Source: Parerythrobacter lutipelagi
GTDB lineage: Bacteria; Pseudomonadota; Alphaproteobacteria; Sphingomonadales; Sphingomonadaceae
Direction of reading: 5' to 3'
Length of the DNA: 64,000 nucleotides
NCBI RefSeq assembly: GCF_005434975.1
Contig: NZ_SKCJ01000001.1
Location: 1,126,001-1,190,000, forward strand
Both the position numbers and the translations under genes were made by a program. Of this stretch, positions 1 through 64,000 are shown piece by piece; the first letter of the stretch is position 1, and each line of letters opens with the position of its first letter. The notes beneath the pieces are model-generated. The model was not told the origin of the DNA, searched no databases, and saw only the letters and a list, made by a program, of their open reading frames with translations.

Positions 1-1046
1 TTGCGATAGAGCGGGCGGTAGCGCGACGAGCGCACCGGCGACTTGTCCAGCCACGGCAGGAAGAACCACAGCAGGATCGACGCGAACATCGCGAGCACGC
101 CCCACAGCTTGGCCGGCAGGATGAAGTCGAAGGTGAAGGCGCGCAGGATCGCGTAGAACGGGTAGAAATACCATTCGGGGACGATCAGCGCCGGTGTCGA
201 AAGCGGGTTCGCTTCGATGTAATTGTCCGGGTGGCCGAGTGCATTCGGCATGAAGAACACGAACAGGCAGTAAAGGATCAGGAACACGCCCAGTCCGAAG
301 CCGTCCTTCGCCGTATAGTACGGATGGAACGGCAGCGTGTCGCTTTCCTTCTTGACCTCGATACCGGTCGGATTGGTCGAACCCGGAATGTGCAGCGCCC
401 AGATGTGCAGGATCACAACACCCGCAATGACGAACGGCAGCAGGAAGTGGAGCGAGAAGAAACGGTTGAGCGCAGCGTTGTCCGGCGCATAGCCGCCGAG
501 CAACCAGATCTGCAGCGGTTCACCGACCAGCGGGATCGCACCGAACAGGCCGGTGATGACCTTGGCGCCCCAGAAGCTCATCTGGCCCCATGGCAGGACA
601 TAGCCCATGAAAGCGGTCGCCATGCACAGCAGGAAGATCACCACGCCGAGCAACCAGATCATCTCGCGCGGGGCCTTGTAGGACCCGTAATAGAAGCCGC
701 GGAAGATGTGCATGTAGAGCACGAGGAAGAAGAAGCTTGCCCCGTTGGCGTGCATGTATCGCAGCAACCAGCCCCAGTTGACGTCGCGCATGATGTGCTC
801 GGTCGAGCTGAATGCGACCAGCGCATTCGGCGCGTAATGCATCGCGAGGATGACCCCGGTGATGATCTGCAACACCAGGCAGAACCCGGCGAGAACGCCG
901 AAGTTGTACATGTAGTTGAGGTTGCGCGGAACCGGATACCCGGCACCGACGGCGTTGTAGACGAGGCGCGGCAAAGGCAGCTTCTCGTCGACCCACTTCA
1001 TCAGGGGGTTCTGCGGTTCGTACTGGCTGGCCCAGGGAAAGCTCAT
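1..1046 (-). CDS. petB: Cytochrome b subunit of the bc1 complex (C-terminus beyond the window)
   Basis: Reading leftward from the ATG at 1046, the frame stays open to base 1, so the C-terminus lies outside the window. The translation begins [20 protein letters not shown] and is clearly cytochrome b. It has several membrane spans, the heme-ligand helices around [14 protein letters not shown] and the [16 protein letters not shown] stretch, and the [13 protein letters not shown] signature of the quinol-oxidation (Qo) site. It passes electrons from ubiquinol to cytochrome c1 together with the Rieske protein. It starts 12 bases after the Rieske gene ends, which is the usual petA-petB order. Cytochrome c1 would be expected further left, outside the window. 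Confidence 0.97.
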
Positions 1047-1057
1047 AATCGTTTCTC

Positions 1058-1642
1058 TTAGCTCTGACCGACGACAATCACGGTGTCGGAAGTGAATTCA
1101 TAGTCCGGAATCTCGAGGTTCGTCGGTGCCGGGCCCTTGCGGATGCGGGCGGCAGTGTCGAACACCGAGCCGTGGCACGGGCAGAAATAGCCGCCGAACT
1201 CACCGCGTGTCTCGCCGTCTGCCGCGCCGAGCGGCACACAGCCGAGGTGGGTGCAAACGCCCATAGTGACCAGAATGTCTTCGTGGCCCTCTTTGGTCCG
1301 CTCTGCCAGCGTCTGCGGATCACGCAATGACGCGACAGGGACGTCGTTTGCCTCTTTGATTTCCTGCGGCGTAAGGCGGCGCACGAACAGTGGCTGCTTG
1401 CGGAATACCGCCTTGATTGCCTGACCCTGCTCGATGGCCGAGATATCGACTTCAGTCGTGCTTTCAGCGAGCACGTCAGCCGATGGTGCCATCTGGCTGA
1501 CGAACGGATAAATTACCGCAAGGCCGCCGATGCCGGCTGCGCTCACAGCAGCGACGTTAATGAAATCGCGGCGACGAACACCGTCGTCGCTTGCATCTTG
1601 TACCACCGTGTCCGGTGTCGCCGTGCCAGTCGTTTCAGCCAT
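1058..1642 (-). CDS. petA: Ubiquinol-cytochrome c reductase iron-sulfur (Rieske) subunit
   Basis: This 194-residue protein is the Rieske [2Fe-2S] subunit of the bc1 complex. The cluster ligands are visible as CTHLGC (about residue 130) and CPCHGS (about residue 154), the normal spacing for the family. The N-terminus has the twin-arginine-like RRRDF followed by a hydrophobic segment that ends near YPFVSQM, as expected for a Tat-exported, membrane-anchored Rieske protein. It is first in a minus-strand operon with cytochrome b immediately downstream. The 210 bases upstream (1643-1852) hold no gene and probably contain the operon promoter. Length and motifs are standard. Confidence 0.97.
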
Positions 1643-1805
1643 CGATCCTGCCTAGCCTTGCAGCAAATCCGCGCGGATGCGCGGGAAGGTTCCAGTTGTC
1701 CGGTTCCGGTCAGCCAGTGTGGAAGTTTGGTCCCCGAATGGGAACGCCCCTGTCTCGGCCTATCCGGTGCCGGTTTGGGCGCGCTGATAGACGGGAATGC
1801 GCCAT

Positions 1806-1827
1806 GTGCCAACTGCCTTTTTGGCAC
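1806..1827. terminator. Weak hairpin between petA and pgeF
   Basis: GTGCCAA at 1806-1812 pairs perfectly with TTGGCAC at 1821-1827 across an 8-base loop. It lies 26-47 bases beyond the stop codon of pgeF and upstream of petA. There is no U-run after the stem on the minus strand, so a factor-independent terminator for pgeF is only a guess. The rest of 1643-1852 shows nothing I can name. Confidence 0.3.
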
Positions 1828-1852
1828 GACTTGTTCGCTGAAGCGCAACCTT

Positions 1853-2638
1853 TCAGCTGGCCAGCGGACCCGCGAGCCCGATGACGCTGAGCTGACGACC
1901 GTAATTCGCCTCGCCGCGATGGGTCGCCCGGCGATAGGAATAATAGCGGAACGATCCATCGTCCGCGCGCGTCGCACTATAGGTATCGTCAGCGACACTT
2001 TCCGGCTGCGACACTCCGGATTGACGCAGAAGTTTACCGACATATCCCGCCAGATCGAACTGCCAGTGACCTTCGCGACCGGATTCGAAGAAGCCGGCAT
2101 CATCGGCCATCGAGAAATTCTTCCGGAAATCTTCGCCGACTTCATAACTTGCCTGCGCGATGCACGGACCGATGGCAGCAGCAATTCGCGATCGGTCGGC
2201 GCCAATCGATGTCATCGCGTCAACCGTCGCTTCGATTACCCCTTCGTGCGCCCCGCGCCATCCGGCGTGTGCGGCGGCGACAACCCCCGCTGCCCGGTCA
2301 GCCAGCAGCACCGGCGCGCAATCTGCCGTTACGATACCCAGCAGCAGGCCCGGGCGGTCGGTCACCACCGCGTCGACCTGCGGCCGGTTCTCCCATGCCC
2401 AGGTTTCGGTCACGATTGCCGCCTTCGCCGAATGCACCTGATAAGGCGTGACGAGGCGGGCTCCGGGCAAGACCGTCTCGCTCACGATCCGGCGGTTCGC
2501 ACGCACATCCGCATCGTCGTCGCCCGCACCGAACCCGCATTGCAGGCCGGCAACCTCGCCCTGTGACACGCCGCCCGATCTGGTCATGAACCCGTGCGGG
2601 ATACCCCGCAGGGCTTCGGCGACAACCGCTTCAGCCAA
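1853..2638 (-). CDS. pgeF: PgeF/YfiH-family protein (laccase-domain purine nucleoside phosphorylase family)
   Basis: This 261-residue protein belongs to the YfiH/PgeF (DUF152, polyphenol oxidase/laccase-domain) family. Members have been described as peptidoglycan-editing factors and as purine-nucleoside-active enzymes. The metal-site residues are present: His in the PYQVHSAK region, Cys in TADCAPVLLAD and His in AAHAGWRGA. Length is normal. The ATG at 2638 overlaps the last 8 bases of the aminopeptidase N gene, so the two genes are probably cotranscribed and translationally coupled. Family assignment is firm. The physiological role in this organism cannot be read from the sequence. Confidence 0.92.
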   Translation of the reverse strand: MAEAVVAEALRGIPHGFMTRSGGVSQGEVAGLQCGFGAGDDDADVRANRRIVSETVLPGARLVTPYQVHSAKAAIVTETWAWENRPQVDAVVTDRPGLLLGIVTADCAPVLLADRAAGVVAAAHAGWRGAHEGVIEATVDAMTSIGADRSRIAAAIGPCIAQASYEVGEDFRKNFSMADDAGFFESGREGHWQFDLAGYVGKLLRQSGVSQPESVADDTYSATRADDGSFRYYSYRRATHRGEANYGRQLSVIGLAGPLAS

Positions 2639-5282
2639 GGGAGCGGGTCACTTGCTCAAAGGTATCGCGCGACAGATTGTCTGCCGCCGCAATCCGCTCG
2701 AGCTCCTGCCGCATCAGCGCCGCACGGACCGGTTCGATCCGCCGCCAGCGCCCGAGCGCCGGAACGAAACGCGCCGCAGTCTGCGCATTGATCGGGTCGA
2801 GTGCGAGAATAACGTCCGCAATCATCCGGTAGCCTTCGCCGCTTTCCAGATGGAAGCCATGCGGATTGCCGGCAAAGGCCATATAGAGCGAACGCACCCG
2901 GTTGGGGTTGCGCATGGTGAAGTCGGGATGTTCGGCAAGTGCCTTCACATGCTCGATGGCGTTGGGGTGGAGCGAGATCGCCTGCAGGGTAAACCACTTG
3001 TCGATGACCAGATCGTTGCCCTTGTAGCGGCGATAGAAGTCGATCAGCTTGTCGGTCCGCGCAGCGGTACCGAGCCCGGCAAGCACCATTAGCGCACCCT
3101 GCCGGTCAGTCATATTGTCCGCCCCGGCATACTGGTGCGCGGCAAGCTGCGAAGCCTTCTCGGGATCGCTCGCGGCGGCGTAGACCAGCACCTGCGTCTT
3201 GACCTTGCGCGCACCGCGTGCGCCCTCTCCGGCGTAGGGCACTTGCTCGACACGCTCGTACAGCGCGTGAAATTCATCACGCAATTGCATCCCGAGCCAT
3301 GCCTTGAGCCCTTCGCGCTCGGTGTGGAGGCGCCCCGGGTCGGCGACCAGCATCTGTTCCATCAGATAGGTCTGACTGGGCAGCATCATCAATTCACCGC
3401 GCATCAGATCATCGATGCTTTCGTCGGTCAGAATGGCCCCGAGCGCCTGTCCGATGGCCTTGCGTCCTGCATCGCGCGCGGCATCGTCCAGCCCATCACC
3501 CGCGGCGGCGACGATATGCGACACGACCAGTTCCTGCATCGCCTCGTATCGCGCAAAACTGTCATCATCGCGGGCGGCAAGGAACACGAGGTCCTCGTGC
3601 CGGACGCTGCGTTCGATTGTCACCGGCGCGGAAAACCCGCGATTGATCGACAGGATCGGCGGTTTGTCGAAACCCTTGAAGTTAAACCCTTTTTGCACCT
3701 GATCCAGAATGAGCAATTGTTCGCCGCCGTGCTCGCCCGTGTCCCTGTCGAACAAGGCGATCTTGAGCGGGATCGGCATGGGCTTCTTGTCCGGCTGCCC
3801 GGGCGTTTCAGGCACAGCCTGCGTGAGTGTCAGCAAGGTCGTGTCGCCCGAATGCAGCAGCGAAGCTTCGACCTTGGGCGTCCCGGCCTGCGAATACCAC
3901 AAGCGGAATTGCGCAAGGTCCAGCCCCGCACCCTCTTCCATTGCCGAGATGAAATCTTCGCAGGTCGCCGCTTCGCCGTCGTGGCGGTCGAAATAGAGAT
4001 CGGTCCCGGCGCGGAATCTCTCCGGCCCGGCCATGGTCCGCATCATGCGGATCACTTCGGCCCCTTTGTTGTAGACGGTGGCGGTGTAGAAATTGGATAT
4101 TTCGCGGAAGCTGTCGGGCCGGATCGGATGGGCCAGCGGGCCGCTGTCTTCGGGGAACTGGGCCGAGCGCAGGATGCGCACATCCTCGATCCGCTTCACT
4201 GCCTCACCCTGCATGTCCTGGCTGAACAGCTGGTCGCGCAGCACGGTGAAACCTTCCTTCAGGCTCAGCTGGAACCAGTCGCGACAGGTGATCCGATTGC
4301 CCGACCAGTTGTGGAAATATTCATGCGCGATCACGCCTTCGATCGCGTCGAAATCGGCGTCGGTCGCAGTGTCGGGATCGGCCAGTACGTATTTCGTGTT
4401 GAAGACGTTGAGCCCCTTGTTCTCCATCGCCCCCATGTTGAAATCGCTCACTGCGACGATGTTGAACAGGTCGAGGTCATATTCGCGGCCGAACACGTCC
4501 TCGTCCCATTTCATGCTTTTCCTGAGCGATTCGAGCGCATGGTCGGTGCGCGCCAGATCGTCACCGCGCACCCAGACGTTGAGCTCGACCTCGCGGCCAG
4601 ACATGGTGGTGAAAGTATCGCTGTTGGCAACCAGATCCCCTGCGACCAGCGCGAACAGATAGCTCGGTTTGGGCCAGGGATCGTGCCACTCTGCCCAATG
4701 CGTGCCGTCTGCACCTTCTCCTTGAGCCACCTTGTTGCCGTTGCACAGCAGGATCGGGAATTGCGACTTCGGCCCGCTCATTCGCACCGTATAGGTGCTC
4801 AGCACATCGGGCCGATCCGGGAAGAACGTAATGCGGCGGAAGCCCTCCGCCTCGCACTGAGTGCACAGCATGCCGTTGGAGGCATAAAGACCCATCAGCT
4901 GCGAATTGGCCGACGGGTCGATCTGCGTGACGATTTCCAGTTGGTGCGCATCGCCCGGCAGTTTTACGATCAGATCGTCGCCCACCATCGTCCAGTCGTC
5001 GACCGGCTCACCATCGCGGGCCACCGAAACGGGCTTGAGACCGTCACCGTTGAGGCGGATATCCTCTGCCCGATCGGCATCCGGATTGCGCTCGACACTG
5101 AGCTTCGCGGCAATTCGCGTCGATTCGAGGCCGAGCGTGAAATCGATCGCGGTTTGCGGCACCAGCCACGCGAACGGCTGGTAATCCTCGCGCCGGATCA
5201 GCGGCGGTCGCTTCGGTTCAGGCGGCGCATCGGCCAGCTGGATGTTTTCGTTCGGGACGGCGGGGTTGCGGGCTATATCCAT
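2631..5282 (-). CDS. pepN: Aminopeptidase N (M1 zinc metallopeptidase)
   Basis: This protein of about 883 residues removes N-terminal amino acids from peptides in the cytoplasm. The M1 signatures are intact: the substrate-recognition motif GAMEN in FNMGAMENKGLN, and the zinc site HEYFHNWSGNR (HExxH, near residue 320) with the third ligand Glu in SLKEGFTVLRD. Length and layout match the gammaproteobacterial-type PepN. I use the ATG at 5282 (MDIARNPAVP). An in-frame TTG at 5318 would add 12 residues, but neither start has a strong Shine-Dalgarno. It is divergent from the epimerase gene, which starts at 5335, so both promoters must fit in a very short gap. Confidence 0.95.
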   Translation of the reverse strand: MDIARNPAVPNENIQLADAPPEPKRPPLIRREDYQPFAWLVPQTAIDFTLGLESTRIAAKLSVERNPDADRAEDIRLNGDGLKPVSVARDGEPVDDWTMVGDDLIVKLPGDAHQLEIVTQIDPSANSQLMGLYASNGMLCTQCEAEGFRRITFFPDRPDVLSTYTVRMSGPKSQFPILLCNGNKVAQGEGADGTHWAEWHDPWPKPSYLFALVAGDLVANSDTFTTMSGREVELNVWVRGDDLARTDHALESLRKSMKWDEDVFGREYDLDLFNIVAVSDFNMGAMENKGLNVFNTKYVLADPDTATDADFDAIEGVIAHEYFHNWSGNRITCRDWFQLSLKEGFTVLRDQLFSQDMQGEAVKRIEDVRILRSAQFPEDSGPLAHPIRPDSFREISNFYTATVYNKGAEVIRMMRTMAGPERFRAGTDLYFDRHDGEAATCEDFISAMEEGAGLDLAQFRLWYSQAGTPKVEASLLHSGDTTLLTLTQAVPETPGQPDKKPMPIPLKIALFDRDTGEHGGEQLLILDQVQKGFNFKGFDKPPILSINRGFSAPVTIERSVRHEDLVFLAARDDDSFARYEAMQELVVSHIVAAAGDGLDDAARDAGRKAIGQALGAILTDESIDDLMRGELMMLPSQTYLMEQMLVADPGRLHTEREGLKAWLGMQLRDEFHALYERVEQVPYAGEGARGARKVKTQVLVYAAASDPEKASQLAAHQYAGADNMTDRQGALMVLAGLGTAARTDKLIDFYRRYKGNDLVIDKWFTLQAISLHPNAIEHVKALAEHPDFTMRNPNRVRSLYMAFAGNPHGFHLESGEGYRMIADVILALDPINAQTAARFVPALGRWRRIEPVRAALMRQELERIAAADNLSRDTFEQVTRSLG

Positions 5283-5334
5283 GGGCTGCGCGTTACTCTC
5301 TTTCCTGATGCTCTCCAACCGCTACAACGCAGCA

Positions 5335-6132
5335 ATGGCAAGGATGTTCATTTTCGGATTGGGATACACCGCCAGCCGCATCGCCGAAGCGCTGCGAAAG
5401 CGGTCGTGGCACGTCGATGCAACAGGCAGCGCGGGCAATGTCGATTTCGCTGATCCGGACGCGGTAATGGCGGCGCTGTCCGAGGCGACCCACGTCCTGT
5501 CGTCCGTACCGCCCGCCGACAACAGCGATCCCGTGCTGGACCGATATGGCGATGCGTTGACTCACAGCTGGCTCGGCTACCTCTCCTCGACCGGCGTTTA
5601 CGGCGATACGGGCGGGGCGTGGGTCGATGAAAGCGCCCCGACCGGCACCGGACGCCGCACAGCGCGCGCGGCATGCGACGATCGCTGGGTGGAATGCGGC
5701 GCGCGCGTCTTCCGTCTGCCGGGCATCTATGGACCGGACCGCTCGGCCCTGGACCGCGTGCGCGATGGAAAAGCGAACCGGATCGACCTGCCGGGGCAAG
5801 TGTTCAGCCGCGTGCATGTTGACGATATCGTGTCCGGCGTACTGGCCGCCATCGACACCGTCGCGGCGGCAGGGGCGTACAATCTTGGTGATGATTTGCC
5901 CGCCAGCAGCAATGCCGTAACGGAAGAAGCGTGCCGCTTGCTGGGCGTTGAACCGCCGCCATTGCAGACAATGGACGAAGCGGACCTGTCACCCATGGCG
6001 CGGGGATTCTACGCGGAGAATCGCCGCGTCGCGAAGGGCAAGGCGAAACGCGTGCTTGGCTGGGTGCCGCGCTATCCGACCTATCGCGAAGGGCTGCGTG
6101 CGATTGTGGCAGACTTCAAGGTTCAGGCGTAG
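5335..6132 (+). CDS. SDR-family NAD(P)-dependent epimerase/oxidoreductase (YeeZ-like)
   Basis: This protein of about 265 residues has an N-terminal dinucleotide-binding signature, FIFGLGYTASRIAEAL (GxGxxxS/G type). Further motifs typical of extended atypical SDRs follow: YLSSTGVYGDTGGAWVDE and FRLPGIYGPDRSALD. Bacterial YeeZ-like proteins of this size are annotated as NAD-dependent epimerases, but their substrates are generally unknown. I chose the ATG at 5335 because it aligns the nucleotide-binding loop with the N-terminus; the frame is open further upstream into the pepN start region. Its 3' end overlaps the convergent transporter gene by 17 bases. Confidence 0.85.
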   Translation: MARMFIFGLGYTASRIAEALRKRSWHVDATGSAGNVDFADPDAVMAALSEATHVLSSVPPADNSDPVLDRYGDALTHSWLGYLSSTGVYGDTGGAWVDESAPTGTGRRTARAACDDRWVECGARVFRLPGIYGPDRSALDRVRDGKANRIDLPGQVFSRVHVDDIVSGVLAAIDTVAAAGAYNLGDDLPASSNAVTEEACRLLGVEPPPLQTMDEADLSPMARGFYAENRRVAKGKAKRVLGWVPRYPTYREGLRAIVADFKVQA

Positions 6133-7069
6133 CGCGCCGCGGCGGAGCAGAACGACCGCGCATCGCCACCAGCAGCCCGGCCATTGCCAGCACTGCACCC
6201 GCGACGGAAAGCGGCCCCCATGCGAACCCTTCGAACAGGGTCGAAAGCACCATGGCGACAACCGGCACCAGAACGCTGGAATAGGCCGCTGTTCCGGCGC
6301 CGACTTCGCGCACCAGCCGGTAATAGAGCGGGAAGGTGCAAACCGATCCGAGCAGGCCGAGATAAACGACCCCTGCGGCATATTCGGGACGCGGGTCGAA
6401 CACCGGCGGGCCGCTGGAAATCCACGCCATCGCGCAGTTCACGACCACGCCGAAGGCCATCGCCCAGGCGAGCAGCGTAAGAAAAGGCAGCTTCTTGGCG
6501 CCGTCCATCGCTTGCACGATATTGGCGCCCGACGCGGCGAGGATGCCGCCACAGGTCAGCACCACCCCGAGCAGCACATCCTCCAGCGTTGCGGGCGAGG
6601 CGCGGTATTCATGTGCGAAGAGCAAAGCGATGCCGAGCGCGGCGATACCGGTTCCGATCACGAATTCACGCCGGATCGGCTGACCAAGCAAGAGCTTCCC
6701 GAAAATCGCATTCGGAACCATCAGCAGAGCGAACATCACTGCCACGAGGCCGGACGTGATGAACAGCTCTGCGTTGTAGACGAAGGTGAAATTGAGCACG
6801 AACTGGAGCAGCCCGAGCAAGGCGACCCAACCCCAGCCCGATCGCGGAACGGTCAATGGCTCGCGCCGTATTGCGACCAGCGCGAACATGCCGAGAGCTG
6901 CGACGGCAAAACGGTAAGTGATCGACCATTGCGCGGGGACCGAGGAAAGCTGGTCGCGAATGACCAGCCATGTTCCGCCCCAGATCAGACTGACCAGCAG
7001 GAACGATCCGAAGTTTCTGGGTTCGAGCAGGCTGGCCGTTCCGGTTTGCCCGCTTTGCGCTGAGCTCAT
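6116..7069 (-). CDS. EamA-family (DMT superfamily) transporter
   Basis: This 317-residue inner-membrane protein has about ten hydrophobic segments in two similar halves. It opens with FLLVSLIWGGTWLVIRDQ, the characteristic EamA/RhaT start. The second half contains LGLLGSVCTFPLYYRLVREVGAGTAA, the typical internal-repeat signature. The family exports amino acids, metabolites or drugs; the substrate cannot be predicted here. Its ATG overlaps the stop of the threonine aldolase gene in an ATGA arrangement (7066-7069). The pair is therefore translationally coupled, which makes a small amino-acid-related substrate a reasonable but untested guess. Confidence 0.9.
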   Translation of the reverse strand: MSSAQSGQTGTASLLEPRNFGSFLLVSLIWGGTWLVIRDQLSSVPAQWSITYRFAVAALGMFALVAIRREPLTVPRSGWGWVALLGLLQFVLNFTFVYNAELFITSGLVAVMFALLMVPNAIFGKLLLGQPIRREFVIGTGIAALGIALLFAHEYRASPATLEDVLLGVVLTCGGILAASGANIVQAMDGAKKLPFLTLLAWAMAFGVVVNCAMAWISSGPPVFDPRPEYAAGVVYLGLLGSVCTFPLYYRLVREVGAGTAAYSSVLVPVVAMVLSTLFEGFAWGPLSVAGAVLAMAGLLVAMRGRSAPPRRATPEP

Positions 7070-8073
7070 AGCGATGCGACAGCTTTCGCCAGTTCGCTGG
7101 CTGCGGCAGGATCGCTGTTCCAGGCGGTAACGAAGCGCGCAGCGTCTGCGCCCCAGTCATAGAAACCGAAGCCCTGCGCCCGCAGCGCCTCTCTTTCTGC
7201 AATCGTGCAGCGCACGAACAATTCGTTGGCCTCCACCGGATGCATCAGCCGGTCGCCGCAAGAAGAGGCGATCTCCGCCGCTGCCGCATTCGCCGCGCGC
7301 GCATTCTCGAGCCACAGGTCACCTTCGAGCATCGCCAGCACCTGAGCCGCAAGATAGCGGCCTTTGCTTTGCAAGTGCCCGGCCCGTTTGCGGCGATACC
7401 GCGCGATATCGGCCAGTCGGGGGTCGAAGAACACAATCGCCTCCGCGCTCATTCCGCCGTTTTTGACGAAGCCGAAGCTCAGCGCCTGCGCCGGGCCAAC
7501 CGCTTCGGCGGGCGAGCAGCCGAGGAAGGCAACGGCATTGCCGAAGCGCGCACCGTCAACATGCAGTCCAAGCCCGCGAGCCTGCGCGAGATTGCCGATG
7601 GCCAGCAATTCTTCGGGCCGATAGCAGCGCCCGTATTCACTCGCCTGCGTGACGGAAATGGCATGCGGCTGGACCTGATGCACATCATCGCGAATCGGGT
7701 CGATTTCCGCGCAGATGGTATCTGGCGTCAGCTTCGCGCCCGCCCCGCCGGCCAGCATCAGCTTGGCGCCGTGGAGGTAAAACCCCGGCGCGCCCGCCTC
7801 GTCCATCTCGATATGCGCTTCGCGGTGACACACGACCCCGCCATGCGGATCGCACAGCGTGGCCAGCGCGAGGCAATTGGCCGCCGTGCCGGTTGCCACC
7901 CATAGCGCTGCACATTCCCGCCCGAACAATGCGCCAAAGCGCGCGTCCATTTCCTGCGACAGCGCATCGCCGTCATAGGGTGCGTCGGCTTCATCCACGG
8001 CGCGCATCGCTTCCCACAACTGCGGGTGGACGCTGGCGGCGTTGTCGGACAGGAATTGCTTGCTGCGGCTCAT
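7066..8073 (-). CDS. ltaE: Low-specificity L-threonine aldolase-type PLP enzyme
   Basis: This protein of about 335 residues belongs to the beta-eliminating lyase/threonine aldolase family of fold-type I PLP enzymes, which cleave threonine or allo-threonine to glycine and acetaldehyde. The PLP-lysine region is SFGFVKNGGMSAEA, and the preceding GLGLHVDGARFGNA contains the conserved Asp that contacts the pyridine nitrogen. The start is the ATG at 8073 (MSRSKQFLSDN); the open frame to 8358 is non-coding overlap with the divergent gene. Coupled by ATGA to the downstream transporter. Exact substrate stereochemistry is not determinable. Confidence 0.9.
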   Translation of the reverse strand: MSRSKQFLSDNAASVHPQLWEAMRAVDEADAPYDGDALSQEMDARFGALFGRECAALWVATGTAANCLALATLCDPHGGVVCHREAHIEMDEAGAPGFYLHGAKLMLAGGAGAKLTPDTICAEIDPIRDDVHQVQPHAISVTQASEYGRCYRPEELLAIGNLAQARGLGLHVDGARFGNAVAFLGCSPAEAVGPAQALSFGFVKNGGMSAEAIVFFDPRLADIARYRRKRAGHLQSKGRYLAAQVLAMLEGDLWLENARAANAAAAEIASSCGDRLMHPVEANELFVRCTIAEREALRAQGFGFYDWGADAARFVTAWNSDPAAASELAKAVASL

Positions 8074-8124
8074 CGCGGAACGCCCTGACGCAGCGCGGCG
8101 TTGAGCGCAAGAAGGAGAAATGCA

Positions 8125-8418
8125 TTGGCAGACGTCACAATCACCCACCACCCTCGCGGAGAGGGCGGTCGCTACCTCGCACAAGTCGCGGGCAGCGAGC
8201 ACACCGGACGGCTCGACTGGGAGCCGCGCGGCGAGAATGTCCGCGTGGCCACGCATACGGTCGTCCCGCAGGCGATTGGCGGGCAGGGTATCGCCGCGCA
8301 GCTGGTCGATGCGCTGATTGCCGACGCACGCGAGGAGGGCTTCCGGATCGTGCCGCAATGCTCCTATGTCGAAAAGAAGTTCGAGGAGAACCCCGGCTGG
8401 GCGGATCTGCGCGCCTGA
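8125..8418 (+). CDS. Small GNAT-like N-acetyltransferase (YjdJ/GTL3B type)
   Basis: This 97-residue protein resembles the short single-domain GCN5-related acetyltransferases (YjdJ family). It has the acetyl-CoA-binding pattern VVPQAIGGQGIAAQLVDALI followed by GFRIVPQCSYVEKKFEENPGW. I place the start at TTG 8125 (MADVTITHHP) because AGGAG at 8113-8117 sits 7 bases upstream. An ATG at 8120 is out of frame. It is divergent from the threonine aldolase gene (start 8073). The substrate is unknown; homologues are often annotated only as N-acetyltransferase. Confidence 0.85.
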   Translation: MADVTITHHPRGEGGRYLAQVAGSEHTGRLDWEPRGENVRVATHTVVPQAIGGQGIAAQLVDALIADAREEGFRIVPQCSYVEKKFEENPGWADLRA

Positions 8419-8450
8419 GCGGTCCAGTCTTGTCGGTCAGGCCAGATCGG

Positions 8451-10004
8451 TCACGTAAGCTCGGAAAAATCCTTCGCCGAAATGCTGTCGAGCACGGCGC
8501 GGCGCAGTTCATGCGCGCGATCGAGCGGCAAGCCGGCGATGGCGAACGCGCCACCCGCCAGCCCGAGGTGCAACGTCGCATAGCCGCGCCAGCGGGCAAT
8601 CGGGCCTTGCGAAATTTCCGCTGACTGCAGTTTCACGCGGTTCGCGACCGCAGTAGAAGGGGCGAGCCAGCCGGTTCGGCGATACACCTGTGTTTCGTCG
8701 ATCGCGTTGCGCGCATAACGCCACAAAAAGGCCTGCCGCACCGCAAGGAACAGCGCAAATGCGAAAGGAATGAGCGCGAAACCCCAACGCCCGTCTATTT
8801 CCTCGATGCCGCTGAATGCCGCCAGGCCTAGGATGACGATCCCGATCAGCGCCGGGATCAGCGCGTCGATCCACATGCCGACATTGCGATAGGCTCTGCT
8901 GCTGCGCTGCCAGTCGAGAGTGTCTTCAGGCATTGCGAAACCCGCTGCCCGCACGATCGGCCGCAGTTCGTCCAGTTTCGCGAATGGTGCGACATCATGG
9001 CTGGAGCCGCCCGCATCCTGTGCGAGGCTGACGAATTTCAGCCCGTGCCAGCCGAACCGGCGGCGAATCATCCGCGTGCCGATCTGCAGCGCCTGCACAC
9101 GGTGCGCCGGCATCACCACGTCGGTGCGCGTGAACAGGCCGCGCCTGCGGCGAAAGCCCTTGGCCGTACGGTCAAGCACAAAGCCCCAGTCGCGGGTGAA
9201 GGTCCGGACCAGACCGGTCACGGAACCGACAACGAAGAACGACACCAGACCGGCTGCCACGCTGATGACCTGCGCCATCGGCCCAAGCTGGCTGACATAT
9301 TCCCCCGGTCCCGCGAGCCATTCCATCCACAAATCGGCATCCCACAACTCGATGCCGATAAAGCTGTCGGCATATTGCGCCAGACCCGCCAGCACCGCGA
9401 ACACCGCCAGCGAGAATTCGAACAGTCCGAAAGTGAAGAGCCGTTTGGGCCCCATGGCGAAAAGCTGTTCCCCCGGCTGCGCCTTCGCGGTTTGATCGAT
9501 TTCGCCCTCGCCCGGTTCGACCGATAGCGGGGCTTCGGAGTCATCCTTCTGAGCGCGCACCAACTCGCGCAGCGCCTCGCCTTCAGCTTCCGACAGATAA
9601 GCGAGAGCGAGTTCATCCTTGCCGGCTGAACCCGTTTCGAATTTGACCGAAACCAATCCGAACAAGCGGGGAATCAGCGCCTGTTCAAGACTGACATCCT
9701 GAATCCTCTCGTAAGGTACCGAGCGAGCGGCGCGCGACAGCACGCCGCTCTCGACGCGGATATCTTGCTCGCCGACTGTGAATGTCAGCCGCTGCCACTG
9801 AACAAATGCGACCAAGGTCATGAGGCCGACGATCACGGCCCCAATTGTCAGCGCGATACCGAAGCTCGCCGTGCTTGAGCCCGAACCGAAAAATACCGCT
9901 GCCATCGGCACAAGCGCGCTTTGAACGCCTCCCGCGCCACGCGCGAAGACGCTCAGAATGTCGGTCTGGCGCGGAACGCCGAGAGGAACTGCAGGCTCGC
10001 TCAC
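8451..10004 (-). CDS. Membrane protein with bacterial PH domains (YdbT-like)
   Basis: This 517-residue integral membrane protein has repeated bPH2 (DUF304) segments. These read QDIRVESGVLSRAARSVPYERIQDVSLEQ near residue 85 and a third-repeat-like VYRRTGWLAPSTAVANRVKLQSAEI near residue 440, separated by paired hydrophobic helices. This layout matches YdbT of Bacillus, where YdbS and YdbT are encoded together. The upstream partner (10001-10459) overlaps it by an ATGA, so the two probably form a membrane complex. Function in alphaproteobacteria is unknown; in Bacillus the pair has been linked to resistance to certain antimicrobial peptides. Confidence 0.85.
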   Translation of the reverse strand: MSEPAVPLGVPRQTDILSVFARGAGGVQSALVPMAAVFFGSGSSTASFGIALTIGAVIVGLMTLVAFVQWQRLTFTVGEQDIRVESGVLSRAARSVPYERIQDVSLEQALIPRLFGLVSVKFETGSAGKDELALAYLSEAEGEALRELVRAQKDDSEAPLSVEPGEGEIDQTAKAQPGEQLFAMGPKRLFTFGLFEFSLAVFAVLAGLAQYADSFIGIELWDADLWMEWLAGPGEYVSQLGPMAQVISVAAGLVSFFVVGSVTGLVRTFTRDWGFVLDRTAKGFRRRRGLFTRTDVVMPAHRVQALQIGTRMIRRRFGWHGLKFVSLAQDAGGSSHDVAPFAKLDELRPIVRAAGFAMPEDTLDWQRSSRAYRNVGMWIDALIPALIGIVILGLAAFSGIEEIDGRWGFALIPFAFALFLAVRQAFLWRYARNAIDETQVYRRTGWLAPSTAVANRVKLQSAEISQGPIARWRGYATLHLGLAGGAFAIAGLPLDRAHELRRAVLDSISAKDFSELT

Positions 10005-10459
10005 AGCGTCTCGCGCTTGATATGGGCGCGAATTTCCTCGCGCATGGCGGCCGCGTCTTCCGTTGCGAGGCCCGGCAGGTTGACGGAGGCGTTATGCGTA
10101 CCGGCGGTGTGCACGGTCAGGCTGGACAGGCCGAAGGCGCGTTCCAGCGGACCCTGGTCGACATCGATATGCTGCACCCGTCCGAACGGCACCACTGTAT
10201 CCGAATGGAACAGCAGGCCGCGCACCACGCGCAAGCGGTCGTCGCTCATGGCATAGCCGCGCGCTGCATAGCGCCGCAGCGGGATCCGGAAGATGATGAA
10301 GGCCGCCAGCAGCACCACCGGGATCAGCACGACGCCGAAAGGTAGTATGTCCGCCCCTTCGAGCGCGAAAGCTGCAATCAGGAGCGGCAATGTCGCGAGC
10401 GCAGTACGGATCCGGGTGACAGTCACGAAACGCGGATCGAGCTTGGTCAGGTCTTCCAT
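10001..10459 (-). CDS. Membrane protein with a bacterial PH domain (YdbS-like)
   Basis: This protein of about 152 residues starts at ATG 10459 (MEDLTKLDPRF). It has two hydrophobic helices followed by one bPH2 domain, recognisable in YAMSDDRLRVVRGLLFHSDTVVPFGRVQHIDVDQGPLER. It matches the YdbS half of the YdbS-YdbT pair. The stop overlaps the start of the larger PH-domain gene (10001-10004), which argues for coordinated synthesis. It lies 41 bases downstream of the acyl-CoA dehydrogenase stop on the other side, but no functional link is evident. Confidence 0.85.
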   Translation of the reverse strand: MEDLTKLDPRFVTVTRIRTALATLPLLIAAFALEGADILPFGVVLIPVVLLAAFIIFRIPLRRYAARGYAMSDDRLRVVRGLLFHSDTVVPFGRVQHIDVDQGPLERAFGLSSLTVHTAGTHNASVNLPGLATEDAAAMREEIRAHIKRETL

Positions 10460-10500
10460 GGGCCCCTGTCTAAATCGTCGGATGAGCCGGGCAACCGAAA

Positions 10501-11670
10501 TCAGCGCCGCTGATCGAACCGCCGACCGATCATGGCCGCAGCGATGTTGGTTTTCTGCACATCGGTTGTGCCGCCTGCGATGCCCCAGGCAAAGCCATCG
10601 CGCACGCGCTGCTCCATCCCGTATTCCTTGTGATAGCCATAGCCGCCCATCACTTGCAGCCCGGCCGCGGTCACTTCGCGCACGATCTCGTTGGCATAGC
10701 ATTTCGCGACGCTCGATTCGAACACGCTGGGCAGGCCGTTCGGCTCATGCGCGGCATTGGCCGCAGCGCGCCAGATCAGCAATCGCGCGGCCTCGACCTT
10801 CATCGCCATTTCAGCGAGCTGCAACTGGACAGCCTGGAAATCGACGATCGGCTTGCCGAAGGCTTCGCGTTCCTGCGTGTAAGCCACTGCCTGCTCCAGC
10901 GCTGCTGCCGCAACCCCGAGGCTTTGCGTCGCATTGCCGCAGCGCTCCAGCCCGAATGCGCTCATCAGCTGTCCGAATCCCCCAGCAGGCACGATGATGT
11001 TGCCCTTGGGCACACGCACATCTTCCAGCATGATGTCGCGCGTTTCGATCCCGCGAAAACCCATCAGTTCCTCGCGCGCGCCGAAGCTGACTCCGTCCAT
11101 CTCCTTCGCCACCAGCACCGCGCCGATTCCCTTGGCGCCCGGCGCGTGCGACATGCGGCAATAGGTGACGTAATACTCCGCATGTCCCGCTCCGCTGGTC
11201 CAGCGTTTCGAGCCGTTGAGCACGAAGTGGTCGCCATCTTCGCGTGCGACTGTCGTCAAATCGGTCAGCGCTGTCCCGGCGCCCGGTTCCGACATGGAAA
11301 CCGCGACCGTCGCTTCGCCGGCACAAACCTGCGGAATGATCTGCGCCTTGAGCTCCGCCGACGCAAATTTTTCGACTGTGCGCACCGGGCCGACCAGCGC
11401 TTCGAAGATCGGAAAGGCGACCGCGTTGGAAATCATCGCGAACTGTTCGAGCACCAGCAACGCCTCGAGATGGCCGAGCCCCAGCCCGCCATATTCCTCC
11501 GGCAGGTTCACCCCGAGGAAGCCCATTTCGCCATATCGCCGCATCATCTCGCGCGGGACGGAGAAGTCCTTCGCTTCCATCTCGCGCGCAAGATCGGGCA
11601 GTTCCGCCCGGGCAAACTTGCGCGCGGCGTCCTGCAGCTCGCGCTGCTGCTCGGTAAGCTGGAAATCCAT
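10501..11670 (-). CDS. Acyl-CoA dehydrogenase
   Basis: This 389-residue FAD enzyme of the acyl-CoA dehydrogenase family oxidises acyl-CoA to trans-2-enoyl-CoA and passes electrons to electron transfer flavoprotein. EtfBA is encoded at 27.8 kb. Family signatures are present: VAVSMSEPGAGTALTDL, the FAD-contact FVLNGSKRWTSGAGHA, and near the C-terminus GYGYHKEYGMEQRVRDGF. At the position where medium-chain enzymes have the catalytic Glu (YEGT), this protein reads AGGTTDVQ, so the base may lie elsewhere, as in isovaleryl-type enzymes. Chain length preference is unknown. Its ribosome-binding site lies within a strong leader hairpin (11676-11700). Confidence 0.93.
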   Translation of the reverse strand: MDFQLTEQQRELQDAARKFARAELPDLAREMEAKDFSVPREMMRRYGEMGFLGVNLPEEYGGLGLGHLEALLVLEQFAMISNAVAFPIFEALVGPVRTVEKFASAELKAQIIPQVCAGEATVAVSMSEPGAGTALTDLTTVAREDGDHFVLNGSKRWTSGAGHAEYYVTYCRMSHAPGAKGIGAVLVAKEMDGVSFGAREELMGFRGIETRDIMLEDVRVPKGNIIVPAGGFGQLMSAFGLERCGNATQSLGVAAAALEQAVAYTQEREAFGKPIVDFQAVQLQLAEMAMKVEAARLLIWRAAANAAHEPNGLPSVFESSVAKCYANEIVREVTAAGLQVMGGYGYHKEYGMEQRVRDGFAWGIAGGTTDVQKTNIAAAMIGRRFDQRR

Positions 11671-11675
11671 GAAAT

Positions 11676-11700
11676 GCGCTCTCCCTTTGCAGGAGAGCGC
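11676..11700 (-). promoter_or_regulatory. Leader hairpin enclosing the acyl-CoA dehydrogenase ribosome-binding site
   Basis: On the minus strand GCGCTCTCC and GGAGAGCGC form a perfect 9-bp stem with the 7-base loop TGCAAAG. The descending arm contains the only good Shine-Dalgarno (AAGGGAGAG, overlapping the loop), whose last base is 8 bases before the ATG at 11670. When folded, the stem would hide the ribosome-binding site. There is no U-run after it, so it does not look like a terminator for the upstream tRNA. That it regulates translation is inference. Confidence 0.5.
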
Positions 11701-11846
11701 TGCCTCAAGAGGCGCAGGGGCGCAAGCCTCACCTCAACATCCCGGCAGCCAGAGGTCGGCCGGCCGCCGCGCCTTATGGTGCGAAAGCCAGGCACGCCGG
11801 ATGGCGTGCGCCCGGCGCTTGAGGGTCAAACAAAGGGAAACGAAAA

Positions 11847-11921
11847 TGGTGCCACGAGAGAGAATTGAACTCTCGGCCTCACCCTTACCAAGGGTGCGCT
11901 CTACCACTGAGCTACCGCGGC
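11847..11921 (-). tRNA. tRNA-Thr (anticodon GGT)
   Basis: On the minus strand the 5' end reads GCCGCGG and pairs with TCGTGGC at the 3' end, followed by discriminator A and an encoded CCA (11849-11847). The D arm contains TAGCTCAGTGGTAGAGC. The anticodon stem CACCC/GGGTG encloses the loop TTGGTAA, giving anticodon GGT for threonine ACC codons. The T arm is GAGAG-TTCAATT-CTCTC. All four arms are intact over 75 bases. The flanks show no integrase or direct repeat suggesting an occupied attachment site. Confidence 0.97.
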
Positions 11922-12011
11922 GCCTGTTCAAGACGCGCGCCTATCGTTGCGCGCGGCCCTGTTGTCAAGCCAAGCTTGAAGCAGCGCGGCATTAGCGGCA
12001 AGGCGTTTCGT

Positions 12012-12161
12012 ATGAGTGAAGATACGGACAACAAAATGTCTCGCGAAGACCGTCTCGCAGCCAAGCTGCGCGAGAACCTGCGTCGCCGGAAAGCCCAGGC
12101 CCGCGAGATCGGCAGCGAATCACGCGAAAGCGGGCTTCCCAAAGAGGATGCGAAAAGCTAA
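12012..12161 (+). CDS. Small charged protein of unknown function
   Basis: This is a 49-residue candidate gene starting at ATG 12012 (MSEDTDNKMSREDRLAAKLR). AAGG lies about 8 bases upstream. The product is very hydrophilic, with an Arg/Lys-rich helix (RENLRRRKAQAREI) and no membrane segment. It lies immediately ahead of gpmA (36 bases) and reads in the same direction. Short proteins of this look are common beside metabolic genes in sphingomonads, but I cannot name a family. Its open frame extends upstream through the tRNA, which is not coding. Confidence 0.6.
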   Translation: MSEDTDNKMSREDRLAAKLRENLRRRKAQAREIGSESRESGLPKEDAKS

Positions 12162-12196
12162 CGCGGCTTGCTCCTGACACACGGAGGAGCAATCTC

Positions 12197-12883
12197 TTGC
12201 CCACCCTGATCCTTGTTCGCCACGGCCAGAGCCAGTGGAACCTCGAAAACCGCTTCACCGGATGGTGGGATGTCGACCTGACCGAGAAGGGCGTGGCCGA
12301 GGCAAAAGCCGCCGGCCAGCTGCTGAAGGACAAGGGCGTGATGCCGACCACGGCCTTCACTTCACTGCAGACACGCGCGATCAAGACGCTGCATTATGCG
12401 CTGGAAGAAGCGGGACGGCTGTGGATTCCGGAAACCAAGGACTGGCGGCTGAACGAGCGGCACTATGGCGGGCTCACCGGGCTCGACAAGCAGGAAACCC
12501 GCGACCGGCACGGCGACGAACAGGTCCATATCTGGCGCCGCAGTTTCGACGTTCCGCCCCCGGTGATGGAAGCAGGGCACGAGTACGACATGCGCGGCGA
12601 CCCGCGCTATGCCGGGATCGATATCCCCGCGACGGAAAGCCTCAAGCTGACAATAGAGCGGGTCCTGCCCTATTGGGAAAGCGCAATCCTGCCGGTTCTG
12701 GCGAGCGGCGAGACAGTGATCATTTCCGCGCATGGCAACAGCCTGCGCGCGCTGGTCAAACACCTCTCGGGCATATCGGACGACGATATCACCGGGCTGG
12801 AAATCCCGACCGGCCAGCCGATTGTCTACCAGTTCGACGACGCGATGGCGCCGGGCGAACGCTACTACCTCAAGGATAGCTGA
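12197..12883 (+). CDS. gpmA: 2,3-bisphosphoglycerate-dependent phosphoglycerate mutase
   Basis: This 228-residue glycolytic enzyme interconverts 3- and 2-phosphoglycerate. The phospho-histidine motif [20 protein letters not shown] is at the very N-terminus. The second catalytic His is in [15 protein letters not shown], and the family-specific [15 protein letters not shown] is intact. The start is TTG at 12197, supported by a strong GGAGGAG about 8 bases upstream and by alignment of the catalytic motif; the only other good candidate lies far downstream. It opens a co-directional run with purE (2-base gap). Confidence 0.96.
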
Positions 12884-12885
12884 CT

Positions 12886-13383
12886 ATGGCGGGGGGAAAT
12901 CCGGGTGACGCAAAAGTCGCCATTGTGATGGGGAGCCAGTCGGACTGGCCGACCATGCAATGCGCCGCAGAGGTGCTGAAAGAATTGGGCGTGGAGAGCG
13001 AAGTTCGCATCGTTTCTGCCCACCGCACGCCCGACCGGATGTACGATTTCGCCAAGGGCGCAGAGGCCGAGGGCATTCGCGTAATCATAGCGGGCGCCGG
13101 CGGCGCGGCACATCTGCCGGGCATGATCTCCGCGCTCACGCATTTGCCGGTGCTTGGTGTTCCGGTGCAGTCCAAAGCGCTGTCGGGTCAGGACAGTTTG
13201 CTGTCGATCGTCCAGATGCCCGCCGGGGTACCGACCGCAACCTTCGCCATTGGCGAGCCGGGCGCGACCAATGCGGGGCTCTATGCCGCTGCCATCCTTG
13301 CCCTGTCGGATGAGGGTGTGCGCGAGCGGCTGATCGCATGGCGCGCCGCGCGCAGCGAAGCGGTTGCGGAACGGCCCGCCTGA
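12886..13383 (+). CDS. purE: N5-carboxyaminoimidazole ribonucleotide mutase
   Basis: This 165-residue class I PurE converts N5-CAIR to CAIR in purine synthesis. The nucleotide-binding loop [14 protein letters not shown], the SAHRTPDRM motif with the catalytic His, and [11 protein letters not shown] are all present. Its stop and the purK start share one base (TGATG at 13381-13385), so PurE and PurK, which act in consecutive steps, are translationally coupled. Nothing unusual in length or motifs. Confidence 0.97.
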
Positions 13384-14438
13384 TGATTGCGCCCGGGAGC
13401 ACCATCGGCATTCTCGGCGGCGGCCAGTTGGGCCGGATGATGGCAATCGCCGCCGCGCAGCTGGGCTATCGCTGTATCGGCTATGCGCCGCAGGGCGATA
13501 ATGTCGCCGAAGAAGTCTGCGCCGACTTCTTCACCAACAAGTGGAACGACGCTCAGGCGATGGCGGCCTTCGCACAAAAATGCGACGTCATCACGTGGGA
13601 ATTCGAGAATGTTCCGGTCGGCCCGCTCGAACCGATTGCCGGCCAGCTTGCCCCGCATCCGCGCGCGCTGGAAACAGCGCAGGACCGGCTCAATGAAAAG
13701 CGTTTCGTGGAGCAGCTTGGCGGGCGTCCGGCACCCTATGTCCCGGTGGCGATCCGGGGCGACCTGACCGAGGCGGTCGAACGCATCGGTTTGCCCGGCA
13801 TCCTCAAGACCCGCCGCGACGGATATGACGGCAAGGGCCAATGGCGGCTGCGCGACAGGCAGGATGTCGAAGGATTGAGCTTCAAAGGCGAAGATTGCAT
13901 CTACGAAGGTTTCGTCGAGTTTGACGCTGAGTTTTCCGTCATTCTCGTGCGCACGCGCGAGGGTGATATCCGCTTCTGGGACTCATCACGCAATGTCCAC
14001 TCCGACGGCGTGCTCGACACCTCATCCCTGCCGGCGGGCGAACTGATCGGATCGCAGGTCGAGGAGGCACGTGCACTCGCCAAGAAAATTGCCGATGCGC
14101 TGGGCTATGTCGGCGTTCTGACGCTTGAGTTCTTCGCCACGAAGCAAGGCCCGGTGTTCAATGAAATGGCGCCCCGGGTGCACAATTCGGGTCACTGGAC
14201 GATCGAAGGCGCGGCCACCAGCCAGTTCGAAAACCACATTCGCGCAATTTGCGGTCTGCCGCTGGGGGATACCTCAACCATCGCCAGCACCGTGGAAATG
14301 ACCAATATCATCGGCAAGGACGCCAAGACCGCGCATGGATGCCTGGCTGATCCAGCCGCGCACCTGCATCTCTACGGCAAGGCAAAACCCCGGCCTGGCC
14401 GCAAGATGGGTCATGTCACGCGGATATCGCGCGGATGA
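13383..14438 (+). CDS. purK: N5-carboxyaminoimidazole ribonucleotide synthase
   Basis: This protein of about 351 residues is an ATP-grasp ligase that makes N5-CAIR from AIR, bicarbonate and ATP. The N-terminus has the GILGGGQLGRMMAIAAAQLG nucleotide-fold motif. Central ATP-grasp residues include PGILKTRRDGYDGKGQW, and the metal-binding end reads FNEMAPRVHNSGHWTIEG, all classic for PurK. The ATG at 13383 overlaps the purE stop; an upstream in-frame start within purE would only add a shadow extension. Its stop overlaps folA by ATGA. Confidence 0.97.
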   Translation: MIAPGSTIGILGGGQLGRMMAIAAAQLGYRCIGYAPQGDNVAEEVCADFFTNKWNDAQAMAAFAQKCDVITWEFENVPVGPLEPIAGQLAPHPRALETAQDRLNEKRFVEQLGGRPAPYVPVAIRGDLTEAVERIGLPGILKTRRDGYDGKGQWRLRDRQDVEGLSFKGEDCIYEGFVEFDAEFSVILVRTREGDIRFWDSSRNVHSDGVLDTSSLPAGELIGSQVEEARALAKKIADALGYVGVLTLEFFATKQGPVFNEMAPRVHNSGHWTIEGAATSQFENHIRAICGLPLGDTSTIASTVEMTNIIGKDAKTAHGCLADPAAHLHLYGKAKPRPGRKMGHVTRISRG

Positions 14439-14962
14439 ACTGTCCGATTTTCCTGATTTACGCGCGCGCGGCGAACGGGACGATCGGGCGCGACGGGCAA
14501 TTGCCGTGGCATATCCCGGCGGACCTCAAGCGGTTCAAAGCGCTCACCATGGGCGCGGACGGCGAAGGCCTGCCGATGATCATGGGCCGCAAGACGTTCG
14601 AGAGCCTGCCGGGGATCCTGCCCAAGCGGCGGCATATCGTGCTGACCCGGCGCGAAACCTGGGATAGCAACGGGGCCGAGATCGCGCGGTCGCTCGAGCA
14701 GGCGATCGGTCTGGCCACCGACGGCAACGAAGGGCGGCAGATCGCAGTAATCGGTGGAGCAGCGGTCTATGACGTGTTTCGCGCGCGGGCCGACCGGATC
14801 GAAGTGACAGAGATTCACGCCGAATTCGAAGGCGATACATTCATGAAGCCGCTCGGTGCGGAATGGGAAGTGGTCGCGCGGGAAGATCACGCTGCGGAAG
14901 GCGATTTGCCCGCTTTCAGCTTCGTCACCTACCGCCGCCGCGATCCGCAGAGCGCGGAATGA
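14435..14962 (+). CDS. folA: Dihydrofolate reductase
   Basis: This 175-residue enzyme reduces dihydrofolate with NADPH for one-carbon metabolism. Visible features are the Met20-loop region GTIGRDGQLPWHIPADLKRF, with the conserved acidic substrate contact, the NADPH motif MGRKTFESLP, and AVIGGAAVYDVF near the C-terminus. It overlaps purK upstream and the dipeptidase gene downstream by ATGA, inside a tightly packed run of nucleotide, folate and flavin genes. Chromosomal-type sequence; nothing suggests a trimethoprim-resistant plasmid variant. Confidence 0.96.
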   Translation: MNCPIFLIYARAANGTIGRDGQLPWHIPADLKRFKALTMGADGEGLPMIMGRKTFESLPGILPKRRHIVLTRRETWDSNGAEIARSLEQAIGLATDGNEGRQIAVIGGAAVYDVFRARADRIEVTEIHAEFEGDTFMKPLGAEWEVVAREDHAAEGDLPAFSFVTYRRRDPQSAE

Positions 14963-16152
14963 AGCGGCGGATCGCACTTGCCCTGCTGGTGCTGCTGATC
15001 GCGGCGGCAGGCGTGTTTTTCCTGTTCGCGCCGCGCTGGGCCGAAGAATCGATGAACCAGATCGACGGGCAGGCGCTGATCGAAGTGTCTGACGAAGCCC
15101 GCGCACTGCACAAGACGCTGACCATCGTCGATCTGCATTCGGACACGCTGCTGTGGGACCGCGACCTGACAGGCCGCGCCAACCGTGGCCATGTCGACTT
15201 GCCGCGGCTGGAAGACGGCAATGTCGCGCTGCAGGTGTTCTCCAGCGTGACCAAGACACCGAAAGACCAGAACTACGACGCCAATGGCGCGGACAGCGAC
15301 AATATCACCGCGCTGGTAATCGGGCAGCTCCAGCCGGTGCGGACGTGGAGCAGCCTGCTCGAACGATCGCTCTATCATGCGCAAAAGCTGGAGGACGCGG
15401 CGGGCAAGGCCAGCGCAGTGAAGTTGATCCGCAGGCCGCAGGATATCGACGGGCTGATTGGTCGGCGCAATATCAAGGGAAACGGCGTGGGCGCCATGTT
15501 CAGCGCCGAGGGGCTGCAGAGCCTCGAAGGCGATCTGGACAATCTCGACGTGCTCTATGCCGCCGGGATGCGCATGGCCGGGCTGACGCATTTCTTCGAC
15601 AATGATCTCGCCGGGTCGATGCACGGCCTCGAAAAGGGCGGGCTGACCGACAAGGGGCGCGAAGCGGTGCGGCGGATGGAGGACATGGGCATGGTGGTCG
15701 ACATCGCGCATTGCAGCCACCAATGCGTGGCAGACATCATCGCCATGGCACGCCGCCCGGTGGTTTCCAGCCACGGCGGAGTGCAGGCGACCTGCGAGGT
15801 CAACCGCAACCTGACCGATGATGAGATTCGCGGCGTGGCCAGAACCGGCGGGATCATCGGCGTCGGCTATTGGGAAGGTGCGATTTGCAGCACCGATCCG
15901 CGCGCGGCAGCCAGAGCGATGAAGCATATTCGCGACTTGGTCGGCATCGAGCATGTCGCGCTGGGTAGCGATTATGACGGCGCGGTGACCGTGCGGTTCG
16001 ACACCAGCCAGCTGACGCAGGTGACACAGGCGCTGATCGACGAAGGCTTCAGCGCAGACGAGATTCGCGCGGCGATGGGCGGCAACGCGATTCGGGTGCT
16101 TTCCGCAGGCCTCGAGCCGCTTACTCCGCCGATTGCCGAGGACGCGCGATGA
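14959..16152 (+). CDS. Membrane dipeptidase (renal-dipeptidase family, M19)
   Basis: This protein of about 397 residues starts at ATG 14959 with a signal/anchor (MKRRIALALLVLLIAAAGVF), so it acts outside the cytoplasm. The M19 binuclear zinc ligands are visible in VDLHSDTLLW (HxD), VVDIAHCSHQ, VVSSHGGVQATCEVNRN and HVALGSDYDG. The family hydrolyses dipeptides, often with broad or D-amino-acid specificity. It overlaps folA and ribF by four bases on each side. Substrate is not predictable. Confidence 0.93.
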   Translation: MKRRIALALLVLLIAAAGVFFLFAPRWAEESMNQIDGQALIEVSDEARALHKTLTIVDLHSDTLLWDRDLTGRANRGHVDLPRLEDGNVALQVFSSVTKTPKDQNYDANGADSDNITALVIGQLQPVRTWSSLLERSLYHAQKLEDAAGKASAVKLIRRPQDIDGLIGRRNIKGNGVGAMFSAEGLQSLEGDLDNLDVLYAAGMRMAGLTHFFDNDLAGSMHGLEKGGLTDKGREAVRRMEDMGMVVDIAHCSHQCVADIIAMARRPVVSSHGGVQATCEVNRNLTDDEIRGVARTGGIIGVGYWEGAICSTDPRAAARAMKHIRDLVGIEHVALGSDYDGAVTVRFDTSQLTQVTQALIDEGFSADEIRAAMGGNAIRVLSAGLEPLTPPIAEDAR

Positions 16153-17084
16153 GGTGGCTCGACCACCGCGAAGCGATGCCTGAAAGCCTGCGCGGTGCAG
16201 TGGTGGCGCTGGGCAATTTCGACGGCTTCCACAAGGGCCACCAGGCCGTTGCCGGGGAAGCGATCCGCTGGGCGCGCGAGGCAGGACGGCCGAGCATCGT
16301 CGCAACTTTCGATCCGCATCCGGTGCGCTACTTCAAGCCCGATGTGCCGCCGTTCCGCCTGACCACGCTCGAGCAGCGGCAGGACCTCTACCTCGCCGCC
16401 GGGGCGACCGCGATGCTGGTGTTCCATTTCGATGGCGAACTGGCCGGAACCACGGCGGAGGATTTCATCACCGACATCCTGATCAGGCGTCTCGGGGCGC
16501 ATGGCGTCGTGACCGGCGGGGATTTCACTTTCGGGCAAGGCGCGAAGGGCAACGTCGCGATGCTGCAGACGCTGGGCGGCGAACATGGTCTGGCCTCGCG
16601 CGTGGTCGAACCGGTTGGCGACAGCGACGAAATCATCTCCTCCAGCCGCATTCGCGAGGCTCTGCGTCAGGGCGACCCGGAAGAAGCCGCGCGGCTGCTC
16701 ACCCGCCCGTTCGCGATCCGCGGGATTGTGGAACATGGCGACAAGCGCGGGCGCACCATCGGCTATCCCACCGCCAACCTGTCGATCGAAGGTTATCTTC
16801 GCCCCAGATACGGCATCTACGCTGTGACGGGCCGCATCATGGCTACGGGCCAAGTGCTGAAAGGCGCGGCCAACATTGGCATCCGCCCGCAATTCGAACC
16901 GCCCAAGGAGTTGCTCGAACCGTATTTCTTCGATTTCTCCGGCGATTTGTACGGGCAGGAGATCGAAGTCGCCTTCCACCACTTCCTTCGCCCCGAAGCC
17001 AAATTCGAATCGCTCGACGCGCTGACGGAGCAGATGGACAAGGATTGCGCCAAGGCTCGCAGCTTGCTGGACAACCAGGACTGA
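16149..17084 (+). CDS. ribF: Bifunctional riboflavin kinase / FAD synthetase
   Basis: This 311-residue enzyme makes FMN and FAD from riboflavin. The N-terminal adenylyltransferase domain carries ALGNFDGFHKGHQAVAGEA (HxGH nucleotidyl-transferase motif) and VTGGDFTFGQGAKGN. The C-terminal kinase domain has KRGRTIGYPTANLSI and YGIYAVTG. Both domains are complete. RibF is often found just upstream of ileS and lspA in proteobacteria; here one gene (the GDPD-like protein) separates ribF from ileS. ATGA overlap with the dipeptidase gene. Confidence 0.97.
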   Translation: MRWLDHREAMPESLRGAVVALGNFDGFHKGHQAVAGEAIRWAREAGRPSIVATFDPHPVRYFKPDVPPFRLTTLEQRQDLYLAAGATAMLVFHFDGELAGTTAEDFITDILIRRLGAHGVVTGGDFTFGQGAKGNVAMLQTLGGEHGLASRVVEPVGDSDEIISSSRIREALRQGDPEEAARLLTRPFAIRGIVEHGDKRGRTIGYPTANLSIEGYLRPRYGIYAVTGRIMATGQVLKGAANIGIRPQFEPPKELLEPYFFDFSGDLYGQEIEVAFHHFLRPEAKFESLDALTEQMDKDCAKARSLLDNQD

Positions 17085-17085
17085 T

Positions 17086-18138
17086 ATGAACAAGTGGCTT
17101 TACTACCTCGGCCTGACGCTGGCCGCGGCTTTCCTCGCTCTCACGGTCCTCAACGCCAGCTGGCTTGCACCCGAACCGCGCGGGTCGGTCAAACTGATCT
17201 CGCAACGCGGAGTCGGGCAGCTTGGCTCGGCCCAGAGCGCAGGAGGAGGCCCCTGCACTGCCAAGCGGATCGAACCCGTCTATCACGACTATATCGAGAA
17301 CACCGTCACCGGTATCCGCCGCTCGCTCGCGCATGGGGCGAAGATGGCGCAAGTCGATATCGCGCCGACCAGCGACGGCAGGATCGCAGTGTTTCGCGAC
17401 CCGGCGCTGGACTGCCGCACCGATGGCACCGGGCCGTTGCGCGACAAGACCATGACTGAACTGCAACGGCTCGACATGGGCCATGGCTACACCGCAGACG
17501 GTGGCGAGACCTACCCGTTGCGCGGTAAAGTCGCGGGCCGGATGCCCGAGTTGAAACAGGTCATCGCCAACATCCCGCGGAACAAGCAGCTGATGTACCA
17601 TTTCACATCCGGCGACCCGCGCGAGGCCGATCTGCTCGCCGCCGCGCTGGCGGAAGCCGGGCGCGATCCGGTGGCAGCGGGCGATGCCTTCTATGGCGAC
17701 GCAGCGCCGGTCGAAGCAGTGCGCAAACGCTATCCTGATGTCTGGGCCTTCACCCCGGAAGAAGGGCAGAAATGCGCGAGCGATTACATCCTGACGGGCT
17801 GGTCCAGCGTGCTTCCGGCAAGCTGCAGGGGCGGGACAATGGTCATCCCGCTCAACCGCCAGTTCCTCTATTGGGGCTGGCCCAACCGGCTGATCGCGCG
17901 AATGGCGGAGCATGGCGGCAAAGTCATCGTCGGCGGACCGGCGGATAGCGGCCGTCCAGATGCCGGGCTGACTGTGCCCGAACAGCTTGGCGAGATCCCG
18001 TCGAGCTTCAACGGATATGTCTGGGTGGAGGATAGCTGGAACATCCCGCCCGCGCTCAATCCGGGGCTGGACCGCCGGACCATCGAGCAGCGCGAAGCCG
18101 CCGCCGCCGCGATCACCCGGCGGCTGGAAGCGCAATAG
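17086..18138 (+). CDS. Glycerophosphodiester phosphodiesterase-like protein with altered catalytic motifs
   Basis: This 350-residue protein has an N-terminal membrane anchor (LYYLGLTLAAAFLALTVLN) and a GDPD-like TIM-barrel region. It starts 1 base after ribF ends. The family's HRG reads ISQRGVGQ here, the ExD pair reads MAQVDIAPTSDG, and the catalytic HD reads VFRDPALD; only the ENT motif (IENTVTG) is kept. Both general acid/base histidines and one metal-binding Glu therefore appear replaced. It may be a non-catalytic or re-purposed homologue. The rest (DMGHGYTADGGETYPLRGK) fits a sphingomonad GDPD-like subfamily. Confidence 0.82.
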   Translation: MNKWLYYLGLTLAAAFLALTVLNASWLAPEPRGSVKLISQRGVGQLGSAQSAGGGPCTAKRIEPVYHDYIENTVTGIRRSLAHGAKMAQVDIAPTSDGRIAVFRDPALDCRTDGTGPLRDKTMTELQRLDMGHGYTADGGETYPLRGKVAGRMPELKQVIANIPRNKQLMYHFTSGDPREADLLAAALAEAGRDPVAAGDAFYGDAAPVEAVRKRYPDVWAFTPEEGQKCASDYILTGWSSVLPASCRGGTMVIPLNRQFLYWGWPNRLIARMAEHGGKVIVGGPADSGRPDAGLTVPEQLGEIPSSFNGYVWVEDSWNIPPALNPGLDRRTIEQREAAAAAITRRLEAQ

Positions 18139-18178
18139 GCTTTATCCGCAGCGCCGAATCGGTTAGCGGCCACATCCT

Positions 18179-21100
18179 ATGTCTGAACCCGAAGCCACAG
18201 CGCGCGATTACAAAGATACGGTCTTCTTGCCGAAGACCGCATTTCCCATGAAAGCTGGCCTTCCGCAGAAGGAACCGGGCATTCTGGCGCGCTGGCAGGA
18301 AATCGGACTGTATCAGAAGCTGCGCGAGGAGCGCGCCGGGCGAGAGAAGTTCATCCTGCATGACGGCCCGCCCTACGCCAATGGCGACATGCATATCGGC
18401 CATGCGCTGAACCGCATCCTGAAGGACATGGTGGTGCGCAGCCAGACCCTGCTCGGCAAGGATGCGCCCTTCGTGCCCGGGTGGGACTGCCACGGCCTGC
18501 CGATCGAATGGAAGGTCGAGGAACAGTACCGCAAGAAGAAGCGCGACAAGAAGGAAGTCCCGGCCAAGGAATTCCGCGCCGAATGCCGCGCCTATGCACA
18601 GGGCTGGGTCGATACGCAGCGCGAACAGCTCAAGCGCCTCGGCCTGATGGCGGATTTCGACAATCCGTATCTGACGATGCAGTTCGAAAGCGAAGCGACC
18701 ATCGTCGCCGAGCTGATGAAATTCGTGGAAAGCGGCAATCTCTATCGCGGATCGAAGCCGGTGATGTGGAGCCCGGTCGAGGAAACCGCGCTGGCCGAAG
18801 CCGAAGTCGAGTACGAGGACATCACCTCGACTCAGATCGACGTGGCCTTCGAGATCGTGGAATCACCGATCCCCGAACTGGTCGGCGCGCATGCGGTAAT
18901 CTGGACCACCACGCCGTGGACGATCCCGGTGAACCAGGCTTTAGCCTATGGGCCGGACATCGATTATCGGCTCCTCGACATCACTTACGATGCCGGAGCG
19001 CCAGATGGGCAGTCGCCGCAGGCTGGGACGGTAGCAACCGTCGAGGCCGCCGAAGCTGCAGGGCTTCCAGCAGACGCTACTCGAATCCTAATTGCCTACG
19101 ACCTTGTCGGCCAGTTCAAGGCTAGGCTGAATGCAGCTCTCTCCAAGCTCAATATCGAAGGCGCTGTCGAGCCGACGGTAAATGTCTTTGATGCCCTCGG
19201 GGTCAAGAATAGCCGATACAAAGGCTCCGAACTCGCCGGAACCGTCGCGCGCCACCCGATGCACCATCTCGGCGGATTCTACGCCAAGCCGCGCCCGTTC
19301 CTGCCGGGCGACTTCGTCACCACCGACAGCGGTACGGGCCTCGTCCATATGTCGCCCGACCATGGCGAGGACGATTTCGATCTGTGCAAGGCCAATGGGC
19401 TGGACCCGGTCTTCGCGGTCATGGACAATGGCGTCTATCGCGACGACTGGGCGTGGCTCGGTGCCGACGACCTCGACAATGAAGGCAAGCCGCGCCGTCG
19501 CAGCGTGATCAACAAGCCGTTCAATGCGCCGGACGGCCCGATCTGCAGCGACCTACGCGCAGCAGGCGCGTTGCTCTCCGCATCGGAGGATTACGCGCAC
19601 TCCTATCCGCATTCGTGGCGCTCCAAAGCCAAGGTCATCTACCGCTGCACGCCGCAATGGTTCGTGCCGATGGACAAGCCGCTCGACACCGGCGATTTCG
19701 ATGTCGGCGTGCCCGAAGGCTTCGGCGCGGCGGTCGCGCTGTTCACCTCGAAAGACCATTCGACCCTGCGCGAGATTGCCATGCGCGAGATCGACCGGGT
19801 CCAGTTCTATCCGCCCAAGGGCAAACGGCGCCTCGGCTCGATGGTCGAAGGGCGGCCCGACTGGGTGCTCAGCCGCCAGCGCGCCTGGGGCGTGCCGATC
19901 ACGCTGTTCGTGCGGCCCGATGGCAGCTATCTGCAGGACAGCTCAGTCAACGCCCGCGTCGTCGCCGCGGTGCGCGAGCAGGGCGTGGATGCCTGGGACG
20001 AAAGCCGCAAGGCCGAGTTCCTCGGTGAGGCGCACAATTCAGACGAGTTCGAGATGGTCACCGACATTCTCGACGTGTGGTTCGATTCGGGCTGCACCCA
20101 CGCCTTCACGCTGGAGGGGGACCGCTGGCCCGACCAGCGCTGGCCGGCCGATCTCTATCTCGAAGGCAGCGACCAGCATCGCGGCTGGTTCCAGTCTTCC
20201 CTGCTCGAAAGCAGCGCGACGCGGGGCCGCGCGCCTTATGACGCGGTGCTGACCCATGGGTTCACCATGGATTCCAAGGGCAAGAAGATGTCGAAATCGC
20301 TCGGCAACACGATCGACCCGCGCAAGGTGATGGAACAGACCGGGGCGGACATCATCCGCCTGTGGGCGCTCTCTGTCGATTTCACCGAAGATCACCGCAT
20401 CGGTGACGAGATCCTGAAAGGTGTCGGCGACCAGTACCGCAAGCTGCGCAACACTTTTCGCTACATGCTCGGCGCGCTCGACGGCTATGTCGGCGATATG
20501 TCGGACGCGACGGAAATCCCCGAGCTGGAAGTCTATGTCCTCTCGTTGCTGGCCGAGCTTGACGCGAAAATGCGCAAGGCGGCCGAAGAATACGACTTCA
20601 ACACCTACACCCGCCTGCTGGTGGATTTCTGCAACGAGGACCTGAGCGCCTTCTTCTTCGATATCCGCAAGGACCGGCTCTATTGCGACGGGGCGGAAGA
20701 TCCCGCGCGCAACGCCTATCGTGCGGTGCTAGACATCCTGTTCCATGCGCTGGTGCGCTATGCCGCGCCGGTACTGGTCTTCACCGCCGAAGAAGTGTGG
20801 CAGACCCGCTACCCCGAAGACGGCGAGCAGGACGGCAGCGTCCATCTGCTCGACTGGCCGAGCATTCCGCCGGTCGGCGCGCCCGATGCGCGCTGGGCGC
20901 AGCTGCGGACCTTGCGCGAACAGGTGATGGAAGCGATCGAGCCGCTGCGGCGCGACAAGACCATCCGCTCCGGCCTCGAAGCGGATGTCACCGTACCTGC
21001 CGCTGCCGTGCCTGAAGGGTTCACCGATGATCGGCTCGCCGAGCTGTTCATCACCGCGTCAGTCACCCGCAGCAATAGCGACGCGGTGACTGTAACACGC

Positions 21101-21214
21101 ACCACCGACCACAAATGCGGCCGTTGCTGGCGCCTGCTTCCCGAAGTCGAGGAAGACGGCGCGCTGTGCGATCGCTGCGACAAGGTCGTTTCGGAAATGG
21201 ATGCTGCGGCATGA
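18179..21214 (+). CDS. ileS: Isoleucyl-tRNA synthetase
   Basis: This 1011-residue class Ia synthetase charges tRNA-Ile. The HIGH motif is in YANGDMHIGHALNRILKD and KMSKS in KGKKMSKSLGNTIDP. The editing (CP1) domain is marked by IWTTTPWTIPVNQALAYG and GLVHMSPDHGEDDFDL. A C-terminal zinc motif (CGRCWRLLPEV...CDRC) is present. It is about 70 residues longer than E. coli IleRS. The segment from about residue 269 to 346 (18985-19215) is less familiar and has more A/T at codon third positions than its flanks. ATGA overlap with lspA. Confidence 0.97.
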   Translation: MSEPEATARDYKDTVFLPKTAFPMKAGLPQKEPGILARWQEIGLYQKLREERAGREKFILHDGPPYANGDMHIGHALNRILKDMVVRSQTLLGKDAPFVPGWDCHGLPIEWKVEEQYRKKKRDKKEVPAKEFRAECRAYAQGWVDTQREQLKRLGLMADFDNPYLTMQFESEATIVAELMKFVESGNLYRGSKPVMWSPVEETALAEAEVEYEDITSTQIDVAFEIVESPIPELVGAHAVIWTTTPWTIPVNQALAYGPDIDYRLLDITYDAGAPDGQSPQAGTVATVEAAEAAGLPADATRILIAYDLVGQFKARLNAALSKLNIEGAVEPTVNVFDALGVKNSRYKGSELAGTVARHPMHHLGGFYAKPRPFLPGDFVTTDSGTGLVHMSPDHGEDDFDLCKANGLDPVFAVMDNGVYRDDWAWLGADDLDNEGKPRRRSVINKPFNAPDGPICSDLRAAGALLSASEDYAHSYPHSWRSKAKVIYRCTPQWFVPMDKPLDTGDFDVGVPEGFGAAVALFTSKDHSTLREIAMREIDRVQFYPPKGKRRLGSMVEGRPDWVLSRQRAWGVPITLFVRPDGSYLQDSSVNARVVAAVREQGVDAWDESRKAEFLGEAHNSDEFEMVTDILDVWFDSGCTHAFTLEGDRWPDQRWPADLYLEGSDQHRGWFQSSLLESSATRGRAPYDAVLTHGFTMDSKGKKMSKSLGNTIDPRKVMEQTGADIIRLWALSVDFTEDHRIGDEILKGVGDQYRKLRNTFRYMLGALDGYVGDMSDATEIPELEVYVLSLLAELDAKMRKAAEEYDFNTYTRLLVDFCNEDLSAFFFDIRKDRLYCDGAEDPARNAYRAVLDILFHALVRYAAPVLVFTAEEVWQTRYPEDGEQDGSVHLLDWPSIPPVGAPDARWAQLRTLREQVMEAIEPLRRDKTIRSGLEADVTVPAAAVPEGFTDDRLAELFITASVTRSNSDAVTVTRTTDHKCGRCWRLLPEVEEDGALCDRCDKVVSEMDAAA

Positions 21215-21723
21215 GTATCGTCACAAAACCCCGCCTGATCGGCCTCGCGCTGGCCGCGGTGATTTTCGCGGTCGACCAGTGGGTCAAACGGCTCGTCGAT
21301 GTCGACCTGAAGATGCGCTTGGGCGAGACGATCGACCTGCTGCCGTTCTTCGACCTGACCAGAGTGCACAATTACGGCGTATCGATGGGCATGTTCACTG
21401 CAACCAGCCCGGAAATGCGCTGGGGTCTGGTGCTGGTGACCGCTGCCATAGCAGTCATCGTCACCATCTGGATGCTGCGCGAGAAAGCGCAATGGGACAT
21501 CATCGGGCTGAGCCTGATTCTCGGCGGGGCGCTGGGCAATATCGTCGACCGGTTCCGCTTCGGCTATGTCCTCGACTATGCCGATTTCCATATCGGCGAA
21601 TTCCGCCCGTTCCTGATTTTCAACATTGCCGATGCCGCTATCACCATCGGTGTCGTCATCATCCTTGCCCGCGCGTTGTTCATTCGCGATAAGGGCGAAG
21701 AAGCACAAACCGAACCGGCGTAA
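21211..21723 (+). CDS. lspA: Lipoprotein signal peptidase (signal peptidase II)
   Basis: This protein of about 170 residues is the inner-membrane aspartyl protease that removes signal peptides from prolipoproteins. It has four membrane segments. The conserved regions include VHNYGVSMGMF, and GGALGNIVDRFRFGYVLDYADFH with the two catalytic Asp residues. The start is ATG 21211, overlapping the ileS stop (ATGA); ileS-lspA is a widely conserved pair. The next gene encodes a lipoprotein that would be a substrate. Confidence 0.97.
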   Translation: MSIVTKPRLIGLALAAVIFAVDQWVKRLVDVDLKMRLGETIDLLPFFDLTRVHNYGVSMGMFTATSPEMRWGLVLVTAAIAVIVTIWMLREKAQWDIIGLSLILGGALGNIVDRFRFGYVLDYADFHIGEFRPFLIFNIADAAITIGVVIILARALFIRDKGEEAQTEPA

Positions 21724-21743
21724 GCCACCCGGAGAGCCTGACT

Positions 21744-22154
21744 ATGCATATTTCGACCAAACTCATCCTTCTTGCCGGCGGCAGCGCCATGCTGGCGGCC
21801 TGCGGCGGCGGCGGCATTCTGACCCGTGAGCGTCCGGACGAGATGGCCGTGCAACGGCAGGCGCCGCTGGTCGTCCCGCCGGACTTCAACCTCGTCCCGC
21901 CATCGGCAGGCGCGCCGCGCCCGGCAGAAGGCACCGCGAGCGAACAGGCGCTCGAAGCCCTGTTTGGCGGCCCGGCACCGCGCAGCCAGATCGAAACCAG
22001 CGCGCTCGACCGCGCCGGGGTTGCGGCACCGGGCATCCGCTCCTCGGTTGGCGATCCGGAAACCAACACCGTCGCCAAAGGCCGCGTGACCCGCGACATC
22101 ATCGCCGCCCCCGAAGGTGACGGCCAGTTCGCAAGCGCAGTGATTCCGGGCTAA
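21744..22154 (+). CDS. DUF3035 lipoprotein, BamF-like
   Basis: This 136-residue secreted lipoprotein has a signal peptide ending in the lipobox LAAC, followed by a glycine-rich linker. The DUF3035 core is recognisable as RERPDEMAVQRQAPLVVPPDFNL. In Caulobacter a DUF3035 protein was identified as BamF, a small subunit of the outer-membrane beta-barrel assembly complex; the equivalence here is by family only. It lies 20 bases after lspA and probably ends the long operon. Hairpins follow at 22186 onward. Confidence 0.88.
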   Translation: MHISTKLILLAGGSAMLAACGGGGILTRERPDEMAVQRQAPLVVPPDFNLVPPSAGAPRPAEGTASEQALEALFGGPAPRSQIETSALDRAGVAAPGIRSSVGDPETNTVAKGRVTRDIIAAPEGDGQFASAVIPG

Positions 22155-22185
22155 CTGCTTCTCTTGTTTCGCCTCAATCGCCGGC

Positions 22186-22416
22186 GGGCCCATTCGGGCC
22201 CTTAGGCTTTCCTCGCTTTCGGTCACTCCGTGACCTTCGCTGCGGGCGGCCCTTTGGGCCTTTGGCTGACGCGACCAGGAACCCGGTCGAATTCGAGTGG
22301 CTTGGAATGGTTCGGTCCGCGACCAGCGGACCGCGAGCGCACGCGGGCGAGCCGCAGGTGCCCCGAAGCGAAGCGGAGGGAACAGCACCGAGGACGAACC
22401 GACGGATGTCGGTTCG
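22186..22416. repeat. Hairpin array in the 516-base gene-free spacer (part 1)
   Basis: Between the BamF-like gene and the CBS-domain gene no protein-coding signal is convincing. Perfect inverted repeats stand in series: GGGCCC-ATTC-GGGCCC (22186-22201), GGTCAC-TCC-GTGACC (22221-22235), GGCCC-TTT-GGGCC (22248-22260), GGTCCGC-GACCA-GCGGACC (22314-22332) and CGAACCGAC-GGAT-GTCGGTTCG (22395-22416). The first could terminate the upstream operon. The series resembles dispersed intergenic repeat elements (REP/BIME-like) seen in other bacteria; whether it is repeated elsewhere in this genome cannot be tested in the window. Confidence 0.55.
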
Positions 22417-22601
22417 AAAAACAAGGGATCAGAACGCTTCGACACGCACCTGCGAATATTGCTGTCCTACATCACCGGCGGCGTGGCATGGTCTGCATAT
22501 GATCTTTGCCGGACAAGCGCCACAACAACTTTCAGAGCCTCATGAGGGGGCGGGCCCTCCCATCAACACCGGTCTTGCAAATTTTCTCGATTAGTATCGT
22601 A

Positions 22602-22668
22602 ATTTCAGCAGCTTAACTGAAATCGGGTAACTTGACAGGGTGTCAACTTCGTCAAGCAGCTGTCAAGC
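22602..22668. repeat. AT-richer end of the spacer with inverted and direct TTGAC repeats (part 2)
   Basis: ATTTCAG at 22602-22608 pairs with CTGAAAT at 22617-22623. TTGACA-GGG-TGTCAA (22632-22646) is a perfect 6-bp stem. The word GTCAA recurs at 22642, 22651 and 22662. CTTGACAG (22631-22638) and CTGTCAAG (22660-22667) form an 8-bp inverted pair. The segment lies just beyond the stop of the CBS-domain gene (22671, minus strand), so part of it may act in transcription termination. Confidence 0.4.
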
Positions 22669-22670
22669 GG

Positions 22671-23972
22671 TCAGTTATCCGGGGTTCGTGAGACGAGCAG
22701 CTTGTCGATCTTGCGGCCATCCATATCGACCACTTCGAAGCGCCAGCCCTGCTCTTCGAAGCTCTCGCCTTCGCGCGGCAGACGCTTGAGGACTGACAGG
22801 GCGAAACCCGCGACGGTCGCGAATTCGCGTTCGTCGCCATAATCCAGTCCGAGCCGTTCCGCGAGCTCTTCCGCCGATGTCCCGCCGGACACCAGCAGGC
22901 TGCCATCGGCGCGTTCGGTTACCGGCGGCTCGTCGCCCTCGTCTCGGTTGCTTTCGAAATGGCCGACCAGTGCCGTCAGCAAATCGACCGGCGTGATCAC
23001 GCCGTCGAGATGGCCGTATTCATCATGCACCATCGCCATCGCAACTTCGGATTGCTGGAGCAGGCGCAGCGCATCCATCGCGTCGAGCTGGTCCGGCACA
23101 ACCTCTGCCCGTTTCATCAAACGGCGCAGAGATACGGGCTTGTTTGCAACCATCTGCGCCAGGACTTCGCGCACTTTGACCACACCGACGATGCGGTCGG
23201 TCGAACCGATCCCGACCGGCAATAGCGAATGCGGACTTTGCTCGATCGCGTCGCGAATGGCCGCCTCGTCAGCTGTAAGCTCGACCCAGTCGATCTCTGT
23301 TCGCGGCGTCATCACTTCGCGCACCGGACGCTCTGCCAGCCGCACGACGCCGGCGAGGATGCTGCCCTGGTCTTTCTCGATCACGCCGTGGCGGCTTGCC
23401 TCGGCGAAGATCATATGCAGCTCTTCCGCGGTTACGCTCGATTGGCCTCCGGGCCGTACGCCAAGCAGGCGAATCAGCAAGCCGGATGAGGAATCAAGCA
23501 ACCATACGAAAGGCGCCGCGACCCGTGCCATCAAGGCCATCGGACGCGCCATGACGAGCGAGATGGGCACCGCTGCGCGAAGTGCGACTTGCTTGGGAAC
23601 GAGTTCGCCAACCACCAGGCTGAAATAGGTCGTTACGACGATGACCAGCGCAAATCCGGCCTCTTCTGCATATTCAGGCGGAAACCCTGTAGCTGCGAGG
23701 CGTTCGGCAACCGGCCCGCCGAGGCTTGCTCCGGAATAGGCTCCGTTGATGATCCCGATCAGAGTGATTCCGATCTGCACGGTCGACAGGAACTTGCCCG
23801 GGTTCGACGCAAGAGCGATCGCAGTCGCCGCGCTTCTGCTGCCGCGGTCGGCCGCGCCTTGCAGCTGCCCGGTGCGTGCAGAGACAATCGCCAGCTCTGA
23901 CATGGCGAATACGCCGTTGAGCACGATCAGCCCGGCGATAATGATCAGGTCGGTCCAAGGAAAGGGTGTCAC
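22671..23972 (-). CDS. CNNM/CorC-type membrane protein with CBS domains (hemolysin family)
   Basis: This protein of about 433 residues has an N-terminal DUF21 (CNNM transmembrane) domain of four hydrophobic segments (LIIIAGLIVLNGVFAMSELAIVSAR), a CBS pair (VREVMTPRTEIDWVELTADEA and AMAMVHDEYGHLDGVITPVDLL), and a C-terminal transporter-associated CorC_HlyC domain ending near EGESFEEQGWRFEVVDMDG. The family is linked to magnesium/cobalt homeostasis; the old hemolysin label is historical. I chose GTG 23972 (VTPFPWTDLI) because it aligns with family N-termini; an in-frame ATG at 24077 would add 35 unlikely residues. Confidence 0.9.
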   Translation of the reverse strand: MTPFPWTDLIIIAGLIVLNGVFAMSELAIVSARTGQLQGAADRGSRSAATAIALASNPGKFLSTVQIGITLIGIINGAYSGASLGGPVAERLAATGFPPEYAEEAGFALVIVVTTYFSLVVGELVPKQVALRAAVPISLVMARPMALMARVAAPFVWLLDSSSGLLIRLLGVRPGGQSSVTAEELHMIFAEASRHGVIEKDQGSILAGVVRLAERPVREVMTPRTEIDWVELTADEAAIRDAIEQSPHSLLPVGIGSTDRIVGVVKVREVLAQMVANKPVSLRRLMKRAEVVPDQLDAMDALRLLQQSEVAMAMVHDEYGHLDGVITPVDLLTALVGHFESNRDEGDEPPVTERADGSLLVSGGTSAEELAERLGLDYGDEREFATVAGFALSVLKRLPREGESFEEQGWRFEVVDMDGRKIDKLLVSRTPDN

Positions 23973-24150
23973 GTCGTCAGCGCTAGCAGAAACGGGGCCG
24001 CACGCCAGCCCGCTGTAAATTCTTGTGTGTGGATCATGCCATTCAGGAACGAGAGGCCCATGTCGAACGTATGACAAAGGTAGCGCGGTGTGCCGATGCG
24101 GTGGGACCGGTTATCTGCGCGCCAACAGAACAAGAAAGGGGAGACCCCCA

Positions 24151-24846
24151 ATGAAGAATTCAAAACTTTTGATCTCGAGCCTGGCCGCGATTTCGCTGGC
24201 AACCGTTTCCGGCTGTGTCACCGATCCCAACACGGGTGAGCAGAAGGTCTCGCGTACCGCCGGCGGCGCTGTAATCGGCGGCGCGCTGGGCTATTTGCTC
24301 GGCGATATTATCGGCGGTGACGCAGCCCGGATCATCGGTGCTGGCGTTGGCGGAACCGCAGGTGCCGTTCTCGGCAAGCAGTTCGACGACCAGATTCGCG
24401 AGCTTGACGAGGAAGTCGCCGGGACCGGCGTGGACGTCGAGGAAATCGGCGATCAGGACGCGATTCTGGTCCGCCTTCCCGATGGCGTGACCTTTGCAAC
24501 CGGCTCAGCCAATATCAATGCGGGCTTCTACGGCACGCTCGATTCGGTCGCTGCCAGCCTGGTCAAGTATCCCAACAGCCTGATCGATGTGTACGGCTTT
24601 ACCGATACGACCGGCTCGGACGCACTGAACCAGCGTCTGTCCGAGCAGCGCGCTCAGGCGGTTGCCGACTACCTCGTCTCGCGGGGCGTGGCGCGGTCGC
24701 GGATCGCGACACAGGGCTTTGGCGAACGGTATGATTACCTCCGCGTGAAGACCGGAGATGGCGTGGCTGAACCGCTCAACCGCCGGGTCGAAATCAAGAT
24801 CACACCGGTATCGCAGGACGACGTGCAGGCCGCTCAAGGCATGTAA
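24151..24846 (+). CDS. OmpA-family lipoprotein with glycine zipper (YiaD-like)
   Basis: This 231-residue lipoprotein has a signal peptide with lipobox VSGC, then a glycine-zipper segment (GGAVIGGALGYLLGDIIGG and GAGVGGTAGAVLG). A C-terminal OmpA/Pal peptidoglycan-binding domain is recognised by IDVYGFTDTTGSDALNQRLSEQRAQ and SRIATQGFGERY. It probably tethers the outer membrane to peptidoglycan. The start at ATG 24151 is preceded by AAAGGGGAGA, a strong ribosome-binding site. It is divergently placed from the CBS protein gene, and a clear terminator follows it (24873-24900). Confidence 0.93.
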   Translation: MKNSKLLISSLAAISLATVSGCVTDPNTGEQKVSRTAGGAVIGGALGYLLGDIIGGDAARIIGAGVGGTAGAVLGKQFDDQIRELDEEVAGTGVDVEEIGDQDAILVRLPDGVTFATGSANINAGFYGTLDSVAASLVKYPNSLIDVYGFTDTTGSDALNQRLSEQRAQAVADYLVSRGVARSRIATQGFGERYDYLRVKTGDGVAEPLNRRVEIKITPVSQDDVQAAQGM

Positions 24847-24872
24847 GTCTGCCAGCAATCAACTGACGCAGG

Positions 24873-24900
24873 AAAAGGCGGCCTTCGGGTCGCCTTTTTC
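24873..24900 (+). terminator. Factor-independent terminator of the OmpA-family gene
   Basis: AAAAGGCG (24873-24880) pairs with CGCCTTTT (24891-24898). The inner part GCC-TTCG-GGT adds a wobble pair and two G-C pairs, giving an 11-bp stem with a TTCG tetraloop that ends in a T-run. It lies 27 bases after the stop at 24846. It also faces the 3' end of the convergent phosphatase gene (stop at 24921) and could work in both directions. Confidence 0.85.
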
Positions 24901-24920
24901 GTTTGCGGGCTGGCGCAGGA

Positions 24921-25748
24921 TCAGATGCTGCCGGTCCCGGCGATGGAATGCGCGCGGTCGGCCAGATGATCGATTGCAGCGCCATGAATTGCCGGAGCAC
25001 TCACCAGCAGGCCAAAAGCGCGCGGATCGCGCTTGTTATAGGCGAGATTCTTGCCGAAGGCGTCGGTGGTCGCCGCGCCTGCTTCCCGCGCGATCAGCGC
25101 CGCAGCGCCAATATCCCATTCGAACCCCCAGCGGAGCGTCGCGATCAGGTCCGCTTCGTCCGCAGCGACCATTGCAATGCGCAGGGCGATGGAATTGGGC
25201 TTGTCCACCGTCGACAATATCTGATCGGTTTTGGGCAAGCTGTCGGCCGGGACTCTCGCTCCGGCGAATTCAGCCCGTGTCGACGCGACAAGGCGCGATC
25301 CATTGCGCCACGATCCTTGCCCGGCGATGCCAGTCCAGTGCTCACCCCTTCCGGGCGCGTCGAGCATCCCGATCAGCGGACGACCTTCGCTGATCAGCGC
25401 CACTGACACCGCCCAGCCGCTGCGCCCGCGCAGAAAATCGCGTGTTCCGTCGATCGGATCGACCAGCCAGATCAGGCCTTTATCGAGCCGGTCGGGTGCA
25501 TCGACCGTTTCTTCCGATAGCCAGCCAGCTGCAGGCAACAGCGCGCCAAGCTCGCGGTGCAGGAATGTATCGACCTCTATATCGGCGTCGCACACCGGGC
25601 TGCCAGGCTCTTTTTCCCAGCTCTTCACGGTGCCACCTGCCCCAGGCCACAGGGCATGCGCCATGCGGCCGGCTTCGCGGACAATCTCTTCGAGACGGGA
25701 ACGATCGATCACGCAAATCGCTCTGGGCGCAGAGAGGGCACTTTTCAA
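24921..25748 (-). CDS. Inositol-monophosphatase-family phosphatase (CysQ-like)
   Basis: This protein of up to 275 residues belongs to the Li-sensitive, Mg-dependent phosphatase superfamily. Metal-site motifs are intact: [26 protein letters not shown] (DPIDGT) and [16 protein letters not shown] (WDxA/G). The best functional guess is 3'(2'),5'-bisphosphate nucleotidase (CysQ) or a related small-molecule phosphatase; the sequence does not decide between them. The start is uncertain: ATG 25748, or a GTG at 25712 beginning VIDRSRLEE, which would suit family length better. It is divergent from sucC. Confidence 0.85.
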
Positions 25749-25812
25749 GCGCGCTCATCCATGCTTAGGCGCGCTGAAGTCTACCCTACCTGCGGAAACG
25801 GAAAAAGAACCG

Positions 25813-27012
25813 ATGAACATCCACGAATATCAGGCCAAGGAACTGCTCGCGAAATATGGCATCGGCATACCCGCTGGCCACGCGGCGCTCACCGTCGAAG
25901 AAGCGGTCGAAGGCGCAAAGAAGCTTCCCGGGCCGCTGTATGTCGTGAAGGCACAGATTCACGCCGGTGGCCGCGGCAAGGGCAAGTTCAAGGAACTCGG
26001 CCCGGATGCGAAGGGCGGCGTGCGTTTGGCGAAATCGATCGAGGAAGTCGAAGCCAGCGCCAAGGAAATGCTCGGCAACACTCTCGTCACGATCCAGACG
26101 GGTGACGAAGGCAAACAGGTCAATCGCCTCTATGTCACCGATGGTGTCGACATTGCACAGGAATACTACCTGTCGATGCTGGTCGACCGTGCGACCGGCC
26201 GCGTCGCGATGATCGTTTCGACCGAAGGCGGGATGGACATCGAGGAAGTCGCCCATTCGACGCCTGAGAAGATCACCACGATCACCATCGATCCGGCGCA
26301 AGGCTTCATGCCGCATCACGGCCGCGCTGCTGCTTTCGCTCTCGAGCTGACCGGCGATCTGGGCAAACAGTGCCAGAAACTGACCAAGCAGCTCTATACT
26401 GCGTTCATGGATCTCGATTGCGAAATGCTCGAGATCAATCCGCTGGTCGAAACGGACGACGGTCAGCTGCTGGTGCTCGACACCAAGATGAGCTTCGACG
26501 GCAACGCGCTGTTCCGCCACAAGGATGTGGAGGCGCTGCGCGACGTGACGGAAGAAGATCCGGCGGAAGTCGAAGCGAGCGAATACGACCTCGCCTACAT
26601 CAAGCTCGATGGCAATATCGGTTGCATGGTCAACGGCGCAGGCCTCGCCATGGCGACGATGGACATCATCAAGCTCAACGGCGCCTTTCCGGCCAACTTC
26701 CTCGACGTGGGTGGCGGCGCGACGACCGAGAAGGTCACTGCTGCGTTCAAGATCATCCTCAAGGATCCGGCAGTCGAGGGAATCCTGGTCAACATCTTTG
26801 GCGGCATCATGAAGTGCGACGTGATCGCCAATGGCATCGTTCAGGCGGCCAAGGACGTGAACCTGTCGGTTCCGCTGGTGGTCCGCCTGGAAGGCACCAA
26901 CGTTCAGCAGGGCAAGGACATTCTCGAAAACTCAGGTCTGCCGATCGTCAGCGCCGACGATCTGGGCGACGCTGCCCGCAAGATCGTGGCCGAGGTCAAG
27001 AAGGCGGCATAG
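25813..27012 (+). CDS. sucC: Succinyl-CoA synthetase (ADP-forming), beta subunit
   Basis: This 399-residue ATP-grasp subunit works in the TCA-cycle enzyme that makes ATP (or GTP) and succinate from succinyl-CoA. Its N-terminus [16 protein letters not shown], the [16 protein letters not shown] grasp motif and the C-terminal [20 protein letters not shown] are canonical. The start is fixed by this N-terminus. The alpha-subunit gene sucD, usually the next gene, is absent; a hairpin terminator overlaps the stop codon and the next gene is convergent. SucD must lie elsewhere in the genome. Confidence 0.96.
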
Positions 27013-27023
27013 CGCCGCCTTTT
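27001..27023 (+). terminator. Terminator overlapping the sucC stop codon
   Basis: AAGGCGGC (27001-27008) and GCCGCCTT (27014-27021) form a perfect 8-bp stem around a 5-base loop that includes the TAG stop at 27010-27012, followed by TT. It ends the sucC transcript at once and supports sucC being transcribed without a partner gene. The following 27024-27120 shows no gene. Confidence 0.7.
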
Positions 27024-27120
27024 CCAACCTACAGGTTTGATCCCGCCAATCATCGGTGGGAGTCTCTGCGGTCAGCTTGGCAGAGGCCATCGCGTGGATC
27101 GACCACCCGAGGGCGGAGTG

Positions 27121-27657
27121 CTATTTCTCTGCAATGATGGCAGAGTGACCCATCCGCTGGAATCGGAACAGCAGTTCTTGCGGTTCCGGCTTGTCACTCT
27201 TCATCCGCACCGCTGCGACGAGGCCGTTCTCGCCGTCGCAGCGCAGAGTCAGCGCATGGAAATATGCCGCGCACTCTTCGACTGCGATGAGGCGGAAGGT
27301 CAGCATGCCGTCCTTCTCCTCCCAGCCGGTGAGGTCGGCGTTGAAATGTTTCAAGCGCAGCACCAGCGTGCCCTCTTGCTCCATCAGGTAGAGATGCTCG
27401 GTAAAGCGGATATCGCCCTCGCCCGTTTCCTGCACAAAGGTGCCGACCATGGTACCGCCGCTGGGCGGAAGCCAGCTTTCCATCGCGGGCGCGCCGCCGA
27501 TGCCGGTGCCGACCCACTGGCCGACCAGCCAGTCCATCTGCTCGATCGTTGCGTGTGGAGAGACGAACCCTTCTTCCGCCACACGCGTCTCCTGCGCCGC
27601 GAGCGGCGCGCCCATGCAAACTGTCATGATCGCCAAAAGCCCGAAGATCGCTCGCAT
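27121..27657 (-). CDS. Secreted DUF6265-like protein of unknown function
   Basis: This protein of about 178 residues has a signal peptide (MRAIFGLLAIMTVCMGAPLAAQ). The mature part contains the lipocalin-like pattern MDWLVGQWVGTG, then ESWLPPSGGTMVGTFVQETGEG and LTFRLIAVEEC, which fits the DUF6265 family. Function is unknown. I chose ATG 27657 because GGAGG ends 4 bases upstream; an ATG at 27669 would add four residues. It is convergent with sucC and divergent from etfBA. Confidence 0.78.
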   Translation of the reverse strand: MRAIFGLLAIMTVCMGAPLAAQETRVAEEGFVSPHATIEQMDWLVGQWVGTGIGGAPAMESWLPPSGGTMVGTFVQETGEGDIRFTEHLYLMEQEGTLVLRLKHFNADLTGWEEKDGMLTFRLIAVEECAAYFHALTLRCDGENGLVAAVRMKSDKPEPQELLFRFQRMGHSAIIAEK

Positions 27658-27768
27658 AAAACCTCCCATTCGCAGGCGATTGTAGCGCGGTCTGGGAAAA
27701 TCGCCTAGCTAGGATGGAACTGGCGCGGCAACGCGTTCGTTGCATGTTCGAGAGGCCTCGCAACTTGA

Positions 27769-27782
27769 CGTTTACGTAAACG
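27769..27782. promoter_or_regulatory. Palindromic operator upstream of etfBA
   Basis: CGTTTACGTAAACG is a perfect 14-bp palindrome 43 bases before the etfB start. A TTGACG that could serve as a -35 box (27765-27770) overlaps its left end. The word resembles sites described for LiuR, a MerR-family regulator of branched-chain amino acid and acyl-CoA catabolism in proteobacteria whose regulon can include etf genes. No regulator gene is in this window, so the identity of the protein is inference. Confidence 0.5.
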
Positions 27783-27825
27783 CAAGATAGGCGAGCGCCA
27801 AGACCATTCAGAGGAAGGATATCCC

Positions 27826-28578
27826 ATGAAAATCCTCGTCCCCGTCAAACGGGTGATCGATTACAACGTCAAGCCGCGCGTCAAGGCGGACGGGTCGGGC
27901 ATCGACCTGCAGAACGTCAAGATGAGCATGAACCCGTTCGACGAAATCGCCGTAGAAGAAGCGATTCGGATCAAGGAAGCGGGCAAGGCGGAAGAGATCA
28001 TCGCTGTGTCTGTCGGCCCGGCCAAGGCACAGGAAACGCTGCGTACCGCGCTGGCCATGGGTGCCGACCGTGCGATTCTTGTCGAGGTCGAAGACGGCGT
28101 CGATGTCGAGCCGCTCGCCGTTGCGAAAATCCTCAAGGCGATCGCCGACGAGGAAAGCCCCGGGATCGTAATGCTGGGCAAACAGTCGATCTCGGACGAT
28201 TCGAACCAGACCGGCCAGATGCTCGCTGCGCTCATGGGCCGCCCGCAAGGCACCTTTGCCAACACGGTCGAGGTCGAAGCAGACTCGGTCACGGTCAAGC
28301 GCGAGATCGACGGTGGTCTCGAAACCGTGAAGCTGACGCTCCCGGCCATTGTCACGACCGACCTTCGCCTCAACGAGCCGCGCTATGCTTCCTTGCCGAA
28401 CATCATGAAGGCCAAGAAGAAGCCGCTCGACACGAAGACGCCGGCCGACTTCGGTGTCGACATTGCGCCGCGCCTTACCACCACCAATGTCAGCGAGCCG
28501 CCGGTTCGCCAGGCCGGTGAAAAGGTCGCGGATGTCGACGCGCTGGTTGCCAAGCTCAAAGCCATGGGAGTCGCCTGA
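27826..28578 (+). CDS. etfB: Electron transfer flavoprotein, beta subunit
   Basis: This 250-residue subunit binds AMP and forms the soluble ETF heterodimer with EtfA. ETF collects electrons from acyl-CoA dehydrogenases and delivers them to ETF-ubiquinone oxidoreductase. The N-terminus [19 protein letters not shown], the signature [19 protein letters not shown], and the recognition-loop region [22 protein letters not shown] are typical. The stop shares a base with the etfA ATG (TGATG at 28576-28580). A 14-bp palindrome upstream suggests specific control. Confidence 0.97.
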
Positions 28579-29507
28579 TGAAGACGCTAGTCTGGGTCGA
28601 ACACGACAATTCCGAACTCAAGGACGCCACTCTGAGCGTCGTCACTGCCGCTGCAAAACTGGGTGAAGTTCACTTGCTGGTTGCCGGATCCGGCTGTTCC
28701 GGCGTGGCTGATCAGGCTGCAAAGATCGCCGGCGTGGGGAAAGTCCACCTCGCTGATGATGCAGCTTATGAACACGCCTTGGCGGAGAATGTCGCGCCGC
28801 TGATTGCCGATCTGATGGGCCATCACGACGCCGTGCTGTTCCCCGCCACAACGACGGGCAAGAATATTGCACCCCGCGTCGCAGCCCTGCTCGACGTGAT
28901 GCAGATTTCCGACATTCTTTCGGTCGAAGGCGGCAAGGTTTTCACCCGTCCGATTTACGCCGGCAACGCGATTGCGACGGTTGAAAGCAGCGACGCAAAG
29001 CTGGTCATCACCGTTCGCGGCACTGCGTTCGACAAGGCCGAGCCCGCAGGCGGTTCGGCTGCGGTCGAAGCGGTTTCCGGACCGGGCGACGCGGGCCTTT
29101 CAAGCTTTGTCGGCTCAGAGATCGCGGAAAGCGAGCGTCCGGAATTGACCAGCGCGAAGATCATCGTGTCCGGTGGCCGCGCGCTCAAGGATGCCGAGAC
29201 ATTCGAGCAGTTCATCACGCCGCTGGCAGACAAGCTGGGCGCGGGCATCGGTGCCTCGCGCGCAGCAGTCGACGCCGGTTATGTCCCCAACGATTACCAG
29301 GTCGGCCAGACGGGCAAGATCGTCGCCCCCGAAGTCTACATCGCCATCGGCATCTCGGGCGCGATTCAGCACCTAGCTGGCATGAAGGACTCCAAGACCA
29401 TCATCGCAATCAACAAGGATGAAGACGCGCCGATCTTCCAGGTCGCGGATATCGGCCTTGTGGCGGATCTGTACAAAGCCGTGCCGGAGCTCACTGAAAA
29501 GTTGTAA
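28578..29507 (+). CDS. etfA: Electron transfer flavoprotein, alpha subunit
   Basis: This 309-residue FAD-binding partner of EtfB starts [16 protein letters not shown]. The C-terminal FAD domain is intact, with [41 protein letters not shown] and the signature [28 protein letters not shown]. It is translationally coupled to etfB. The acyl-CoA dehydrogenase at 10.5-11.7 kb is one likely electron donor. No terminator is obvious in the 39-base gap before the next gene. Confidence 0.97.
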
Positions 29508-29546
29508 CCACTTGCCTATGCTTTGCAGCCTAATTAGCTGTCGGGC

Positions 29547-30494
29547 ATGAGCATTTTGGCAAAAATGAAGGCTGGCGCGGGCATCTTTGCTTGCGCCGGT
29601 CTTTTTTTATTCTCAGGTTGTTCTGCTGCGGCGCAGCCAGAAGTCCTGGCCCGTACGTTCAAGAACTTCCCTGCAGAGGTGGTCAACCGCAAGAGCGCCG
29701 TCAAGCTACAGCCCTTAGGGCAGTGGATCATGGACTATGGAGACAACAATTGCAGGTTATCGAGGCTTTTCGGGAGCGCCGATGAACCTCATCTCGTGAT
29801 GATCGAGCAGGCTGCCCCGTCTGGTCAGTTCGGACTTACGCTTGCCGGTCCGGGGATTCGGAACTTCCGCAAAGGCACGCGGACCTATCTTGGCCTCTTG
29901 AACGACGTCCCGATGAAGCCCCTGCAAGGATCGATGCGAGGATCTGTCGACAAGATCGGCCCGGCCATCATACTAAGCAGCGTCTTCATTAGCGAGCAAG
30001 CGCGTGAGGACATCGACAACAGCTTCAGCAAAGCGACCGGAATCGACATCGGACAGGCCGGGAAAATTGATCGCGTCGTCCTCAAGCTCGGGTCGACGGT
30101 TATGAGTTTCGAGACCGGCAATCTCGAAGAGGCCATGGTCGCGATGAATACCTGCACTACGAACCTGCTCGAGTCCTGGGGCCTGAGCGCCGAAGAACAC
30201 CGAGCTTACGCACCGCCCAAATGGCTGAACATGGACGACGTCGTTCGACGCATCGTGACCAATTACCCGGCGGCAGCCCTCTATCGCGGGGAACAAGCCA
30301 TCCTCAGGCTACGTGTTATCGTCGAGACCGACGGATCGGTATCGAACTGCCATCTGGAAAATTCGACAGAGACCGAGAGGCTGGTTTCGCCAGCCTGCAC
30401 CGAAATGCTCGAAGCGCGTTTTGAGCCTGCACGCAATGCCGCCAACAAACCGATGCGCTCTTATTACGCAACTACCGTGAGGTACGTTCTGTAA
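29547..30494 (+). CDS. Putative lipoprotein with a C-terminal TonB-like domain
   Basis: This 315-residue protein has a signal peptide with a possible lipobox (FSGC near residue 25). It has a long unassigned middle region, and a C-terminal TonB-C-like fold read from NYPAAALYRGEQAILRLRVIVETDGSVSNCHLENST through ACTEMLEARFEPARN to the end. It lacks the N-terminal membrane helix plus proline-rich spacer of true TonB, so it is probably not an energy transducer for transport. Sphingomonads carry many such proteins of unknown role. A clear G+C dip near its start may reflect faster evolution. Confidence 0.75.
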   Translation: MSILAKMKAGAGIFACAGLFLFSGCSAAAQPEVLARTFKNFPAEVVNRKSAVKLQPLGQWIMDYGDNNCRLSRLFGSADEPHLVMIEQAAPSGQFGLTLAGPGIRNFRKGTRTYLGLLNDVPMKPLQGSMRGSVDKIGPAIILSSVFISEQAREDIDNSFSKATGIDIGQAGKIDRVVLKLGSTVMSFETGNLEEAMVAMNTCTTNLLESWGLSAEEHRAYAPPKWLNMDDVVRRIVTNYPAAALYRGEQAILRLRVIVETDGSVSNCHLENSTETERLVSPACTEMLEARFEPARNAANKPMRSYYATTVRYVL

Positions 30495-30548
30495 GCTGGT
30501 GTCGGGCGACATTGCCTCGGCGTCGGTGCAACCCGCACCTAGCCAGTC

Positions 30549-31826
30549 TTAAAGCCATCCATCCGCGAAATGGATCGTCATTCCGACAAGTCCGCCGACC
30601 AGCGTTCCGTTGATCCGGATGAACTGCAAGTCCCTTCCGACAGCGCCTTCGACCCGGTCGGTGATGGTCCGCGCATCCCAGCGCTTCACGGTCTCCGATA
30701 CCAGCTGCACGATCTGGTCGCCATAGCGGCTTGATACGCCGACCGCCGTTCGGCGCGCGAAACGGTTGACCTGATTCTGCAAGCGCACATCGGCCTTCAG
30801 CGCTTCACCCAGTTCCGCCAGGCTCAGCCGCAGTTCTCCGCCCAGCGAGCTTTCGGGATCGCGCGCCCGGCGTATGAGCGACTGGCGGATGCGTTCCCAC
30901 ACGCCCATCCACCATTCGGCAATGGCCGGATTTTCCAGCATGTCGCGCTTGAGAATTTCGACCCGCTCGCGCGTTGCCGGATCGTGCTGCAAATCACGCG
31001 CCAGCGTTTCGAGCCCCTCCTCCATCTTGTGGCGCAGCGGGTGCTCGGGATCGACCAGAACCTCTGCCAGCAAGCGATACAGACCGTCCAGCACCGAGCT
31101 GGAAATGCGCTCGTCCAATCCGGTCCAGCGCAGCACCGCATTGGCGCGGTTCTTGATGATATCGCGAACGGTTTCCTCGTTGTCTTCGAGCGTCAGCCCG
31201 GTCCACCGGATCAAACCATCCATCAACGGCAAATGCTTTTTATCAGCGATCGCGCTTGCAAGCATGCGCCCGAGCAACGGCGCAACCTCCAGCTTGGCCA
31301 GTTGAACTTTGAGGCCCGAGCGGACCTGCGTACCGAGACGAGCCGGATCAAGCGACTCGAGCACTTCAGCGATCAGTTCTGCTGCACCACCGGTAATTCG
31401 CGAGCGCGTGTCGCCTTGCGGTGCGACGAGAAAATCGCCTGCCGCCGATGCGATATTCATAGTCTGCATCCGGCGCGCGACAACTGTCGGAATCAGGAAA
31501 TTCTCGCGCAGGAACTGCGCCATCGTGTCGGCAATCCGGTCCTTGTTCTCAGGAATGATCGCGGTGTGCGGTATCGGAATGCCAAGCGGGTGGCGGAACA
31601 GAGCGGTGACCGCGAACCAGTCTGCCAATCCGCCGACCATCGCCGCTTCGGCAAAGGCGTGGACGTAGCCCCAGGCGGGGTGCTGATCGAGCACCTGCTT
31701 GGTCGCGACGAACAGCGCAGCCATGACCAGCAGCATGATAGTCGCTGTCCAGCGCATTGTCCGCGCCCGATCTGGCGGCAGACGATGCGCCGAAACGACT
31801 ATGGGTCGTGACGGTTTCGCGCTCAC
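30549..31826 (-). CDS. DUF445 family membrane protein (YjiN-like)
   Basis: This 425-residue protein has an N-terminal hydrophobic helix (TIMLLVMAALFVATKQVL) and the DUF445 hallmark AFAEAAMVGGLADWFAVTALFRHPLGIPIPHTAIIPENKDRI, split here by normal family residues. A C-terminal membrane segment ends in NGTLVGGLVGMTIHFADGWL. The function of DUF445 proteins is unknown. Its ATG overlaps the stop of the RND permease gene by four bases, so it may be produced together with the efflux system. Confidence 0.88.
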   Translation of the reverse strand: MSAKPSRPIVVSAHRLPPDRARTMRWTATIMLLVMAALFVATKQVLDQHPAWGYVHAFAEAAMVGGLADWFAVTALFRHPLGIPIPHTAIIPENKDRIADTMAQFLRENFLIPTVVARRMQTMNIASAAGDFLVAPQGDTRSRITGGAAELIAEVLESLDPARLGTQVRSGLKVQLAKLEVAPLLGRMLASAIADKKHLPLMDGLIRWTGLTLEDNEETVRDIIKNRANAVLRWTGLDERISSSVLDGLYRLLAEVLVDPEHPLRHKMEEGLETLARDLQHDPATRERVEILKRDMLENPAIAEWWMGVWERIRQSLIRRARDPESSLGGELRLSLAELGEALKADVRLQNQVNRFARRTAVGVSSRYGDQIVQLVSETVKRWDARTITDRVEGAVGRDLQFIRINGTLVGGLVGMTIHFADGWL

Positions 31827-34800
31827 TCGGCCGGTTGGCCGTCCGGGGGAATGCGGCTTGCAGGAATTGGGGCCGGCTTATCCGGTCCCGGTCCCGGTCC
31901 CGAACCAGGCCCCGGCCCTGACCCGGGTCCAGCCGGCTGAGGCACAAATTCGGCATCATCGCCCGGACGATAGGTGAGGAACCTCTCTCGCAGCCACGGA
32001 CCCATCCGTTTCTCCAGGCTGTCCGCCAGACTGAAGCCTGCCGGAACGATCAGCAGGGTCAACACCGTCGACAGGATCAATCCTCCGATCACAACCGTGC
32101 CCATCGGCGCGCGCCAGGCACCATCGCCCGACAGCGATAGAGCCGTGGGGACCATGCCAGCCGTCATGGCGACCGTTGTCATGACGATCGGCTGGGCACG
32201 TTTATGCCCTGCATCCATGATCGCATCGAATTTGTTTTTGCCTTCAGCCATTGCTTCGATTGCGAAGTCGATCAGCAGGATCGAGTTCTTGGACACGATG
32301 CCCAGCAACAGCAATATGCCGATCAGCACCGGCATCGACAGCGGCTGGCCAACGATCCAGACAAGGAATATCCCGCCGAGAGGAGCCAGAGCGAGCGAAC
32401 ACATGTTCACCAGCGGGCTCATCAAGCGCTTGTAGAGCAGTACCAGTGTCGCGAAAACAAGCAGGATGCCGGCAATCAATGCGACGGTGAAATTCTCCAG
32501 CAATTCAATCTGCAGTTCGTCTTCACCCACGGCATCGCGAATGACCCCGGAGGGCAAATTGCTCAGCGTCGGCAGCGCATTCACCTTTTCCATCGCATCG
32601 CCACGAAGAACACTGCTGGCAAGGTCAGCGCCAACGAAAACGCGGCGGTTCTGATTGTAGCGCTGGATCGAAGTTGGTCCCGAACCAAAGGATATGTCGG
32701 CAACTCGGCCCAGCGGAACGAAGCTGCCCGACGAAGTGGGCACCGGCAGATTGGCAATCGTGTCGATATCCTCGCGTGAGCTTTTCGGGAGCTTCACGCT
32801 GATCGGGATCTGCCGGTCCGAGAGGGAGAATTTGGCAGCGTTCTGCTCGATCTCACCCATCGTTGCGATACGGATCGCCTGGCTCAGCGCAACGGTTGTG
32901 ACCCCGAGATCAGCGGCAATGTCTGGACGCGGGCGAATGATGATCTCCGGGCGCGGAATATCCGCGGTGATCCGCGGCGCGACAATCGAATCGAGACCTT
33001 TCAGCTCTTCGACCAATTGCGCGGCAGTGCTTTCCAGCAAATCCGGATTGGAGCCGGCCAGCATGATCGTGAGATCGCGGCCACTACCTGGTCCTCCGGG
33101 CCCGCCCTGCGACTGGAAACGAACGCGCGCATCGGGGAATTTGGCCAGTTCCGGAGCCAGATCGCGCTCGAACTCGAAGGATTTCTTTTCGCGGTCGGGG
33201 CTGAGCGTGATGTAGATCGTTGCATTGCCCTCTCGCACGCGCTCAAGCGCACGTTCGACATCGGGCTGTTCATACAACAAAGCAGCAACTTCATCGGCAA
33301 CCCGCTCTGTCGTTTCGAGGGTCGTGCCGGGGACCATTTCGATTTCTACACGGCTGTTGTCCTGGTCGACTTCAGGCTGGAACTGGAACGGGGTCTGGCC
33401 GAACAGCAGGACAGTCAGCAGGAACGAAAAAAAGCCGACGCCGATCATCCAGACGCGGTGATCGAGGAACCGCGCTTCGAGATAGCGCCAGCTGTCGCGC
33501 ATGCCCGAACCGAACACGCGCGAGAGCAGTCCGAGCGATTTGAGGAAAAGAAAACCAACAACGAAACCGAGCAATAGGACGATCGCGAACTGCACGAGCT
33601 CGAGCGGTCGATCGATCATTGTCCATAACGGCGATTCATCGTTCGCGACGGCCGCATTGGCAATCGCCTCCGGAAGGGCGAGCTGAGACAAGGCGTTATA
33701 GCTTTGCATCACGACCCCGCCGCTCAGTACGATCAGCATTATCAAGACTACGAGCAGCACGGGTACATAGACGGCTCGCCGCTTGATGCCGGGGAGCTTT
33801 TCCCGCGCTTCGATCATCTTGGAACGATCGAGCGACCAGTTGAGGACCGACATATAGCGGTCCATCCATGGGCCATCACCGTGGTTGGCATGACCCTTTG
33901 CCTTGAGGAAATAGGCGGCCAGCATCGGCGTTATCGCGCGCGCGACCGCCAGGCTCATCAGAACCGCCGCGACGATGGTCAGGCCGAAGTTCTGGAAGAA
34001 CTGACCGGTAATGCCGGGCATGAGGCCAACCGGCAGAAAAACCGCGACAATACAGAACGACGTCGCAACAACGGCCAGTCCGATTTCATCGGCCGCGTCG
34101 ATCGATGCCTGATAGGCGGATTTGCCCATTCGCATATGTCTGACGATATTCTCGATCTCGACGATGGCATCATCGACAAGCACACCAGCGACCAGGCCCA
34201 GCGCAAGCAAGGACATCTGGTTCAGGTTGAACCCCATCAGGTCCATGAACCAGAACGTCGGGATCGCGGATAGCGGAATGGCGATGGCCGAAATGACCGT
34301 GGCGCGCCAGTCACGCAGGAAGAAGAACACCACCACAACAGCCAGGATCGCGCCTTCGATCATCGCGGCAATCGAGCTTTCATATTGCTGCTCGGTGTAT
34401 TTGACCGTGTTGAACAGCGGGATAAAGCGAACACCCGGATTTTCCGTCTCGATCCGCTCAATAACCAGTTTTGCCTCGTCAAACGTGGTCACGTCCGACG
34501 CGCCGCGCGCGCGGGACATGGCGAAGTTCACCACTTCTTTTTCGCGCACTTTGCTGATTGAATCGCGTTCGCTGAAACCGTCCCGCACGGTTGCGACATC
34601 GGTCAGGCGGATGGTCTGCCCGCCCGACACGCGGATTTGGCGCTGCGAGAGATCGAAAGCGCTTTCGTTGTTGCCCAGAACACGGACCGATTGCCGCGTC
34701 CCGCCAACTTCGGCCATGCCGCCTGCGGCATCGAGATTGTTCTGCCGCAATACCGAGTTGATCTGACCGGCTGTAACCCCAAGCGCCTGCATCCGCTGCA

Positions 34801-35377
34801 GATCGAGAATAACCTCGATCTCACGATTCACGCCGGCAAAGCGATTCACTTCAGCCATGCCTTCGACCGACAACAACTGCTTGGCGACTGTGTCGTCGAT
34901 GAACCAGCTCAATTGCTCGATGGTCATGTCGTCGGCTTCGACTGCGTAGATCCCGAGGAAGCCACCGGCGATCTCGACCTTGTTTACCCGCGGCTCCAGG
35001 ATTCCGTCAGGCAAGCTGCCACGCACGGAGTCGACTGCGTTTTTCACTTCCGAAACCGCAGCATTAACATCAGTGCCGATCTCGAATTCGACAAATGTGT
35101 TGGAGTTGCCTTCGCGCGCCGTCGACGAGATATTGCGCACGCCATTGAGCGAACGAACGGCGGATTCAACCCGCTGGGTGATCTGGTTTTCGATTTCCGT
35201 CGGCGCCGCGCCGGGTTGCGAAATGCTTACGTTGACGCCCGGGAACTCGATATCGGGATTGTTGACCACATCCATCCGGGCAAAACTGAGCAAGCCGGCA
35301 AAAAGCAACGCGGTGAAAAACACCAACGGAATCACCGGATTGCGAATTGACCATGCGGATATGTTCTGAAAGTTCAT
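31823..35377 (-). CDS. RND-family efflux permease (AcrB/HAE1 type)
   Basis: This 1184-residue proton-driven inner-membrane pump belongs to the resistance-nodulation-division family. TM4 carries the proton-relay Asp pair in GVLVDDAIVEIEN (residues 402-403). The N-terminal RNPVIPLVFFTALL and the porter-domain patterns are typical. It is about 140 residues longer than AcrB. Two extra hydrophobic segments (about 536-556 and 595-618) lie between the two halves, and the C-terminal tail after RPGDDAEF is a low-complexity Gly-Pro-Ser stretch. The adaptor gene lies 14 bases upstream. No outer-membrane TolC-type gene is nearby. Confidence 0.93.
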   Translation of the reverse strand: MNFQNISAWSIRNPVIPLVFFTALLFAGLLSFARMDVVNNPDIEFPGVNVSISQPGAAPTEIENQITQRVESAVRSLNGVRNISSTAREGNSNTFVEFEIGTDVNAAVSEVKNAVDSVRGSLPDGILEPRVNKVEIAGGFLGIYAVEADDMTIEQLSWFIDDTVAKQLLSVEGMAEVNRFAGVNREIEVILDLQRMQALGVTAGQINSVLRQNNLDAAGGMAEVGGTRQSVRVLGNNESAFDLSQRQIRVSGGQTIRLTDVATVRDGFSERDSISKVREKEVVNFAMSRARGASDVTTFDEAKLVIERIETENPGVRFIPLFNTVKYTEQQYESSIAAMIEGAILAVVVVFFFLRDWRATVISAIAIPLSAIPTFWFMDLMGFNLNQMSLLALGLVAGVLVDDAIVEIENIVRHMRMGKSAYQASIDAADEIGLAVVATSFCIVAVFLPVGLMPGITGQFFQNFGLTIVAAVLMSLAVARAITPMLAAYFLKAKGHANHGDGPWMDRYMSVLNWSLDRSKMIEAREKLPGIKRRAVYVPVLLVVLIMLIVLSGGVVMQSYNALSQLALPEAIANAAVANDESPLWTMIDRPLELVQFAIVLLLGFVVGFLFLKSLGLLSRVFGSGMRDSWRYLEARFLDHRVWMIGVGFFSFLLTVLLFGQTPFQFQPEVDQDNSRVEIEMVPGTTLETTERVADEVAALLYEQPDVERALERVREGNATIYITLSPDREKKSFEFERDLAPELAKFPDARVRFQSQGGPGGPGSGRDLTIMLAGSNPDLLESTAAQLVEELKGLDSIVAPRITADIPRPEIIIRPRPDIAADLGVTTVALSQAIRIATMGEIEQNAAKFSLSDRQIPISVKLPKSSREDIDTIANLPVPTSSGSFVPLGRVADISFGSGPTSIQRYNQNRRVFVGADLASSVLRGDAMEKVNALPTLSNLPSGVIRDAVGEDELQIELLENFTVALIAGILLVFATLVLLYKRLMSPLVNMCSLALAPLGGIFLVWIVGQPLSMPVLIGILLLLGIVSKNSILLIDFAIEAMAEGKNKFDAIMDAGHKRAQPIVMTTVAMTAGMVPTALSLSGDGAWRAPMGTVVIGGLILSTVLTLLIVPAGFSLADSLEKRMGPWLRERFLTYRPGDDAEFVPQPAGPGSGPGPGSGPGPGPDKPAPIPASRIPPDGQPAE

Positions 35378-35391
35378 GAAGCCGCGTTTCC

Positions 35392-36582
35392 CTATTCGCC
35401 TTGCTTGCGCGGAACGACCGACTCGCCTGCGGTCAGGAACCCGCCCGCCCGAAGGACCACCGGTTCGGTGCCATTCAGGCCGGAGACAATCGCGATGCCA
35501 TTTTCCGTGACAAGGCCGGTCTCGACCGCACGGCGCTGTGCCTTGTTTTCCTTGTCGACGACATAAACGAAGCTGCCCTTGTCATCCGACAGGACTGCCG
35601 ATTCGGGCAGCATGGGCGCCACGATCGTTCCACTTTGAATAGTCGCGGTGGCAAAGCCGCCCGGGCGAAGCTCGGGAGCATAGGGCAGTGCGATCCGCGC
35701 CGTGCCCTGCCGGTTCTGCTGGTTGATCACCGGAGCTTTCTGCCAGACCTGACCGGTAAAGCGCTTGTCCGTACCGGCGGGCACGACAGTCGCTTCGACC
35801 CCCGTTGCAATCTTTGCGAGATCGTCTTCGCTGAGCTGCGCCAGCAATTCCATCTCGCCTCCACGCGCTACGGTGAACAGCGCGCCGGATCCGGCACTGA
35901 CAATCTGGCCCGGCTCGACATTGCGCTCAAGAACCAGCCCGGAAGCTGGTGCGACGACGCTGAGCCGCGCGTTGCGTGCCCGCAGTTCGCGGACCTGCGC
36001 CTCTGCAACACGAACGCGTGCGACAGCGGCATTACGGGTTGCAGTGAGCCGGTCGACATCCGCCTTGGAAATAAAACCGCGCTCGACCAGTTGAAGCGCG
36101 CGGTCCAGATTGGCCTGTGCAAGCTGCGCGTCGGACTTGGCCACATCGACCTGTGCCGATGCGCTTGAAACTTGCTGATTCTGCACTGAGCGATCGATAA
36201 CCGCCAGGACCTGGCCCGCGCGAACCCAATCGCCTGCATCGACCGTAACGGAGACCACCCGGCCGCCCTCGCCAGCCACGCCGACAGGCATTTCCCGTCG
36301 GGCCGCCAAGCTGCCGGTCGCGCTAATCTCGCCAGCGATCGTACCGGAGCCGGGAGAGATGACGGAAACGACCGGCGCCTGGTCGGCCCGATCATCAGCG
36401 CTAGCAGTAGTCGCGCCCTGTCCTTGCGAATAAAAATACAACCCGCCGCCGATAATCAGTGCAAGGATAATCGCCAGTGCGATCAGCACATTGCGTTTCG
36501 TGTTGGAAGAGGTTTCGCCATCAACCTGGCTCGAATCAAACGCTCCGTCTGACTCCGCCCGCACGGTTGTCTCGTAATTCAT
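35392..36582 (-). CDS. RND efflux periplasmic adaptor (membrane fusion protein)
   Basis: This 396-residue protein has a cytoplasmic N-terminus, one membrane helix (NVLIALAIILALIIGGGLYF), a lipoyl half-motif (SATGSLAARREMPVGVAGEGG), an alpha-helical hairpin (VDVAKSDAQLAQANLDRALQL), and the returning lipoyl half (LSVVAPASGLVLERNVEPGQIV). It links the permease to an outer-membrane channel. It is first in the minus-strand operon adaptor-permease-DUF445. GAGGT lies 5 bases before the ATG, and a plausible promoter is at 36621-36649. Confidence 0.93.
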   Translation of the reverse strand: MNYETTVRAESDGAFDSSQVDGETSSNTKRNVLIALAIILALIIGGGLYFYSQGQGATTASADDRADQAPVVSVISPGSGTIAGEISATGSLAARREMPVGVAGEGGRVVSVTVDAGDWVRAGQVLAVIDRSVQNQQVSSASAQVDVAKSDAQLAQANLDRALQLVERGFISKADVDRLTATRNAAVARVRVAEAQVRELRARNARLSVVAPASGLVLERNVEPGQIVSAGSGALFTVARGGEMELLAQLSEDDLAKIATGVEATVVPAGTDKRFTGQVWQKAPVINQQNRQGTARIALPYAPELRPGGFATATIQSGTIVAPMLPESAVLSDDKGSFVYVVDKENKAQRRAVETGLVTENGIAIVSGLNGTEPVVLRAGGFLTAGESVVPRKQGE

Positions 36583-36620
36583 TGCTTACCTCGAATGGTC
36601 TGTGCCCCACGGCGAGAAGT

Positions 36621-36649
36621 GTGTTACACGCCTATGTCACCATGTGCAA
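36621..36649 (-). promoter_or_regulatory. Predicted promoter of the RND efflux operon
   Basis: On the minus strand TTGCAC (36649-36644) is followed after 17 bases by TAACAC (36626-36621), a reasonable sigma-70-type -35/-10 pair. A start site near 36613 would give a leader of about 30 bases carrying GAGGT. The short inverted word GTGT-T-ACAC (36621-36629) covers the -10 box and could be a repressor contact, but no TetR- or MarR-type gene is adjacent. Confidence 0.4.
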
Positions 36650-36733
36650 GCAGCCTTAATGTAGTGTATTTGCATCCACTATCGCCGTTCGACAGACGAC
36701 TTTCCGACCCGACGAATGCCTGTTCAACGAAAT

Positions 36734-36761
36734 GGGCGGCCGACTCGAAAGCCGACCGCCC
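36734..36761 (-). terminator. Terminator-like hairpin downstream of the GlsB-type gene
   Basis: Read on the minus strand, GGGCGGTCGGCT and AGTCGGCCGCCC form a 12-bp stem with a TTCG tetraloop, using two G-U pairs. The same positions on the plus strand would be A-C mismatches, so the structure belongs to minus-strand RNA. It lies 38 bases beyond the stop at 36799. Only a short ATTTCGTT follows, so it is not a textbook U-run. Confidence 0.55.
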
Positions 36762-36798
36762 AATATGCTCTGACAACTTGCGGTGTCAGTGATCTGTT

Positions 36799-37053
36799 TT
36801 AGCGAGCCCGTCCGCGCTGTACGAGGTTCAGGACCAGCAACAGAATGACTGCGCCGATAAACGCCGTAATCAGGTAGCTGAGCCATTCGGGTGACAGATT
36901 GATATAGCTGCCCAGCAGGAAGCCGCCGATCAAGCCGCCAACCACACCGACAACAATGTTCAGGATAATGCCCATCGAGGCATCGCGGCCCATAACCATG
37001 CTGGCGAGCCAACCTGCGATGCCGCCGACGATTATCGTAATTAGAATTCCCAT
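36799..37053 (-). CDS. GlsB/YeaQ/YmgE-family small membrane protein
   Basis: This 84-residue protein has three hydrophobic segments rich in glycine zippers (GIAGWLASMVMGRDASMGIILN in two parts, GVVGGLIGGFLLG, and AFIGAVILLLVLNLV). It matches the transglycosylase-associated/GlsB family often induced by stress. The start is ATG 37053; the frame is open upstream but without a better start. Molecular function is unknown. A minus-strand terminator-like hairpin follows. Confidence 0.88.
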   Translation of the reverse strand: MGILITIIVGGIAGWLASMVMGRDASMGIILNIVVGVVGGLIGGFLLGSYINLSPEWLSYLITAFIGAVILLLVLNLVQRGRAR

Positions 37054-37171
37054 GGCCCGTAGCCTCCTGTTTTCATGATATTGCCTCGACAACGCTCGAT
37101 AGGCATTGCTGGTTCCCGCGGGGACAAGCACGAAATCACGAAAGGCTGGACAGACTCTGTCCGTGGGGAGA

Positions 37172-37471
37172 TCAGTATTTGAGCTGGCGCTCGTAAAGGT
37201 CTCGGTAATGCTGGATGCGCGTCACACGCAGCCCTTGCATCCCTGATCGATCGACCGCACGCTGCCAGGAAGCAAACTCCTCAAGTGTCAGTGTGTAGCG
37301 CTCGAGAACTTCATCGATCGTGAGCAAACCGCCATTCACAGCAGCCACGACTTCTGCCTTGCGGCGCACGACCCAGCGCTTGGTGCTCGGCTTGGGAAGA
37401 TCAGCCAGCGTCAACGGCTCACCGAGTGGGCCGATAACCTTTGCGGGACGGATTTTCTGGTTCTCGATCAT
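37172..37471 (-). CDS. sciP: SciP-type CtrA inhibitor (DUF1153)
   Basis: This 99-residue DUF1153 protein has the helix-turn-helix-like core RWVVRRKAEVVAAVNGGLLTIDEVLERYTLTLEEFASWQ, given here in continuous family order, followed by GLRVTRIQHYRDLYERQ. In Caulobacter SciP binds CtrA and stops it from activating target promoters in G1. Conservation across alphaproteobacteria is strong, so the role in CtrA-dependent cell-cycle control is probable. Its ATG overlaps the stop of the upstream unknown gene (TAATG at 37473-37469), so the two are coupled. Confidence 0.92.
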   Translation of the reverse strand: MIENQKIRPAKVIGPLGEPLTLADLPKPSTKRWVVRRKAEVVAAVNGGLLTIDEVLERYTLTLEEFASWQRAVDRSGMQGLRVTRIQHYRDLYERQLKY

Positions 37472-37785
37472 TACAACTCTCTATCGCCGGTTGGGCCATT
37501 CCCATGTGCGGGGGTCACCTGATCAACCGTCTTTGCCCCATCGGCTTTGCCATCGGTTAAATTGGCTTGGTTAACAAAGTCCGCTGTGGCTTTAACTCTT
37601 TCAGCCGTCCGGCTCGCGAAGCAGGCAAATCGGCCCGCATCCCTCGGCAGTGGTCGATGCAGAGTGGAGCGCAACTCGCGCGCAGCGGCAAAACGAGCAA
37701 CCAACGCAGCCCATTCTGGCGTGCGCAGTTCGCGACAGTCCGGGGCAGTTGTGCGTCCGAAATCCAAGTGTGTGGCATCAATCAT
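37471..37785 (-). CDS. Unknown protein translationally coupled to sciP
   Basis: This 104-residue protein begins MIDATHLDFGRTTAPDCREL. It has a helical N-terminal half (RTPEWAALVARFAAARELRS) and a low-complexity, polar C-terminus. I recognise no domain, signal peptide or membrane helix. The stop codon overlaps the sciP start (TAATG), and codon usage resembles neighbouring genes, which supports a real gene. Its coupling to SciP makes a link to cell-cycle control possible. Upstream, 37786-37929 separates it from divergent mnmA and must hold both promoters. Confidence 0.7.
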   Translation of the reverse strand: MIDATHLDFGRTTAPDCRELRTPEWAALVARFAAARELRSTLHRPLPRDAGRFACFASRTAERVKATADFVNQANLTDGKADGAKTVDQVTPAHGNGPTGDREL

Positions 37786-37929
37786 GTCGTCTTGGATAGG
37801 CTGCGATGGTCAAGATCGAGTAAAGCCGCGGTTTACCGGACGTTAGGATTGTAAAACCGCCCAATCTGCACAGAGGCCCTATCGGCACAGGGGTAGCGGC
37901 TCTGCACGCGTGCGTGTAAGGGCGCGCGG

Positions 37930-39087
37930 ATGGATGCAACCACTCTGTTCGATGCCTCGCTGGACGTGGCCGGCCTGTTCGATCTGCCTCGTGCGGCGAA
38001 AGACAGCCGCATAGTTGTGGCCATGTCGGGCGGAGTCGATTCTTCGGTTGTCGCAGCGCTTGCCGCTGCCAGCGGTGCCGAAGTGATCGGCATCACGCTC
38101 CAGCTGTATGACTATGGCGCGGCAACCGGCCGCAAGGGCGCGTGCTGCGCCGGGGATGACATCTCCGACGCGCGTGCAGTGGCCGACAGGCTCGGAATTG
38201 CGCATTATGTGTTCGACCATGAAAGCGCGTTCCGCGAAGAAGTGGTCGAACAGTTTGCCGACGATTACCTCGCCGGGCGCACACCGGTGCCCTGCATCCG
38301 TTGCAATATGGGGCCCAAATTTACCGACCTGCTGCGCATGGCCCGTGAACTCGGCGCGGATTGCCTCGCGACCGGGCACTATGTGCGCCGCGTCATGGCG
38401 CCTGCCGGTCCGGAGTTGCATCGCGCACTCGATCCGTCGCGCGACCAGTCCTATTTTCTCTATGCCACGACGGAGGAGCAGCTCGATTTTCTGCGCTTCC
38501 CGCTTGGCGATATGCCCAAGACGCAGGTGCGCGAGCTGGCCGAGCGGGCCGGGCTGCGCAACGCTGCCAAGCCCGACAGCCAGGACATCTGTTTCGTACC
38601 CGACGGCAATTACGCAAAGATCGTCGAGAAAATGCGGCCCGAAGGCGGAACATCCGGTGCGATAGTACATGCTGCGTCCGGCGAGGTGCTTGGCGAACAC
38701 AAGGGCATTATCCACTTTACAGTCGGCCAGCGGCGCGGGCTTGAAATCGGCGGGCAGCCCGAACCACTCTACGTGATCGGCATCAATGCAGAGAGCGCCG
38801 AAGTGCGCGTCGGACCGCGGCGTATGCTGGCGGTCGAGGCAGCAACTGTTATCGAAACCAACCGCATCGGTCCTCTGCCGGGTGGACAGCTGGCAGCAAA
38901 AGTGCGTTCGCTGTCCAAGCCCGTTCCTGTGACGCTGGAGGGCTCACCGGGCGAGGGATCGAGTATCCGGCTGCGTTTCGAACAGCCCGAATTCGGAGTT
39001 TCGCCCGGCCAGGCTGCGGTAATCTATGCCGGCGAACGGGTGATCGGTGGCGGCTGGATTGCCGATACCGAAGCGGTCGAGGCCTGA
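37930..39087 (+). CDS. mnmA: tRNA-specific 2-thiouridylase
   Basis: This 385-residue enzyme adds sulfur to U34 of tRNAs for Lys, Glu and Gln. The PP-loop [15 protein letters not shown] is near residue 32. The catalytic Cys pair is present: [14 protein letters not shown] and [13 protein letters not shown], with the ATDHY-like segment [10 protein letters not shown] between. The ATG at 37930 follows GCGCGCGG and lacks a strong ribosome-binding site. The N-terminal 25 residues before the PP-loop are longer than in E. coli, as usual in sphingomonads. Confidence 0.96.
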
Positions 39088-39097
39088 AGCACCCGGC

Positions 39098-39445
39098 CTA
39101 TTCTTCCCACTGTTCCAGCACGCAGCCATACCCGGCACGATAACTTGCGCTATGCGCTGCGATCAGGGGGAAGCGCGCGGTGACGCTCTTAGTTTCCTGA
39201 TTATCGACCAGCGTAATCAGTTCCATCCCTTCGAGCTTGTCCTTGTCGCAATCTTCCAGGGTGCGGTCGGAGACATAGCGGCACGAGCAAGCGACACGCG
39301 CCATATAGGCGGTCCCGGCAACGGCATTACCTTGAATTGTGCCGCCGTAAGCCCACGCACCTCCGCCCAGCAGCAGGGCGATCACCGCCAGTGCCCAAGG
39401 CCAGCGACTGGATCTGCTTGTCGCGGCCGATTTCACCATTGCCAA
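39098..39445 (-). CDS. Membrane-anchored protein of unknown function
   Basis: This 115-residue protein has an N-terminal helix (WPWALAVIALLLGGGAWAYGG) and a periplasmic part with four Cys (ARVACSCRYVSDRTLEDC and AGYGCVLEQ) that could form disulfides. No family is recognised with confidence. It is convergent with mnmA (11 bases between stops) and divergent from the beta-lactamase-like gene (start 39475), a gap of 29 bases. Alternative start: ATG 39439 (MVKSAATSR). Confidence 0.72.
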   Translation of the reverse strand: MAMVKSAATSRSSRWPWALAVIALLLGGGAWAYGGTIQGNAVAGTAYMARVACSCRYVSDRTLEDCDKDKLEGMELITLVDNQETKSVTARFPLIAAHSASYRAGYGCVLEQWEE

Positions 39446-39474
39446 CTTCTCCTGCTTGCGCGAGTGAGCCGGGC

Positions 39475-40614
39475 ATGTTCGCCCGACTGTCGTCCGTCCG
39501 CTCCTGTATCGCCGTGGCTGCGCTGGTTCCAGCCCTTGCTTCCTGCGGTGATGCTCCTGCCGACCCCGCTCCGCTCAGCGCCGAGGCCGAAGCGTCTGTG
39601 ATAGTGGAGAATGCAGGCGCACCCGATGATCGCCTCGCGCGCGAGATCGACGATATGTTCACCAAGGACGGAGTCGGCGAAACGCGCGCAGTCGTGCTGA
39701 TGTATGGCGGACAGGTCGTCGCGGAGCGCTATGCGCCAGGATATGACCGCGAAACGCTGTTTGTTGGCTGGTCGATGTCCAAGACTGTAACGGCGGCAAT
39801 GATCGGCATGCTGGTCGCCGACGGCCGGTTGCGGCTCGACGAATCAGTTCCGATCCCGCGCTGGCAGCGGCCCGGCGATCCGCGCGGAGAGATCACGCTG
39901 AGACAGCTGCTCCAAATGCGGTCGGGGCTCGAGCATGACGAATCGGGTGATCCCCTCTACGAGACATCTCTCGTGCGGATGCTCTTGCTCGACGGGCGCG
40001 ACGATATGGCGGGATGGGCCGAAGCTCAGCCGATGGAGGCCGAGCCGGGTGCTCGGTTCGAATATTCGAGCAGCACGACAGTGATACTCGCGGATATTGC
40101 CGCACGAGTTCTGACGGAAAGCGATGATCCCGACCTGCGGCGCCAAGCCGTTGATACATTTCTCAAAGCGCGCGTCTTCGCGCCGCTGGCGATGGAATCG
40201 GTAGTGCCTGAATATGACGCTGCAGGCACGTTGATCGGTGGAAGCCTGATCCATGCCACCGCACGGGACTGGGCGCGATTCGGCGATTTCCTGCGCAACA
40301 AGGGCTCGTATCGGGGAAGCCAGTTGCTCCCGCGCAAATGGGTTGAGCTGATGACTTCGCCCAGCCCGCGTTCAGCGCATTACGGCCTCCAGACCTGGCT
40401 CAATCGCCCGACCGATCTGACCGATAATCACCCGCTGTTTCCTGATCGCGCACCGCAAAGCGTGTTCGCAATGACCGGCCACATGGGCCAATATGTGATC
40501 GTCTCGCCCGAGCAGAGGCTGACGCTGGTTCGCCTCGGCCACTCGAACGCCGAAGAGCGAGCCGTCCTGAAGCAGGAAGCGGCCGATGTCCTCGCACTTT
40601 ACCCGGTGAGGTAG
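39475..40614 (+). CDS. Serine hydrolase, class C beta-lactamase-related lipoprotein
   Basis: This protein of about 379 residues has a lipoprotein signal (PALASC lipobox near residue 24). The beta-lactamase/penicillin-binding fold carries the nucleophile motif GWSMSKTVTAAMIG (SxxK) and a Tyr motif in FEYSSSTTVILADIAARVL (YSS/YxN position). The late motif reads MTGHMGQYVIVSPEQ (HxG). The family includes esterases and peptidases (EstB, DacB-like), so beta-lactam resistance should not be assumed. Its 3' end overlaps the convergent phzF-like gene by 16 bases. Confidence 0.9.
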   Translation: MFARLSSVRSCIAVAALVPALASCGDAPADPAPLSAEAEASVIVENAGAPDDRLAREIDDMFTKDGVGETRAVVLMYGGQVVAERYAPGYDRETLFVGWSMSKTVTAAMIGMLVADGRLRLDESVPIPRWQRPGDPRGEITLRQLLQMRSGLEHDESGDPLYETSLVRMLLLDGRDDMAGWAEAQPMEAEPGARFEYSSSTTVILADIAARVLTESDDPDLRRQAVDTFLKARVFAPLAMESVVPEYDAAGTLIGGSLIHATARDWARFGDFLRNKGSYRGSQLLPRKWVELMTSPSPRSAHYGLQTWLNRPTDLTDNHPLFPDRAPQSVFAMTGHMGQYVIVSPEQRLTLVRLGHSNAEERAVLKQEAADVLALYPVR

Positions 40615-41393
40615 AAAGCTCCCTCGACCACAGTGACACATGCGCCGCCGAGCCATGCACGATCTCCGTCAAGCCGGCATGTCAGATCTCCGCCGCGCTG
40701 TGATGCCTGATGTGCGGTGAAACTATCGCGCCCCAGCCGGTTCGCCCAGAACGGGGTCAGCACTGCGTGGGCCGAGCCGGTTACGCTGTCTTCATCGACG
40801 CCGCCGCCCGGCACAAACACGCGGCTGACAACGTCGACATTCTCGCCCGGTGCCGTGCAGATGAACTGGTCGTCGCCCAGCGCGCCGAGCCCGCGCACAT
40901 CAGGCTCAAGCGCGCGCACCTGTGCTTCGCTCTCGAACAGGTAGATGCCGTAGCGATCGGGATTGAGCCACACTTCGCTTGGCTCCGCCCCGAGCAGCTC
41001 GGCAGCCTCCGGCCATGAGCTGCGGGTCGTCGGTATGGCCGGCAGCGCGAGTTCGTAACCGGCAGAGCTGCGCCTAACCTCGAGGTTGCCCGCCTTGCGG
41101 GTGCGGAAGGTTACCCGGTCGCCGCCGTCTCGCTTCAACAGGACATGGCCCGCCGCCAATGTCGCATGGCCGCACAGGCGGATTTCGCACGTCGGAGTAA
41201 ACCAGCGCAGTTCCCAATCCGCTGCGCCGCTCTCGTCTTTCACCACGAAAGCGGTCTCTGCGAAGTTGTTCTCTTCTCCGATAGCTTGCAGAACGTCGTC
41301 CGGCAGCCATGCATCGAGCGGCATCACCGCCGCCTGATTGCCCTTGAAGGGGCGGTCGGCAAAGGCATCTACGTGCCAGAACGGCAATTTCAT
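40599..41393 (-). CDS. PhzF-family isomerase-like protein
   Basis: This 264-residue protein starts MKLPFWHVDAFADRPFKGNQAAV. The catalytic Glu lies in IGEENNFAETAFV and a second-domain signature is GGGVDEDSVTGSAHAVLTPFW. It has the diaminopimelate-epimerase-like fold of PhzF. Most members outside phenazine producers have no known substrate, and no phenazine genes are nearby. It overlaps the cation transporter gene by ATGA (41390-41393), forming a three-gene minus-strand run with the cation transporter and pdxH. Confidence 0.9.
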   Translation of the reverse strand: MKLPFWHVDAFADRPFKGNQAAVMPLDAWLPDDVLQAIGEENNFAETAFVVKDESGAADWELRWFTPTCEIRLCGHATLAAGHVLLKRDGGDRVTFRTRKAGNLEVRRSSAGYELALPAIPTTRSSWPEAAELLGAEPSEVWLNPDRYGIYLFESEAQVRALEPDVRGLGALGDDQFICTAPGENVDVVSRVFVPGGGVDEDSVTGSAHAVLTPFWANRLGRDSFTAHQASQRGGDLTCRLDGDRAWLGGACVTVVEGAFYLTG

Positions 41394-42340
41394 CCGGGCT
41401 TCTCCAGTTTGTCGAATTCATCGGCTTCGGCGAGCGGATTGCCAGGCTCGTCGACATGTCCTTCGGGATCGATATGGATCAGCAACTCCATATCGGGGAA
41501 GTGGCTGCGCAAATCGGCTTCAACCCGCTCGATGATGTCATGCGCGTGTTCCACTGTCATGGTCGCGGGCAGATCGACATGGAACTGGACAAAATCGTGC
41601 GTCCCGCTTGTCCGGGTGCGCAAATCATGCAGGCTTGCAAGCTCTGGATGCTTGGCCGCCAGTTCGACCAGCCGCATACGCTTTTCTTCCGGCCATTCGT
41701 GATCCATCAAATGGTCGATTGCGCCGCTCGCAGCGCGCCAAGCGCCCCACAGCAGCCAGCCCGCGATCAGCAGCCCGAATACAGGGTCGGCTGCTCCCCA
41801 GCCCGCGTATTGATCGAGCGCGAGAGCGGCAATGACCGCGAGATTGAGCAGCAGGTCGGATTGATAGTGCACGTGGTCCGCCCCGATCGCGACGGAGCGG
41901 GTCCGGCGGATCACATAGTTTTGCCAGCCGAGCAGCGCCACCGTTGCAACAATCGCGATGGCTGAAACGGCAATCCCTTCCTCCGCCGCGCTCGTCCTGC
42001 CGCCTTCGATCAGCTGCTGCATGGCGCGGAAACCGATGCCCGCCGCCGACAGGGCAATCAGCATGACCTGGAACATCGCAGCGAGCGATTCCGCCTTCCC
42101 GTGACCGAACCGGTGGTTCTCGTCCGCCGGTTGCGCGGCAATCCACACGCCGATGAAAGTGGCCAGGCTGGCAATGAGATCGAGCGACGAGTCAGCCAGG
42201 CTCCCGAGCATCGCGGTCGAACTCGTCTGCACGCTGGCCCACGCCTTGAGCACGATGAGCAGCAGCGCGACCGTGATCGACGCCGCCGCTGCGCTCTTGG
42301 TCAGGAAAGCGCGGCGATCCGGGCCGTCTTCTTCTGTCAC
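41390..42340 (-). CDS. Cation diffusion facilitator transporter
   Basis: This 316-residue protein exports divalent cations such as Zn or Fe. Metal-site residues of helices II and V are present: LADSSLDLIASLATF with the DxxxD pattern, and GADHVHYQSDLLLN (HxxxD). The cytoplasmic motif DENHRFGHGKAESLAA is canonical. The C-terminal cytoplasmic domain (HDLRTRTSGTHDFVQFHVDLP) is complete. The metal specificity cannot be fixed by eye. It sits between pdxH and phzF in an overlapping run. Confidence 0.93.
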   Translation of the reverse strand: MTEEDGPDRRAFLTKSAAAASITVALLLIVLKAWASVQTSSTAMLGSLADSSLDLIASLATFIGVWIAAQPADENHRFGHGKAESLAAMFQVMLIALSAAGIGFRAMQQLIEGGRTSAAEEGIAVSAIAIVATVALLGWQNYVIRRTRSVAIGADHVHYQSDLLLNLAVIAALALDQYAGWGAADPVFGLLIAGWLLWGAWRAASGAIDHLMDHEWPEEKRMRLVELAAKHPELASLHDLRTRTSGTHDFVQFHVDLPATMTVEHAHDIIERVEADLRSHFPDMELLIHIDPEGHVDEPGNPLAEADEFDKLEKPG

Positions 42341-42951
42341 GGATAGAGCAGCGTGCTGTTCCAGCCGAGTGCATCGCCCGCGCCAGAAAGGGTGAAACGC
42401 CGCCGGTCATGCATTCGGCCCGGACGGTCGAGCCAGAACTCGATCGCACGCGGACGCAAGCGGAATCCCGTCCAATGGGGCGGACGCGGGATGTCGCCTG
42501 CAGGATACTCCGCCTCGATCGCGGCCACCCGTTCATAGTAGGTGGCGCGTTCTTCCAGCGGGCGCGACTGATCCGACGCGGCAGATGCGATCTGCGATTT
42601 GCGCGGGCGCGAATGGAAATAGGCATCGGCCATTTGCGCGCTCACTTCTTCCAGCGGGCCTTCGATGCGGATCTGCCGGCGCAGGCTCTTCCAGTGAAAC
42701 AGCAGCGCGGCCTGCATGTTGGCGCGGATCTCCTCGCCCTTGCGGCTCTGGGCATTGGTGTAGAACACAAAGCCGTCATTGCCGTGACCCTTGAGCAGCA
42801 CCATGCGGACCGATGGCGCGGCACCCGGCGTGGCGGTCGCGAGCGCCATGGCGTTCGGATCGTTCGGCTCACTCGCCTGCGCTTCGGCAAACCAGCCGTC
42901 GAACAGCGCGAAGGGATCGCTGTCGGGAATGGCGCTTTGTTCAGCTTTCAA
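42337..42951 (-). CDS. pdxH: Pyridoxamine 5'-phosphate oxidase
   Basis: This 204-residue FMN enzyme makes pyridoxal 5'-phosphate. Family features are SVRMVLLKGHGNDGFVFYTNAQSRKGEEI (FMN contacts), ALLFHWKSLRRQIRIEG, YFHSRPRKSQIASAASDQS, and the invariant C-terminal WNSTLLYP. It is first in the pdxH-CDF-phzF run. The 215 bases upstream (42952-43166) contain no gene I can support and must hold its promoter. Threonine aldolase at 7 kb is one of the PLP enzymes in this window. Confidence 0.95.
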   Translation of the reverse strand: MKAEQSAIPDSDPFALFDGWFAEAQASEPNDPNAMALATATPGAAPSVRMVLLKGHGNDGFVFYTNAQSRKGEEIRANMQAALLFHWKSLRRQIRIEGPLEEVSAQMADAYFHSRPRKSQIASAASDQSRPLEERATYYERVAAIEAEYPAGDIPRPPHWTGFRLRPRAIEFWLDRPGRMHDRRRFTLSGAGDALGWNSTLLYP

Positions 42952-43166
42952 CGGGCTTTCCTTTCCAAGTGGAACACATGGAACAAAGTCCTAGTGGTCG
43001 AATCCCGGGACGAAGATTCGGCGATCAAAATCGCAGTGCTTAGGTTTGGCGGGGCAGCAACAATCATCTCCCGTCCGCTCTAACCTCGGTGCGCCAAGTA
43101 GGAAAGGGTCCAGCATCCCAGACGCTTGAACTGGCAATCAACGCGCGTTAGACGAACCGCATCTGG

Positions 43167-43475
43167 TTGTCAGAAGAAGTGATAGTATTCGGCATAATCG
43201 CGGTTATTGCTCTGCTGCCGGTTCTGGCGATAAGCTACATCAATAGTTGTGCATATCGTTGTCGCGAGCTAACTTACGAAGTCATTGGAGAAGCTGCGGT
43301 CTATCTCTTTGGTTTCGCATTGCTGATCTGGGCGGTCGATCAATTCACCGACGACACTCCGATCAGTTTTTCTGGTTCTGCTGCTGCTTCGGCTTTTCTC
43401 TTTTTTGTTTTCTCGCTTTCTTGGACCGGCGGCTACTACCTAGGGGCCTGGCATCGGAAGCAGATCACAAGCTAA
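43167..43475 (+). CDS. Small membrane protein of unknown function
   Basis: This protein of about 100 residues has three likely membrane segments (VIVFGIIAVIALLPVLAISY, VYLFGFALLIWAVDQF, and AAASAFLFFVFSLSWTGGYYLG). It ends in a basic tail. The start is uncertain: TTG 43167 or GTG 43179; neither has a clear ribosome-binding site. It has more T-rich codons than its neighbours, which may mean it was acquired or is simply membrane-rich. No family recognised. Confidence 0.55.
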   Translation: MSEEVIVFGIIAVIALLPVLAISYINSCAYRCRELTYEVIGEAAVYLFGFALLIWAVDQFTDDTPISFSGSAAASAFLFFVFSLSWTGGYYLGAWHRKQITS

Positions 43476-43530
43476 GATCACGGAGCCATTCCGCTTGCGC
43501 CAAGCCACTGTTGCACCTAGCTAACACGCC

Positions 43531-44481
43531 ATGGCTGATCCCTATGCAACACTTGGCGTTTCGCGCTCGGCCGATGATGCCGAGATCAAGAGCGCTTATC
43601 GCAAGCTGGCGAAAGAGCTGCATCCCGACCGCAACAAGGGCAAGCCCGACGCGTCGGAGCGCTTCAGCAAGGTCACGCAGGCTTACGATCTGCTGTCCGA
43701 CAAGACCAAGCGCGCACAATTCGACCGGGGAGAGATAGACGCCGACGGGAACCCGGCCAATCCATTTGCGGGGATGGGCGGCGGCTTTCGCGGAGGCGGC
43801 GGACCGCAAGGCGGATTTCGCCCTGAGGACATGCAGGGCTTTGGCGCCGAAGGCGTGGATCTCGGTGATATTTTCGAAGGCCTGTTCGGCGGCGGCGCAC
43901 GGCGACCCGCCGGCGGAATGGGCGGCGGCTTTGGCCAGCAGCGGCGTCCGCCTCCGCCGCAGAAGGGTGCGGATATCGCCTATCGGCTGCGGGTTGGCTT
44001 TGCCGATGCTGCCGCGCGCAAGGACCAGCGGATCACGCTGGCGGATGGCAAGACGATCGATCTCAAGCTTCCCGCCGGGGTCGAGGACGGCACGCAGATG
44101 CGTCTCAAGGGCAAGGGCGAGCAGGGCCCGGGCGGTTCCGGTGACGGGATCGTCACGATATCCATCGACAAGCATAAATTCTTCCGCCGCGAAGGCGACG
44201 ATGTGCGGATGGACCTGCCGATCACGCTCGATGAAGCGGTCGGCGGCGCCAAGGTCAAATGCCCCACGGTTGACGGTACGGTTATGCTCACGATCAAGCC
44301 TGGTACCCACGGCGGCACAGTGATGCGGCTGAAGGGTAAAGGCTTTTCCAGGAAGGCCGGCAGCAGGGGCGACCAGTTGGTAACGCTCGAGATTCAGCTG
44401 CCGGAGGATATCTCGGAACTGGCCAAGCGGCTCGAAGGTTGGCAGGACGACAGCAAGCCTCGCTCGAAATTGGGGGTTTGA
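43531..44481 (+). CDS. DnaJ-family co-chaperone (CbpA-like, no zinc fingers)
   Basis: This 316-residue protein has an N-terminal J domain (MADPYATLGVSRSADDAEIKS with the HPD motif in ELHPDRNKG). A Gly/Phe-rich linker (FAGMGGGFRGGGGPQGGF) follows, and then two C-terminal peptide-binding domains (LRLKGKGEQGPGGSGD, VKCPTVDGTVMLTIKPGTHGG). It lacks the CxxCxGxG zinc region of DnaJ and so resembles CbpA/DnaJ class II, a DnaK partner. A second gene, overlapped only by upstream non-coding frame, follows at 44517. Confidence 0.93.
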   Translation: MADPYATLGVSRSADDAEIKSAYRKLAKELHPDRNKGKPDASERFSKVTQAYDLLSDKTKRAQFDRGEIDADGNPANPFAGMGGGFRGGGGPQGGFRPEDMQGFGAEGVDLGDIFEGLFGGGARRPAGGMGGGFGQQRRPPPPQKGADIAYRLRVGFADAAARKDQRITLADGKTIDLKLPAGVEDGTQMRLKGKGEQGPGGSGDGIVTISIDKHKFFRREGDDVRMDLPITLDEAVGGAKVKCPTVDGTVMLTIKPGTHGGTVMRLKGKGFSRKAGSRGDQLVTLEIQLPEDISELAKRLEGWQDDSKPRSKLGV

Positions 44482-44516
44482 CGGAAGGAACGACGCGTTT
44501 TGCACGAGGGGCCCCG

Positions 44517-45491
44517 ATGAGCGACAGCGATCTGCCCCCTGACATCGAGCGCAGAATCCATTCGGACACGCCAGAAGCGCGCCGGGCGCAAGCCGAGCAG
44601 CTGCGTGGCCGGATCAAAAACAGGGTTGGCCCCGGAACGCGCATCTGGCGCGTGACCAAGCGGGTCATTGTCGGCACTTACAACGACGGGTTCATTCACG
44701 CGGGCAATCTGGCCTATATGGCCGTCCTTGCCATCTTCCCGTTTTTCATCACCGCTGCCGCACTGTTTCGGGCCTTCGGCGAGGAGAGCGAACGCGCGGC
44801 CATCGTCGATACGATTTTATACGCCGTCCCGCCGATTGTGGGGAACGTCATCGAACCCGTTGCGCGCGATGTTATCGATGCGCGCAGCGGCTGGCTGTTG
44901 TGGGCCGGGGCACTGGTCGGTTTATGGACCGTCGGGAGCCTGATCGAAACCATTCGCGATATCCTGCGCCGATCCTACGGCACAGACGCGACGAAAGCTT
45001 TTTGGCAATACCGGCTGAGTTCGACCGCGATCATCATCGTTTCTGTCGTCCTGCTGATGATCAGCCTGATTGCGCAATTCCTGATCGGCGCGGCGCAGGA
45101 AGTGATCACCGCCTACATTCCCGATTTCTCCGATTCGCTGGGCGAGCTCAAGCTGTCACGCATCATCCCCGCCATCGGGTTGTTCGGTTCGATCTATCTG
45201 CTGTATTATTCGCTGACGCCTGGGCGATATCGCCACAAGCGGTATCCCAAGTGGCCGGGCGCACTTGCGACCACCCTGTGGTGGGTCGCCGTCACCGTGG
45301 CGATGCCGCCGGTGCTGCGCAATTTCTTCACTTATGATCTGACTTACGGTGCGCTGTCGGGCATCATGATCGCCCTGTTCTTTTTCTATCTTGTTGGGCT
45401 AGGAGTGGTGATTGGCGCGGAGTTGAATGCAGCGCTCGCGGTGACCCCGGAAGAAGAAGAGGCGGCCGTGCGGGAAGGCGGCGAGACTTAG
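44517..45491 (+). CDS. YihY/UPF0761 family inner-membrane protein
   Basis: This protein of about 324 residues has six membrane segments. The signature AGNLAYMAVLAIFPFFITAAALF is at residue ~65, followed by LIETIRDILRRSYGTD and a C-terminal YGALSGIMIALFFFYLVGLGVVIGAELNAAL, which matches the YihY/BrkB family. The older link to ribonuclease BN is incorrect for this family; the function is unknown. The ATG at 44517 follows the J-protein gene by 35 bases, and fabI follows 18 bases after the stop, so one operon is likely. Confidence 0.92.
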   Translation: MSDSDLPPDIERRIHSDTPEARRAQAEQLRGRIKNRVGPGTRIWRVTKRVIVGTYNDGFIHAGNLAYMAVLAIFPFFITAAALFRAFGEESERAAIVDTILYAVPPIVGNVIEPVARDVIDARSGWLLWAGALVGLWTVGSLIETIRDILRRSYGTDATKAFWQYRLSSTAIIIVSVVLLMISLIAQFLIGAAQEVITAYIPDFSDSLGELKLSRIIPAIGLFGSIYLLYYSLTPGRYRHKRYPKWPGALATTLWWVAVTVAMPPVLRNFFTYDLTYGALSGIMIALFFFYLVGLGVVIGAELNAALAVTPEEEEAAVREGGET

Positions 45492-45509
45492 GAAAGGATC
45501 GGATTGAAG

Positions 45510-46313
45510 ATGAGCGGTTTGATGGCGGGCAAGCGGGGTCTCATCATGGGGCTGGCGAATGACAAATCACTCGCCTGGGGGATTGCGAAGCAATTGCGCG
45601 AACACGGCGCAGAGCTGGCCTTCACCTATCAGGGTGAGGCTTTGGCCAAGCGCGTGAAGCCGCTCGCGGAACAGCTTGGGTCCGATTTCACTTTCCCCTG
45701 CGATGTGTCCGACATGGCCGCGCTCGACGAAGCGTTCGACACCCTCAAGGCACGGTGGGATACAATCGATTTCGTCGTCCATGCGATCGGTTTTTCGGAC
45801 AAGAACGAACTGCGCGGGAAATATGTCGACACCAGCCTCGACAACTTCATCATGACGATGAACATTTCAGCCTATTCGCTTGTCGCCGTGGCACAGCGCG
45901 CAGCGGCAATGATGCCGAACGGCGGATCCATTGTGACGCTTACCTACTACGGCGCAGAGAAAGTCATACCGCATTACAACGTCATGGGCGTGGCAAAGGC
46001 AGCGCTGGAAACCAGCGTCAAATACCTCGCCAACGATCTGGGCCCGCAGAACATCCGCGTGAACGCGATCAGCGCAGGACCGATCAAAACGCTTGCCGCC
46101 AGCGGGATCGGCGATTTTCGCTACATCCTGAAGTGGAACGAATACAACGCACCGTTGCGGCGCAACGTCACGATCGACGACGTTGGCGGCTCGGGGCTAT
46201 ATCTGTTGTCGGACCTGTCGTCTGGCGTGACCGGTGAAACGCACCATGTCGACGCCGGCTATCACGTCGTCGGTATGAAGCAGGAAGACGCGCCGGATAT
46301 CGCACTCGACTGA
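45510..46313 (+). CDS. fabI: Enoyl-[acyl-carrier-protein] reductase (NADH), FabI type
   Basis: This protein of about 267 residues catalyses the last reduction of type II fatty-acid synthesis. The FabI-specific nucleotide loop GLIMGLANDKSLAWGIAKQL is at the N-terminus. The catalytic Tyr-x6-Lys is in PHYNVMGVAKAALE, preceded by TYYGAEKVIP. The normal wild-type Gly in the AIGFSDK region is kept, so no triclosan-resistance change is obvious. I use ATG 45510; TTG 45504 in frame would add two residues. Confidence 0.96.
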   Translation: MSGLMAGKRGLIMGLANDKSLAWGIAKQLREHGAELAFTYQGEALAKRVKPLAEQLGSDFTFPCDVSDMAALDEAFDTLKARWDTIDFVVHAIGFSDKNELRGKYVDTSLDNFIMTMNISAYSLVAVAQRAAAMMPNGGSIVTLTYYGAEKVIPHYNVMGVAKAALETSVKYLANDLGPQNIRVNAISAGPIKTLAASGIGDFRYILKWNEYNAPLRRNVTIDDVGGSGLYLLSDLSSGVTGETHHVDAGYHVVGMKQEDAPDIALD

Positions 46314-46326
46314 CAGGCGGGCCGTA

Positions 46327-47592
46327 TTATTCTTCCGTAGCTTCCTCAGTATCGGCAACGCCTGTGTCTGATTTTTCGGGCAATGCCGCGAGCTTGACGA
46401 TTTCCAGCTGATCGACTGTTCCGCGCAAGGCGGAGCGACCGGACCATGCGCGGGCCTGAATGCCGATGCTCATGAAACCGCATCCGGCGGGCGCGGCTCC
46501 GACCTCGAACACCTTTACGCCGCGCACAAAGCGCTCATCGAAGAACGGCGTGCCCGATCCAGCGCAACGCAGCTGCAATCGAACATCGCGAATTTGGTCC
46601 GCCGGCATGATGCGGTGACCTATCTTGACCCCAAATCTCCCGGAGGGCGTTCGGATCAACCGTTCGGCAATGAGCCCCCCCTCGCCGCTCCGGACATATA
46701 TATCCAGCTGGCCTTCGCGGCGCGATTCCTGCGCGCGAAGTCCGCGGTCGTCAGCCAATTTCCAGTCAAACGGGGCAAAGTCGCTGGCCCAATCGATCGG
46801 GCCCGCTCCGCCACTTGCCGCCTGTTTGCCGGAAGATATCTGGAACAGTCGATAGGCACGGTCTGTCCGATTGTTCTGTGCCAACCCTGCGATGAGACGG
46901 CGCTCGAACTCGTCCGATCCCACATCGGCGCGCTCCCGCAAGTCGGCCAAGGCTGGCAGGGCATCCGGCTTGCGTACGGCAAAATCCAGAAAGTCATTGT
47001 GCCAGCCGGCACTGCCATCGAGAATTTCGCCAAGTACCGGCAGGGCAGCTTGCTGTTCAAGCGCACGCATCAGCACAGGGAACAATGCGGCTTCCTGTTC
47101 CGGGTGAACCTTCAGCAGGCGGTCGAGCGTTCCGAGCGACCCCGAATAGTCACCAGCCTTGACCTGTTCTTCGAGTATGAGGCCTTGCAGCAGCAAGTCG
47201 CGGCGATTGATCCGCGTTGCCGCAGCAAGGATCCGCGCCCGGCTCTCTGCATTGCTTTCTGCAAGCGCCAGAATTGCATGGGCCTTGGGAGTGAGAGGCT
47301 CGGACCGGAAGGCATCGAGCGCCAGCGAAGACGCCGCTTGCGCCGAAGGCACGACATCGTCCTGGGTCTCTACGCCGCCCATCAATGTGCGCGCTGCGAG
47401 CTGTTCTTGCGACAAGCCATTCTGGATCGGCAACCAGGCCGCCACTTGCGGTGCCTTCAGCGAGCTGAAGCTACTGAGGGCCTGAACAAACAGGACCCCT
47501 GACAAGACCAGCCCGAAGGCAAGCGCCGCTATGAAGCGAACCGGCTCAGCAATGCTGAAAACGGACTTATGAGCGCGCCGCGTCCGTCGCAT
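46327..47592 (-). CDS. Anchored, TPR-like protein of the polysaccharide locus (unknown function)
   Basis: This protein of about 421 residues has a basic N-terminus, one membrane helix (FIAALAFGLVLSGVLFVQAL), a long helical region suggestive of TPR-like repeats (LAALTRI-type helices such as RRDLLLQGLILEEQVKAGDYSGSL, read in order), and a C-terminal beta-rich part with paired Cys. No domain is recognised. The start at ATG 47592 is supported by GGAG six bases upstream; it overlaps the 3' end of the Wzc-type gene by 26 bases. Its helix-anchor layout and coupling to Wza-Wzc suggest a structural or length-control role in export. Confidence 0.72.
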   Translation of the reverse strand: MRRTRRAHKSVFSIAEPVRFIAALAFGLVLSGVLFVQALSSFSSLKAPQVAAWLPIQNGLSQEQLAARTLMGGVETQDDVVPSAQAASSLALDAFRSEPLTPKAHAILALAESNAESRARILAAATRINRRDLLLQGLILEEQVKAGDYSGSLGTLDRLLKVHPEQEAALFPVLMRALEQQAALPVLGEILDGSAGWHNDFLDFAVRKPDALPALADLRERADVGSDEFERRLIAGLAQNNRTDRAYRLFQISSGKQAASGGAGPIDWASDFAPFDWKLADDRGLRAQESRREGQLDIYVRSGEGGLIAERLIRTPSGRFGVKIGHRIMPADQIRDVRLQLRCAGSGTPFFDERFVRGVKVFEVGAAPAGCGFMSIGIQARAWSGRSALRGTVDQLEIVKLAALPEKSDTGVADTEEATEE

Positions 47593-49732
47593 CATCATCT
47601 CCGTAGCCGTAGCCGTAGCCATAGCCATAGCCATAGCCGTAGGTTGAATTGCGCTCATCAAGCTTGGTTACCAACGCTCCGAAGACATGAGCGTTAGCCG
47701 ACTTCAGGCGGCTGATCGCATTTTCAATCGCCCGGATGTTCACTCCGTTCGACTCTACGACATAGAGCACGCCTTCGACTGCCTTGGACACTTCGAGAGC
47801 ATCCGCCAGCCCGAGCACCGGAGCGCCGTCGACGAGAATATGGTCGTAATGCTCGCCCGCCTGACGGATAACTTCAGCCAGCCGGTCGCTGGCCAGAAGC
47901 TCGACCGGATTGGGCGGCTTGTGTCCGGTCGGCAGCAGATCGAAGCCGTGCGGGGCGACCTGTACGATGGCCGACTGAAGCTCGCCATTGTTGCCCGAAA
48001 GGACTGCGCTCAAACCATGATTTGGATCGGCTTCGATGCCGATGAAATCGCTGAGGCCGGAATGCCTGAGATCGGCATCGATCAACAGCACTTTCTTGCC
48101 CAGCTGGGTGAAGCTGCGCGCCAGTGCAACAGCGGAAATCGACTTGCCTTCGTTCGGCCGGGTCGAGGTGAGCATGAGCGTTTTCGGGGCGCCATTGGGC
48201 GTCAGGAACGCGAGGTTGGTCCGCGCTGCGGCATAGGCCTCGGAAATTTCCGAACTGCGCTGCTCGAGCTCGCTGACGATGTCGTCCGTCTCCACCCGCG
48301 GGATCAAGCCGATCGGAGCAAGACCCAGGCGGCGGCGTACGTCATTCGGATCGCGGATTGTCCGGTCCATCGTCTCACGCAGGTAAACCAGCGCGATAGC
48401 CAGAAGCAGAGCAATGACCAGCCCGATCAGCAAGTTGCGGATCAGCGAAGGCGCATAGGGCGCGCCGGCCGGTTCCGCAGCATCGATCAATGTCATGTTG
48501 TTTTTGCCGGCGCCCGCCGCTTCCAGTTCCTTGAAGCGCTGCAGCAGCGCTTCATAAAGCTGGCGATTGGTGTCGACTTCACGCTTGAGAATGCCGTACT
48601 GGATCGACTGGTTTTGCTGACCCAGGAAGCTGTTCTTCACCTGGTTCAGGCGTGAACGCAGTTGCTGTTCTTCGAGCGAAGCCTTGCGGAACGCTGCTTG
48701 CGCATCCTGATTGTCAATCGAGCTCTCGCCACTCAGCGCTTGACGGAGTGAAGCGATTTCCGCCTCTTTCGCCTTGATCTCGGGATATCCTGGCCCGAAT
48801 TTCGAACGCAGCTCCGCGAGCTGAGACTGAGCTTCCGCCAAGCGGTTTCGCAGGCTGGCCGCAGCCGCGGCTCCGGCTTCGTTACGGGTGCCGGCCCGCA
48901 GCGCGGATTCAGCTGCAATGCGCTGCGTTGTCGCTACGGCGAGTGCATTGTTCAGGGAGACAAGCTCTGCTCCGACCAAAGTGCTTGTCGCAGTTTCCGA
49001 TCCACCTTCTTCGCCGCTGCCGGTAACGAGAATAACTATCTCGTTGGCATTGGCATAATCGATCAGCTCTTTCTCGGAGACTGCGAGACGCTCGCGAAGC
49101 TCTTCGATCTGTCCTTCAAGAAATTCGCGAGCTTCCGCGTTGGCGCCAAAGCGCTTTTCGTAATTGGCATCGAGAAATTCCTGCGCCCAAAGGTTCGCAA
49201 GATCCGCCGCAACTTGACTGTCCGGACTGGAAAAACGGATGTCCACCAGATTCGAATTGGGAACGGGGTCGATCTGCACATTGGCACGCAGCAGACGCTC
49301 GATCCGCGATTCACGGACATCGCCGTCAAGATTCAGCCCATAAGCGGCAAGAAATTGCTCATCGCGCGCAAGGTTGCCCGCATCGGCCACTCGCTGCGCC
49401 AGGAACCTGGATTCCAGCAGCTCGTACTGGGTTGTGAAATACTGGATATCGCCGCTACGCCCCTCCAACTCGATCGGTTCAGCCTCTGTGACGTTCTGCG
49501 TGACGCGCGAGATTTCGATCCGCGCGGTCGAACGGTAGAGCTCAGTCGACAGCAGCGTGGCCAGAAGGCCTGCAAGCAAGCCCAGTGCAATAATCCCGAG
49601 GATCCAGAAGCGCAGATTCTGCGCCTGGATATAGAACCGCTCAAGATCGAGGCCGAAAGTCTCCGCAGTTCCGTCATCGCCATTAGCGGTAAAGGTCGGA
49701 TAATCGCCGGTCATTGGATTGGTGTTGTTCAT
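47567..49732 (-). CDS. Wzc-type polysaccharide co-polymerase with tyrosine autokinase domain
   Basis: This 721-residue protein combines a chain-length determinant (TM about 41-62 and 432-451, long periplasmic coiled coil about 205-405) with a cytoplasmic BY-kinase domain. Walker A is TSTRPNEGKSIS (about 522-533), Walker A' LLIDADL (549-555) and Walker B HILVDG (631-636). The C-terminus, where BY-kinases carry phosphorylatable Tyr clusters, is seven Tyr-Gly pairs (698-711) encoded by a 6-bp tandem repeat. It lies 13 bases after the Wza-type gene and drives export and length of the polymer. Confidence 0.94.
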   Translation of the reverse strand: MNNTNPMTGDYPTFTANGDDGTAETFGLDLERFYIQAQNLRFWILGIIALGLLAGLLATLLSTELYRSTARIEISRVTQNVTEAEPIELEGRSGDIQYFTTQYELLESRFLAQRVADAGNLARDEQFLAAYGLNLDGDVRESRIERLLRANVQIDPVPNSNLVDIRFSSPDSQVAADLANLWAQEFLDANYEKRFGANAEAREFLEGQIEELRERLAVSEKELIDYANANEIVILVTGSGEEGGSETATSTLVGAELVSLNNALAVATTQRIAAESALRAGTRNEAGAAAAASLRNRLAEAQSQLAELRSKFGPGYPEIKAKEAEIASLRQALSGESSIDNQDAQAAFRKASLEEQQLRSRLNQVKNSFLGQQNQSIQYGILKREVDTNRQLYEALLQRFKELEAAGAGKNNMTLIDAAEPAGAPYAPSLIRNLLIGLVIALLLAIALVYLRETMDRTIRDPNDVRRRLGLAPIGLIPRVETDDIVSELEQRSSEISEAYAAARTNLAFLTPNGAPKTLMLTSTRPNEGKSISAVALARSFTQLGKKVLLIDADLRHSGLSDFIGIEADPNHGLSAVLSGNNGELQSAIVQVAPHGFDLLPTGHKPPNPVELLASDRLAEVIRQAGEHYDHILVDGAPVLGLADALEVSKAVEGVLYVVESNGVNIRAIENAISRLKSANAHVFGALVTKLDERNSTYGYGYGYGYGYGYGDDDATDAARS
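47601..47642. repeat. Seven-unit hexanucleotide repeat encoding the Wzc Tyr-Gly tail
   Basis: The plus strand has seven consecutive 6-base units of the form CCRTAG (three CCGTAG, three CCATAG, one CCGTAG). On the coding strand these give (Tyr-Gly)7. Gain or loss of a unit would change the tail by one Tyr-Gly pair without a frameshift. The ribosome-binding site of the next gene (GGAG at 47602-47599) touches the end of the repeat. Confidence 0.9.
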
Positions 49733-49745
49733 GGCTCGCTCGTGA

Positions 49746-50456
49746 TCAGTTAATGGCGCGATCGATCAGGATCGCGCTGGTCGACAACAGCGGGATGAAC
49801 TGAAGAATGTTTTCAAGGTTGCGCCGCGAGGGCGAGTCCCCGACCGTTACGATATCACCCGGATAAATCACCGGATCAGGATAATTTCCCCGCTGGATGC
49901 CTTCGATATTGAACACGCCGATATAGCGTTGGCCGCCGACGTTGCGCATCACCAGCACATCGTCAGACTTGGCATATTCATCCAGTCCGCCGGCGTTGTT
50001 GATCGCGCGGATCAGTGTTTGCGAAGTTGCGGAAGGATAGGTCCCGGGCTGCACGACCTCGCCGCCGATCGAAATCGAAGGGACCGGTAATTCAGCGGGC
50101 CGGACGCGCACTTGCGGATTGACGATATACTCGCCGCGCAACCGGTCAGCGATCATGACGGCTATCTGGTTCGGAGTCTTGCCTCCGACATAAAGATCAC
50201 CAACGAGCGGGAATGCAATGTAACCTTCGGAATCCGTAAGATACGTGCCGCCCAGAGGTTCGGCATCCAGAACCGTGACTTCGATCCGCTCCTGGGGGCC
50301 CACAGTATAAGCCTGTGTCCCGCTCGACGCAGGGAGTTCCGACAGTTGAACCACCTGAATGTCAGGCGAAAGGCCAACCGACCGGTCCTTTGTGCAGGCG
50401 GCAAGCGTCAACGCTGCCGCAAGGGCCAGACTCAATCTTAATGCAATTCCTGTCAT
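49746..50456 (-). CDS. Wza-type polysaccharide export lipoprotein
   Basis: This protein of about 236 residues has a lipobox signal (LALAAALTLAAC). The Poly_export domain follows (AYTVGPQERIEVTVLDAEPLGGTY), then SLBB-like beta-grasp repeats (PSISIGGEVVQPGTYPS, GGLDEYAKSDDVLVMR). It is expected to form the outer-membrane channel for the polymer together with the Wzc-type protein. I use ATG 50456 (MTGIALRLSL) because GAAGG lies 5 bases upstream and it places the signal peptide at the N-terminus; in-frame ATGs at 50468 and 50495 are alternatives. It lacks the C-terminal amphipathic helix region of E. coli Wza, as is usual for the short family. Confidence 0.92.
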   Translation of the reverse strand: MTGIALRLSLALAAALTLAACTKDRSVGLSPDIQVVQLSELPASSGTQAYTVGPQERIEVTVLDAEPLGGTYLTDSEGYIAFPLVGDLYVGGKTPNQIAVMIADRLRGEYIVNPQVRVRPAELPVPSISIGGEVVQPGTYPSATSQTLIRAINNAGGLDEYAKSDDVLVMRNVGGQRYIGVFNIEGIQRGNYPDPVIYPGDIVTVGDSPSRRNLENILQFIPLLSTSAILIDRAIN

Positions 50457-50590
50457 CGGACCCTTCATTTGCCGAACCGGGGTGGCCTTAACCATCGACC
50501 GACCATAAGCAAAGCTGTTTGTGCTGACAATCCGGTGCCCCGTCCATGGCATGGCTCAAGGACGGCAAATGGAGCCTTTCCGGAGAATGC

Positions 50591-51985
50591 CTAAGTCGCG
50601 CCGCGATAGGTCGCCCGCTCGAATGCGAAAACCGCAACCAACCACACCGCAACCAACTGAAACAGCGGCGCGCGCAGTGGATAGTCGGCCAGGCTTGCGA
50701 ACAGAACGATAGTTCCCAACGCGAGCCACAGAAGCAATCGCCCCAGTCCGGCCTCTCCGCCGCCTACAACCACCATTATCGAGCGCACGACCCATGCGAT
50801 CAGCGCAAAGACGAGGGCCAGCGCCGGAAGACCCCCTTCGATCACCAGCTGCGCCCAGTCGTTGTGCGCCATGTTGACGTAAGAGGCGAACATCAGCGTA
50901 TCTGGCTCGTGAATGTGATAGACTTCTTCCCAAGATCCGAACCCGCTGCCCAAAAGCCCATAGGTCCACGCCATTTCGCGCAATGTCGGCAACAAGCCCC
51001 AGCGCAAATCCTCGAATGTGCCCCCAGCAGTCAGGCGTTCGAATGCCGGGATGCTGCCGGCAAGCGCGAACAGGGCGACCATGGCGGCCAAGGCGCCGAC
51101 AGCGATCGCCAGAATGATCGCCGGACTGAGCACGCGGGAAGATTTTTCGAGTTCTTTCTGGCGGCCGCGCTTGGACCGCCGCAGCTCGAGCCAGAGCAAG
51201 GCGAGACTGGTCGCCAGCGCCAAGGCCGCTGTCAGCAGCCCTGCTCTCGAGGCCCCGATAAGGGCAGCAAACAGGATCATCACGTAAAGAATGCCGAAAC
51301 CGATACGGGGCAAACTGCCGTGGAAGCTGAATTCGGGAACCGTCGCGCAGTAGGCAATCAGAACCAGTGTGAGCGACGAAAGCACCGCAGCGTGGTTGTG
51401 ATTGGCAAACAGGCCCACCGGAGATCCGAAATTGGTGACTTCATAGAAATAGAGCGGGCCGGAATTGGCACTGATGACCTGCAGCAACCCCGCGGCGGCA
51501 TTGATGCTGCCGATGGCAATTATCAGCAGGAACAGCGTTCGCTTGGAAGCGCCTGTCGCAGCGACCAGAAGCAGCGCGGCTATCGGCACGACCAGACTGG
51601 CGAGCGCATTGAGGGTGCGGGCCGGCACCATGGATATCGGGCGCCAGACATCGCTCGCTCCCAAAGCTGCGCCGATCTCGGCAATCGGCTCCCGCCCGGG
51701 CAAAAGTTGCCACAGCGCGGGGGGCAGCGGGACCAGCTGGAGTGCCATCCACAGCGCGAGCGCGCACAGCAGCAGTATCGGCGTTCGGATGTCGCGCAGT
51801 TTTTCGCGGTCGATCCAGTAGATGGCCGGGATCAGGAAAAGTCCGGCAAGAGGACGCAGCGCAACCGTCTGAATCGCGTCGGGCCGAGAGCTGCCGCCGA
51901 GCGCAGCGACGACAGCCGCGAAAAGCATAAGGATGACCCAACCGTGACGTTTTGCGGCAGGGTTTTCACTGCGGATTATTCTCAT
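50591..51985 (-). CDS. O-antigen ligase/Wzy-type polymerase
   Basis: This 464-residue membrane protein has about twelve hydrophobic segments and a large periplasmic loop between two of the late ones. The loop contains GLLGSGFGSWEEVYHIHEPDTLMFASYVNMAHNDWAQLVIEGG in family order, including the conserved AHNDWAQ/H-x-D motif typical of Wzy_C/O-antigen ligase proteins. In this setting it is more likely the polymerase of the exported polysaccharide than a lipopolysaccharide ligase. It is upstream of the Wza-type gene and divergent from the dehydrogenase gene across a 225-base spacer (51986-52210) that must carry both promoters. Confidence 0.9.
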   Translation of the reverse strand: MRIIRSENPAAKRHGWVILMLFAAVVAALGGSSRPDAIQTVALRPLAGLFLIPAIYWIDREKLRDIRTPILLLCALALWMALQLVPLPPALWQLLPGREPIAEIGAALGASDVWRPISMVPARTLNALASLVVPIAALLLVAATGASKRTLFLLIIAIGSINAAAGLLQVISANSGPLYFYEVTNFGSPVGLFANHNHAAVLSSLTLVLIAYCATVPEFSFHGSLPRIGFGILYVMILFAALIGASRAGLLTAALALATSLALLWLELRRSKRGRQKELEKSSRVLSPAIILAIAVGALAAMVALFALAGSIPAFERLTAGGTFEDLRWGLLPTLREMAWTYGLLGSGFGSWEEVYHIHEPDTLMFASYVNMAHNDWAQLVIEGGLPALALVFALIAWVVRSIMVVVGGGEAGLGRLLLWLALGTIVLFASLADYPLRAPLFQLVAVWLVAVFAFERATYRGAT

Positions 51986-52210
51986 CGAGAAGGGGCTCGG
52001 TCCATCGGTTTACTGGCCATTGGCGACCGCGGCGGCGTTTCGGGTCGGAAGCGGACCATGTCAAGTGTTTCACCCGCGAGCGAAAGCCATGTACCTGTGC
52101 GTATGAATGCGCCCTTGACTGCGCAACCTCGCTTCCCCAACGCAGCGCGCTTAACAGACGCGGCGTCTTTTTACAGCGCGGCAATTGATACTTTTATTTA
52201 CGGGTGACGC

Positions 52211-53488
52211 ATGGACATTTCGGGAAAGACGATTGCGGTAATCGGCCTAGGCTATGTCGGGCTGCCGGTCGCCGTTGAGTTCGGCAAGAAACGCAAGGTC
52301 GTCGGCTTCGATATTCGAGCCAACCGCGTGGCGGACCTTTCGCGCGGGATCGACGAGACCCTGGAAGTCGAGCCGGAGGATCTGGCTGCGGCCAGCAAGC
52401 TCACCTTCAGCTGCGATCCGGCGGATCTAAACGAGTGCGATGTGTTCATCGTCACCGTCCCCACCCCGATCGACGACGCCAACCGGCCCGACCTCACCCC
52501 TCTGGTCAAGGCTTCTGAAACCGTCGGATCTGCGCTCAAGCAGGGGGCGGTCGTGATTTACGAATCGACCGTATACCCCGGCGCAACACGCGAAGTGTGC
52601 GTCCCTGTGCTGGAGCGCGTGTCAGGGCTGGTGCACAACAAGGACTTCTTCACCGGCTACAGTCCAGAGCGGATCAACCCTGGCGACAAGGAGCGCCGTC
52701 TGGCGACCATCGTCAAGGTCACCAGCGGGTCGACCCCGGAAGTGGCCGAAGCGGTCGACGCGCTCTATGCCGAGGTGGTCACCGCCGGCACGCATATGAC
52801 CAGCTCGATCGAAGTCGCCGAAGCGGCCAAGGTGATCGAGAACACCCAGCGAGACGTCAACATCGCGCTGATCAACGAACTGGCCATCCTGTTCGACAAG
52901 CTCGGTCTCGACACGCGTGACGTGCTCGAAGCGGCCGGGACAAAGTGGAACTTCCTGCCCTTCACGCCAGGCCTCGTCGGGGGGCACTGCATCGGTGTCG
53001 ATCCCTATTATCTGACGCATCGCGCGCAGCAGGTGGGCCATCATCCCGAGGTCATTCTTGCCGGGCGGCGGGTAAACGATGCGATGAGCACTTATCTGGC
53101 CGACCGGGTCGTACACCTGATGCTCAAGCGCCGGATTGCCGTGGCCGATGCCCGCGTTTTGGTCATGGGGCTGACCTTCAAGGAAAACTGCCCTGACCTG
53201 CGCAATTCCAAGGTCGCCGGCGTGATCGACCGATTGCAGGAATTCAATGCCGAGGTCGATGTCTGGGACCCGTGGATCGATGCGGCAGAAGCCGAGCGCG
53301 AATTCGGCATCCGTCCGCTGGCAGAAGCCCCGGCGGAGGGCACCTATGACGCGGTCATCCTTGCAGTTGGCCATCATCAGTTCGCTGAAATGGGCGCCAA
53401 GCAAGTCCGCACGCTGCACAAGGATACCGGTGTCTTCTTCGATGCCAAGGGCCTGTTCGGCCGCGACGAGAGCGACGGACGGTTGTGA
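52211..53488 (+). CDS. UDP-N-acetyl-hexosamine 6-dehydrogenase (TviB/WbpO type)
   Basis: This 425-residue NAD-dependent enzyme oxidises a UDP-HexNAc to the corresponding uronic acid (UDP-GalNAcA or UDP-GlcNAcA). The nucleotide motif IAVIGLGYVGLPVAVEFG is at the N-terminus. The catalytic Cys is in TPGLVGGHCIGVDPYYLTHRAQ, and SSIEVAEAAKVIENTQRDVNIALINE carries the conserved Lys/Asn residues. It is closer to TviB/WbpO than to UDP-glucose dehydrogenases. It opens the plus-strand biosynthetic genes and overlaps the next gene by GTGA. Confidence 0.93.
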   Translation: MDISGKTIAVIGLGYVGLPVAVEFGKKRKVVGFDIRANRVADLSRGIDETLEVEPEDLAAASKLTFSCDPADLNECDVFIVTVPTPIDDANRPDLTPLVKASETVGSALKQGAVVIYESTVYPGATREVCVPVLERVSGLVHNKDFFTGYSPERINPGDKERRLATIVKVTSGSTPEVAEAVDALYAEVVTAGTHMTSSIEVAEAAKVIENTQRDVNIALINELAILFDKLGLDTRDVLEAAGTKWNFLPFTPGLVGGHCIGVDPYYLTHRAQQVGHHPEVILAGRRVNDAMSTYLADRVVHLMLKRRIAVADARVLVMGLTFKENCPDLRNSKVAGVIDRLQEFNAEVDVWDPWIDAAEAEREFGIRPLAEAPAEGTYDAVILAVGHHQFAEMGAKQVRTLHKDTGVFFDAKGLFGRDESDGRL

Positions 53489-54507
53489 CCATCCGGGCGG
53501 TCCTGCTCAACGATACGCGGATCGACCGCCACCACGGCTGCACCAGCGTTGTTGCCACGATCGACACTCTGTGCGCAGCCAATGATATCGAAATTGTTGC
53601 GCGCAGCACTGCGCATAGCGACTGGCGGGCCAATCCGGCGGTCGCTGCAGCATTCGAGAGCGCGGACTGCGTGATCGTCAATGGCGAAGGCACAATCCAT
53701 CACGACCGGCCTGCGGGGCAAATTCTGCTCGAGGCCGGACCCCGCGCCAAAGACCATGGCAAAATGGCGTTTCTCGTCAATTCGACCTGGCAAGCGAACT
53801 CGGCGGAAAGCCTGAAAAAGCTTCAGGCGTTCGATATTGTCAGCGTGAGAGAAAGCGCCAGTGAGGCGGAGCTGAACGGGCTTGGCTTCGCGCCGAGGCG
53901 GATACCCGATCTGGCGCTATATCACCGGCCCAGCACGGCGGAAGCCCGTGACGGCATCGCCTATTGCGACAGCGTCCAGGGGCCGAAGGCTCTGGCCCTC
54001 TATCGCAGGATGTGGGCTCTGGGCGCAGACCCGCTTCCGATTGTGCAGCTGTCCCGCCGGCCGATCGAACTGCTGCGCTGGCTCAAGCGATACGATCCTA
54101 GCATCTCAGCCCTCCTGCGCCCCGCGCATGCCCGAGACGCACTGCGCGCGACGGTACAGGATTTGAACAGGCAAATCGCCAATCGCGATGAATTTACTGC
54201 CCGGGTCGCGGCCAGCGAGCTCATTGTAACCGGGCGGTTTCACATGATGATCTTTGCGCTTGGCGCCATGACGCCCCTGCTCGCGCTCGGATCGAACACG
54301 CACAAGATCGAAGCGACCCTGCGCGATGCGGGTCTGGAACCGTGGCGTGCCATTGCCGATGCCGCAGAGCTTGATGACGACTTGCTCACCCGCGCTGCTC
54401 GCTGGCATGGCGAGGAGCGGGAAAACCTTGCGCGTTTTGTCGCGCAAGGGCGTGCCGCCATGGAGCAACTGTTCGCTGATATCGCGGCACAGACGCGCAG
54501 TGGCTGA
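53485..54507 (+). CDS. Polysaccharide pyruvyl transferase family protein
   Basis: This 340-residue protein belongs to the CsaB/PssM-type pyruvyl transferase family, which transfers pyruvate from phosphoenolpyruvate to sugar hydroxyls as a ketal. Matching features include the N-terminal LLNDTRIDRHHGCTSV, ADCVIVNGEGTIHHDR, and the late TGRFHMMIFALGAMTPLLALGSNTHKI, with the conserved Arg-Phe-His. It starts with GTG at 53485, overlapping the dehydrogenase stop. It would add an acidic pyruvyl group to the polymer. Confidence 0.85.
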   Translation: MTIRAVLLNDTRIDRHHGCTSVVATIDTLCAANDIEIVARSTAHSDWRANPAVAAAFESADCVIVNGEGTIHHDRPAGQILLEAGPRAKDHGKMAFLVNSTWQANSAESLKKLQAFDIVSVRESASEAELNGLGFAPRRIPDLALYHRPSTAEARDGIAYCDSVQGPKALALYRRMWALGADPLPIVQLSRRPIELLRWLKRYDPSISALLRPAHARDALRATVQDLNRQIANRDEFTARVAASELIVTGRFHMMIFALGAMTPLLALGSNTHKIEATLRDAGLEPWRAIADAAELDDDLLTRAARWHGEERENLARFVAQGRAAMEQLFADIAAQTRSG

Positions 54508-55915
54508 AACGCGCAGCCTCGACCCTGTGGTCGACGCGACCGCGCTTACGACGCTCGCAGTGTCGGACGTGATGGATCCATTGTGGAAGCTGGAGCTGGC
54601 AGGTTGGTCGGCAATGTCCTTCACCGGCGGCCAGACCCGGCCGTCAAGGCTTGCCACGGTGCTGAAGCATCTGATCGCGAGCGTAATCGCCATTTTGACG
54701 CTCATCTGGCTCAGCCTGCGCCACCGCGGAACATCGGCTAGCGAGGCCCGTGCGCTCTTCAGCGAGGCCAATTCCGTGTTCGCATTGCATGGCGAGAATA
54801 GCACGCGCACGCGCCATTTGCGTTCAGCCTTGGCCGAAGCAAAGCTGGCATCGAAGACAGTCTTGTTGCTGGGACGGCCAACATCCGGCACGGCCACTGC
54901 TGCCAGGGCGCTGGATCCCGATAATACGCTCGGCAAAGCGCGCTTTGTCAGGCCTGTAACACTTGGAAGCGTTTTCGCCGGACTTCCAGAAGCCATTCGG
55001 TTGCTTGCGAGGGGAGCAGGCGAAGTGTCCCGGTTTCGCGGACCGATTGCGTTTCGTGCCCTGCTCGCAATCGATTTTCGCATGGCATTGGGTTCGGCGC
55101 ACGCATGCTGGTGGCGCAAGGCGGCGACAGGTCTGCCGGTCAACAGTGCGTTGTTTGCCCACACCGGCACTGCAGACACGTCTCAGCTTGAACAGGCAAT
55201 GCACGCACAAAGCACGCGAACCGTGCATCTGGTCCATGGGACCAATATCGGATGGGCCTTCGCCGGCATGTCCGATGTGGCGGTTTACCCCAGTGGTGCG
55301 GACGCGCGGCTAGGCGCGAAGCTGCCCGCTTATGGCCGCTGCATGCACCTTCCGCTTGAGCGTCCAGCGGTCGCGGCGGGCAATGGCGACTGGGCTTTGC
55401 TGACTTCCTATACGCACCTCCAGAATCCCAGCTTTGCCAAGCTTGGTTCGCGCCCCGATTGCGAACTCGTCGAATGGGTGCGCGCAGTAGCTGATTCGCA
55501 TGGGCAGGATCCCGCGCGGGTTCTTTGGCGTCCTCATCCGCAGATTGATCTGGTGCCCGACAACGAACGCGAGCGTCTGGAGCAGGCCGTGTCCGAGGCC
55601 GGTTTCACGCGCTGGCCTGCTGACCTGCCATACGCGGCACTGGGTGAATTTTCCGTCGCTGTCTCGGCACCTTCAACGGTGCTGACCGATGGCCTGCGGC
55701 TTGGCCAGCCGGTGATCATTGCAAGCCTGACACCGTTCCAGCGCGACGCGCTCTATGCATCGCACCCCTTGCTGATCGAGAGTGTCACAGGATTGCACGA
55801 GGCCATAGCGCAGGTAACAAATCCGAAACTGCGCCAAGAGGCATTCGTTAAAGCGTGGCGCGCGATCGAACCGGGCGACCGGTTGCAGATCGGGCCACTT
55901 TTGGCGCAGATTTAA
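54500..55915 (+). CDS. GT-B-like protein of the polysaccharide locus (function unknown)
   Basis: This protein of about 471 residues starts at GTG 54500, overlapping the previous gene by 8 bases. The C-terminal half looks like a GT-B/CDP-glycerol-transferase-type fold, with ARVLWRPHPQIDLVPD followed by VAVSAPSTVLTDGLRLGQPVIIA, a pattern for a nucleotide- or sugar-phosphate-binding site. The N-terminal half has a hydrophobic helix (HLIASVIAILTLIWLSL) and no known motif. It may transfer a sugar or an alditol phosphate, but this is inference. Its stop overlaps the stop of the convergent acyltransferase by 4 bases. Confidence 0.7.
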   Translation: MAETRSLDPVVDATALTTLAVSDVMDPLWKLELAGWSAMSFTGGQTRPSRLATVLKHLIASVIAILTLIWLSLRHRGTSASEARALFSEANSVFALHGENSTRTRHLRSALAEAKLASKTVLLLGRPTSGTATAARALDPDNTLGKARFVRPVTLGSVFAGLPEAIRLLARGAGEVSRFRGPIAFRALLAIDFRMALGSAHACWWRKAATGLPVNSALFAHTGTADTSQLEQAMHAQSTRTVHLVHGTNIGWAFAGMSDVAVYPSGADARLGAKLPAYGRCMHLPLERPAVAAGNGDWALLTSYTHLQNPSFAKLGSRPDCELVEWVRAVADSHGQDPARVLWRPHPQIDLVPDNERERLEQAVSEAGFTRWPADLPYAALGEFSVAVSAPSTVLTDGLRLGQPVIIASLTPFQRDALYASHPLLIESVTGLHEAIAQVTNPKLRQEAFVKAWRAIEPGDRLQIGPLLAQI

Positions 55916-57063
55916 GGGACCAGTGCCGGCCCCGGATCGCGCCGCTGCGACCCGAATCGGATCAGTGGTTGCTCGAACAGCTTCCACGAAACAAGCCCGG
56001 CAATATAGGTCAGCGCCGACGCAATCAGGAATCCGCCCCAGAAGCCAAGACCGATCCAGAACCTGGCATCCACCAGCAGGACTGCCTCGATCACGAAGAG
56101 GTGGAAAAGATACATGAAATAGGACACCAGTCCCACGCTGGCGAAGAATGAGACCACCCCGTTGTCCCGTGGCTCCAACCGCGCCAGAGCCGCGACCCAC
56201 AAGGCTGCGAACAACCCAAAGATCAGATAGCCGACCGTCGCGATGAATGGCGGATACCAGGTGGCAAACCGGAACGCGATGATTGTTCCGATCGTCAGCA
56301 GACCGTACATCAGAGCGGCGCGCGGTATCGCCAACAAGCGATCAAACTTACCTATTGCCGCGAGCGCTCCAAGAGCAATGGCGTCGATCCGCGCCGGCGG
56401 GAATATGCCGATCATCCCCTCTTCCCAGCCAAGCCCGAGGGCGAGCCAGAATCGCAAGGGAATCGACAGGACTACCAGCGTCGCCAGCACCAGGCCGAAA
56501 CGCGGCCATGCTTTCCACGCGAGCAGGCCGAGCAGGATGTAGGCGCTGACTTCGACCGACAGGGACCACGTGATCGTGAATGGAACCAAGGCTTCCCCCT
56601 GGATCGGCTGGAGATACCCGGTCAGGAACAGCAACGGTTTCCACATATTGGCAAAATTGCGCCCGTCGTTCGTCGCCAGGTCAGCCAGGGCAAAAGTTGC
56701 CACGGCCACGACAAAGATCGGCACGATGCGGAAAAAACGCTTGCGAAAGAACAGGGCAATATCGCGCCGGTTCTTCTCTTTCGACAGGATCAACCCGACT
56801 AGAAACCCGCTCAGCGCGAAGAACAGGTCGACCCCCATCCAGCCAATAACGCGCAACGTGCGGCCCACCGGATCGCCCTCGAGCGGCGCGAAACGATAGG
56901 ATGTATGGTAGGCGATGACGAGCAGCACGCCGAGCGCGCGGATTGCGTCAAGATAGGCCAGCCTGTTCTTGAATGAGCTTCCGGAGGACAATGGAGGTGC
57001 GACGCCTATTTTCTTTTGGCGCGACCTCGAATGCGTTTCTACCCGTATATTCTTCGGCGTCAA
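55912..57063 (-). CDS. Acyltransferase family 3 (OafA/YrhL-type) membrane protein
   Basis: This 383-residue protein has about ten membrane segments. The family motifs include RLAYLDAIRALGVLLVIAYHTSYRF with the conserved His, and GWMGVDLFFALSGFLVGLIL, the classic AT3 signature. The family O-acetylates polysaccharides. It is encoded against the surrounding plus-strand genes, next to the EpsG-like gene in the same direction (22-base gap). Confidence 0.92.
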   Translation of the reverse strand: MTPKNIRVETHSRSRQKKIGVAPPLSSGSSFKNRLAYLDAIRALGVLLVIAYHTSYRFAPLEGDPVGRTLRVIGWMGVDLFFALSGFLVGLILSKEKNRRDIALFFRKRFFRIVPIFVVAVATFALADLATNDGRNFANMWKPLLFLTGYLQPIQGEALVPFTITWSLSVEVSAYILLGLLAWKAWPRFGLVLATLVVLSIPLRFWLALGLGWEEGMIGIFPPARIDAIALGALAAIGKFDRLLAIPRAALMYGLLTIGTIIAFRFATWYPPFIATVGYLIFGLFAALWVAALARLEPRDNGVVSFFASVGLVSYFMYLFHLFVIEAVLLVDARFWIGLGFWGGFLIASALTYIAGLVSWKLFEQPLIRFGSQRRDPGPALVP

Positions 57064-57085
57064 ACGCGATATCTATGTCATTGAA

Positions 57086-58162
57086 TTAAGGCAGAACTCC
57101 GATTTCCAGTTCCCACGGCTCAAGAAAAAGCGCGTTTCCATATGGGATGTGGCCCGCCGACGAGTTGGCGAACATCAACCAGAAAACCATGATTGCGAAC
57201 ATCGTTCCGGCAATGAACAGGCGGGCCGGCCGGGCCAGCCATGGCTGGACGATCGACGGTAATGTCGCCCAGACCCACATCGACATGGGGAACCAGTAGA
57301 GCGTTATCCGTCCTGCCGCCGCTGAGGCAAATGGCACCAGCAATGCAGTTGCTATGGCGGCAAATGCTATGTTGCGCAGCAAAGGGGTGGGGAACAGCAC
57401 GGAACGATATTTCGGGAGCAGAAAATAGAGCGATGCAGGGATTGCGTTCAATGCAACATGGTAGAACGCGCCGCTCGATTGTGTGTATTCATTCTGCCCT
57501 TCGCCGTAGGACTGGTTATAATAGTCGCCGAAACCCGATTGCTGCAGAATGTAAATCGCCAAGAGGCCGAAAACCGCAATCCCGCCAAATTTGATTGCTC
57601 GTGGGAGTTTGAGATCAATCGCGACAAAAGCGAGGAATACGACCGCGCTCGCATGAAATCCGGCAATGAGTACGATCAGTCCCGCACGCACCGGTAGCGA
57701 CAAACGCGACCAGTATGCCATCACCAACATTATGAGACCGGCGGCGAGTGCTTGCCGGTTCGCGCTCATTGAAACAACGACAATGAACATCGGCAAGGCA
57801 CCGGCCAGTGCCAACCAAGGCTCCGGAGTACGGCGCGCGAAGGCAAACACGCCGAGCATGACTGCACAAGTGGAAATGAAATTGACCACATACATGCCGC
57901 CGCCGGTCCAATTGCCGAAGGCCAGCAGCAGCGCGTAAAACGGTTCGCTGACGGAAAGCGCCTGTGCCATATCCCTTGCGGTATCCACCGAATGGATCAT
58001 GCGCAGGTAATTGTTCCAGTCCATGCCGACATGGTGCCGCAGCCCGACAAACAGAACCGTGATAAGAAACAGAGCCGCCCAGGGAATCGTCGCCGGCTTG
58101 CCCGGTCTCCCTAAAGAGGCTGCGCCAGCATATATTCCGCCAAAAACAAGGAAAGGCCACAT
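57086..58162 (-). CDS. EpsG-family membrane protein
   Basis: This 358-residue protein has about ten hydrophobic segments. The EpsG signature is in LFVGLRHHVGMDWNNYLRMI, and further on VVSMSANRQALAAGLIMLVMAYWS, which contains the conserved R-Q pair. EpsG proteins are thought to polymerise or export capsular/biofilm polysaccharide. With the Wzy-type gene at 50.6-52.0 kb this makes two polymerase candidates in one locus. The 163-base gap to the next gene (58163-58325) holds nothing I can name beyond possible divergent promoters. Confidence 0.85.
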   Translation of the reverse strand: MWPFLVFGGIYAGAASLGRPGKPATIPWAALFLITVLFVGLRHHVGMDWNNYLRMIHSVDTARDMAQALSVSEPFYALLLAFGNWTGGGMYVVNFISTCAVMLGVFAFARRTPEPWLALAGALPMFIVVVSMSANRQALAAGLIMLVMAYWSRLSLPVRAGLIVLIAGFHASAVVFLAFVAIDLKLPRAIKFGGIAVFGLLAIYILQQSGFGDYYNQSYGEGQNEYTQSSGAFYHVALNAIPASLYFLLPKYRSVLFPTPLLRNIAFAAIATALLVPFASAAAGRITLYWFPMSMWVWATLPSIVQPWLARPARLFIAGTMFAIMVFWLMFANSSAGHIPYGNALFLEPWELEIGVLP

Positions 58163-58325
58163 TTGGCGCGTCGCTCCGATGCGTGGTTGTCTCGCTGGGT
58201 CAGATGCCGTATCGGCCCTTCGCCAGCAAGGGCGTAATCGTGGTGCCCCGCATTAGCGATGCCTTGCGTGATGTCAAAGACGCTGCCCTGACGCTCTGTC
58301 TGGCCGGACCGGGAACACGAGACAG

Positions 58326-59063
58326 ATGAAATTTCGCCTTATCGTAGCGCTGTTGCTTGTACCGTTCCCGAGCATCATCAAAAAGGCCATCTATCGTCTG
58401 CTATTCGGTTATCGTTTCGGGCGCGGGGTAAAGATCGGCCTCAGCGCGATCGTGGCAGACAAATGCGTTATTGGCGAGCAGACACGGATCGGCCACTTCA
58501 ACATTCTTTATCGCACAAAGGACCTGAGGATCGGCTCTAGAGTGATCATCGGTTTCGGTAATCGCATCCTTGGGGGCGACCTGGTCGAGATCGGCGACAG
58601 AAGTCAGATTTTCCGGTTTAACGAGATCAATTCGATCCTCGATCCACTGGTGCTCGGTGAATGCGATCCCGTGCTGAAGGTCGGAGCAGGCTCGGTCATC
58701 ACAGTGAACCACAAGATCGACTTTACCGACCGGGTGGAATTCGGCGAAAACGTCGTCTTCGCGGGACGCAATTCGAATATCTGGACGCACAACCGCCAGA
58801 AATCCGGCCCGGTGACCATCGGACGCAACTGTTATGTCGGCGCGAATGTGCAATTCATCGCCAACACCTCGGTTGGTGAATATTGCGTCATTGGCCTCGG
58901 CTCGGTCATTACCAAACGGATCGAAGGCGACTGGGCGATCGTCGCCGGCATGCCGGCCAAATACGTCAAACCTCTCGATGAAAACAACAAGGTGCTGGTT
59001 ACCTATCCGACGCGTCCAGATCTCGAGCCTGCAAGCCCGGGCAGCGAGCGCATTTCGGGCTGA
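58326..59063 (+). CDS. Left-handed beta-helix acyltransferase
   Basis: This 245-residue protein has a short hydrophobic N-terminus (LIVALLLVPFPSIIKKA) and hexapeptide repeats of the LbH fold (VKIGLSAIVADKCVIGEQTRIG, VTIGRNCYVGANVQFIANTSVGEYCVIGLGSVITKRI). The family acetylates sugars, usually with acetyl-CoA. A catalytic His may be that in WTHNRQ or in the FNILYR region; I cannot fix it. It begins a plus-strand run with the GT4 transferase (3-base gap) and the methyltransferase. Confidence 0.88.
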   Translation: MKFRLIVALLLVPFPSIIKKAIYRLLFGYRFGRGVKIGLSAIVADKCVIGEQTRIGHFNILYRTKDLRIGSRVIIGFGNRILGGDLVEIGDRSQIFRFNEINSILDPLVLGECDPVLKVGAGSVITVNHKIDFTDRVEFGENVVFAGRNSNIWTHNRQKSGPVTIGRNCYVGANVQFIANTSVGEYCVIGLGSVITKRIEGDWAIVAGMPAKYVKPLDENNKVLVTYPTRPDLEPASPGSERISG

Positions 59064-59066
59064 GCA

Positions 59067-60179
59067 ATGAAGCTGTTGTTCGCGATCAAAGGGCTGGTGG
59101 TTTCGGGCGGCGGAGCGGAGCGCGTCTTCGTCGACGTTGTCAATGCGTTGCGCGCGCGCGGACATGAAATTCTTGTCGCGACTTTCGATCCCGTCGGCGA
59201 ATCGTTCTTCTATGATCTCGATCCTGCGATCCCGATCCATTCGCTCGGTCACAGCGGCCCCGCTCAGCCGACGCGTGCAGCGGAACTTCCCGGGATCATG
59301 CGCAAGGTCCGCAATCTCGTCCGCAGCGAAGCACCGGACGCTGTGGTTGCCTTCATGCATTCGACCTTCGTGCCGGTCGGGCTTGGCTTGCTCGGTACCA
59401 GCGTGCCCTTCATCGCAAGCGAGCACACTGATGGCATCCACTACGAAGGCCGACGGGTGCAAAAATTGTTGCGCGACACCATTTTCGCGCGCTCGGACGC
59501 CATTACCATCCCGTCAGAGGCGTCGCGGCTGGCCCAGCCGGAGCGGTGGCAGGGCCGGATGCATGCCATCCCCAACGCGATCGACTTCGATGCGTTGAGC
59601 GCGCGAGCCGGAGATAGTCGGCGGGAACCGGTCATCCTGTCGGTCGGGCGCCTGATGGCAGAGAAAGACTACCCGACACTGATCCGCGCCTTTGCGCTGG
59701 TTGCAGGCGAATTTCCCGATTGGCGGTTGCGCATTGCAGGTGACGGACACCTGCGCGGCAAGATCGAAGCCGAGATGTCTCGCAGCGGCTACGGAGACCG
59801 GATCGATTTGCTCGGCTACGTTCGTGATACACCGGCCGAGTATGCCCGCGCTTCGATTTTCGCGATTTCATCGCTGTATGAGTCTTTCGGGCTTGTGACG
59901 GCGGAAGCGCTTGCTACAGGCTGCCCGGCGGTGGGCTTTGCCGATTGCCTTGGCACGGCGCAGCTCATCCGGCACGAGGAAAACGGGCTGTTGGTCGATC
60001 CCGGCGAAAACCGGGTCGAAGCGCTGGCCGGTGCCTTGCGGCGACTTATGGCCGATCCCCCGCTACGGGAGACGCTAGGTGCTGCGGGGCCGGAATCGGT
60101 CAGGGAATACTCCCTCACCTCCGTTGCGGACAAATGGGAAAACATGCTGTCAGAAATCATCCAAGGGGGCCGCGCGTGA
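59067..60179 (+). CDS. GT4-family glycosyltransferase
   Basis: This 370-residue GT-B glycosyltransferase starts MKLLFAIKGLVVSGGGAERVFVDV. The donor-binding half has ILSVGRLMAEKDYPTLIRAF and the EX7E-like motif SIFAISSLYESFGLVTAEALATGCPAV. It would add one sugar to the lipid-linked repeat unit in the cytoplasm. The stop overlaps the GTG start of the methyltransferase (GTGA at 60176-60179). Confidence 0.95.
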   Translation: MKLLFAIKGLVVSGGGAERVFVDVVNALRARGHEILVATFDPVGESFFYDLDPAIPIHSLGHSGPAQPTRAAELPGIMRKVRNLVRSEAPDAVVAFMHSTFVPVGLGLLGTSVPFIASEHTDGIHYEGRRVQKLLRDTIFARSDAITIPSEASRLAQPERWQGRMHAIPNAIDFDALSARAGDSRREPVILSVGRLMAEKDYPTLIRAFALVAGEFPDWRLRIAGDGHLRGKIEAEMSRSGYGDRIDLLGYVRDTPAEYARASIFAISSLYESFGLVTAEALATGCPAVGFADCLGTAQLIRHEENGLLVDPGENRVEALAGALRRLMADPPLRETLGAAGPESVREYSLTSVADKWENMLSEIIQGGRA

Positions 60180-61015
60180 GCCAGTCCAGTTCCAATGTCG
60201 ACCCGCGCACGGTGGACTCGTTCGGCCACGAGTGGTCGAGCCACGACCAGTCGGACCTTTCAGCGGAAGAAAAGCAGCAGATCTTCTCGGACTATTTCTC
60301 GCAATTCCCGTGGGACAGTCTGCCGGACAAATCCGAGGGATTCGACATGGGGTGCGGATCCGGTCGATGGGCCAGTGTGACCGCGCCTCGCGTGGGCACG
60401 CTCAACTGCATCGATGCTGCAGCTGAGGCGCTCAAGGTGGCACAGCGCAATCTGGCCGATATGCCGAATGTCCGTTTCCATCATGCAACGACCGACACCG
60501 CGCCGCTGGAGAACGGTAGTCAGGATTTTGGCTATTCGCTCGGTGTCCTGCATCATATTCCGGATACGCAGTCTGCCTTGGCGGATTGCACGCGGCTGCT
60601 GAAGCCCGGCGCTCCGTTCCTCCTTTACCTCTATTACCGGTTCGATAACCGTCCGGCATGGTTCCGCGCGGTCTGGAAGACGAGCGAAGTCTTGCGCAGC
60701 GGTATTTCGCGGATGCCGGCAGGCTTGAAGAACGCCGCAACCGATATTGCGGCGGCAAGTATCTACTTCCCGCTGGCCCGCGGCGCGGCGGCGGCGGAAA
60801 AGCTCGGTGCGAAGGTCGAAAGTTTCCCGCTCGCCTATTACCGCGACAAGAGCTTCCTCACCATGCGGACGGACAGTCGCGATCGGTTCGGCACCCCGCT
60901 TGAACAACGCTTTACGAGGCAGGAAATCACCGCGATGATGACAGCCTGCGGTCTCGAGAACATCACGTTCTCGGATAATATGCCGTATTGGGTTGCTGTC
61001 GGCACCAAGGCCTGA
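60176..61015 (+). CDS. Class I SAM-dependent methyltransferase
   Basis: This protein of about 279 residues starts with GTG at 60176. The SAM-binding motif I is EGFDMGCGSGRWASVTAP, with an acidic residue after the next strand (LNCIDAAAEALKVA), and motif III-like DFGYSLGVLHHIPDTQSALADC. It could methylate a sugar hydroxyl or carboxyl of the repeat unit. No membrane segment. It precedes the sialidase-like gene by 18 bases. Confidence 0.9.
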   Translation: MSQSSSNVDPRTVDSFGHEWSSHDQSDLSAEEKQQIFSDYFSQFPWDSLPDKSEGFDMGCGSGRWASVTAPRVGTLNCIDAAAEALKVAQRNLADMPNVRFHHATTDTAPLENGSQDFGYSLGVLHHIPDTQSALADCTRLLKPGAPFLLYLYYRFDNRPAWFRAVWKTSEVLRSGISRMPAGLKNAATDIAAASIYFPLARGAAAAEKLGAKVESFPLAYYRDKSFLTMRTDSRDRFGTPLEQRFTRQEITAMMTACGLENITFSDNMPYWVAVGTKA

Positions 61016-61033
61016 GGCCGGCGAAGGCGCGGC

Positions 61034-62395
61034 ATGTCAGCCCAGCGCTCCAGAACGCGCCGCATCCTGCGACCGGCAGTGCGCCTGGCTTTGATCGCGT
61101 TCTTGGCCCTGCTCGCCTTCGTATTCTGGTATGTGCTTGTTGCGGCAAGCCGGCCCCCCGTCGTCAACCAGGAAGGCGTCCGTCCCCACGCTGCACCGCG
61201 CCTGACTGCGGTGGAGATCCGCGACTTGCCAATGCAATGCCGATTGGTCGCGAGCGGCGGCGAATTGAATGATCTCGGCCGCCTGCCACATCGCAATCAC
61301 GTTTACCTCGCGAAGCACGATGGTCTCTATTTCGCGATGTTCAGCTATTGGTACGGGTCGGAAGACCAGCCTGGCGGAGTGGTGCGATATGCGACCTCAC
61401 GCGATGGAAAGACTTGGAGTGAGCCGGACAAGCTCTCCGATCCTGCGCCGGAACACGGAATCATCGCCCGCGGCTTTGTTAAGCGCGGCGGGAAGCTCTA
61501 CGCTTGGTACGCGACACACACGGGCGACACATTCTTTCGCAATGGCAAAGAATTTTCCAATTCCGCGGAGTATGAAAGCGACCGCAATATTGCGATTCTC
61601 GAAAGTGAATGGCTGGGACCGGACGAGGGCTGGCAATTCAGCCGAGTTGTTCTCGAGGGTTATCTCAACAACTATGCGCCGCGCAGCTTTGGCGGCAAGT
61701 CCTTCATGGCGCTGCGAGATCAGGACCGTCAAACCTATCTCGCGACCAGCGAAGATGACGGGCTGACCTGGCAAATCGGCGACGCGATGCCCGTGCCCGC
61801 TGTGCCCACTCAAGGTGACGCTGGACTCTATCTGGCGGACGAACCGGTCGTGATCGGCAATGACCAAAGCACGACAAACGTACTGCTGCGCAACAACAAC
61901 ACAGCTGATGGCCGGCTCTGGGCGACTTCCGTCATCGACGAGCGGTGGCAGGAACCTTTCCCGCTCGATTTCCCGTCCGACGCGAGCAAATTCGTCCCAC
62001 TCGACCTGGCCGACGGATCGGCGGCTTTGGTGGGAAATTTTGAGCCGGACGTGCACCGCGCGCTGCTGCATCTTGCGGTGAGCGAAGACAGCGGCACGAC
62101 CTATGGCAAGCTGTACCGGCTGGCTTTGGAAGGGCAGTACAGCGAATTCGTCTGGCGATCGCCGCAATATCCACATGCGCTCGTCGACGGGGGTGAGCTC
62201 TTGCTCGCCTTCGCTTATGGCAAGCGCGATATCGCGGTCTGCTCGGCACCGGCAGACGCCGGGAAGCTCGATCAGCAGGCGGGAATTTCTCTCGTCCCGC
62301 GTTTGTTCAAAGGCCTGTGCAACAGGAACATGCCCCGCTATCTGCGGCTCGCAGCGGGACACGCCGGTTGCCGCGAACATTTCGTCTGGGGCTGA
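61034..62395 (+). CDS. Membrane-anchored sialidase-like beta-propeller protein
   Basis: This 453-residue protein has a basic N-terminus and one anchor helix (RLALIAFLALLAFVFWYVLVAAS). The extracytoplasmic part carries three Asp-box-like motifs SRDGKTW (122-128), SEDDGLTW (239-246) and SEDSGTTY (350-357), typical of sialidase/BNR propellers. No complete Arg triad can be confirmed by eye, so it could be a hydrolase, a lyase or a binding protein. Its place in the polysaccharide gene run suggests it trims or binds the polymer. Confidence 0.78.
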   Translation: MSAQRSRTRRILRPAVRLALIAFLALLAFVFWYVLVAASRPPVVNQEGVRPHAAPRLTAVEIRDLPMQCRLVASGGELNDLGRLPHRNHVYLAKHDGLYFAMFSYWYGSEDQPGGVVRYATSRDGKTWSEPDKLSDPAPEHGIIARGFVKRGGKLYAWYATHTGDTFFRNGKEFSNSAEYESDRNIAILESEWLGPDEGWQFSRVVLEGYLNNYAPRSFGGKSFMALRDQDRQTYLATSEDDGLTWQIGDAMPVPAVPTQGDAGLYLADEPVVIGNDQSTTNVLLRNNNTADGRLWATSVIDERWQEPFPLDFPSDASKFVPLDLADGSAALVGNFEPDVHRALLHLAVSEDSGTTYGKLYRLALEGQYSEFVWRSPQYPHALVDGGELLLAFAYGKRDIAVCSAPADAGKLDQQAGISLVPRLFKGLCNRNMPRYLRLAAGHAGCREHFVWG

Positions 62396-62403
62396 ACTAA
62401 ATC

Positions 62404-64000
62404 ATGTGCGGATTGGCAGGTTTTCTCGGCTTCGGAGCGACGGACGGCGACCCTCGCTCAGCGCTAGAGACGATGTCTCGGGCGATCATGCATCGCGGTC
62501 CGGACGCCGAAGGTTTCTGGCTCGATGCAGAGGCTCAGGTCGCGCTCGGCCATCTGCGCCTGTCGATCATCGATCTCACGCCGGCCGGGTCGCAGCCGAT
62601 GCATTCGCAGGATGGCCGCTGGACGATGGCGTTCAACGGCGAGATCTACAATTATACTCAGCTTCGCGCCGATCTCGAGTCGCGCCACGGGGTGATCGAG
62701 TGGCGCGGCCATTCGGATAGCGAAGTCCTGCTCGAAGGGTTTGCGCGTGACGGGGTCCAGGCAGTTCTGGACAAGATCGACGGCATGTTCGCCATTGCGC
62801 TGTTCGACCGGCAGACGCGAAAGCTCACTTTGATCCGTGATGCTTTCGGCGAAAAACCGCTCTATTACGGCATCTGGCACGGCAGCTTGCTGTTCGCTTC
62901 GGAACTGAAGGCGTTCGAAGCATTGCCTGGCTTCGCTCCGGAAATGGACCTCGATGCGCTGGGCGATTTCTTCAAATATTCCTATGTTCCCGGTCCGAAG
63001 TCGATCTGGCAGGGGATAGCCAAATTGCCGCCGGGGCAAAGCGTCTCCGTTACGCTCGACGATGTCCGTTCGGGGAAAACACCTGCGCCGTCTGCCTGGT
63101 GGGATCCGGTTGCCGATGCTTTGTCAGCGCGGGCAGATATGTTCGACGGCTCGCTCGAGGACGCGCGGCTGGCGGGAGACGCGCTGCTGCTGGAATCCAC
63201 CCGGCGGCGTATGGTGTCGGACGTGCCGCTTGGCGCTTTTCTCTCCGGCGGGGTCGACAGTTCGATGACCGTGGCGCTGATGCAGGCGGCAGCATCGGGC
63301 CCGGTGCGCACATTCTCGATCGGGATGGACGAGGACGGCTTCGACGAATCGCCTGCGGCACGGGCAGTCGCGCAGCACCTCGGGACCGATCACACCGAGC
63401 TGGTCCTCTCTCCCGCTGAAGCGCAGGACGCTATTCCGCTGATATCCGGCATCCACGACGAACCCTTTGCGGATTCGAGCCAGGTCCCGACATTCCTGGT
63501 TTCACGCATGGCCCGCGAACATGTGACGGTCGCCCTGTCGGGAGATGGCGGCGATGAGATTTTCGGCGGGTACAATCGCTATTTCACCGGACCAAAGGTT
63601 TGGAACCGGGTTTCGAAGTTTCCAACCGCTATGCGCAAAGCTATCGGCGGGACCTTGGCAGCATTGCCATCGGGGCTGGTCGAGAGCGCAGGACGGTTTA
63701 TTCCCGGCGAGCTGGCCGCAGGTCGGGCAGGAGAGAAAGTCCAGAAGCTGGCGCGGGTCATTGCGACTGAAGACGAGGCCGCTTTCCACGACCGTTTGCT
63801 CGCAACCTCCGATACCCCGCAAGACCTTCTGACGCAAGACGTCGCGCTGTCACGCCTGTCGCAGCGGCAGGACCCGCGCGCCGCGTCACTCGATTTCGCC
63901 CATCGCGCGATGCTGGTCGACACGATGAACTACATGCCGGACGATGTTCTGGTGAAGGTCGATCGGGCCGCCATGGCAGTCGCGCTGGAAACCCGCACAC
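62404..64000 (+). CDS. AsnB-type glutamine-dependent amidotransferase (C-terminus beyond the window)
   Basis: This frame is open from ATG 62404 to the last base (about 532 residues seen). The class II glutaminase nucleophile is Cys2 (MCGLAGFLGF). The HRGPDAEG and MAFNGEIYNY motifs follow. The synthetase domain has the PP-loop PLGAFLSGGVDSSMTVALM and VALSGDGGDEIFGGYNRYF. In polysaccharide loci such proteins often amidate sugar carboxyls (as proposed for WbpS/WbtH) rather than making asparagine. The HexNAc dehydrogenase at 52.2 kb would supply a suitable uronic acid. Confidence 0.93.
   Translation, partial: MCGLAGFLGFGATDGDPRSALETMSRAIMHRGPDAEGFWLDAEAQVALGHLRLSIIDLTPAGSQPMHSQDGRWTMAFNGEIYNYTQLRADLESRHGVIEWRGHSDSEVLLEGFARDGVQAVLDKIDGMFAIALFDRQTRKLTLIRDAFGEKPLYYGIWHGSLLFASELKAFEALPGFAPEMDLDALGDFFKYSYVPGPKSIWQGIAKLPPGQSVSVTLDDVRSGKTPAPSAWWDPVADALSARADMFDGSLEDARLAGDALLLESTRRRMVSDVPLGAFLSGGVDSSMTVALMQAAASGPVRTFSIGMDEDGFDESPAARAVAQHLGTDHTELVLSPAEAQDAIPLISGIHDEPFADSSQVPTFLVSRMAREHVTVALSGDGGDEIFGGYNRYFTGPKVWNRVSKFPTAMRKAIGGTLAALPSGLVESAGRFIPGELAAGRAGEKVQKLARVIATEDEAAFHDRLLATSDTPQDLLTQDVALSRLSQRQDPRAASLDFAHRAMLVDTMNYMPDDVLVKVDRAAMAVALETRT

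Follow-up and report, generated by a model that had tools for sequence, protein, structure and literature searches.

A Parerythrobacter lutipelagi gene cluster predicted to build a Wzx/Wzy-type polysaccharide with Kdo and, plausibly, a uronamide

The gene cluster that runs off the end of the 64,000-nucleotide stretch of Parerythrobacter lutipelagi DNA analysed here (the window) very probably directs the synthesis of a sugar polymer for the cell surface, likely one with an amidated acidic sugar. The product would be an acidic heteropolysaccharide of the Wzx/Wzy type, whose repeat is proposed to combine Kdo with one or more HexNAc-uronic acids and to carry pyruvyl and acyl groups; this proposal, together with the full pathway given below, is considered rather probable. 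Kdo is in our view the firmest predicted component. If the proposal is true, Kdo is a polymer sugar in the host's family, and a concrete polymer is named for purification.

The window end cuts the locus, about 11.6 kb more of which lies downstream. Its genes are listed by position in the window and, beyond the window, by position on the contig (G000:C1):

47567-49732, minus strand: Wzc-like chain-length determinant/tyrosine autokinase (NCBIfam TIGR01007, 143 bits, cut-off 108)
49746-50552, minus strand: Wza-like polysaccharide export protein (NCBIfam TIGR03027, 64.5 bits, under the equivalog cut-off of 180)
50591-51985, minus strand: membrane protein, putative O-antigen-ligase/Wzy-like (open reading frame, assigned by inspection alone)
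52211-53488, plus strand: TviB/WbpO-type UDP-HexNAc 6-dehydrogenase (NCBIfam TviB, 569 bits, just below the cut-off of 592)
53485-54507, plus strand: polysaccharide pyruvyl transferase, PS_pyruv_trans (Pfam PF04230, 45.6 bits, cut-off 25.3)
54500-55915, plus strand: unannotated protein, candidate CMP-Kdo transferase (start codon uncertain)
55912-57063, minus strand: acyltransferase-3 family membrane protein, variable accessory gene (Pfam PF01757, 80 bits)
57086-58162, minus strand: EpsG-family membrane protein, candidate Wzy polymerase (Pfam PF14897, 111 bits)
58326-59063, plus strand: hexapeptide-repeat acyltransferase (Pfam PF00132, 50 bits)
59067-60179, plus strand: GT4-type glycosyltransferase (NCBIfam PglH-like, 119.5 bits, far under the equivalog cut-off of 600)
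60179-61015, plus strand: SAM methyltransferase (Pfam PF08241, 65 bits; start uncertain)
61034-62395, plus strand: sialidase-like (BNR_2) protein with an N-terminal helix (Pfam PF13088, 59 bits)
62404-64000, plus strand: AsnB/WbqG-type glutamine amidotransferase of 650 residues, ending past the window at G000:C1:1190356 (Pfam PF13522/PF13537/PF00733)
1190308-1191672: Wzx (PF01943, over cut-off)
1191674-1192783: acyltransferase
1192804-1193766: KdsD
1193782-1194906: GT4 glycosyltransferase
1194939-1195745: KdsB
1195857-1196711: KdsA
1196806-1198107: phosphoglycosyltransferase (polyprenyl glycosylphosphotransferase, 272 bits, slightly under the cut-off of 296)
1198127-1199140: epimerase
1199141-1200445, minus strand: WecC
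1200516-1201634, minus strand: WecB

Nine genomes, the window's own and eight others, hold a good homolog (43-100%) of the 54500-55915 protein, and in all nine the cluster region also contains TviB, the pyruvyl transferase, AsnB, KdsD, KdsB and KdsA; the arrangement is thus not chance. The membrane protein at 50591-51985 has matches in the other cluster regions, while the SAM methyltransferase has none in the other eight clusters. The genes named in the original prediction (a TviB-type dehydrogenase, pyruvyl, acyl and methyl transferases and an AsnB-type amidotransferase) are all recovered by family profiles, but they do not form the single co-directional set described there, as the acyltransferase at 55912-57063 and the EpsG-type protein are encoded on the minus strand.

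The flippase (PF01943) and polymerase (PF14897) matches that mark a Wzx/Wzy locus are both over cut-off and are accompanied by a phosphoglycosyltransferase and by Wzc-like and Wza-like proteins, over and under cut-off, respectively. The Wzc-like protein also scores 187 bits with TIGR01005, under that model's cut-off, and is matched in the regions examined of all eight other cluster genomes. In the proposed pathway, the phosphoglycosyltransferase would start the repeat on the lipid carrier, and the remaining sugars would be added by the pair of GT4 enzymes and, probably, by the 54500-55915 protein. TviB would yield UDP-GlcNAcA, WecB and WecC would yield UDP-ManNAcA, and KdsD, KdsA and KdsB would provide the CMP-Kdo used by the 54500-55915 protein. 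The AsnB-type protein most likely amidates one of the uronic acids with nitrogen from glutamine, and Wzx, the EpsG-type polymerase and Wza/Wzc would flip, polymerise and export the product.

Kdo is the sugar best known from the lipid of the outer membrane, LPS, and Kdo genes are often taken as a sign of LPS. The organism, judged by its genes, appears unable to make LPS: profile searches found no match to LpxC in the genome and no WaaA/KdtA domain (the latter sought in the window's genome alone), and LpxC had no match in any of the 119 genomes of the host's family, a set that includes four of the nine genomes with the cluster. KdsA is single-copy in the genome and lies within the cluster, with KdsB and KdsD, in the part of the locus beyond the window. 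Among the 119 family genomes, 29 hold KdsA over cut-off, and these split between a KpsC/S-type match (Capsule_synth, PF05159) in 25, one of them weak (genome G081, 43 bits), and the present cluster in exactly the four others (Fisher p 4e-5, for a comparison named after the data had been seen). PF05159 is not specific to KpsC/S, since E. coli and B. subtilis controls also match it. Profile searches of the five further cluster genomes found no PF05159 match either (0/4 and 0/5 overall). The absence of LpxC and WaaA matches, the retention of KdsA, and, among KdsA-positive genomes of the family, the absence of PF05159 only where the cluster is present lead to the prediction that Kdo enters this Wzx/Wzy-type polymer, although the searches could have overlooked Kdo transferases of other kinds or a different use of the sugar.

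It is rather unlikely that Kdo is instead attached to a glycolipid or occurs once per polymer as a linker, in the manner of KpsC/S capsules, and not in each repeat. The related genomes with such capsules resemble the cluster in having KdsA, mostly with KdsB and KdsD adjoining, in a family without LpxC matches, and the prevalence of the KpsC/S-type match among KdsA-positive relatives speaks for a linker, as does a 2026 paper that describes Kdo as a linker in group 2 and 3 capsules (PMC12887879). However, the PF05159 protein of those capsules has no match in the nine cluster genomes, and the Wzx, EpsG-type and phosphoglycosyltransferase genes fit the Wzx/Wzy route. Pyruvylated Kdo has been reported before from a marine bacterium: the exopolysaccharide of Cobetia marina consists of ribose and 7,8-pyruvylated Kdo (PMC6801904), a precedent at the level of the polymer, although the sugars are different.

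The 54500-55915 protein is the best candidate for the Kdo transferase, because it has (K/R)XHP, the CMP-binding motif of CMP-sugar transferases, and because a distant homolog adjoins PseF/NeuB-like genes of the CMP-nonulosonate type. At 0.001 neither Pfam nor NCBIfam gives a family match, and by sequence it has no significant relative in the PDB. In all ten homologs (K/R)XHP is followed by PS, with the serine near the KrkA spacing, and KdsD, KdsB and KdsA accompany each of the nine good homologs, the window's own among them. The motif and a downstream serine at a similar distance are shared with the retaining Kdo transferases KrkA (GT140), WbbB (GT99) and KpsC (GT107); the motif is that described for GT99 and GT107, while KrkA has Ser in place of K/R. 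The protein differs from these enzymes in having no conserved QXXXD, the motif with their nucleophilic Asp, and no detectable sequence homology to them. The 70 residues that precede (K/R)XHP hold no QXXXD at a position shared by the ten homologs, five of which contain it at differing positions, whereas all four KpsS controls have it at -40. The comparison of its profile with KpsS was not significant (probability 1.7%), and its single-sequence model (pLDDT 36.5) was not usable for a GT-B fold comparison.

These negative results leave appreciable room for the possibility that a GT4 enzyme or an unseen gene adds Kdo, the 54500-55915 protein having another role, for example with the pyruvyl transferase. 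A pyruvyl-transferase-like gene neighbours the homolog in 10/10 loci; homologs of the window's pyruvyl transferase adjoin it in the other eight clusters, and a 28% relative is found in genome G016. The constancy of the motif and its serine, and the presence of CMP-ulosonate genes near the homologs in both contexts, argue for the transferase role. The protein may be a transferase of a new kind that acts on CMP-linked ulosonic acids; the 2026 paper states that the enzymes which put Kdo into the variable regions of capsules had gone unstudied until then (PMC12887879). The most extended reading can be offered only tentatively: a Wzx/Wzy polymer with Kdo, probably pyruvylated, and a HexNAc-uronamide, in a family without LpxC, and a protein that founds a new CMP-ulosonate transferase family, whose donor would be CMP-Kdo in this cluster and a CMP-nonulosonate in the relative from G016.

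The AsnB part of the cluster is more ordinary and agrees with a type of uronic acid amidation already described. The O-antigen loci of E. coli O121 and O35 similarly combine TviB and an AsnB-type protein with Wzx and Wzy. The window TviB is 62% and 58% identical to the TviB of O121 and O35, respectively, and their epimerase, which is annotated only as an NAD-dependent epimerase/dehydratase, is 27-28% like that of the present locus. Unlike the present locus with its KdsA, KdsB and KdsD, the stretches of O121 and O35 examined contain no Kdo genes. WbqG, the O121 amidotransferase, and the window AsnB share their NCBIfam profile; published accounts report WbqG as required for the uronamide (PMC7468200) and both O-antigens as containing GalNAcAN (PMC7555982).

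The window AsnB begins with MCG, giving an N-terminal Cys2 glutaminase, and has a synthetase domain with an SGGVDSS loop. It shares 43% identity with WbqG (545 bits) and 36% with the O35 protein (398 bits), as opposed to 159 bits with K-12 AsnB, and scores 276 bits on the model of K-12-type asparagine synthase B (NF006949, cut-off 499), on which K-12 AsnB scores 1050. DEPFADSS and SGDGGDE stand at the places of DVTTIRAS and SGEGSDE of K-12, so that the aspartate-site residues of K-12, which we take to be Thr322, Thr323 and Arg325, are replaced. The genome contains three full AsnB-type genes, with no asparaginyl-tRNA synthetase found over cut-off (79 bits vs 342.6).

That the protein makes free asparagine or amidates a target outside the polymer, and lies in the locus by chance, is quite improbable in view of this likeness. 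Its glutaminase and synthetase domains are kept and its score on the broad asparagine synthase model TIGR01536 (453 bits) is above the cut-off of 267, but WbqG (460) and the O35 protein (439) pass as well, so that this model does not discriminate. An AU test did not reject the grouping of the cluster proteins with K-12 AsnB (p 0.82); the K-12 branch is long, which makes the tree position undecidable. As regards the affiliation with uronamide enzymes raised in the original prediction, similarity favours WbqG and the tree is neutral, and the window copy is, as far as testable, neither nearest to asparagine synthetases nor the only copy. AsnB and the HexNAcA dehydrogenase TviB occur together in 9/9 polysaccharide clusters, which argues against chance.

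Loci of AsnB relatives in other genomes are less uniform. A sugar dehydrogenase was present in the flank examined in 11/80 (the other 69 being in line with a free-asparagine role), so AsnB in a sugar locus alone is no proof of uronamide; this frequency is not significantly above that of XrtA loci (p 0.11), and the amidation acceptor could thus differ. Among family relatives of the window AsnB the dehydrogenase was found in 7/16 as against 0/21 XrtA-type loci (p 0.001), or 4/13 against 0/21 without the three cluster genomes (p 0.015). The amidated carboxylate might also belong to Kdo or to a different acid in the repeat (GalA, the pyruvyl group), which is unlikely. AsnB does accompany KdsD, KdsB and KdsA in 9/9 clusters, and the AsnB proteins of the four clusters included in the tree form their own starred clade, but WbqG works in a TviB-containing O-antigen locus that showed no Kdo genes in the stretches examined, and TviB is equally constant here. 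We infer that a HexNAc-uronic acid is most likely the acceptor. The uronamide foreseen by the original prediction is thus plausible by likeness to WbqG, while the polymer envisaged there lacked Kdo.

The amidotransferase of the XrtA/PEP-CTERM system (TIGR03108) belongs to the same fold family. The window AsnB (489 bits) and WbqG (528) score on this model, but assignment of the former to the XrtA type was rejected, as the cut-off is 816.9 and the genome's own XrtA copy passes with 947. No exosortase match was found within the window or in the rest of the locus beyond it (best E 3.9), and an exosortase lies near 0/16 family relatives of the window AsnB as against 21/21 XrtA loci. The window AsnB may lie on one branch with WbqG and the O35 protein, apart from the XrtA type (a split with SH-aLRT 94 in a quick tree, not starred).

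The sialidase-like gene at 61034-62395, which like the unannotated gene at 54500-55915 was absent from the original prediction, occurs in four of the nine clusters. Its product has weak PDB matches to sialidases (E 2e-5), and helix 8-39 is the sole well-predicted part of its model.

The window covers G000:C1:1126001-1190000 in the 3.1-Mb, two-contig genome of Parerythrobacter lutipelagi. Nearly half of the polysaccharide locus extends beyond the window and was thus invisible to the first reading. Gene-family matches across the window show the gene inventory of the original prediction to be correct; the description of the genes as co-directional is not borne out, since an acyltransferase and a polymerase are encoded on the minus strand. 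The gene order is as follows:

Left side of the locus, minus strand: Wzc-like and Wza-like genes
From 52211: TviB-type dehydrogenase, then pyruvyl transferase
54500-55915, plus strand: unannotated protein (the 54500 protein)
Next, minus strand: acyltransferase and EpsG-type polymerase
Then: hexapeptide acyltransferase and GT4
60179-61015: methyltransferase
61034-62395: sialidase-like protein
Running beyond the window end: AsnB-type amidotransferase
Downstream of the window: Wzx, second acyltransferase, KdsD, second GT4, KdsB, KdsA, phosphoglycosyltransferase, epimerase
Downstream of the window, opposite strand: WecC and WecB

The locus occurs in nine genomes, P. lutipelagi included, with presence scored as the best tblastn match within the fetched regions and not as strict orthology. 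The TviB-type dehydrogenase, pyruvyl transferase, AsnB, KdsD, KdsB and KdsA accompany the 54500 protein in all nine clusters. WecB and WecC of G015 and WecB of G037 are outside the fetched stretches, the 40 kb of G664 gave no ortholog of Wzx, the phosphoglycosyltransferase or WecB/C by best tblastn match, and the hexapeptide acyltransferase had no tblastn match in the fetched region of G601. The methyltransferase probably is a strain-specific decoration enzyme because it has no match in the other eight clusters. The sialidase-like protein, a BNR_2 protein with an N-terminal helix that is encoded inside this Kdo locus, is present in four of the nine clusters and is possibly a hydrolase acting on Kdo or another ulosonate; its single-sequence AlphaFold2 model has a pLDDT of 37.7.

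KdsA is single-copy in the P. lutipelagi genome, and profile searches found neither LpxC nor the WaaA domain there, both profiles detecting the E. coli and Caulobacter controls. LpxC was likewise found in none of the 119 family genomes searched, of which 29 contain KdsA above a cut-off of 314 bits (three matches of 114–118 bits were excluded from the count); loci L075–L098 come from such KdsA-positive relatives without LpxC. A match to the KpsC/S domain Capsule_synth (PF05159) is present in 25 of these 29 genomes, 24 of them at 175 bits or more and G081 at 43 bits, which suggests that Kdo-linked capsules are common in the family, the profile also matching E. coli and B. subtilis controls and so not being proof of KpsC/S. 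The four KdsA-positive genomes without Capsule_synth, G000 (P. lutipelagi), G015, G104 and G037, are exactly the four carriers of the cluster in the 119-genome sample, and the domain is also absent from the five further cluster genomes, found later via the 54500 protein. As LpxC, WaaA and Capsule_synth were not found in P. lutipelagi, this polymer is, by exclusion and dependent on the profiles, the sole known taker of CMP-Kdo that could be found in this genome. The same is likely for the other eight cluster genomes, the LpxC search having covered the four cluster genomes of the 119-genome sample and the WaaA search P. lutipelagi alone. The predicted product of the locus is therefore a Wzx/Wzy polymer that contains Kdo, although the family gave no LpxC match, and this reading is stronger and less expected than that of a uronamide. 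No published Kdo-containing polymer of a sphingomonad was among the matches listed in the literature searches. Further controls did not alter the odds.

The 54500 protein is a candidate new transferase for this pathway. It matches no Pfam or NCBIfam family and has no significant PDB relative by sequence. At loose thresholds the ten members of its family gave only three single-member Pfam matches, to unrelated families (best E 0.023), and two PDB matches with E of 0.4 and 0.6; the single-sequence AlphaFold2 model has a pLDDT of 36.5. The protein was found in one of 385 class genomes (P. lutipelagi itself) and in 11 of 397 family genomes, comprising nine good homologs with that of P. lutipelagi included, a distant one in G016 and a broken fragment in G516. 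This fragment (G516:C1:2791376-2791870), with its internal stop, is likely a decayed relic and was excluded from the ten-sequence alignment A2 and from the counts. None was found in plasmids, and none of ten pattern matches in IMG/VR was confirmed.

The motif (K/R)-X-H-P is present in all ten homologs, and a Ser is conserved 46 residues past its His (47 in G016). According to section 8 of PMC12887879, the Kdo transferases of GT99 and GT107 have this motif in common with sialyltransferases, KrkA itself having Ser in place of K/R, and the same section places the phosphate-binding Ser271/272 of KrkA 44–45 residues past the motif His227. Among 20,000 shuffles of the 54500 protein, [KR]XHP arose in 8.6%, and in 2.5% with the following Ser, and one [KR]XHP is also present in the phosphoglycosyltransferase of the cluster; the motif in a single sequence therefore means little, and it is the conservation in ten that counts. 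Retaining Kdo transferases are assigned a QXXXD motif in the discussion of PMC12887879, and all four KpsS controls have it, whereas it is unconserved across the 54500 homologs, and the comparison of the family profile with KpsS is not significant (probability 1.7%, p 0.029). Both points count against the candidate transferase reading; the protein could be an inverting, sialyltransferase-like enzyme or no transferase at all. The profile likewise showed no significant similarity to one of the cluster's GT4 families (p 0.24) or to the pyruvyl transferase (p 0.061).

In each of the nine clusters, the genes for the pyruvyl transferase and the 54500 protein are adjacent. Because of this proximity and a marine precedent of 7,8-pyruvylated Kdo, described for the Cobetia marina EPS in PMC6801904, it is at most a reasonable guess that the polymer contains pyruvylated Kdo. 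The distant homolog in G016 also has an adjoining pyruvyl-transferase-like protein, 28% identical to that of the window and without an NCBIfam match. The same homolog further adjoins a PseF-like protein (132 bits) that includes a phosphatase part of KdsC type (97 bits), and a NeuB-like synthase (189 bits), all three scores being below the equivalog or subfamily cut-offs. The pair of 54500 protein and pyruvyl transferase is constant between G016 and the cluster, and the likely supply of CMP-ulosonate differs. The G016 stretch L205:9699-19309, with genes for TviB-like, epimerase, PseB-like dehydratase, PseF and KdsC-type fusion, NeuB-like and pyruvyl-transferase-like proteins, is likely a nonulosonate polymer locus.

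The epimerase has 5u4q, titled dTDP-glucose 4,6-dehydratase, as its best PDB match by sequence (379 bits), followed by 6zl6 (154 bits), a UDP-glucuronate 4-epimerase. A role in making GalNAcA as in E. coli O121 and O35, whose epimerases presumably use UDP-HexNAcA, is a weak proposal, the identity being 27–28% to those enzymes against 48% to the G016 epimerase.

The AsnB-type protein plausibly yields uronamide in the polymer, with the HexNAcA unit as its predicted, unproven acceptor. WbqG, its counterpart from E. coli O121, was shown to be necessary for uronamide, and P. gingivalis lost its uronamide when the homolog was deleted (both in PMC7468200); the O35 and O121 O-antigens contain GalNAcAN, as stated in PMC7555982. 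The window protein scores 545 bits against WbqG and 398 against the O35 protein, compared with 348 and 333 for the XrtA/PEP-CTERM-type copy in the same genome. At the positions of K-12 AsnB DVTTIRAS and SGEGSDE, the window and O35 proteins both read DEPFADSS and SGDGGDE and WbqG reads CEPFADSS and SGDAGDE; with DEPFADAS and SGDGADE in the XrtA copy, these residues set the window protein apart from K-12 AsnB but not from amidotransferases of other kinds. On TIGR01536, the broad model of asparagine synthases, the window protein is above the cut-off (453 bits), which at first sight counts against the uronamide reading, but WbqG (460), the O35 protein (439), the XrtA copy (492) and K-12 AsnB (510) pass as well.

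A 45-row tree, drawn from a FastTree set of 114 sequences and leaving out AsnB of the five later-found clusters, separates the AsnB proteins of the window's cluster type, together with the O121 and O35 proteins, from the XrtA type (support 94, not starred), and the larger tree has the corresponding node at 0.89, with surrounding nodes at 0.69 or less. The K-12 AsnB branch (7.65 in the 45-row tree) is too long for placement, and a clade of the cluster with K-12 AsnB was not rejected by the AU test (p 0.82), its likelihood being better than that of the free quick tree. Grouping with asparagine synthetases as the sole copy, which would have spoken against uronamide, was not observed as far as testable.

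AsnB and TviB occur together in all nine genomes of this cluster type. A sugar dehydrogenase is present in the fetched flank of 7 of 16 family relatives of the window AsnB versus none of 21 XrtA-type loci (p 0.001); leaving out the three cluster genomes among the seven gives 4 of 13 (p 0.015). Among AsnB loci from other genomes it was found in 11 of 80, not significantly more often than in the XrtA loci (p 0.11), the flanks being of unequal length (the shortest whole locus of the 80 is 3.2 kb), so that a missing dehydrogenase is not a proven absence. The AsnB class is thus not bound to a local HexNAcA pathway.

The window copy is one of three full AsnB-type genes in the genome, which has three short weak matches besides. 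The second, the XrtA/PEP-CTERM-type copy, passes TIGR03108 at 947 bits, and the third matches best the NCBIfam lasso-peptide cyclase model (172 bits, below the cut-off of 525). Judged from their scores against K-12 AsnB (159, 164 and 44 bits), none of the three is of the K-12 type. No asparaginyl-tRNA synthetase was found above cut-off in this genome, which fits an organism forming Asn on tRNA. The third paralog (G000:C2:292678-293697; L011:9622-11286, minus strand) lies near HprK-like, sulfotransferase-like and 1078-aa permease/FG-GAP-like ORFs, assigned by eye, and a similar 1097-aa ORF is located immediately upstream of TviB in G016.
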